NCBI GenBank assembly: GCA_009692765.1
Contig: SHYQ01000008.1
Coordinates: 1-32,249 of the forward strand
Length of the DNA: 32,249 nt
From: Dehalococcoidia bacterium
GTDB taxonomy: Bacteria; Chloroflexota; Dehalococcoidia; UBA2979
Reading direction: 5' to 3'
Shown: piece by piece, positions 1 through 32,249 of the stretch
Numbering within the stretch: the first letter of the stretch is position 1
Layout of the letters: every line of letters begins with the position of its first letter
The notes under the pieces: model-generated
What the model was told of the DNA's origin: nothing
The model's input: only the letters and a program-made list of their open reading frames with translations
Databases searched by the model: none
Position numbers and translations under genes: made by a program

Positions 1-453
1 GTGTACCACCTCGGACGGCCGGGGTCGGAGACGGACCCGGAGACGCTGCAGCGCCACGACCTCGGCCTCCAATCGATCCACGACGCCATCCTCCCCGCGC
101 TCGGCCACGCCGTCGTCGAGGTGGACGTGTCGCCGTACCAGCTCATGCGCATCGCCGAGGCGCTCCTCGGCGTCGTCAACGAACTCAAGCAGTACGCCAT
201 CGCCGACGGCCGCTCCGCCGTGCCGCGCTTCGCCGACACGCTGCACTGGCTCTACCCCGACACGAAGGATGACCCCGGCGTCGCGATGGACCTCGTGCAG
301 CACCCGGTGAAGCTCCACAACGCGCTCGGCTACGCCCTCGCGGACGCCACCCGCGACGTGGAGGCCGCCCGCGCCGCCCAGCAGCAGGCGCGGCAGGCGG
401 AGCGCGGCCCGTGGTGGCGGGCGTTCGCCCGGCTCCTCCGTCGAGGCCGCTGA
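1..453 (+). CDS. Hypothetical protein, possibly 5'-truncated
   Basis: I do not recognise this protein. It reads openly from the first base (a GTG at position 1), so the true start may lie upstream of the window. The visible 150 residues look mostly helical, with no signal peptide, membrane segment or cysteine motif. A central stretch around residues 46-85 (PYQLMRIAEALL, then FADTLHWLYPD) is the most protein-like part. The C-terminal 35 residues are Ala/Gln/Arg-rich and end in a basic LLRRGR tail. Its codon pattern (G or C in third positions) matches real genes nearby. It is followed by a 182-base gap holding the ferredoxin promoter. Function unknown. Confidence 0.6.
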   Translation: MYHLGRPGSETDPETLQRHDLGLQSIHDAILPALGHAVVEVDVSPYQLMRIAEALLGVVNELKQYAIADGRSAVPRFADTLHWLYPDTKDDPGVAMDLVQHPVKLHNALGYALADATRDVEAARAAQQQARQAERGPWWRAFARLLRRGR

Positions 454-558
454 CTCCCCTCTGCCTCCCCTACCGCCGTTCCCGCACACCCTCGACCCCC
501 GCAGGCGACCCTCGACGCAAGGCGCGGCGCGGCAGCCACGAACCGGGCGACCGCCCGC

Positions 559-588
559 TTGTGACTAGGCGCGGGGCGTGCTTATAGT
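559..588 (+). promoter_or_regulatory. Sigma-70-type promoter of the ferredoxin gene
   Basis: A -35 box TTGTGA (559-564) and a -10 box TATAGT (583-588) are separated by 18 bases. The AT-rich -10 stands out in this GC-rich DNA. It would give a leader of about 40 bases, with Shine-Dalgarno AAGGGA at 624-629, six bases before the ATG at 636. This is seen in the sequence; activity is inferred. Confidence 0.6.
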
Positions 589-635
589 CGGGATTCGGTG
601 GGTGTGACCCGAACGAGCGCCTGAAGGGACCCGCG

Positions 636-923
<288 letters not shown>

Positions 924-945
924 CGCCCGCACGAGCGTGTGACGC

Positions 946-971
946 GAACGGCCGCCCTCGGGCGGCCGTTC
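946..971 (+). terminator. Intrinsic terminator hairpin after fdxA
   Basis: A perfect 11-bp stem, GAACGGCCGCC (946-956) and GGCGGCCGTTC (961-971), closes a four-base loop CTCG. It lies 22 bases after the fdxA stop. There is no long T-tract, which is usual for the hairpins in this window. The stem is nearly identical to the one after clpC at 30158-30185. Confidence 0.75.
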
Positions 972-996
972 TGCATCCTCGCCGGCGGGGAGGCGG

Positions 997-1579
997 AGCC
1001 CTCACCCCCGGCCCCTCTCCCGCTGCGCGGGAGAGGGGAGTCGGAAGGAGACGTGGGGGGCTGCGCCCCCCAAACCCCGGCGGAGGCGCGCGCAGCAGGC
1101 GCGCGCCGGAGCGGCCGGGAGTGGCCCCCCTTCCCCTCTTCCTGCGCGGGAGGGGGCAGAAGTAGGACGTGGGGGCTGCGCCCCCACACCCGGCGGGCGC
1201 ACGCGCGGTAGGCGCGCCGGAGCGGCCGACAGTGGGCCACCTGCCCCTCTTCCTACGCGGGAGGGGGCAATAAGTAGGACGTGGGGGCTCCGCCCCCCAC
1301 CCGGCGGACGCACGCGCGGCAGGCGCGCCGGAGCGGCCGGGAGTGGGCCACCCCCTGCCCCCTTCCTTGCGCTGGAAGGGGGTTGTTGTTTGTGGGGGCT
1401 GCGCCGCCACACCCCGGCGGAGGCACGCGCGGGAGGCGCGCGCCGGATCAGGGACCGCGCGCGCAGCGCCGCGGTAACCTCCCCCTTCCCGGAGGGAAGG
1501 GGGCCGGGGGATGGGCGATCCCTCCTCTGGTTCCGTCCCCCCTCCCTTCCAGGGAGGGGGCCGGGGGGAGGGTTCCCTC
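997..1579. repeat. Interspersed palindromic element A with a ~112-bp tandem array
   Basis: This fills most of the 675-base gap between fdxA and the HExxH gene, and no gene is supported. It opens with the palindrome CCCCTCTCCCGC-TGC-GCGGGAGAGGGG (1012-1038). About three and a half degenerate tandem units follow, aligned on the hairpin GTGGGGGCTGCGCCCCCAC near 1053, 1169, 1281 and 1392 (periods 116, 112 and 111). Each unit carries GCGCGCCGGAGCGGCCG-like and CCCCTCTTCCTGCGCGGGAGGGGG-like modules. It ends in two further palindromes (about 1492-1570) of the CCCTCC...GGAGGG type. The ends are imperfect inverted repeats of each other. It is related to elements B to E. Confidence 0.85.
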
Positions 1580-1598
1580 TTACCTCGACGCCTCCACG

Positions 1599-2069
1599 CT
1601 ACGCCCTCGACGCCCGCGCGGCGCGCCGCTTCGCGATGAGCTCGCGCGCGCGCGGCACCTCGAGGGCCGCCGCGGCGTCGATGCTCCACGCGCGGTACTC
1701 GCCCTCGTGCTCCAGCGCGTAGCGCCAGTAGCGCCTCGGCAGGTGGCGCGCGTAGAGGCTCCACGTCTTCGCCCAGAACGCGCGCGTGTGCTGCGCGCGC
1801 GTCAGCCAGTGCGCCAGCTCGTGCAGCAGCACCATCGTCGCGTCGAACTGACGCCCGACCGACCACACCGTGATCGTCTCGTCCAGATCCCACTGGCCGC
1901 GGCTGAACTCGCCTCGACGCATCGCCACCCCGGCGACGCGCACCGTGGTGTTGCGCTCGACACGGCCGCGCGTGCGCCAGTCGACCACAGGGCCGCGCCG
2001 CCGTCCCTCGTCCTCGAGGATGCGCGCGACCAGGGCGGTCACCCAGAGCGGCGTCGCGACGCGGGCCAT
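1599..2069 (-). CDS. Putative zinc metallopeptidase-like protein (HExxH)
   Basis: A 156-residue protein with a zincin signature HELAH at 83-87, followed by H94 and F98 (HTRAFW). The arrangement recalls SprT-like/WLM-type small metalloproteins, in which the helix carrying HExxH is followed by an H-x3-F motif. The third histidine is 11 residues after the first, so it is not a standard metzincin. No signal peptide or membrane segment is seen, so it is probably cytoplasmic. The ATG is preceded by GAGGA at a good distance. It lies 33 bases downstream of the GlyRS stop and is probably co-transcribed. The family assignment is tentative, and neither protease activity nor substrate can be stated. Confidence 0.75.
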   Translation of the reverse strand: MARVATPLWVTALVARILEDEGRRRGPVVDWRTRGRVERNTTVRVAGVAMRRGEFSRGQWDLDETITVWSVGRQFDATMVLLHELAHWLTRAQHTRAFWAKTWSLYARHLPRRYWRYALEHEGEYRAWSIDAAAALEVPRARELIAKRRAARASRA

Positions 2070-2102
2070 CGGGCGATCCTCGCGCGGCCTCGCAGGCCGG
2101 GG

Positions 2103-3491
2103 CTAGACCTCGATCTCGTCGAGCGACGGGACGCGCGGCTCGAGCGCGGCGAGGCGCCCCTGCAACGCGCCGATGAGGCCCGCGATCGGCACGCGGATCT
2201 GCGCCATCGTGTCGCGCTCGCGGATCGTGACGGCGTCGTCCGTCAGCGTCTCGAAGTCGACCGTCACGCACAGCGGCGTGCCGATCTCGTCCTGCCGCCG
2301 GTAGCGCCGCCCGATCGACTGCGCGTCGTCGTACTGCGTGCGGAACGTCGGGCGCAGCATCTCCCAGATGCGCCGCGCCGTCGGCTCCAGGGTGTCCTTC
2401 CGCGATAGCGGCAGGATCGCCACCGTGACGGGCGCGATCGCGGGGGCGAAGTGCATCACCACGCGCGAGTCCCCGCCGTCGAGGTGCTGCTCCTCGTACG
2501 CCTCGAGCATCAGCGTCAGCATGATGCGGTCGACGCCCGCCGCCGGCTCGACGACGTGCGGGACAAGGTGCTCGTTGGTATCCGGGTCGAAGTACGTCAG
2601 ACGCTTGCCGGAGTGCGTCGCGTGCTGCGTGAGGTCGTACGCGCCGCGGTGCGCGATCCCCTCCACCTCACCCCACCCCCACGGGTAGTGCACCTCGATG
2701 TCCGCGGTCGCCTTCGAGTAGTGCGACAGCTCGTCGGGCCGGTGGTCGCGCAGGCGCAGGTGCTGCGGGCGGATGCCGAGGCTGTAGTACCAGCGCAGCC
2801 GCTCCTTCTTCCAGTACGCGTGCGTCTCCAGCGATGTCGCGGGGTGGCAGAAGTACTCCATCTCCATCTGCTCGAACTCGCGCGTGCGGAAGATGAACTG
2901 CTTCACCGTGATCTCGTTGCGAAACGACTTGCCGATCTGCGCGACGCCGAAGGGCAGCCGCTTGCGCGTCGTCGTCTGCACGTTGTCGAAGTTGACGAAC
3001 ATGCCCTGCGCCGTCTCGGGGCGCATGAACGCGCGCCCGCTCTCGTCCGCGACGGGGCCCACGATCGTGCTGAGCATCATGTTGAACTTGCGCGGCTCGC
3101 TGAACTTGCCGACGGTGCCGCAGTTGGGGCAGGTGTTCGCCTCGACGTGGTCGGCGCGGAAGCGGCCCTGGCACGATAGGCACTCCACGAGGGGGTCCGT
3201 GAACTCGGCGACGTGGCCGGAGGCCACCCACACCGCCGGGTTCGTGATGATCGCAGCCTCCAGGCCGACGACATCGTCGCGCTCCTGCACCATGGCGCGC
3301 CACCAGCGGTCGCGGATGTTGCGCTTCAGCTCCACGCCCAGCGGCCCGTAGTCGTACGCCGCCGCGAAGCCGCCGTAGATCTCCGCCGAGGGGAAGACGA
3401 ACCCCCGCCGCTTCGCCAGCGACGTGATCGTCTCGAGGTCCGCCTGCATCTCGGAGGGCGGCCCGTCCTCGGGGATCTGCGCGTTCGTCAC
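2103..3491 (-). CDS. glyQS: Glycyl-tRNA synthetase, single-chain dimeric type
   Basis: Charges tRNA-Gly with glycine in the cytoplasm. The 462 residues are the right size for the alpha2 class II enzyme of archaea, eukaryotes, Thermus, actinobacteria and Chloroflexota, unlike the two-subunit E. coli enzyme. Visible features are the N-terminal motif FVFPSAEIYGGFAAAYDYGP, a zinc-ribbon insertion with CLSC and CPNC pairs, class II motif 2 around GKSFRNEIT and FRTREFEQME, and motif 3 around PAAGVDRIM. The C-terminal anticodon-binding domain follows (APVTVAILPL onward). The start is GTG at 3491, with AGGAG eight bases upstream. The HExxH gene follows closely. Confidence 0.96.
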   Translation of the reverse strand: MTNAQIPEDGPPSEMQADLETITSLAKRRGFVFPSAEIYGGFAAAYDYGPLGVELKRNIRDRWWRAMVQERDDVVGLEAAIITNPAVWVASGHVAEFTDPLVECLSCQGRFRADHVEANTCPNCGTVGKFSEPRKFNMMLSTIVGPVADESGRAFMRPETAQGMFVNFDNVQTTTRKRLPFGVAQIGKSFRNEITVKQFIFRTREFEQMEMEYFCHPATSLETHAYWKKERLRWYYSLGIRPQHLRLRDHRPDELSHYSKATADIEVHYPWGWGEVEGIAHRGAYDLTQHATHSGKRLTYFDPDTNEHLVPHVVEPAAGVDRIMLTLMLEAYEEQHLDGGDSRVVMHFAPAIAPVTVAILPLSRKDTLEPTARRIWEMLRPTFRTQYDDAQSIGRRYRRQDEIGTPLCVTVDFETLTDDAVTIRERDTMAQIRVPIAGLIGALQGRLAALEPRVPSLDEIEV

Positions 3492-3540
3492 GGGTAGTGC
3501 TCCTGCACGGGTGTTCCCGGAGTGGGTGTTCCGGAGGCCG

Positions 3541-3569
3541 AGCGTAACATCGGGTGATCGCGTGGTAAA
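3541..3569 (-). promoter_or_regulatory. Candidate promoter of glyQS
   Basis: On the minus strand, TTTACC (3569-3564) and TACGCT (3546-3541) are spaced by 17 bases. This places a start site about 45 bases before the GTG of glyQS. The boxes are reasonable but not perfect matches to the sigma-70 consensus. Confidence 0.4.
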
Positions 3570-3633
3570 CGAAGCGCGGCCTGCGGTCGTGCTACCCTCG
3601 CGGCGGCACGCTCGGGCGACCGGGAGGTGGACG

Positions 3634-3753
3634 ATGCGGCTGCTTCTGGCGATGGCGATCGGCCTCGCGATCGGCGCTGGGGTGGCCGTCCTCGTCGCCT
3701 CGCGCCCGGCGCGGTCGCCGATCCACGGCGCAGACGAGGGAGGCGAGCGATGA
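3634..3753 (+). CDS. Small single-pass membrane peptide (39 aa)
   Basis: A short gene with strong support. The ATG at 3634 follows GGAGG (3623-3627) at six bases. The product starts MRLLLAMAIGLAIGAG, forming one hydrophobic segment (about residues 2-22), followed by a short polar tail. Its stop overlaps the ATG of the c-di-AMP receptor gene (ATGA at 3750-3753), which implies translational coupling. A possible -10 box TACCCT lies at 3593-3598. It has no recognisable family. It may be a membrane partner or anchor for the downstream protein, but this is inference from the operon only. It could also simply be a leader peptide. Confidence 0.7.
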   Translation: MRLLLAMAIGLAIGAGVAVLVASRPARSPIHGADEGGER

Positions 3754-4109
3754 CCACAGCGAGGCCGGCGCGCGAGGCGCCGACGAAGCTCGTCATGATG
3801 ATCGTGTCCGACACGGACGACGAGGCGCTCATGTACGCGCTGGTCCAGAGCGGCTACTCCGCCACGAAGGTCGGCTCCACCGGCGGATTCCTCCGCCGCG
3901 GCAGCGTCACGATCTACTGCGGCGTCGCAGCCGCGGAGGTCGACGCCGTGGTCGCCATGGTGCGCGAGATCTGCCGCGCCCGCCGCGAGTTCGTCCCGAT
4001 CCCGGCGGCCCTCGCCGAGGAGGGCGGCTTCACCGCCGAGCCGATCGAGGTGCGCACCGGCGGCGCGATCGTCTTCGTCCTCGACATCGACCGCTTCGAG
4101 CGGCTGTAG
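3750..4109 (+). CDS. darA: Cyclic-di-AMP receptor, PII-like (DarA/PstA family)
   Basis: A 119-residue member of the DUF970/CdAR family, trimeric PII-like proteins that bind c-di-AMP in Firmicutes. The family core is clear: ATKVGSTGGFLRRGSVT (38-54) aligns with the ligand-binding loop of S. aureus PstA, and the C-terminal PIEVRTGGAIVFVLDIDRF matches its last strands. The Asn that follows the LR-x-G of the loop in PstA is Ser52 here, so ligand affinity could differ. The first 11 residues are extra. GGGAGG (3738-3743) lies six bases before the ATG, which overlaps the stop of the membrane peptide gene. It converges on the HD-GYP gene with 27 bases between the stops. Confidence 0.9.
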   Translation: MTTARPAREAPTKLVMMIVSDTDDEALMYALVQSGYSATKVGSTGGFLRRGSVTIYCGVAAAEVDAVVAMVREICRARREFVPIPAALAEEGGFTAEPIEVRTGGAIVFVLDIDRFERL

Positions 4110-4121
4110 CAGTGCAGCGCG

Positions 4122-4145
4122 AGCCTAGCCGGCAGCCTAGCCGGC
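4122..4145. repeat. 12-bp perfect tandem duplication over a stop codon
   Basis: AGCCTAGCCGGC occurs twice in a row (4122-4133 and 4134-4145). The second copy carries the TAG stop of the HD-GYP gene (4137-4139, minus strand). The first copy supplies a second in-frame TAG twelve bases on. Confidence 0.85.
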
Positions 4146-5393
4146 GGCCTCGACCTCGACATCGCTGGTGAGCAGGCGCAACGCGTCCGGCAGGACATCC
4201 GTCGAGGTGGGGTCGAACTGCTGGCCGGCCCCGACCTGGAGCATCGCCACCGCCTCCGACGCGGAGAACGCGGGCCGGTAGGGCCGCTCCGCCCGCAGCG
4301 CCCAGTACGCGTCCGCCACCGCGAGGATGCGCGGCGGCAGCGGAAGCTCCTCGATCGTCAGCAGCGCGGGGTAGCCTCGCCCGTCCGGACGCTCGTGGTG
4401 GGCCCCGATCCAGGAGGCGACCTCGTCGAAGCCGGACGCGCCCTCGAGCATCGTGGCGCCGAGGGTCGGGTGGCGGCGCATCAACTCCATCTCGTCCACC
4501 GTGAGGATCGTCGGCTTGTCGGTGATCTGCCGCGGCACGCCCAGCTGGCCGATGTCGAGCAGGTAGCCGGCGATACCGATCGCGTCGCAGTAGGCAGGCG
4601 TGAGGCCCTGGCACACCGCGAGCTGGCGCGCGAGCGCGGCCACCCGCGCGGCCCGGCCGGGCTCACGCACGGCAGCGTCGATGATCTCGCCCATCGCCGC
4701 CGCGAGCTGGTCGACGCGGCGGCGCGACGGCCGTCCCTCCGCGACCCCCGCCTGTCCGAGCAGGCGCGGCAGATCCTCGTGCGAGAGCCCGAGCCACGTC
4801 GTGTCGTCGCGGAGCGTGGCGACCATCGCGGCAGCGATCTCCGGCCCCACGAGGGGCTCGATGTCCTTGATGCCCGCCGCCTGCAACTGCGCGCGCGCGC
4901 GCAGGGGGCTCGGCGCGCCGGCGGCGAACTCGCACGCCCAGTGCGCGGCGCCGACCAGCAGGCCCTCGATCGGCACGTCCGTGCCGGAGCGCCCGTCGGG
5001 GCGGCCCCGCCCGTCCCAGCGCTCGTGCGCGGCGCGGATGCCGTCGCTCACCGCCTCGTCGAGGCCGAAGCGGTCCGCCACCCACGCGCCGCCCCCCAGC
5101 GGGCCGCGCGTGGCGCGCACGGCGATGCCGGCGTCGTGCAACAGGCCGACGTAGATCACGCGGCGGCGCTCCTCCGGGCCGAAGCCGAGGCGCTCCGCGA
5201 CCGCCTGCGCAAGGTACGCCACCCGCGCGGCGTGCCCGCTCTCCTCCTGCTCAGCGAGGTCAAACCCGCCGCTGAGGTAGGCCAGGAGCTCCAGCCGGCG
5301 CACCGGCCGCAACACGGTATTCCGCGCGATCGAGGCGAGCTCGGTCACGGGTCCGCCGAGTTCGGCGACACTCACCGCGTCGTCCATGGCCAT
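4137..5393 (-). CDS. Tandem HD/HD-GYP domain protein
   Basis: A 418-residue protein with two HD-superfamily halves. The HD-GYP family hydrolyses cyclic dinucleotides, classically c-di-GMP. Half 1 (about 50-160) keeps H54 and the HD pair H86-D87, but its GYP-like motif reads AHERWDGRGRP (122-132). Half 2 (about 240-400) has a textbook HHERPDGRGYP (332-342) and a conserved HP at 308-309, but its HD pair is L279-D280 and its first metal His is Arg248. No half has a complete metal set, so the protein may have a composite site or be a non-enzymatic sensor. No signal peptide or membrane segment is seen. It lies 243 bases downstream of the FmdB gene on the same strand. Start chosen at ATG 5393; ATG 5387 is an alternative. 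Confidence 0.9.
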   Translation of the reverse strand: MAMDDAVSVAELGGPVTELASIARNTVLRPVRRLELLAYLSGGFDLAEQEESGHAARVAYLAQAVAERLGFGPEERRRVIYVGLLHDAGIAVRATRGPLGGGAWVADRFGLDEAVSDGIRAAHERWDGRGRPDGRSGTDVPIEGLLVGAAHWACEFAAGAPSPLRARAQLQAAGIKDIEPLVGPEIAAAMVATLRDDTTWLGLSHEDLPRLLGQAGVAEGRPSRRRVDQLAAAMGEIIDAAVREPGRAARVAALARQLAVCQGLTPAYCDAIGIAGYLLDIGQLGVPRQITDKPTILTVDEMELMRRHPTLGATMLEGASGFDEVASWIGAHHERPDGRGYPALLTIEELPLPPRILAVADAYWALRAERPYRPAFSASEAVAMLQVGAGQQFDPTSTDVLPDALRLLTSDVEVEAAG

Positions 5394-5636
5394 CCCCCGC
5401 CCCGCATTACGCGGCCGGCACCCGGCGGGTGCGCGGAGGCAGGGTCCGGCCCCGCCTGCCTACATCTTCGGCAGGCGCTCGGAGAATCTGGAGGGAGGGT
5501 CTTCGACCCGTCTGTGGCTGCCGCTGCTCCACGCGCCCGTCTGGGGGGCCGGCTCCACGGGGCGGGCGGGCGATCCGAGGCCGCAGAGTGGGCGCGCTGC
5601 GATCACGCCGCGTGGCGGGGCGCGCGCCTCGCGCCA

Positions 5637-6104
5637 TCACTCCATCTGCATGTAGTCCTCGTACCCGGGGGGGATGTCCTTCGGGCGTTCGCGCGGCTCG
5701 TGCTTCGGTCCGATCTTGTCGAACGCGCTGTTGATGCGGTGCTCGAGGATGTGGCGCGGGTCGAGGCGCTCCAGCGGGTCCTCCCCGCCGTACGCCTTCT
5801 CGGCGGTCTCGCCGAAGGTGTTGTCGGAGCCGAGCAGGCCGTCGTACTCCTTGCCCATGCGCCGCGCCCAGCGCGCGTAGGAGCCCTCGTCCGTGCCGTC
5901 CAAGCGGCCGAGCTCCTGCTTGATGTCGATGGCTTCGAGGCGCTGCGCGGCCGTCTTCCGCCGCGCGAACATCGACACCGCCCGCTTGATCTCTTTGCTG
6001 CCGCACTCGGGGCAGGCCTTCGGGTCCACGGCGCGCGCCACTGAGCGGAAGAAGACCTCCACGCGTCGCTTGCACCCGGCGCAGTCGTACTGGTAGATAG
6101 GCAT
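5637..6104 (-). CDS. FmdB-family zinc ribbon protein
   Basis: A 155-residue protein whose first 40 residues form the FmdB/CxxC_CXXC_SSSS regulatory-protein zinc ribbon: MPIYQYDCAGC, then a CPEC pair. The rest (about 45-155) is charged and helical, without a known domain, and much longer than the minimal 60-110-residue members. The start at 6104 is preferred over an in-frame ATG at 6116, because MPIYxY is the conserved family N-terminus and AGGT lies 12 bases upstream. FmdB was first named as a putative regulator in formamidase operons; its general role is not established. Cytoplasmic. Confidence 0.85.
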   Translation of the reverse strand: MPIYQYDCAGCKRRVEVFFRSVARAVDPKACPECGSKEIKRAVSMFARRKTAAQRLEAIDIKQELGRLDGTDEGSYARWARRMGKEYDGLLGSDNTFGETAEKAYGGEDPLERLDPRHILEHRINSAFDKIGPKHEPRERPKDIPPGYEDYMQME

Positions 6105-6125
6105 GGCGCGCAGCATACCTCGTTC

Positions 6126-6173
6126 TGGCAGCCCTGGGTTATGGCATCCCTGGGTTGTGGCAGCCCTGGATCG
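6126..6173. repeat. 16-bp tandem repeat, three copies
   Basis: Units TGGCAGCCCTGGGTTA (6126-6141), TGGCATCCCTGGGTTG (6142-6157) and TGGCAGCCCTGGATCG (6158-6173) lie in the gap between yraN and the FmdB gene, 22 bases upstream of the FmdB ATG. Confidence 0.8.
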
Positions 6174-6261
6174 ATGCCCGACTGCCCCGCAGGGCCGGTC
6201 AGGCGAGCCACCGTCCCCATCCGTTATGTTGCGCGGCGACCGCCAGAGCGCCCCCGGCGCC

Positions 6262-6317
6262 CAGCCCTCGAGACTCAGCCCCCGAGGCTCAGCCCCCGAG
6301 GCTCAGCCCTCGACGGC
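6262..6317. repeat. 14-bp tandem repeat, four copies, overlapping the yraN stop
   Basis: Copies CAGCCCTCGAGACT (6262-6275), CAGCCCCCGAGGCT (6276-6289 and 6290-6303, identical) and CAGCCCTCGACGGC (6304-6317). The array begins inside the last codons of yraN (stop at 6303-6305, minus strand) and extends into the gap. Confidence 0.85.
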
Positions 6318-6674
6318 GTTCTGGACGTGGTTCAACTGGCCGACCTCGCCGCCGACCGTGAGCTCGATCGCCACGAGGTCGATGCGCAGCGTCGTGGGCA
6401 GGTCGGGGTGGTCGGCGGAGTACGCCTCGGCGAGCTGGCGCAGCCGCGCGCCCTTCGCCGGCGAGACCGCAGAGACGGCGGCGCCCATCTTGCGCGACGT
6501 GCGCAGCTTCACCTCGACGAAGACGAGCGTGTCGCCGTGCAGCGCGACGAGGTCGATCTCGCCCTCGCGCCGCCGCACGTTCTTGTCGACGACCTCGTAG
6601 CCGTGCTGCTCGAGGTAGCGAGAGGCGATCCGCTCGCCTGCCGCGCCCAGCCGCTGGGACCGTTCGTTCACCAC
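6303..6674 (-). CDS. yraN: YraN/UPF0102 family nuclease-fold protein
   Basis: A 123-residue cytoplasmic protein of the UPF0102 family, which has a Holliday-junction-resolvase/restriction-endonuclease-like fold. The PD-(D/E)xK-type residues are visible: E14, D41 in GEIDLVA, and E54-x-K56 in VFVEVKLR. The family often sits next to rnhB, as here. Start codon GTG at 6674 (or GTG 6671) overlaps the rnhB stop, giving a GTGA junction and probable translational coupling. The C-terminal tail is encoded by a 14-bp tandem repeat, so the last few residues may vary between strains. The physiological role is poorly established. Confidence 0.92.
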   Translation of the reverse strand: MVNERSQRLGAAGERIASRYLEQHGYEVVDKNVRRREGEIDLVALHGDTLVFVEVKLRTSRKMGAAVSAVSPAKGARLRQLAEAYSADHPDLPTTLRIDLVAIELTVGGEVGQLNHVQNAVEG

Positions 6675-7321
6675 AGCACTGCCTCTCGGACCGGAGCGAA
6701 CGACAACCGGTGGATGTTCGAGTACCCCAGCCGCGCGAGCGCCTCGCGGTGCTCGGGCGTCGCGTACCCCTTGTGCGCCGCCAGGCCGTAGCCCGGGAAG
6801 ACGGCGTCGAGCGCTTCCATCATGTGGTCACGTGCCACCTTCGCCACGATGCTCGCCGCCGCGACGGAGACGCAGCGCGCGTCGGCGCCCACGACCGGCC
6901 GCTGCGGAATGCCGCCCTCGACGACCTCGCGCCCGTCAATGATCAGGGCGTCCGGGCGCACCGGCAAGGCGGCGACCGCGCGCTGCATGGCGAGCCGGGT
7001 GGCGCGAAGGATGTTGATCTGGTCCACCACCTGCGGCGAGACCGCCGCGACCGCCCAGGCGCACCGCAGACGGATCTCCGCGGCGAGCGCCTCCCGTTGG
7101 TGCTCCGTCAGCTGCTTCGAGTCCCGCAGCCGCCCGATCCAGGCTGCCCGCGGCACCGCGCCGCCCGGCGTCAGCGGCATCACCACCGCCGCCGCGACCA
7201 CGGGGCCGGCGAGGGGCCCGCGCCCCACCTCGTCCACGCCCGCGACGCGGGCGTAGCCCGCCCGCCAGAACGCGCGCTCCTCGCCCCAGCCGGGACGTGT
7301 GGGTCGCAGCAGACGCGCCAT
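6668..7321 (-). CDS. rnhB: Ribonuclease HII
   Basis: Cleaves the RNA strand of RNA-DNA hybrids and starts removal of misincorporated ribonucleotides. The 217 residues carry the family motif GVDEVGRGPLAGP with catalytic D30 and E31, the IIDGREV strand, and AASIVAKVARD. The start is taken as ATG 7321, which gives a normal N-terminus. The longer open frame upstream runs into repeat element B and is not protein-like. The gene overlaps yraN at its 3' end. Confidence 0.95.
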   Translation of the reverse strand: MARLLRPTRPGWGEERAFWRAGYARVAGVDEVGRGPLAGPVVAAAVVMPLTPGGAVPRAAWIGRLRDSKQLTEHQREALAAEIRLRCAWAVAAVSPQVVDQINILRATRLAMQRAVAALPVRPDALIIDGREVVEGGIPQRPVVGADARCVSVAAASIVAKVARDHMMEALDAVFPGYGLAAHKGYATPEHREALARLGYSNIHRLSFAPVREAVLW

Positions 7322-7393
7322 GAGCCCCCATTCTACGCGGTCGCGCGGGCTACGGCTCAAACTGCCAGCGCAGCGCGCCACGAGGGCGGCGCG

Positions 7394-7704
7394 GAGGGGG
7401 ACCCTCACCCCCGGCCCCTCTCCCGCTTCGCGGGAGAGGGGAGACGGAAAGGGGTAGGGATGGCTGCGCCCCAACCCCCCGCAGGACGCGCACAACGGGC
7501 GCGCCCGCCGGGCGCGGCTTGGTGCGCCCTCACCCTGCCCTCTCCCACTGACGTGGGCGAGGGTTCTGATCTGCGTTCGAGGCGCGCCTGCCGCGCGCCG
7601 TTCCGCCGGGAGCGCGAAGGGCGCAGCCCCCTCGCATCACCCTGGTGCCTTCTCCTCACCTCTCCCGCTTCGCGGGAGAGGTGCCGGGGGTGAGGGTCCC
7701 CCTC
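7394..7704. repeat. MITE-like palindromic element B (311 bp) with 22-bp perfect terminal inverted repeats
   Basis: This occupies half of the 619-base gap between rnhB and ftsH. Left end 7394-7415 (GAGGGGGACCCTCACC...) is the exact reverse complement of 7683-7704. Each end is followed inward by a CTCTCCCGCTTCGCGGGAGAG hairpin, so near-identity continues to about 48 bp. The interior (7524-7642) is present in inverted orientation in element E. No open reading frame in it looks like a gene. No obvious target-site duplication is seen. The flanks (7322-7393 and 7705-7940) hold no recognisable gene; a TACACT box at 7817-7822 is a weak candidate -10 for ftsH. Confidence 0.85.
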
Positions 7705-7940
7705 GGCGCTGGCCAACACGGCGCTGGCGAACGTCGAGGGATCGACCGACGATAGGAGGGACGCGAACGCCCGATCCGGGGGCTTCCGCGCGCACGAGGC
7801 GGCCCCTGCCGCGGTGTACACTCGGATCACCCGAACGCACGAGGATCGAGGCACGCGGCGCCTCGCACCTCCCTGCATCGTCGAGGGCCGCGCGCGGCCT
7901 CGGCGCCCCCGACCGGACGGCCGGCCGAAAGCGAGCCCAG

Positions 7941-9920
<1,980 letters not shown>

Positions 9921-9941
9921 CTCGACGCGACGCAAACACAC

Positions 9942-9970
9942 CGAAACGCCCCGCTATGCGGGGCGTTTCG
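9942..9970 (+). terminator. Strong intrinsic terminator after ftsH
   Basis: A perfect 13-bp stem, CGAAACGCCCCGC (9942-9954) and GCGGGGCGTTTCG (9958-9970), with a three-base loop TAT, 21 bases after the ftsH stop. It has no T-run beyond CTT. Confidence 0.85.
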
Positions 9971-10004
9971 CTTGGGAGCGCGCGAGCGCCCGAGGACTGA
10001 CGGG

Positions 10005-10406
10005 GGCGGCCCCTCTCCCGGCCCCTCCCCTGCGCGGGGAGGGGGGTCAGCAAGGGGAGATCCCCCATCCCCCCGGCCCCCTTCCCTCCGGGAAGGGGGA
10101 GGTCGCCGCGGCGCTGCGCGCGTTCACCATCCCAGGCGCTCCCCACGCGTTCGTTCGCTGGCGTCTCGGCCCGCCTCCGCCGGGAGCGCGAGGGGCGCAG
10201 CCCGCTCGCATCTCTTGCTGCTTCCCTGGCGGGAAGGGGGCTTTCGGATCTCGGCGTGCGCCTGCCGCGCCCGCCTCCGCCGGGAGCGCGACGGGGCGCA
10301 GTCCGCTCGCATCTCTTGCTGCTTCTGACTCCCTCTCCTGCGAAGCGGGAGAGGGGCCGGGGGTGAGGGTTCTCCCTCCCGCGCAGGGAGGGGGGAGGGG
10401 GCCGCC
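10005..10406. repeat. Interspersed palindromic element C (~400 bp) with an internal direct repeat
   Basis: This fills the 517-base gap between ftsH and the dedA-like gene, and no gene is seen in it. GGCGGCCCC at the left end is mirrored by GGGGCCGCC at the right. Inside are several CCCCTCCCC-loop-GGGGAGGGG palindromes. A 55-bp block starting CCCGCCTCCGCCGGGAGCGC occurs twice in direct orientation (10170-10224 and 10270-10325), differing at only a few positions. The module GGGAGCGCGAGGGGCGCAGCCC is shared with elements B, D and E. Confidence 0.8.
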
Positions 10407-10437
10407 GCGCTCAGTCGCGCGGGCACCACTCGCGCCG

Positions 10438-11157
10438 TCACGCCGAGGGCGGAGCGTCCACCTCGGCGGCGCGCAGCTCGCGCATGCGCCGCTCGTACAT
10501 CCGCTGCGCGACGAGCATCCAGGCGACCGCGCCCGCCGCGAGCCCGATGCGCAGCGCCGGGGCCTCCTCGAGCCTGCCGTCGTCCGTGAGCACCGCCGTG
10601 CCGAGGATGTAGCCGGCGCCCACCCACGCGACGTTGGCGACCGCCGCGCCGATGAAGTCGAGCGGCACCCACAGGCGCAGCGACATGCGCAGCGCGCCCG
10701 AGCCGAACGGACCGAGCGTCCGCGTGACGCTGTGCAGGTGGTAGAACGGCACCAGCCACAGCGCGCGCCCTTGCATCAGGGCGGCCGCCACCTTCAGCGT
10801 CGGTCCCAACCGCGTCCCCTCGATGTAGCGCGCCCCCCAGCGGCCCAGCGCGTAGGAGATCACGTCCCCAAGCACCGTCCCGGCGAGCGCCACGAGGAAC
10901 ACCACGCTGACGTTGCCCGTCCCCTGCGCGGCGGCGGCCCCGCCGAGGAACATGATCACGACCCCCGGGAACAGCATCCCCAGGCCGACCGTCGACTCTA
11001 TGAGCGCGGCGATGAAGACCATCGGCGTGCCGAAGCGCGCAAAGAGGTCGCGCACGAACAGGAACACGAAGTCCGTGATCGCGTTGAACCAGTCGTACGG
11101 GGCGCTGAGGTATTGCCACAGGTCCACGCGAGGGCGGCTCCGGCTTCGGTCGGTCAT
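10438..11157 (-). CDS. DedA/VTT-family membrane protein
   Basis: A 239-residue polytopic inner-membrane protein of the DedA (SNARE-associated/VTT) family, linked to lipid flipping and membrane homeostasis in other bacteria. Seen here are the N-terminal re-entrant region (about 25-70), the Gly-rich segment FPGVVIMFLGGAAAA with a following GTVLGDVISYALGRWGARY, and the family FY/R-type loop around VPFYHLHSVTRTLGPFGSG, then terminal hydrophobic helices. The ATG at 11157 is divergent from rplU, with about 97 bases to the rplU -35 box. The precise substrate is unknown. Its 3' end faces repeat element C. Confidence 0.88.
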   Translation of the reverse strand: MTDRSRSRPRVDLWQYLSAPYDWFNAITDFVFLFVRDLFARFGTPMVFIAALIESTVGLGMLFPGVVIMFLGGAAAAQGTGNVSVVFLVALAGTVLGDVISYALGRWGARYIEGTRLGPTLKVAAALMQGRALWLVPFYHLHSVTRTLGPFGSGALRMSLRLWVPLDFIGAAVANVAWVGAGYILGTAVLTDDGRLEEAPALRIGLAAGAVAWMLVAQRMYERRMRELRAAEVDAPPSA

Positions 11158-11254
11158 GGGGGGTCCGGCGCGGGGAGGCGGGGACGGGCCCAGTCTCCCA
11201 CATCGTGCACCCTCGGCGGGGCCCGTCGCGCTCCGGCGGGGTCTGCGGGGCGCG

Positions 11255-11283
11255 TTGACCCCTCCCGCAGCCTCCTCTAGACT
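11255..11283 (+). promoter_or_regulatory. Sigma-70 promoter of the rplU-rpmA operon
   Basis: TTGACC (11255-11260) and TAGACT (11278-11283) with an ideal 17-base spacer is the best promoter match in the window. It gives a leader of roughly 55 bases to the rplU ATG. Confidence 0.75.
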
Positions 11284-11305
11284 TGTCGTTCGGCTCCCAG
11301 GAGGG

Positions 11306-11326
11306 TGTCCCAGAGTCTCCGGGACA
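11306..11326 (+). promoter_or_regulatory. Leader hairpin upstream of rplU
   Basis: TGTCCC (11306-11311) pairs with GGGACA (11321-11326) around a nine-base loop, in the predicted 5' leader of rplU and just before the ribosome binding site AGAGAAGG (11331-11338). Autogenous leaders are common for ribosomal protein operons. This one is only a short stem, and a regulatory role is inference. Confidence 0.35.
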
Positions 11327-11344
11327 TCTCAGAGAAGGTCTTAC

Positions 11345-11659
11345 ATGTACGCCATCGTCCGCTTCCTCGGGAAGCAATACCGTGTGCGGCCCGGCGACCG
11401 GGTCATCGTCGACCGCATCGACGCCTCGGAGGGCGACGAGGTCGCGCTGGGCGAGGTCCTCCTCGTCGCCGACGACGACCGCACCACCGTCGGCGAGCCG
11501 GTCGTCTCCGGCGCGAGCGTCCGCGCCCGCATCGAGACGCACGACCGCGCCGCGAAGGTGACCTCCTTCGACTACAAGAACAAGACGCGCCAGAAGACCA
11601 TGCACGGCCACCGCCAGTTGCAGACGCGCGTCGTGATCACCGACATCACCGCCGGCTAG
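11345..11659 (+). CDS. rplU: 50S ribosomal protein L21
   Basis: A large-subunit ribosomal protein of 104 residues, starting [18 protein letters not shown] and ending in the family signature around [22 protein letters not shown]. It starts at ATG 11345, preceded by AGAGAAGG. It lies directly upstream of rpmA (41 bases), without the small ribosome-associated protein gene (Prp/YsxB) that separates L21 and L27 in Firmicutes. Confidence 0.97.
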
Positions 11660-11700
11660 CCCGTCCGACCGGTAGGCGAGCGGGCGCGAGGGAGACCGAG

Positions 11701-11997
11701 ATGGCACACAAGAAGTCCGGCGGCTCAAGCAGGAACGGACGCGACTCCGCGGCGCAGCGCCTCGGCGTGAAGCGCTCGGAGGGCCAGATCGTCACGGCCG
11801 GCTCGATCATCATCCGCCAGCGGGGCACGCGCGTGCACGCCGGCCTCAACGTCGGCGTCGGCAAGGATCACACGCTCTGGGCGCGCGTCCCCGGCACGGT
11901 GAAGTTCAGCGCGTACGCCAAGGGCGGCCGCAAGCAAGTCTCCATCATCGCGTTCGGCGCTGAGGCCGTCGCTGCCGGCGCCGAGGCCGCCTCGTAA
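11701..11997 (+). CDS. rpmA: 50S ribosomal protein L27
   Basis: A 98-residue ribosomal protein near the peptidyl-transferase centre. It starts directly with [20 protein letters not shown], the mature N-terminus, so there is no cleavable Firmicutes-type prepeptide. That fits the absence of the Prp protease gene between L21 and L27. The C-terminal 15 residues are an Ala-rich tail beyond the family core. A GAGGGAG ribosome binding site precedes the ATG. Confidence 0.97.
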
Positions 11998-12040
11998 CGT
12001 CGCGCCTGCACCCACCCCGATCGCTCGAAGGGAACGGCCC

Positions 12041-12277
12041 GTGAAAGCCACGATCCACCCGAAATACGAACTCGCGACCGTCACCTGCGGCTCCTGCGCC
12101 GCCACCTGGGAGACGCGCTCGACGAAGCCGGTGATCCACGTCGACGTCTGCTCGAACTGCCACCCGTTCTTCACGGGCGAGCAGCGCATCGTCGACACCG
12201 CCGGCCGCGTCGAGCGGTTCCGCCGCCGCTACGCCGGCGGCGCCGCTGCCGCGACGGACGCCGCACCGAAGGCATAG
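12041..12277 (+). CDS. rpmE: 50S ribosomal protein L31, zinc-binding form
   Basis: A 78-residue ribosomal protein with the C+ cysteines C16, C19, C37 and C40 (VTCGSC and VCSNC) that bind zinc. The signature HPFFTGEQRIVDTAGRVERF follows. The first pair is CxxC, whereas E. coli L31 has CxC. The start is GTG 12041, with AAGGGA upstream. The Ala-rich tail is an extension. It ends at a good terminator, so it closes the rplU-rpmA-rpmE run. Confidence 0.96.
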   Translation: MKATIHPKYELATVTCGSCAATWETRSTKPVIHVDVCSNCHPFFTGEQRIVDTAGRVERFRRRYAGGAAAATDAAPKA

Positions 12278-12307
12278 GCCGCGGTCCCCGCCGTATGAAC
12301 GCGCGCG

Positions 12308-12329
12308 AGGGCGGCCGGAAGGCCGCCTT
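12308..12329 (+). terminator. Intrinsic terminator after rpmE
   Basis: A nine-pair stem (with one G-T pair) AGGGCGGCC (12308-12316) and GGCCGCCTT (12321-12329), closed by a GGAA loop (GNRA type), 30 bases after the rpmE stop. Confidence 0.7.
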
Positions 12330-12359
12330 CGTGCTATCCGTGCACATGCGAGGAGGCGG

Positions 12360-12863
12360 ATGCCCGCTCCGATGATCCGCCGGATCCGCGCGCATGAGGG
12401 CGTGCCGTACCGCGATATCCGGCTGCGCGCCCTCGCCGACGCTCCTCGCGCGTTCGGCACCACGCTCGCCGAGGCCGCGGCACGCCCCGCGCCGTGGTGG
12501 GACGAGCGGGCGCAGGCGACCGCGCAGGGCGGCCGCGCCGCGCTCTTCGTCGCAGCGGTCGACGAGCGCTGGTGCGGCCTCATCGGTGGCGAGTTGCCGG
12601 AGGCGACCGCGACCGCCGAGGTGATCTCGATGTGGGTCGAGCCCGCGTGGCGGCGTCACGGCGTCGCCGCGCGGCTGCTGGACGCCGTCGCGGGCTGGGG
12701 CATGCAGCACGACGCCACCGCGATGGAGTTGTGGGTCACAGAGGGCAACGTCCCCGCCATCGCGCTGTACGAGGGCTACGCGTTCGCGTTCACCAGCGAC
12801 TCGCGAGCGCACGCGTCGCAACAAGGCCTCCTCGAACGCTGCATGCGCCGCGCCCTCCGCTGA
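12360..12863 (+). CDS. GNAT-family N-acetyltransferase
   Basis: A 167-residue cytoplasmic acetyl-CoA-dependent transferase. The GNAT core is visible: strand 4 and the acetyl-CoA loop in AEVISMWVEPAWRRHGVAARLLD (R-R-x-G-x-A pyrophosphate loop), and the later LWVTEGNVPAIALYEGYAF motif typical of the C-terminal half. The substrate is unknown. The ATG at 12360 follows AGGAGG at only three bases; ATG 12372 is a possible alternative. A TATCCG box at 12335-12340 could be its -10. Confidence 0.88.
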   Translation: MPAPMIRRIRAHEGVPYRDIRLRALADAPRAFGTTLAEAAARPAPWWDERAQATAQGGRAALFVAAVDERWCGLIGGELPEATATAEVISMWVEPAWRRHGVAARLLDAVAGWGMQHDATAMELWVTEGNVPAIALYEGYAFAFTSDSRAHASQQGLLERCMRRALR

Positions 12864-12926
12864 GGCGGGCGAGGCCACCCGCCCCGCGCGGTGCACGTTG
12901 ACGCGTCCGGCGCGTACGCTGGCCCC

Positions 12927-13838
12927 GTGAGCAGCAGAGCGAGCACCCCCAACTACGGCGGCCAGGCGGTCGTCGAGGGCGTCATGATGCGCGGCGCGAC
13001 GGCGATGGCGGTCGCCGTGCGCCGCCCCGACGGCACCGTGATCAGCCGCGCCGAGCCGCTGCGCGGCCTGTCGAGGACGCGCCTGCGCGCCGTGCCGCTG
13101 CTGCGCGGCATCCTCGTGCTGTTCGAGACGCTGCAACTGGGCATGCGCGCGCTGGCGTGGTCCGCGGCGGTCGCCGCCGGCGCGGTCAACGAGCGTGGCG
13201 AGGGCGGCGCGCTGGGCATCCTCGACCGGGCCGTGCTGCTCAGCGCGTTCGCCGTGGGCGTGCTCGCGTTCTTCGTCGGCCCGGTCCTGCTGACGGCGTG
13301 GCTCGACGGCGTCGCTCCGGCGCGCTGGATCTCCCTCGCTGCGGAGGGCGCGATCCGCATCGCGCTGCTGCTCGTGTACATGTGGAACCTCGGGCGCAAG
13401 GGCGAGATCCGCCGGGTGTTCCAGTACCACGGGGCGGAGCACATGACGATCTACGCGCTCGAAGATGGGCGCGATCTCAGCGTCCCCGCGATCCGCCGCT
13501 ACCCGAAGGAGCACCCGCGCTGCGGCACGTCGTTCCTGCTCACCGTCGCGCTCGTCTCGATCGTCGTGTTCGCGTTCGCCGGCACTGAGCCGCTCTGGTG
13601 GCGCTTCGCCTCGCGGCTGCTGCTGATCCCCCTCGTCGCCGCGGTGGCGTACGAGGCGATCCGCTTCGCCGGCTTCCACCAGCGCTGGCCCGCGGTGCGC
13701 TGGCTCTTCGCCGCGAACATCGCGCTCCAGCGGCTCACGACGCTGCCCCCCGACGACGAGCAGATCCAGGTCGCGATCACCGCGATGCAGCGGTGTCGCG
13801 ACGAGGAACGCGCGCACGCCGCGCGCGCCACCGCGTGA
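12927..13838 (+). CDS. DUF1385 family membrane protein (YqhQ-like)
   Basis: A 303-residue multi-pass membrane protein with the DUF1385 signature YGGQAVVEGVMMRG close to the N-terminus and the conserved motif FQYHGAEHMTIYALE. About four to five hydrophobic helices follow in pairs. DUF1385 genes are commonly found next to rpmE and prfA in Chloroflexota and Firmicutes, which agrees with the position here. The function is unknown. Start chosen at GTG 12927, because conserved sequence begins eight residues later; GTG 12891 is possible. A TACGCT box ends exactly seven bases before 12927, compatible with a leaderless transcript. The stop lies in a tandem 14-bp duplication. Confidence 0.88.
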   Translation: MSSRASTPNYGGQAVVEGVMMRGATAMAVAVRRPDGTVISRAEPLRGLSRTRLRAVPLLRGILVLFETLQLGMRALAWSAAVAAGAVNERGEGGALGILDRAVLLSAFAVGVLAFFVGPVLLTAWLDGVAPARWISLAAEGAIRIALLLVYMWNLGRKGEIRRVFQYHGAEHMTIYALEDGRDLSVPAIRRYPKEHPRCGTSFLLTVALVSIVVFAFAGTEPLWWRFASRLLLIPLVAAVAYEAIRFAGFHQRWPAVRWLFAANIALQRLTTLPPDDEQIQVAITAMQRCRDEERAHAARATA

Positions 13839-13863
13839 TGAGCGTGGCGTGATGAGCGTGGCG
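13836..13863. repeat. 14-bp perfect tandem duplication over a stop/start junction
   Basis: TGATGAGCGTGGCG occurs at 13836-13849 and 13850-13863, followed by a third partial copy TGATGG that contains the start ATG of the next gene (13866). The first copy contains the DUF1385 stop TGA. Confidence 0.9.
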
Positions 13864-13865
13864 TG

Positions 13866-14492
13866 ATGGCTGGCGCCGGCTTCGACGCGGATGGGATGGA
13901 CGCCGCGATCCGCGCGCGCCGCTCGATCCGCGGCCTGGAGGGGCCGCCGCTGCCGCCGGAGCAGGTTGACGCGCTCGTCGCGCTCGCGCTCACCGCGCCC
14001 GCGCCGCACCACACCGAGCCCTGGCGCTTCGTCGAGGTGTCGCCCGCGCGCCGGGAGGCGCTCGCCGTCGCGATGGGCGACGCGTGGGCGGCCGATCTCG
14101 CACGCGACGGGCTGCCGGAGGCGCGCCGCGCGTGGGCGCTGGCGCGGTCGCACCGCCGCGTCGTGGACGCGCCGACGCTGCTGCTCGGCTGCCTCGTGGC
14201 GGACGGCCTCAACGCCTACGCCGACGACCGCCGCGCGCGCGCCGAGTGGGGGCTAGCGCAGCACTCGTTTGGGGCGGCGTTGCAGAACATCCTGCTGGGC
14301 GCATCGGCGCGCGGCCTGGCCGCGTACTGGATCTCCGCGCCGCTCTACGCGCCCGAGGCGGTGCGTAGCGCCCTCGACCTCGATGAGGCGTGGCAGCCGC
14401 AGGCGCTCGTCTGTATCGGCCGCCTGCGCGCGGACTACGCGCCATTCGAGCGCCCCGCGCGCGACGTGACGCGCTTCCTCGTGCGGCGGTAG
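13866..14492 (+). CDS. FbiB C-terminal-like nitroreductase (coenzyme F420-related)
   Basis: A 208-residue FMN-dependent nitroreductase-fold protein. The order of motifs (RARRSIRG, LTAPAPHHTEPWRFVEV, RSHRRVVDAPTLLL, YADDRRARAEW, SFGAALQNILLGASARGLAAYW, and APLYAPEAVR) resembles the C-terminal domain of FbiB/CofE-associated proteins that reduce dehydro-F420-0 in F420 biosynthesis. The F420:glutamate ligase domain itself is absent, so this is a stand-alone reductase. F420 use by the organism is plausible but inferred. It may equally act on another substrate. The start at ATG 13866 lies just after a tandem duplication; no clear Shine-Dalgarno is seen. Confidence 0.8.
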   Translation: MAGAGFDADGMDAAIRARRSIRGLEGPPLPPEQVDALVALALTAPAPHHTEPWRFVEVSPARREALAVAMGDAWAADLARDGLPEARRAWALARSHRRVVDAPTLLLGCLVADGLNAYADDRRARAEWGLAQHSFGAALQNILLGASARGLAAYWISAPLYAPEAVRSALDLDEAWQPQALVCIGRLRADYAPFERPARDVTRFLVRR

Positions 14493-14541
14493 GCGCCGCG
14501 GGCGGCCCCGCAGGCGAGCGGGACGTCGAGGTGCTGTGTGA

Positions 14542-14789
14542 GGCGGCCCACCCCCTGCCCCCTCCCTGCGCGGGAGGGGGTTCAAGAAGGAGAAAGGTAA
14601 TGCGAGGGGGCTGCGCCCCTCGCGCTCCCAGCGGAACGCGCGCGGCAGGCGCGCGATCCGAGGCGGAGCGCGAGGCCGCGCGATCCGAAAGCCCCCTTCC
14701 CGCGAGGGAAGGGGGTTGGGGGATGGGCGAAATCTCATTCTGATGTCAGACCCCCTCCCGCGCAGGGAGGGGGTAGGGGGTGGGCCGCC
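14542..14789. repeat. MITE-like element D (248 bp) with 39-bp terminal inverted repeats
   Basis: This occupies the 401-base gap before hisI, and no gene is seen in it. The left end 14542-14580 (starting GGCGGCCCACCCCCTGCCCC) is the reverse complement of 14751-14789 with a single mismatch. The interior contains the TGCGAGGGGGCTGCGCCCC module and the GCGCGCGGCAGGCGCGC module shared with elements B and E, plus another CCCCCTTCCC-loop-GGGAAGGGGG palindrome (about 14693-14714). No target-site duplication is obvious. Confidence 0.88.
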
Positions 14790-14893
14790 CCGCGCAAGCA
14801 CCTCGGCGCTGCTCGCCACGCAGCCCGCGGCGCGGGATGATCGCTTCACTCCGACTCAGGCAGACGACGTACCACGATGCGACAGGAACCTCG

Positions 14894-15310
14894 ATGACCA
14901 CCGCGAACCCACTCGAAGAGGGCCTGGCGCTCACCCTCGACTTCGACAAGCTCACGAAGGCGGCGGAGACGCCCGGCATCCTGCCCTGCGCGGTGCAGAA
15001 CGTCGACACGGGCGAGGTGATCCTGATCGCCTACGTCAACGAACTCGCGCTGAAGACCGCGATCGCGCGCAGGCTCCCGGTGTTCTGGAGCACCTCGCGT
15101 CGCGAGCTGTGGATCAAGGGCGACACGTCCGGTGAGACGTACGCGCTGCTCGAGGTGCGCGTGAACTGCGAGCAGAACTCGCTCGTCTACCGCGTGCGCC
15201 CGAATCGCGGCGGCATCTGCCACACGCACAACCAGCACGGCGACGCGCGCAACTGCTACTACCGCTCACTCGACTTCGAGACGATGGGGCTGCGCAACCT
15301 CGACCCATAG
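14894..15310 (+). CDS. hisI: Phosphoribosyl-AMP cyclohydrolase
   Basis: Third step of histidine biosynthesis, opening the adenine ring of PR-AMP. The 138 residues contain the family motifs ILIAYVNELAL, FWSTSRRELWIKGDTSGET and RGGICHT, and the three zinc cysteines C92, C109 and C121. It is a stand-alone hisI without the HisE pyrophosphohydrolase domain. The start ATG 14894 has AGGA six bases upstream; the open frame upstream is repeat-derived. It converges on hisF with only 31 bases between the stops, whereas hisI usually follows hisF in the same direction. Confidence 0.95.
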   Translation: MTTANPLEEGLALTLDFDKLTKAAETPGILPCAVQNVDTGEVILIAYVNELALKTAIARRLPVFWSTSRRELWIKGDTSGETYALLEVRVNCEQNSLVYRVRPNRGGICHTHNQHGDARNCYYRSLDFETMGLRNLDP

Positions 15311-15341
15311 ACCGCTCGCCGCGGGCGCGCACCGTCGAGGG

Positions 15342-16118
15342 CTACGGGGCCGTCGGCTCCACCGGCCGCACCGCTACGCCGCGCGACTCGAGGTACCGCT
15401 TGAGGTCGGGGACGGTGTACGCCCCGAAGTGGAAGATCGAGGCCGCCAGCACCGCGTCCGCGCCGCCCTCGACGAGCGCGTCGTAGAGGTGCTCCGGCTT
15501 CCCCGCGCCGCCCGAGGCGATCAGCGGCAGGTGCACCGCCTCGCGCATCGCGCGCAACAGCGGCAGGTCGTACCCCTCCTGGTGGCCATCGGTATCCATC
15601 GAGGTCACGAGCAACTCGCCTGCCCCGCGCTCCTCGGCCTCACGCGCCCACTCCACGGCGTCGCGTCCGGTCCCCGTGCGGCCGCCGTAGGTGAAGACGT
15701 CCCAGCGCCCGGGCGCGACACGGCGCACGTCGATGGCGACGACGATGCACTGCGAGCCGAAGCCGCGCGCACCCTCGGTGATCAGCTCGGGGCGCTCGAA
15801 GGCGGCGGTGTTGATCGAGACCTTGTCCGCGCCCGCCTCGAGCATCCGTCGCACGTCGCCCGTCGCGCGCACGCCGCCGCCCACGGTGAGCGGGATGAAC
15901 ACCTGGTCGGCCGTGCGCTGGATCACCTCGTATACGCTCTCGCGTTCGCTGGAGGACGCCGTGATGTCGAGGAACACAAGTTCGTCCGCGCCGTCCTGGT
16001 CGTGCTTGCGCGCCAGTTCCACCGGGTCGCCGGCGTCGCGCAGATCGACGAACGACACGCCCTTCACGACGCGCCCGCGATCGACGTCGAAGCACGGAAT
16101 GATGCGCTTGGTGAGCAT
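15342..16118 (-). CDS. hisF: Imidazole glycerol phosphate synthase cyclase subunit
   Basis: A 258-residue (beta/alpha)8 barrel that uses ammonia from HisH to make imidazole glycerol phosphate and AICAR from PRFAR. Catalytic D11 ([12 protein letters not shown]) and D130 (VVAIDVRR) are at their canonical positions. The phosphate-binding GGGVR (80-84) and ASGGAG loops are visible. It starts at ATG 16118, 15 bases after the hisA stop, in the order hisH-hisA-hisF. Confidence 0.97.
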
Positions 16119-16133
16119 CGGCGGGCCCCCGCC

Positions 16134-16862
16134 CTACGCCCGCGCCGCGGCGCCGGCGACCGCCATCGCCTCGCGCAGCGCGACGTCGCCGGTGTACAGC
16201 GCGCGCCCGACGATCGCGCCCTCGACGCCGGCCGCCGCGAGCGCGCGCAGGTCGCCGAGCGAACCCACGCCGCCGGCCGCGATCACGCGCACATCGGTGC
16301 GTGCGAGCAGACGCGCGTACGCCTCGACGTTCGGGCCGCCCTCGACGCCGTCGCGCGCGATGTCGGTGTACACGATGCGCCGCACCCCCGCGTCGACGAG
16401 CCGCGCGACGAACTCCAGCGCGTCGAGCTCGGTCGTCTCGGTCCACCCCTCGAGGCTGACCATCCCGTCGCGCGCGTCCACCGAGACGATCAATCGGTCG
16501 CCCGCCAGCGCGACCGCGTCGCGCAGCAGCGCCGGGTCCTTCACCGCGGCCGTGCCGATCACGACCCGCTGCACGCCGCCCTCGAGGGTCGCTCGCAGCG
16601 CGGCGAGGGTGCGGATGCCGCCACCCGTTTGCACCGGAGTCGCTACTGCCTCGGCGATCGCGCGCACGATCGCGGCGTTGGTCTGCAACCCGTCGCGCGC
16701 GCCGTCAAGGTCGACGACGTGGATGCGCGTGGCGCCCTCGGCGGCCCAGCGGCGCGCCATCGCGACGGGGTCGTCGCCGAAGACGGTCTCGCGCGCGTAG
16801 TCGCCCTGCGCCAGGCGGACGCACCGTCCGCCGCGGATGTCGATCGCCGGGATCACCTCCAC
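16134..16862 (-). CDS. hisA: ProFAR isomerase
   Basis: Catalyses the Amadori rearrangement of ProFAR to PRFAR in histidine synthesis. The 242-residue half-barrel duplicate fold is recognised from D8 (VIPAIDIRGG), the QTGGGIR phosphate loop, D129 (SVDARDG) and YTDIARDG. The start is GTG 16862, with GAGGGG about eight bases upstream. It follows hisH after 27 bases. An actinobacterial PriA (dual HisA/TrpF) role is possible in principle but not supported by context. Confidence 0.96.
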   Translation of the reverse strand: MEVIPAIDIRGGRCVRLAQGDYARETVFGDDPVAMARRWAAEGATRIHVVDLDGARDGLQTNAAIVRAIAEAVATPVQTGGGIRTLAALRATLEGGVQRVVIGTAAVKDPALLRDAVALAGDRLIVSVDARDGMVSLEGWTETTELDALEFVARLVDAGVRRIVYTDIARDGVEGGPNVEAYARLLARTDVRVIAAGGVGSLGDLRALAAAGVEGAIVGRALYTGDVALREAMAVAGAAARA

Positions 16863-16889
16863 GCTGGCGCTCCCCTCGACCGCGGCGAT

Positions 16890-17540
16890 CTAGCGCGCCG
16901 CCGCGACGGGCGCGATCGAGCCGCGCTCGCGCGCGAGGCGCACGAAGTTGTCGTAGAGCCGCAGCCCCCACGGGCCGGACTTCTCCGGATGGAACTGCGT
17001 CGCCAGGACGTTGTCCCGCCCCACCGCCGAGGGAAAGCGCACGCCGAGGTAGTCGGTCTCGCCGACCACCACGGCCGGATCCGCGGGTGCGGCGTAGTAG
17101 GAGTGGACGAAGTAGAAGTACGAGTCCTGCGGGATACCCTCGAACACCGGGTGCGGCTCGCGCAGGTGCACCGTGTTCCACCCCATGTGCGGCACCGTCA
17201 TCCCCCGGGGGAAGCGCACGATGCGGCCCGCGAACACGCCGAGGCACGGGTGCTCGCCCTCCTCCTCCGACACGTCGAAGAGCGCCTGCATCCCCATGCA
17301 CACGCCGAGGAACGGCCGTCCGGAGGCGATGTAGTCGCGGATCGATCCGTCGAGGCCGCGCTCGCGCAGGTTGCGCATCGTGTCGGCGGCGGCGCCGACG
17401 CCGGGGAGGATCAGCGCCCGCGCGCCCTCGACGGTATGGGGATCGGCGGAGATCTGCGCCTCGACGCCGGCGCGCGCGACCGCCCGCGCCACGCTGCGCA
17501 GGTTGCCCGCGCCGTAGTCGACGATCACCAGGTCCGCCAT
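16890..17540 (-). CDS. hisH: Imidazole glycerol phosphate synthase glutaminase subunit
   Basis: Class I glutamine amidotransferase subunit that feeds ammonia to HisF. The 216 residues carry the catalytic triad C81 (LGVCMGMQ), H184 and E186 (FHPEKSG), and the N-terminal IVDYGAGNLRSV. ATG 17540 with GGGAG upstream is the natural start; the longer open frame upstream is not family-like. It is the first gene of hisH-hisA-hisF and divergent from the broken GH10 gene, with 125 bases between the starts. Confidence 0.96.
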   Translation of the reverse strand: MADLVIVDYGAGNLRSVARAVARAGVEAQISADPHTVEGARALILPGVGAAADTMRNLRERGLDGSIRDYIASGRPFLGVCMGMQALFDVSEEEGEHPCLGVFAGRIVRFPRGMTVPHMGWNTVHLREPHPVFEGIPQDSYFYFVHSYYAAPADPAVVVGETDYLGVRFPSAVGRDNVLATQFHPEKSGPWGLRLYDNFVRLARERGSIAPVAAAR

Positions 17541-17650
17541 CGCCCGCTCCCAGCCTCCGTGCGGAAGAACTCCTTCCCAGTGTACCGACGCGCCTCGCCG
17601 GCCGCCGTGAGGGAACGCCCCACGGCGCGCGCCCCACCGCGCACGCCCCG

Positions 17651-17665
17651 CGGTATCCTCGGCGC

Positions 17666-17669
<4 letters not shown>
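17651..17669 (+). promoter_or_regulatory. Leaderless promoter/start block of the GH10 pseudogene
   Basis: A -10-like TATCCT (17654-17659) lies six bases before the ATG at 17666, so transcription would begin at or next to the A of ATG. No Shine-Dalgarno is present. The 19 bases 17651-17669 are identical to 19190-19208 in front of ligA. No good -35 is seen. Confidence 0.5.
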
Positions 17670-21301
<3,632 letters not shown>

Positions 21302-21378
21302 TCACCGGCGCACCGCGGCGCTAGGCTACGACCTCGGAGCCCCCGCGCCGTCATGTGGGGGCCGGAGGAGGTCGTGCG

Positions 21379-21744
21379 ATGCGCCGGACGCGGTTGAGCC
21401 TGTACTACCTGGCCGGTTACCTGATCCCCTCTGGGGTGCTGTTGCTGGTGCTGGGCAGCGGCGCGCTCAAGACGCTCGGATCGGATAGGGACTATGGGCC
21501 GCACGTCACGCGCGTCCTGGGCATCATGCTGCTCGTGCTCGGCGTGCTGATCGTGCAGTTCATCCGCCATCGCGTGGAAGCGCTGTACTCGACGATCGTG
21601 GTCGTGCGAGTCGCGATCGTGGCAACGTTTCTGGGGGTCTACGCGAACTCGGGCGATCCGGTCTGGCTCCTGCTGGCCGTCGTCGTAGGGATCGGCGTCG
21701 TGCTCACCGGCACGAGCATGCTGCTCGACCGGCGAGGGCAGTGA
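21379..21744 (+). CDS. Small membrane protein, four predicted segments
   Basis: A 121-residue protein of unknown family. Hydrophobic segments lie at about 8-28, 44-64, 72-91 and 95-113, separated by short charged loops (e.g. GSDRDYGPH and RHRVEALYS). No signal peptide or motif is recognised. The ATG follows GGAGGAGG well. A TAGGCT box at 21322-21327 could be its -10. The stop is seven bases before the GTG of the VIT-family gene, so the two are probably co-transcribed. Any role in metal transport is only suggested by this neighbour. Confidence 0.75.
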   Translation: MRRTRLSLYYLAGYLIPSGVLLLVLGSGALKTLGSDRDYGPHVTRVLGIMLLVLGVLIVQFIRHRVEALYSTIVVVRVAIVATFLGVYANSGDPVWLLLAVVVGIGVVLTGTSMLLDRRGQ

Positions 21745-21751
21745 CGCGCGT

Positions 21752-22885
21752 GTGACCGCCACCCCTGACGACGTGAAGCGCTTCCGCGCCTTCCTCCAGG
21801 AGGAGGTCGATGGCATCTACACCTACCAGCGGCTCGCGGCGCTCGAGGCGGAGCCGCGGCTGCGCGAAGTGTACGAACGCCTCGCGACGATGGAGGTGCG
21901 CCACCTCGAGCTGTGGCAGACGCAGCTGCGCAACGCGGGCGTCGACGCGACGCCCGGCCGCCCCTCGACGAAGGCGCGCTTCCTGATGTGGGTCGCGCGC
22001 CGCTTCGGCAGCGGCACGGTGCTGCCGATCATCAAGGCGTTCGAGCGCGACGCGACCGACATGTACACCGGCGACCCGATCGCCGAGGCCGCGGGCCTCC
22101 CGGCCGACGAGGCGCAGCACGCGCGCATCTTCTCCGCGCTCGGGCGCAGCACCTCCGGCGTGCAGGGCTCGCTGATCGGGCGCATCGAGACGCGCCATCG
22201 CGCGCTCGGCGGCGGGAACGCGCTGCGCGCGGCGGTGCTCGGCGCGAACGACGGCCTCGTCTCGAACCTCGCGCTGATCGCGGGGTTCGCCGGCGCGGCG
22301 CCCGGGCAGGGCGCGATCGTCCTCGCAGGCATGGCGGGCCTCGTCGCCGGCGCCTCCTCGATGGCGCTCGGCGAGTGGATCTCCGTGACCTCCTCGCGCG
22401 AGGCAGCCGAGGCGCAGATCGCCGCCGAGCGCGAGGAGCTGGCGCTCGACCCCGACGCGGAGCGCGACGAACTGGCGCTGATCTACCAGGCGAAGGGCTT
22501 GCCCCGCGACGCGGCCGAGCGCCTCGCTGCCGTGCTGATGGCCGACCCGGAGGGCGCCCTGGGCGCCCTCGCGCGGGAGGAGCTGGGGATCGTCCCGGAG
22601 GACCTCGGCTCGCCGTGGACCGCCGCAACCGCTTCGTTCATCCTCTTCGCGTTCGGCGCGGTGATCCCGCTGCTCCCGTTCCTGCTGATGACGGGCGGCC
22701 CGGCGATCGTGCTGAGCGCCGCGCTCTCGGCGATCGCGCTGTTCGGCACGGGCGCGGCGATCACGTTGCTCACGGGCCGGAGCGCGTGGTTCGGCGGCAT
22801 GCGCCAGCTCGTCCTCGGACTGCTCGCCGCCGCGCTGACGTACGTCATCGGCACGCTCATCGGCGGCGTCACGGGCGCGCTCTAG
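21752..22885 (+). CDS. VIT1/CCC1-family transporter with ferritin-like N-terminal domain
   Basis: A 377-residue membrane protein, probably exporting or sequestering Fe2+/Mn2+. Residues 1-130 form a rubrerythrin/ferritin-like domain with E18 (EEVDG), E48-x2-H51 (MEVRH) and DEAQH as likely di-metal ligands. From about 150 the VIT1 fold begins with the signature LRAAVLGANDGLVSNLALIAG, then GLVAGASSMALGEWISV, a cytoplasmic helical region (220-285), and three C-terminal membrane segments. The start is GTG 21752. VIT transporters exchange metal for protons in plants and yeast; ion specificity here is inferred. Confidence 0.9.
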   Translation: MTATPDDVKRFRAFLQEEVDGIYTYQRLAALEAEPRLREVYERLATMEVRHLELWQTQLRNAGVDATPGRPSTKARFLMWVARRFGSGTVLPIIKAFERDATDMYTGDPIAEAAGLPADEAQHARIFSALGRSTSGVQGSLIGRIETRHRALGGGNALRAAVLGANDGLVSNLALIAGFAGAAPGQGAIVLAGMAGLVAGASSMALGEWISVTSSREAAEAQIAAEREELALDPDAERDELALIYQAKGLPRDAAERLAAVLMADPEGALGALAREELGIVPEDLGSPWTAATASFILFAFGAVIPLLPFLLMTGGPAIVLSAALSAIALFGTGAAITLLTGRSAWFGGMRQLVLGLLAAALTYVIGTLIGGVTGAL

Positions 22886-22940
22886 GAACGGGCCACGCGC
22901 GCGCCGCGTCGAGGTCACATCTCGCATCGAGCACTCCGGG

Positions 22941-23151
22941 GGCGGCCACCCCCTGCCCCTTCCTGCGCGGGAAGGGAACCCTCACCCCCGGCCCCTCTCC
23001 CGCTCCGCGGGAGAGGGGAGGAGAAGGCAGCAGGGTGATGCGAGGGGGCTGCGCCCCTCGCGCTCCCGGCGGAACGGCGCGCGGCAGGCGCGCCTCGAAC
23101 GCAGATCAGAATCCTCGCCCACGGCAGTGGGAGCGGGCAGGGTAAGGGCGC
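22941..23151. repeat. Interspersed palindromic element E
   Basis: This fills much of the 377-base gap between the VIT gene and rodA, and no gene is seen in it. It starts with GGCGGCCACCCCCTGCCCC (like element D), then a CCCTCACCCCCGGCCCCTCT hairpin (like A and B). Bases 23033-23151 are the reverse complement of 7524-7642 in element B, with the same 119-base length and about five mismatches. Some element-like sequence may continue to about 23200. Confidence 0.85.
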
Positions 23152-23262
23152 ACAACCAGCGCGCCCTGCGGGGGTTGGACGTGGGCCGTCCCGCACGGCG
23201 CCTCGCACGGGCGGTCTCGCGCTCGCGGTGCCACGCGCGCCCTGCGCGCGCAGCGCCGCAGA

Positions 23263-24384
23263 CTACCGCCCGGCGCGCCACGGGTCGCGCTGCATGGCCG
23301 GGGCCTGCGCAGCGACGCTCTGCAGGATCCCCACCGCGAGGAACGTCACGACGAGCGCGGACCCGCCGGTCGAGATGAACGGCAGCGGGATGCCGGTGGC
23401 GGGGAACAGCCGGAGGTTCACGGCGATGTGGATCGCCGCCTGCGCCACGATCATCGTCGTCAGCCCGCTTGCGAGCAGCCGCCCGAACGCATCGGGCGCG
23501 CGCGCCGCCGCGAGGTAGCCGCGCCACGCGACAAGCGCGAACAGCACGAGCAGCACCATCGCGGCGGCCGCCCCGCCGAATTCCCCGACCTGCGCGAACG
23601 CAAAGTCCGAGGCTCGCGGGCCGAGCCCATCGAAGGCGGAGGCGCTGCCGCCGAAGCCGCGCCCCGTCACGCCGCCACCGCTGAGGGCGACCTCGACCTG
23701 CCGCAGCGTGAAGCCGCTGCCGAAGGGATCGCGGCCGGGGTCGAGGAACACCGCGATGCGCTCGCGCTGGTAGGCGGGCACCGCGACCGCCAGCGCGAGC
23801 GGGAACATCGACGCGCCGAGCGCGACCAGCGCGCCGATGAAGCGCCACGACACGCCCCAGGTCGTCGCTATCGCCGCCCACACCACCACGAGCAGCGTCG
23901 CCGTGCCGAGGTCGGGCTCGACGAGGATCAGCGCCGTCGCGACGCCCACCATCGCGAGCGACACCGCGGCGGCGCGGGCAGCCGGCGGCCGCTCCGCGGC
24001 GAACCGCGCGCACGCGGCGATCGTCGCGATCTTCGCGAACTCGGAGGGCTGGATCGTGAACCCGCCCAAGCCGATCCAGCGGCGCGCGCCGTACTCGTGC
24101 GAGCCCAGCGCCAGCACGAGCACCAGCAGCACGAGCGCCACGCCGAACAACTGCGGCGCGAGCGCGCGCAGCCAGTGGTAGTCGAGGCGCGCCGCCGCCG
24201 TCATCGCCACGACGCCCACGAGGATGTACGCGGCGTGCCGCGCCACATCGGGGGTGACGGGGTGCTGCGCGTCCGCGAGGGCGATCGCGCGCAGCGAGAG
24301 CAGCCCCGCGGGGGCCAGCACACACGCGGCGAGCAGCAGCCACCCGTCCGCCACGAGGCCGGTGCGCAGCCGCGCCGCGATCAT
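23263..24384 (-). CDS. rodA: Rod-shape peptidoglycan polymerase RodA (SEDS family)
   Basis: SEDS glycosyltransferase that polymerises peptidoglycan for lateral wall growth together with PBP2. The 373 residues have about ten membrane helices and the SEDS landmarks YGARRWIGLGGFTIQPSEFAK, VEPDLGTA (catalytic Asp region) and GIPLPFISTGGSALV. The length is typical of RodA rather than the longer FtsW, and the neighbour is PBP2. Its ATG overlaps the mrdA stop (ATGA at 24381-24384, minus strand). It is the last gene of the cluster and runs toward element E. Confidence 0.94.
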   Translation of the reverse strand: MIAARLRTGLVADGWLLLAACVLAPAGLLSLRAIALADAQHPVTPDVARHAAYILVGVVAMTAAARLDYHWLRALAPQLFGVALVLLVLVLALGSHEYGARRWIGLGGFTIQPSEFAKIATIAACARFAAERPPAARAAAVSLAMVGVATALILVEPDLGTATLLVVVWAAIATTWGVSWRFIGALVALGASMFPLALAVAVPAYQRERIAVFLDPGRDPFGSGFTLRQVEVALSGGGVTGRGFGGSASAFDGLGPRASDFAFAQVGEFGGAAAAMVLLVLFALVAWRGYLAAARAPDAFGRLLASGLTTMIVAQAAIHIAVNLRLFPATGIPLPFISTGGSALVVTFLAVGILQSVAAQAPAMQRDPWRAGR

Positions 24385-26384
24385 CGCAACGCCCGGCTGG
24401 TGCTCGAAGGGTTGGGATTCGACAGGCCGCCGTCGAGCCGCAGGTACTCCTCGAGGATCTCCCGCGCCACCGGCCCGGCGTGCGTCTGCCCGACGCCGTA
24501 CTCCAGGTACACCGCCACCGCGATCTGCGGGCGCTCGTACGGCGCGAAGCCGATGTACCAGCCGTGGGTGTCGTACTGCCCGTCCGGGTACGCCTGACCG
24601 AACTCGGCGGTGCCGGTCTTGCCGCCGATCGGCACGCCCGCGGGCGCTCCGGTGTTCGCCGTGCCCGCGGGCGCGGCGGCGGCGGCCATGCCGCGGCGCA
24701 CGACCTCGTAGTTCGCGGCGCTGCCGGGGAGGCGCGCGGTGATCCGCGTGGGGGTCGCGGTGAACGTCCCGCGCACCTCGACGCCGCGCACGACGTGCGG
24801 CACGAGCAGGTCACCGCCGTTCGCAATCGCCGCGGTGAGCATCGCCATCTGGATCGGCGACGTCGTCAGATAGCCCTGCCCGATGCCGTATGTGTACGTA
24901 TCGCCGAGCACCCACGGATCGCCGACGGTGCGTTCCTTCCACCTGGTGTCGGGCACCAGCCCCGCCGCCTCGCCCGGGAGGTCGATGCCCGTCCGCCTGC
25001 CGAGGCCCGCCGCGCGCGCCCACCTCGAGAGGCGATCCGCGCCCAGGCCGCGAAAGAGCACGCGCCCGTCCTCGGAGTAGCCGCCGGCGAGTTCGTAGAA
25101 GTAGACGTCCGAGGAGCGCGCGATCGCGCCGATGAGGTCGAGGTCGCCGTGCGCCATCCAGTCGCGGAACGTGTAGTAGACGTCCGGGCGGTACTCGTCG
25201 CGGACAGAGATGGCGCCGCCGCTGAAGATGCGCGTGCTGGGGGTCGCCACTCCCTCCTCGAGGGCCGCGAGCGCGACGAGCGGCTTGAAGATCGACCCGG
25301 GCGCGTGTACCTCCATGTACGTGCGATCGACGAGCGGGCGCGCCGGGTCCGCGAAGATGCGCGCCAGCGCATCGGCGTGGGCGCCGGCATCCCCGGCCCC
25401 GTCGAAGAGATTCGGGTCGTACGAAGGCAGCGAGACCATCGCCAGCAGCTCGCCGGTGCGCACGTCGACGACCGCCGCGGCGCCGCCCGCCGCGGGCGCG
25501 GGACGCGCCTGCCCCGTGTTCGTGCGCGCGACGCTCAGGCCCCGGTCCATCCCGCGCTGGAGCGCCGCCGCAGTGGCGCGTTGCAGCCTCGCGTCGATCG
25601 AGAGGACCACGTTCGCGCCCGGGGTGGCGGGTTCGACGCCGGCCTCGCGCAGCACGCGGCCGGTCGGGTCGGCGATCACCAGGCGCCGCCCCGGCGTGCC
25701 GCGCAGCGCTTGCTCGTAGCGCGCCTCGACGCCCGCCAGCCCGATGCGCGCGTCGAGCGGGTACCCCTCGGCGACGAGCGCGGCCGCGCGGTCCGCGGGG
25801 AGCGCGCCGACGTAGCCGAGGACGTGCGCGAGCGCGCCGGTCGGGTCGTACGTGCGCGACGCGGTGACCTCGACACGTGCGGCCGGGACGTCGGCGAGCG
25901 CGGCGCGGAAGAGGATCGCGTCGAGGCCGGAGACGCGGTCGCGCACCACGACCGGCGCGTGCGGGTCGACCAGCGCGAGCCCGGTCGTCGCCGCCTCGTA
26001 CAGGTCGACGGCGGGGATGCGCGTGACCGCGGCGATCCGTTGCAGCACCTCGACGCGCGCCGCCGCATCCTTCGGCAGCTCTCCGGGCACCAGGGCGATG
26101 CGGTAGCGCGGCACGTTGCTCGCGACAACCGTGCCGGTGCGGTCAGTGATCAGGCCGCGCGGTGCGGGGATCGCGTCGACGCGAGGGATCCCCGCACGCA
26201 TCGAGGCCGGCACGGCGGGGTCGAACACCTGCATGCGCAGCGTCTGCGCGCCGAGCAGCGCGAACACGCCGACGGCCACCGCCGTGAGCAGCCGCAGCGG
26301 CGCGGTCCCGCCCGGAGCCCGGCCCAGCGTATGGCCCAGAGTATGGTCCAGAGTGCCGCCCTGAGTGCCGTCGTCGTCGTTCAC
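24381..26384 (-). CDS. mrdA: Penicillin-binding protein 2 (elongasome transpeptidase)
   Basis: Class B PBP that cross-links peptidoglycan with RodA. The 667 residues have a short cytoplasmic tail, one membrane segment (about 32-50), a PBP dimerisation region (RGLITDRTGTVVASN), and a transpeptidase domain with active-site S364-I-F-K367 (APGSIFKP), SSD in ARSSDVYFYEL, and GGKTGTAE. Start taken as GTG 26384, overlapping the mreD stop (GTGA). The N-terminal tail contains a period-12 DNA repeat encoding TLxH/TLGR units (26321-26368). ClpC, MreB and other shape genes lie upstream. Confidence 0.93.
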   Translation of the reverse strand: MNDDDGTQGGTLDHTLGHTLGRAPGGTAPLRLLTAVAVGVFALLGAQTLRMQVFDPAVPASMRAGIPRVDAIPAPRGLITDRTGTVVASNVPRYRIALVPGELPKDAAARVEVLQRIAAVTRIPAVDLYEAATTGLALVDPHAPVVVRDRVSGLDAILFRAALADVPAARVEVTASRTYDPTGALAHVLGYVGALPADRAAALVAEGYPLDARIGLAGVEARYEQALRGTPGRRLVIADPTGRVLREAGVEPATPGANVVLSIDARLQRATAAALQRGMDRGLSVARTNTGQARPAPAAGGAAAVVDVRTGELLAMVSLPSYDPNLFDGAGDAGAHADALARIFADPARPLVDRTYMEVHAPGSIFKPLVALAALEEGVATPSTRIFSGGAISVRDEYRPDVYYTFRDWMAHGDLDLIGAIARSSDVYFYELAGGYSEDGRVLFRGLGADRLSRWARAAGLGRRTGIDLPGEAAGLVPDTRWKERTVGDPWVLGDTYTYGIGQGYLTTSPIQMAMLTAAIANGGDLLVPHVVRGVEVRGTFTATPTRITARLPGSAANYEVVRRGMAAAAAPAGTANTGAPAGVPIGGKTGTAEFGQAYPDGQYDTHGWYIGFAPYERPQIAVAVYLEYGVGQTHAGPVAREILEEYLRLDGGLSNPNPSSTSRALR
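26321..26368. repeat. Period-12 repeat in the 5' end of mrdA
   Basis: Four degenerate 12-bp units, GGCCCAGCGTAT, GGCCCAGAGTAT, GGTCCAGAGTGC and CGCCCTGAGTGC, encode repeated Thr-Leu-x-x steps in the PBP2 cytoplasmic tail. Confidence 0.7.
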
Positions 26385-26902
26385 GCGAAGAGCCCCGCGC
26401 CCCGCTGCCGCAGCGGCCACAGCGCCGCCGCGATCGCGATCGCCATCGTGCCCGTCCACGCGGCGCCGAGGAGGATCGCGCCGATCGCCCCGGCCTCGCG
26501 CGGGAGCGCGGCCCACGTGCCGCCGGAGAGCGCGAGCACGGCCACGTACGCGACCGCGCCCACCGCGCCCGACACGGACGCTGCGGCGAGGCGGCGCGGG
26601 CCGGAGGCGGCGGCGCGGTCGCGGCGATCACCCGCGGCCGCCAGCACCATGCCCGCGGCCACCGCCGGGAGCAGCGCGAGCACGTACGATCCGACGCGCG
26701 CCTCCGACACCACGCCGAGGAGCACCCCCGCCACGAGGAGCGCGGGCCACACCTCGCGCGGGTCGCGCATCACCGCCCATGCGGCGATCAGGGCTACCGG
26801 GAGCACGGGGCTGCCGAGGCGATCGTGGAAGGCGGGCGGCACCGCGCCGATCTGCACGACCGCCGCGAGTGCGGCGAGCAGCACGAGCGCGACGCGGATC
26901 AC
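26381..26902 (-). CDS. mreD: Rod shape-determining protein MreD
   Basis: A 173-residue integral membrane protein with about five hydrophobic segments, recognised mainly from position between mreC and mrdA, from size and from hydrophobicity, since MreD is poorly conserved. The start is GTG 26902 (MIRVALVLLAALAAVVQ when initiated with Met), overlapping the mreC stop as GTGA; its own stop overlaps mrdA as GTGA. In rod-shaped bacteria it forms a membrane complex with MreC and MreB. Confidence 0.85.
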   Translation of the reverse strand: MIRVALVLLAALAAVVQIGAVPPAFHDRLGSPVLPVALIAAWAVMRDPREVWPALLVAGVLLGVVSEARVGSYVLALLPAVAAGMVLAAAGDRRDRAAASGPRRLAAASVSGAVGAVAYVAVLALSGGTWAALPREAGAIGAILLGAAWTGTMAIAIAAALWPLRQRGAGLFA

Positions 26903-27762
26903 GGCGCGCTCCCCAGTGTGCCCCCGAGTGCGCCCCCGAGCGCCGCGCCGGGGCGCGCATCGATCAGCACGAGCACCTGCTCCAGCCGCGCGAAGTCGGA
27001 CAGCGGCTCGACCTCGACCGTCTCGAGCGCGTCCTGCGGCGCGGAGGCGACGCGGGTGACCTCGCCCGCCAGCAGCCCCGGCGGCAGCAGCCCCCCCAGC
27101 GCCGAGGACAGCACGACGTCTCCGACGGCGATCGGCGCGCCGTGCGGGACGAGGTCGAGGCGTAGCCCCCGCCCGGTCCCCACGAGCGACCCGGGCGTGC
27201 GTGACGCCTGCACGACGGCCGCGATCGCCGAGGCGCGGTCGCTCAGCAGGCGGACGCGCGCCGAGTGATCCTCGACCTGTGCGACCACCCCCACCAGCGT
27301 CGCCCCCGCGCCGAGCACCGGCTGCCCCACGCGCACCCCCTCGAGGGCGCCGCGGTCGACCAGGAGCACCTCGCGCCCGGGAGCGGGGTCGCGCGCGAGG
27401 ATCGAGGCGGGGACGGCGCGGCGCGGGTCGCCGCCGACGGCGGCCCCGACCGCCGAGAGGAGCGCCGTGGTCTGCGCCTGCGCCACGCCCGCCTCGCGCA
27501 GCGCGGCCAGGTCGGCGGCGTCGCGCTCCGCCCGGCGGCGCAGCTCGGCGTTCTCGGCTGCGAGCTCGTGCAACTGTCCCGCGTGCAGGAAGACGTCCGC
27601 CGCCGGCCGCACGACCGCGCGCAGCGCGCCCGCCACGGGCGCGACGGCGGCGCCCATGCTCGCCTCGAGGCGGCCCGCCGGGGGCAGCACGGAGAGCGCG
27701 AGCAGCACGAGCGCCGCGACGAGGATGCCCGAGAGCCACGCGGCGTTGCGCATGCCTACCAT
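26899..27762 (-). CDS. mreC: Rod shape-determining protein MreC
   Basis: A bitopic membrane protein of 287 residues linking MreB to the wall-synthesis machinery. It has an N-terminal membrane segment (about 9-28), a coiled coil (HELAAENAELRRRAERD region, about 63-92), and the beta-domain with the conserved ILARDPAPGREVLLVDRG and GVVAQVEDHSARVRLLSDR strands. ATG 27762 is chosen because GAGG lies about nine bases upstream; ATG 27753 is possible. The C-terminal GGALGGTLGSAP tail comes from a period-12 DNA repeat (26909-26944). Confidence 0.93.
   Translation of the reverse strand: MVGMRNAAWLSGILVAALVLLALSVLPPAGRLEASMGAAVAPVAGALRAVVRPAADVFLHAGQLHELAAENAELRRRAERDAADLAALREAGVAQAQTTALLSAVGAAVGGDPRRAVPASILARDPAPGREVLLVDRGALEGVRVGQPVLGAGATLVGVVAQVEDHSARVRLLSDRASAIAAVVQASRTPGSLVGTGRGLRLDLVPHGAPIAVGDVVLSSALGGLLPPGLLAGEVTRVASAPQDALETVEVEPLSDFARLEQVLVLIDARPGAALGGALGGTLGSAP
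26909..26944. repeat. Period-12 repeat in the 3' end of mreC
   Basis: Units CTCCCCAGTGTG, CCCCCGAGTGCG and CCCCCGAGCGCC, just before the mreC stop, encode the Gly-Gly-Ala/Thr-Leu tail. On the minus strand they resemble the period-12 units in mrdA. Confidence 0.7.
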
Positions 27763-27908
27763 CGCGCGCAACCTCGACGCCGCCCGTCGATCCGGGACGC
27801 TGCGCCGCGCGAGACGAGCGGAGCGAAGTTGGGCGCGCGCCGGTGGCCCGCTGAGCGCTCAGTGCTCGTCGAGCGCGCTCGCCCCGTCGCCGACATATCG
27901 TACGCGGC

Positions 27909-28970
27909 CTAGCGCGGCGGCCGGCGCGACGCGACGAGCGACTGCACCTTCGCCAGCGTCTCGGCCTCCTCGAGCGCTTCCGCGCAGCCGCGCACGACCG
28001 CTCGCAGCGGGTCGCTGGCGACGTACACGGGGAAGCGCGTCTCGGTGGCGAGGCGGCGGTCGAGGCCGCGCAGCAGCGAGCCGCCGCCGCTCATGGCGAT
28101 GCCGTGCATCATCAGGTCGGCGACGAGCTCCGGCGGGGTCGTCTCGATCGTGGCGCGCACGGTGCGCACGATCTCGTTTGTGACGCTGGAGAGCGCGTCG
28201 CGCAACTCGACGGTGGAGATCTCCACCGACTTCGGCAGCCCGGTGGCGAGGTCGCGCCCGCGCAGGTCGACGGTGAACTCCTCGTCGAGGGGGAACGCGG
28301 AGCCCGCGTCGATCTTGATCTGCTCGGCGGTGCGCTCGCCGATCAGCATGTTGTGCACCTGTCGCGCGTAGTCGATGATGGCCTGGTCCATCGCGTCGCC
28401 CGCGGCGCGCGCCGACTGCGAACGCACGATGCCGCCGAGGGCGATCACCGCCACCTCCGCGGTGCCGCCGCCGATGTCGACGCACATCGACCCGGCCGCG
28501 TCCATCACCGGCAGCCCCGAGCCGATCGCGGCGGCCATCGGCTCCTCGATCAGGTAGACCGCGCGCGCTCCGGCGGCCATCGCGGCGTCGTGCACGGCGC
28601 GCTTCTCCACCTCGGTCGCGCTCGAGGGGATGCCGACGACGACGCGCGGCTTCGGGATGCCGAGGCCGAAGCGCTCGTGCACCGAGCGGATGAAGTACTG
28701 GAGCATCTTCTCCGTGACCGCGAAGTCGGAGATCACTCCGTCGCGCAGCGGCCGCACCGCCACGATCGTCGAGGGCGTGCGCCCCACCATGCGCTTCGCG
28801 TCCGCGCCGATGGCCAGGACGCGCTTCGTCACCTTGTCGATGGCGACGACGGACGGCTCGTCGATGACGATGCCGCGTCCGCGCACGCTCACCAGCGTGT
28901 TCGCGGTGCCGAGGTCGATGCCGATGTCGTGCGAGAACATGCCCAGGAAGGAGGACAGCGGGTTGATCAT
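27909..28970 (-). CDS. mreB: Rod shape-determining protein MreB
   Basis: Bacterial actin that organises lateral wall synthesis at the inner membrane face. The 353 residues carry the actin-fold phosphate motifs IGIDLGTANTLV (16-27) and DIGGGTAEVAVI, and the adenosine motif MSGGGSLLRGLD. The start is ATG 28970; ATG 28940 would remove a short hydrophobic N-terminus that may help membrane binding. A good promoter lies about 60 bases upstream. A 146-base gap with no clear terminator separates it from mreC, so read-through into mreC-mreD-mrdA-rodA is likely. Confidence 0.96.
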   Translation of the reverse strand: MINPLSSFLGMFSHDIGIDLGTANTLVSVRGRGIVIDEPSVVAIDKVTKRVLAIGADAKRMVGRTPSTIVAVRPLRDGVISDFAVTEKMLQYFIRSVHERFGLGIPKPRVVVGIPSSATEVEKRAVHDAAMAAGARAVYLIEEPMAAAIGSGLPVMDAAGSMCVDIGGGTAEVAVIALGGIVRSQSARAAGDAMDQAIIDYARQVHNMLIGERTAEQIKIDAGSAFPLDEEFTVDLRGRDLATGLPKSVEISTVELRDALSSVTNEIVRTVRATIETTPPELVADLMMHGIAMSGGGSLLRGLDRRLATETRFPVYVASDPLRAVVRGCAEALEEAETLAKVQSLVASRRPPR

Positions 28971-29035
28971 GGGATCGGGAGCCCTATCGGGGGAGAGGGC
29001 GGCGTTCGCTGTCGATGGGGAATGTCGACGTGCGC

Positions 29036-29065
29036 AGTCTAGCAGCGCGGGTCGATGCGGAGCAA
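29036..29065 (-). promoter_or_regulatory. Promoter of mreB
   Basis: On the minus strand, TTGCTC (29065-29060) and TAGACT (29041-29036) are separated by 18 bases. The -10 is identical to that of rplU. It gives a leader of about 60 bases. Confidence 0.6.
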
Positions 29066-29202
29066 GCGCACACGCGCGTGACTCGATCGCGGCGCGCGGC
29101 GGCGTGACGTAACACACGATGGTGACGCGACGTAACGCGGTCCCTCGATGAGATAGATCAGCCCTCCACGCGTACGTCCTGCGAACCGCGGCAGCCTCGA
29201 AC

Positions 29203-29234
29203 AGGTCGAAGACCTCGATCAGGTCGAAGACCTC
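29203..29234. repeat. Duplicated 14-bp palindrome over the nudC stop
   Basis: AGGTCGAAGACCTC occurs at 29203-29216 and 29221-29234, separated by GATC. Each is itself a 5-bp hairpin (AGGTC-GAA-GACCT). The second copy encodes the last residues of NudC and the stop (29219-29221, minus strand) lies at the junction. The pair of hairpins could terminate nudC transcription. Confidence 0.75.
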
Positions 29235-30136
29235 ATCCAGTCGCTGATCATCCGGTGCGAGACCGAGTCCGCGCGCGGCAGCCGTACGGTGTCGTCCGCC
29301 ACCTGCGCCAGCAGTTCGGCGCGCGTGAACCAGCGCGCCGACTTGATCTCCGTCTCGTCGACGTGCACCTCAAACGTCGAGGCCGTCGCGATGAAGCCGA
29401 CCATCAACTGCCCGGGGAAGGGCCACGGCTGCGAGGAGTGGTAGCGCACCTCCGCGAGGCGCACCCCCACCTCCTCGAACACCTCGCGCGCCGCCGCGCC
29501 CTCGAGCGACTCGCCGGGCTCGACGAAGCCCGCGAAGCACGAGTGCACGGCGTTCTGCCCGCCGGTGCGCGCGCCCAGCAGGCAGCGGTCGCCCCCGTCC
29601 GTGACGAGGACGATGGCGGCGGGCTCGATGCGCGGGTGATGCACGGTCGCGCAAGCCGCGTTGGTGCAGACCAGCACATGCCCCGCCTCGGCGGGCGTCG
29701 TCGGCGCGCCGCAGCGGCCGCAGAAGCGCTGCGCGCGGTGCCACTGGAGCACCCCGCGCGCGGCTGCGGCCAGCGCCGCCTCCGCCGCCGGCAACGTCGA
29801 GCCGACCTCCCGCAGCTCCGCGAGGCGCGCGCCCTCCGGCACCAGCGCCGTCGCCGCCGCCTCGTCCAGGTCGCCCGTGTCCACCGCGAAGTGCACCGCG
29901 CCGGCGTGCTCGCCTAGCAGCACGGTCACCCGCCCTTCGAGGGCGGCGAAGGCGCGCGCCGGCAGCGGCGCGAGCCGCGGGCCGTCGAGGGCGTCCACCA
30001 CCGCCAGGCGGTCGCGCCACCCCAGCAGCAGGCGCGCGTCGGCGTGCAGCAGCGCCTCCGCGAGCCACCCCTCGTCGAGGCGGCGCAGCACCATCCGGTC
30101 GATGTCGCCGCCGCCGTACACGTTCGGTTCCGCCAT
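29219..30136 (-). CDS. nudC: NADH pyrophosphatase / NAD-decapping Nudix hydrolase NudC
   Basis: Hydrolyses NAD(H) to NMN(H) and AMP and, in E. coli, removes NAD caps from RNA. The 305 residues have an N-terminal domain, a zinc ribbon (C139, C142, C157, C162), the Nudix box from GFVEPGES (203-210) through REVFEEVGV (217-225), and the NudC-specific SQPWPFP (235-241). The start is ATG 30136, with GAGGAG eight bases upstream. A strong hairpin sits just before that ribosome binding site, so nudC needs either read-through from clpC or a promoter at the clpC 3' end. Confidence 0.95.
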   Translation of the reverse strand: MAEPNVYGGGDIDRMVLRRLDEGWLAEALLHADARLLLGWRDRLAVVDALDGPRLAPLPARAFAALEGRVTVLLGEHAGAVHFAVDTGDLDEAAATALVPEGARLAELREVGSTLPAAEAALAAAARGVLQWHRAQRFCGRCGAPTTPAEAGHVLVCTNAACATVHHPRIEPAAIVLVTDGGDRCLLGARTGGQNAVHSCFAGFVEPGESLEGAAAREVFEEVGVRLAEVRYHSSQPWPFPGQLMVGFIATASTFEVHVDETEIKSARWFTRAELLAQVADDTVRLPRADSVSHRMISDWMRSST

Positions 30137-30157
30137 CGCCCTCAGCTCCTCACGCAA

Positions 30158-30185
30158 GAACGGCCGCCCTCGCGGGCGGCCGTTC
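30158..30185 (-). terminator. Intrinsic terminator hairpin between clpC and nudC
   Basis: A perfect 12-bp stem, GAACGGCCGCCC (30158-30169) and GGGCGGCCGTTC (30174-30185), with loop TCGC, 27 bases after the clpC stop. Almost the same stem follows fdxA (946-971). It ends only seven bases before the nudC Shine-Dalgarno. Confidence 0.75.
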
Positions 30186-30212
30186 CCTCCTGTCGCGAAT
30201 GCCCTGCCGTGA

Positions 30213-32249
30213 CTACGCCGGCGACTGGGACAGCGCGGGCTCCGCCTCGACCTTCGCCACCACGACCCGCTCGAAGATGACCGCGCTGTCGACGTAGTCG
30301 ACGCGGATCGTATCGCCCTCCGCGTACGAGCCCTCCAGCAGCGCGTCCGAGAGCTTGTCCTCGACCTGGTTCTGGATCACGCGGCGCAGCGGCCGCGCAC
30401 CGAAGACCGGATCGAAGCCCTCCTTCCCCAGGAAGTCGAGCAGCGCGTCCGTGACCTCGACGAACATGCCCTTCGTCTTGAGGTTGTTGCGCAGGTCGTC
30501 CAACTCGAGGTTCACGATGCTGCGGATGTGGCCCGCGTCCAGCGCGTGGAAGACCACGGCCTGGTCGATGCGGTTGAGGAACTCGGGGCGGAAGATCCGC
30601 TTCATCTCCTCCTCGACGCGCAGCTTCATGCGCTTGTACTGGTCCTCGGCGGTCTTCGCATCGTCGGCGGCAAGGTTGAAGCCGACGCGCGAGTCCTTGC
30701 GGATCAAGTCCGACCCCACGTTGGAGGTCATGATGATGATCGTGTTGCGGAAGTCGACCTTGCGGCCCTTCGCGTCGGACAGGTGGCCGTCGTCGAAGAT
30801 CTGCAACAGCACGTTGAAGACGTCCGGGTGCGCCTTCTCGATCTCGTCCAGCAGGATCAGGCAGTACGACCGCCGCCGCACCAGGTCCGTCAACTGCCCG
30901 CCGTCGTCGTAGCCCACGTAGCCCGGCGGCGAACCGACGAGGCGCGACACCGTGTGCTTCTCCATGAACTCCGACATGTCGATGCGGACGATGTTGTCCT
31001 TCGACCCGAACATGAACTCGCCGAGCATCTCCGCGAGGTAGGTCTTCCCGACTCCCGTGGGGCCCAGGAACATGAACACGCCGATCGGGCGCTTCGGGTC
31101 CTTCAGGCCAGCGCTGGCGCGGCGCACCGCGCGCGACACGGCGACTATCGGGTCTTCCTGGCCGATCACGCGCGCGCGCAGGAACGACTCCATCTCCAGC
31201 AGCCGCTGCGACTCCTCCGCCGCGATGCGCGACAGCGGGATGCCCGTCCACTGCGAGATGACGTCGCGGATATCGTCCTCGACGACGATCGGCTGCTGCG
31301 CCTCGCGTGCCTGCTCGACCTCGGCCTCGAGTTCCTCGAGCTTCGTCTGGAACCGCACCTCGCGCTCGCGCAGCTCCGCGGCGTACTCGTACTGCTGGTT
31401 AGCGATCGCCTGGTCCTTCTCGCGGCGCAGCGCCTCGAGGCCGCTCGTCGCCTCGCGCACGGAGGGCGGCGTCGAGTGCCGGCGGATGCGCACGCGCGCC
31501 GATGCTTCGTCGACGAGGTCGATCGCCTTGTCCGGCAGGAAGCGGTCGGAGACGTAGCGCGACGACAGTTCGGACGCGGCCTTGATCGCCTCGTCCGAGA
31601 TCTTCAGCTTGTGGTGCTCCTCGTACGCGGGGCGGATGCCCTTGAGGATCGAGATCGTGTCCTCGACGCTCGGCTCGTCCACGCGCACCGGCTGGAAGCG
31701 CCGCTCGAGCGCGGCGTCGCGCTCGATGTGCTTACGGTACTCGTCCAGCGTGGTCGCGCCGATCGCCTGGATCTCGCCGCGCGCCAGCGCCGGCTTGAGG
31801 ATGTTCGCGGCGTCCACCGCGCCCTCGGCCGCGCCCGCGCCGACGAGCATGTGCAGCTCGTCGATGAAGAGCACGCAGTTGCCCGAGGTCTTGATCTCCT
31901 CGATCACCTTCTTCAGGCGCTCCTCGAACTCGCCGCGGTACTTCGTGCCGGCGACCAGCAGGCCGATGTCCAGCGTCAGCATGCGCTTGCCGATGAGCGT
32001 GTCCGGCACGTCGCCGTCGACGATGCGGTGGGCGAGGCCCTCGGCGACGGCGGTCTTGCCGACGCCCGGCTCGCCGATCAGCACAGGGTTGTTCTTCGTG
32101 CGTCGCGAGAGTATCTGGATGACGCGCTCGATCTCCCGGTCGCGGCCGATGATCGGGTCGAGTTGCCCACCGCGCGCCATCGCGGTGAGATCCACGCCGA
32201 GCTGGTCGAGCGTGGGCGTACGCACCGAGCGCTGGCCCGCAGCCGCCGG
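30213..32249 (-). CDS. clpC: Clp protease ATPase subunit ClpC (5' end outside window)
   Basis: AAA+ unfoldase that feeds substrates to ClpP. The visible 678 residues run off the window edge; the N-terminal substrate-binding repeat domain is missing, and the first visible residues (PAAAGQRS then TPTLDQLG) are the linker before D1. D1 has Walker A GEPGVGKT and Walker B LFIDELH. The middle domain contains a UVR-type motif ([17 protein letters not shown]), typical of ClpC. D2 has Walker A GPTGVGKT and [16 protein letters not shown] in DSRVGFNLA is the ClpP-binding loop tripeptide. Cytoplasmic. Confidence 0.96.

Follow-up and report, generated by a model that had tools for sequence, protein, structure and literature searches.

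What becomes of a phosphodiesterase domain when it is present twice in one protein and its metal ligands are divided between the two copies? This question is raised by a gene in the 32,249-nucleotide stretch of Dehalococcoidia DNA analysed here (the window). The preliminary description had placed the gene at positions 4137-5393, and translation returns exactly these coordinates and this frame, yielding 418 residues from the minus strand. The product comprises two Pfam HD_5 stretches (score 145.4 bits, cut-off 27.2; whole-protein E 1.8e-42) and no other domains. The relevant features are as follows:

4137-5393, minus strand: tandem HD-GYP protein with complementary metal-ligand loss, 418 aa (translation; Pfam HD_5 twice; AlphaFold2 pLDDT 93.0, pTM 0.89)
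4914-5306, minus strand: half 1, residues 30-160, with H54, H86-D87, P98, A122-H123, GRP at 130-132 and H151-W152 (alignments; half-1-only model)
4179-4718, minus strand: half 2, residues 226-405, with R247, L279-D280, Q283, H308, H332-H333, GYP at 340-342, D361, R370 and R373 (alignments; Foldseek)
3750-4109, plus strand: DarA-type cyclic-di-AMP receptor gene, convergent neighbour (Pfam CdAMP_rec 3.5e-30)

The protein has an HD_5 match above the cut-off and, in half 2, the GYP motif of HD-GYP phosphodiesterases, but neither half holds the full H...HD...H...HH...D set within a single domain. Residue equivalents, numbered after PmGH, were obtained from protein alignments and the published PmGH scheme (PMC4159591). 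In half 1, H54 corresponds to H189, H86-D87 to H221-D222, P98 to H250, A122-H123 to H276-H277, R131 to Y285, and H151 to D305. Three ligands are missing from this half: P98 and A122 stand in for two of them, and H151 is found where the terminal Asp is expected. In half 2, R247 corresponds to H189, L279-D280 to H221-D222, Q283 to K225, H308 to H250, H332-H333 to H276-H277, Y341 to Y285, D361 to D305, R370 to R314, and R373 to K317; this half lacks two metal ligands (R247, L279) and the catalytic Lys (Q283). The translation bears out what had been described at first, namely the H86-D87 pair with a GRP in half 1 and, in half 2, a preserved HHERPDGRGYP (332-342) with L279-D280 in the place of HD and R247 in that of the first His. 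All of the losses listed then are real, although the list was too short: it omitted A122, P98 and H151 in half 1 and the lack of the catalytic Lys in both halves. The latter residue (K225 in PmGH) is missing from both halves in all 57 class sequences.

Of the 44 genomes in the window's own family, 21 carry the tandem gene; in the class as a whole, 74 of 393 genomes give a hit at E <= 1e-32, of which at least four cover a single domain. A search of 400 phylum-wide genomes returned eight hits at E <= 1e-35, every one within the window's class, and public records of close relatives are titled Chloroflexi and Dehalococcoidia. The alignment and tree set assembles 57 tandem proteins (20 from the family and 37 from the rest of the class) and one outgroup, 58 in all; genome content was assessed by family searches. 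The division of metal ligands between the halves, already proposed from the single sequence, is conserved among the 20 family sequences. In half 1, H54 and H86 are found in 20/20 and D87 in 18/20 (A in two), while position 98 is a His in 14/20 and H123 is kept in 16/20. The first His of HH is found in none of them (T, S, V or A occupy its place), and the His at the ligand-Asp position, H151, and the adjacent W152 are each present in 20/20. Outside the family, H54, H86, D87, the H250-type His and H123 of half 1 occur in 37/37 sequences, the first His of HH in 33/37 and the Asp in 36/37. In half 2 of the family, R247 is found in 19/20 (H in one), D280 in 19/20 and Q283 in 17/20, and the His of HD is always replaced (0/20; L, A, I or M). 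H308, H332, H333, Y341, D361, R370 and R373 are each present in 20/20, and the c-di-GMP-contact positions R370, R373 and Y341 are also kept in 37/37 sequences outside the family. Position 279 in these 37 is His in 19, Q in 13, L in two, N in two and R in one.

The 58-sequence tree, computed without the ligand columns, gathers the window's family into one clade with a support of 100. Counted as the fewest changes needed, the equivalents of H189, H221 and D222 changed 0, 1 and 1 times in half 1 versus 10, 13 and 8 times in half 2 (totals 2 vs 31), and those of H250, H276 and H277 changed 6, 8 and 4 times in half 1 versus never in half 2 (totals 18 vs 0). This asymmetry between the halves gives a Fisher value of 7e-12, treating changes as independent. 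The counts point to many episodes of decay or rebuilding on the HD side of half 2 throughout the class, while the loss of the HH side in half 1 took place for the most part within the window's family. Orthologs with full motifs in one domain, which the preliminary description had named as evidence against its reading, are absent from the family and present in distant families, in half 1. Most members of clade f33 (loci among L074-L095) carry all metal ligands in half 1 and R...QD...E in half 2; in f16 (loci among L057-L064), both halves are nearly complete.

Such reciprocity invites the reading of a composite active site, combining the H and HD of half 1 with the H250, HH and D equivalents of half 2. 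Exactly these two ligand sets are frozen across the class (0-1 changes per position) while the reciprocal sets vary. The predicted structures point in another direction. The full-length AlphaFold2 model (58 sequences) reaches a pLDDT of 93.0 and a pTM of 0.89, and half 1 modelled alone (residues 25-222) a pLDDT of 92.9 and a pTM of 0.91. For the full-length model, Foldseek ranks V-cGAP3 (5z7c) first, with a TM of 0.65 over 426 columns, followed by PA4781, PmGH and DvhD with alignments of approximately one domain. For half 1 alone, 5z7c (TM 0.79) is followed by DvhD, PA4781 and PmGH, and half 2 matches 4r8z_A with a TMt of 0.74 and an rmsd of 3.1. Each half of the predicted models superposes on single HD-GYP domains, so a separate HD bundle with a separate site is predicted for each, half 1 having a complete helix set even by itself. 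A composite site also leaves unexplained why half 1 has its own H250, HH and Asp equivalents in 33-37 of the 37 non-family sequences, a near-complete set that a shared site would not need. In view of the fold predictions and of the complete half 1 in other families, the interdomain site put forward in the preliminary description is not supported, and we regard it as most unlikely.

The replacements are neither chance nor drift: they are near-fixed in the 20 family sequences; the gene is under purifying selection; its paralogs are intact in most cases. Whole-gene dN/dS between close pairs ranges from 0.04 to 0.42 and is low in both halves (NG86; some dS near saturation). Among other HD-GYP domains sampled from family genomes, 16/18 possess the full H, HD, H, HH, D set; the two non-intact paralogs are L129 (RD for HD) and L131 (AD for HD). 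Intact paralogs and purifying selection together imply that the degeneracy is largely specific to the tandem gene, and maintained. A dying gene in decay is ruled out by the dN/dS values and the invariant new residues, and a lineage-wide loss of HD-GYP ligands by the 16 intact domains. L131 (G000:C62:8960-9349) is the second HD_5 protein of the window's genome; since it is degenerate too, this incomplete MAG yielded no intact HD-GYP.

The conserved ligand losses, combined with the retention of nucleotide-contact residues, make a catalytically dead sensor, one of the options first proposed, the best reading. The protein is rather likely a cytosolic tandem HD-GYP pseudo-phosphodiesterase that has lost hydrolysis and acts as a receptor or regulator in a c-di-GMP network. 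In PmGH, the H221A, D222A, H250A, H276A, H277A and K225A substitutions essentially abolish activity; R314, K317 and the Tyr of GYP touch c-di-GMP and are dispensable for catalysis; and the mononuclear-Fe form binds c-di-GMP and leaves it uncut (PMC4159591). The HD-GYP domain of DvhD, devoid of key metal ligands, likewise binds c-di-GMP but does not hydrolyse it (PMC13090378). In the window protein, half 2 retains the face that binds cyclic dinucleotides (the Tyr of GYP, the Arg of RPY and the basic residue that follows) together with the His cluster specific to HD-GYP domains (H308, H332 and H333 with D280/D361), but the two His of its HD-side metal site have given way to R247 and L279, and the catalytic Lys is replaced as well. 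By analogy, it resembles mononuclear-Fe PmGH, with the nucleotide face and HH side kept and the HD side and Lys gone, and would hold c-di-GMP uncut at a single-metal or metal-free site. Compared with a DvhD-type receptor, the ligand loss is partial; R370, R373 and Y341 are kept and the Lys of HDxGK is gone. Half 1, which keeps the HD-side ligands H54, H86 and D87, places the invariant H151 in lieu of the Asp and has a shortened substrate ‘claw’ loop, is most likely a remodelled HD domain of the mononuclear type, through which the state of half 2 would be regulated or passed on. As the protein has no output domain, the signal would pass via protein contact.

Against a dead receptor, HD-GYP proteins tolerate some ligand loss: RpfG has a Phe for H189, and PmGH D305A shows residual activity (PMC4159591). 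Mononuclear HD phosphatases work with an H...HD...D site (PMC8177086), which the H54-H86-D87-H151 set of half 1 resembles, with His for Asp; these four residues could still coordinate a metal and support mononuclear hydrolysis. One half may still be an enzyme: half 1 could serve as a hydrolase of the mononuclear type (H...HD...His), or half 2 could work slowly as a phosphodiesterase with one metal, the other half being regulatory as in V-cGAP3. The constancy of H54, H86, H151-W152 and, to a lesser degree, D87 in the family and the retention of nearly all half 1 ligands outside it are consistent with such an activity, which we nevertheless consider possible rather than probable: D87 is missing in two orthologs, the stretch from HD to the next ligand position in half 1 is reduced to about 11 residues, and half 2 has no equivalents of H189, H221 and K225, while the loss of H221 or K225 alone inactivates PmGH.

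If the protein is a receptor, its neighbourhood bears on the nucleotide that it binds. The DarA-type gene ends 27 bases from the stop of the tandem gene, on the opposite strand. This convergent DarA is found at 15/20 family loci, with in addition one partial copy at the end of a contig and another interrupted by an in-frame stop, and beside the tandem gene in members of several other families, some of them devoid of the other window neighbours nearby. The interrupted copy (L101, G019:C286:20434-20757) contains an in-frame TAG and is intact in the sister genome G033; G019 and G033 are also the two genomes without D87 in half 1. The linkage between the tandem gene and DarA is conserved, though they do not form one operon and each can occur alone: clade f33 has the tandem gene and gave no DarA hit, and in ten genomes of the family DarA is present but a full tandem gene is not. 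With a c-di-AMP receptor gene as the conserved neighbour, the protein might bind a nucleotide other than c-di-GMP, and it could be a c-di-AMP-binding HD partner of DarA, the more so as a DAC cyclase is found in 38/44 family genomes. This is improbable in our view, considering the convergent arrangement, the occurrence of either gene alone, and the fact that the presence of the tandem gene follows GGDEF instead. The GGDEF counts speak for the c-di-GMP receptor reading: GGDEF cyclases occur in 73/74 genomes with the tandem gene vs 169/319 without it (Fisher p 2e-16, uncorrected for relatedness) and, by genus within the family, in 9/9 with vs 1/8 without (p 4e-4, relatedness ignored), a co-occurrence that is confounded by common ancestry. 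The sole exception among the 74 is the window's own MAG (75.6% complete), in which no GGDEF match was found. Both messengers would be accommodated by a two-site cyclic-dinucleotide integrator, each half retaining a different single-metal part of the HD-GYP centre: half 2 would sense c-di-GMP, and half 1, through its invariant His, a metal or a second nucleotide, possibly c-di-AMP together with DarA. We hold this to be quite improbable; if true, one soluble protein would couple two second-messenger systems in Dehalococcoidia.

A functional tie to the FmdB, YraN and RNase HII neighbours was rejected, as these are linked by synteny only and are mostly absent in other families. The Rfam, promoter and terminator scans gave no matches. 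Elsewhere in the window, a family 10 glycosyl hydrolase (PF00331; 17666-19000, plus strand) begins its match at profile position 66, and its likely lipoprotein N-terminus lies in another frame (17666-18052), which suggests a frameshift in the gene or the assembly. Dispersed intergenic G+C-rich repeats of several families, with palindromic cores of the CCTCTCCCGC..GCGGGAGAGG type, are located at 999-1450, 7402-7702, 10176-10401, 14551-14780 and 22922-23099.

Among GGDEF-EAL proteins, inactive receptors are familiar (LapD, for instance), but inactive HD-GYP receptors are only now being documented (DvhD, 2026). V-cGAP3 already provides a precedent for the tandem architecture, and DvhD for an inactive HD-GYP receptor; the reciprocal ligand pattern, the fixed Asp-to-His change and the lineage distribution were not found in the open-access literature, in which a search for HD-GYP and Chloroflexi gave nothing. 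The orthologs form a natural series within one gene, in which half 1 goes from a complete to a partial ligand set and the HD side of half 2 is repeatedly rebuilt with Arg, Lys, Gln or Leu. They provide natural mutants for asking which metal site c-di-GMP binding requires and which its cleavage, and, in a phylum about which little is known, the putative pseudo-phosphodiesterase would be a possible c-di-GMP effector.

Among known systems, the tandem HD-[HD-GYP] phosphodiesterase V-cGAP3 of Vibrio cholerae (PDB 5z7c) shares the tandem HD domains, with a similar length and topology. It is the best PDB match both by sequence (E 7e-31) and by the fold comparisons above, and its half 1 also reads GRP in the sequence alignment. 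The catalytic half of V-cGAP3 is half 2. Its half 1 is degenerate, with KD and with neither HH nor the Asp, and its half 2 has HD, HH, GYP and D, whereas in the window protein half 2 has lost the H and the His of HD, both of which half 1 possesses. The window protein therefore shows the order of an N-terminal HD followed by an HD-GYP and the 5z7c fold, but not the intact catalytic C-terminal HD-GYP paired with a degenerate N-terminal HD. The trinuclear phosphodiesterase PmGH (PDB 4mcw) provides the reference H...HD...H...HH...D set and GYP as well as a fold match; neither half of the window protein has this full set or K225. Bd1817 (PDB 3tm8) is likewise an unconventional, degenerate HD-GYP that is inactive on c-di-GMP (PMC8177086), but it keeps a diiron site, carries Asn in the position of the last Asp, shows a degraded GYP and contains one HD-GYP domain. 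DvhD (PDB 9rbz, 9rc0) shares the HD-GYP fold, the loss of metal ligands and the preserved nucleotide face, and is a high-ranked match for both halves. It is a membrane-bound protein in which a single HD-GYP that has lost its HH pair accompanies PAS and dCache domains (PMC13090378), whereas the window protein consists of two HD domains and no others, the second of which keeps both HH and GYP.
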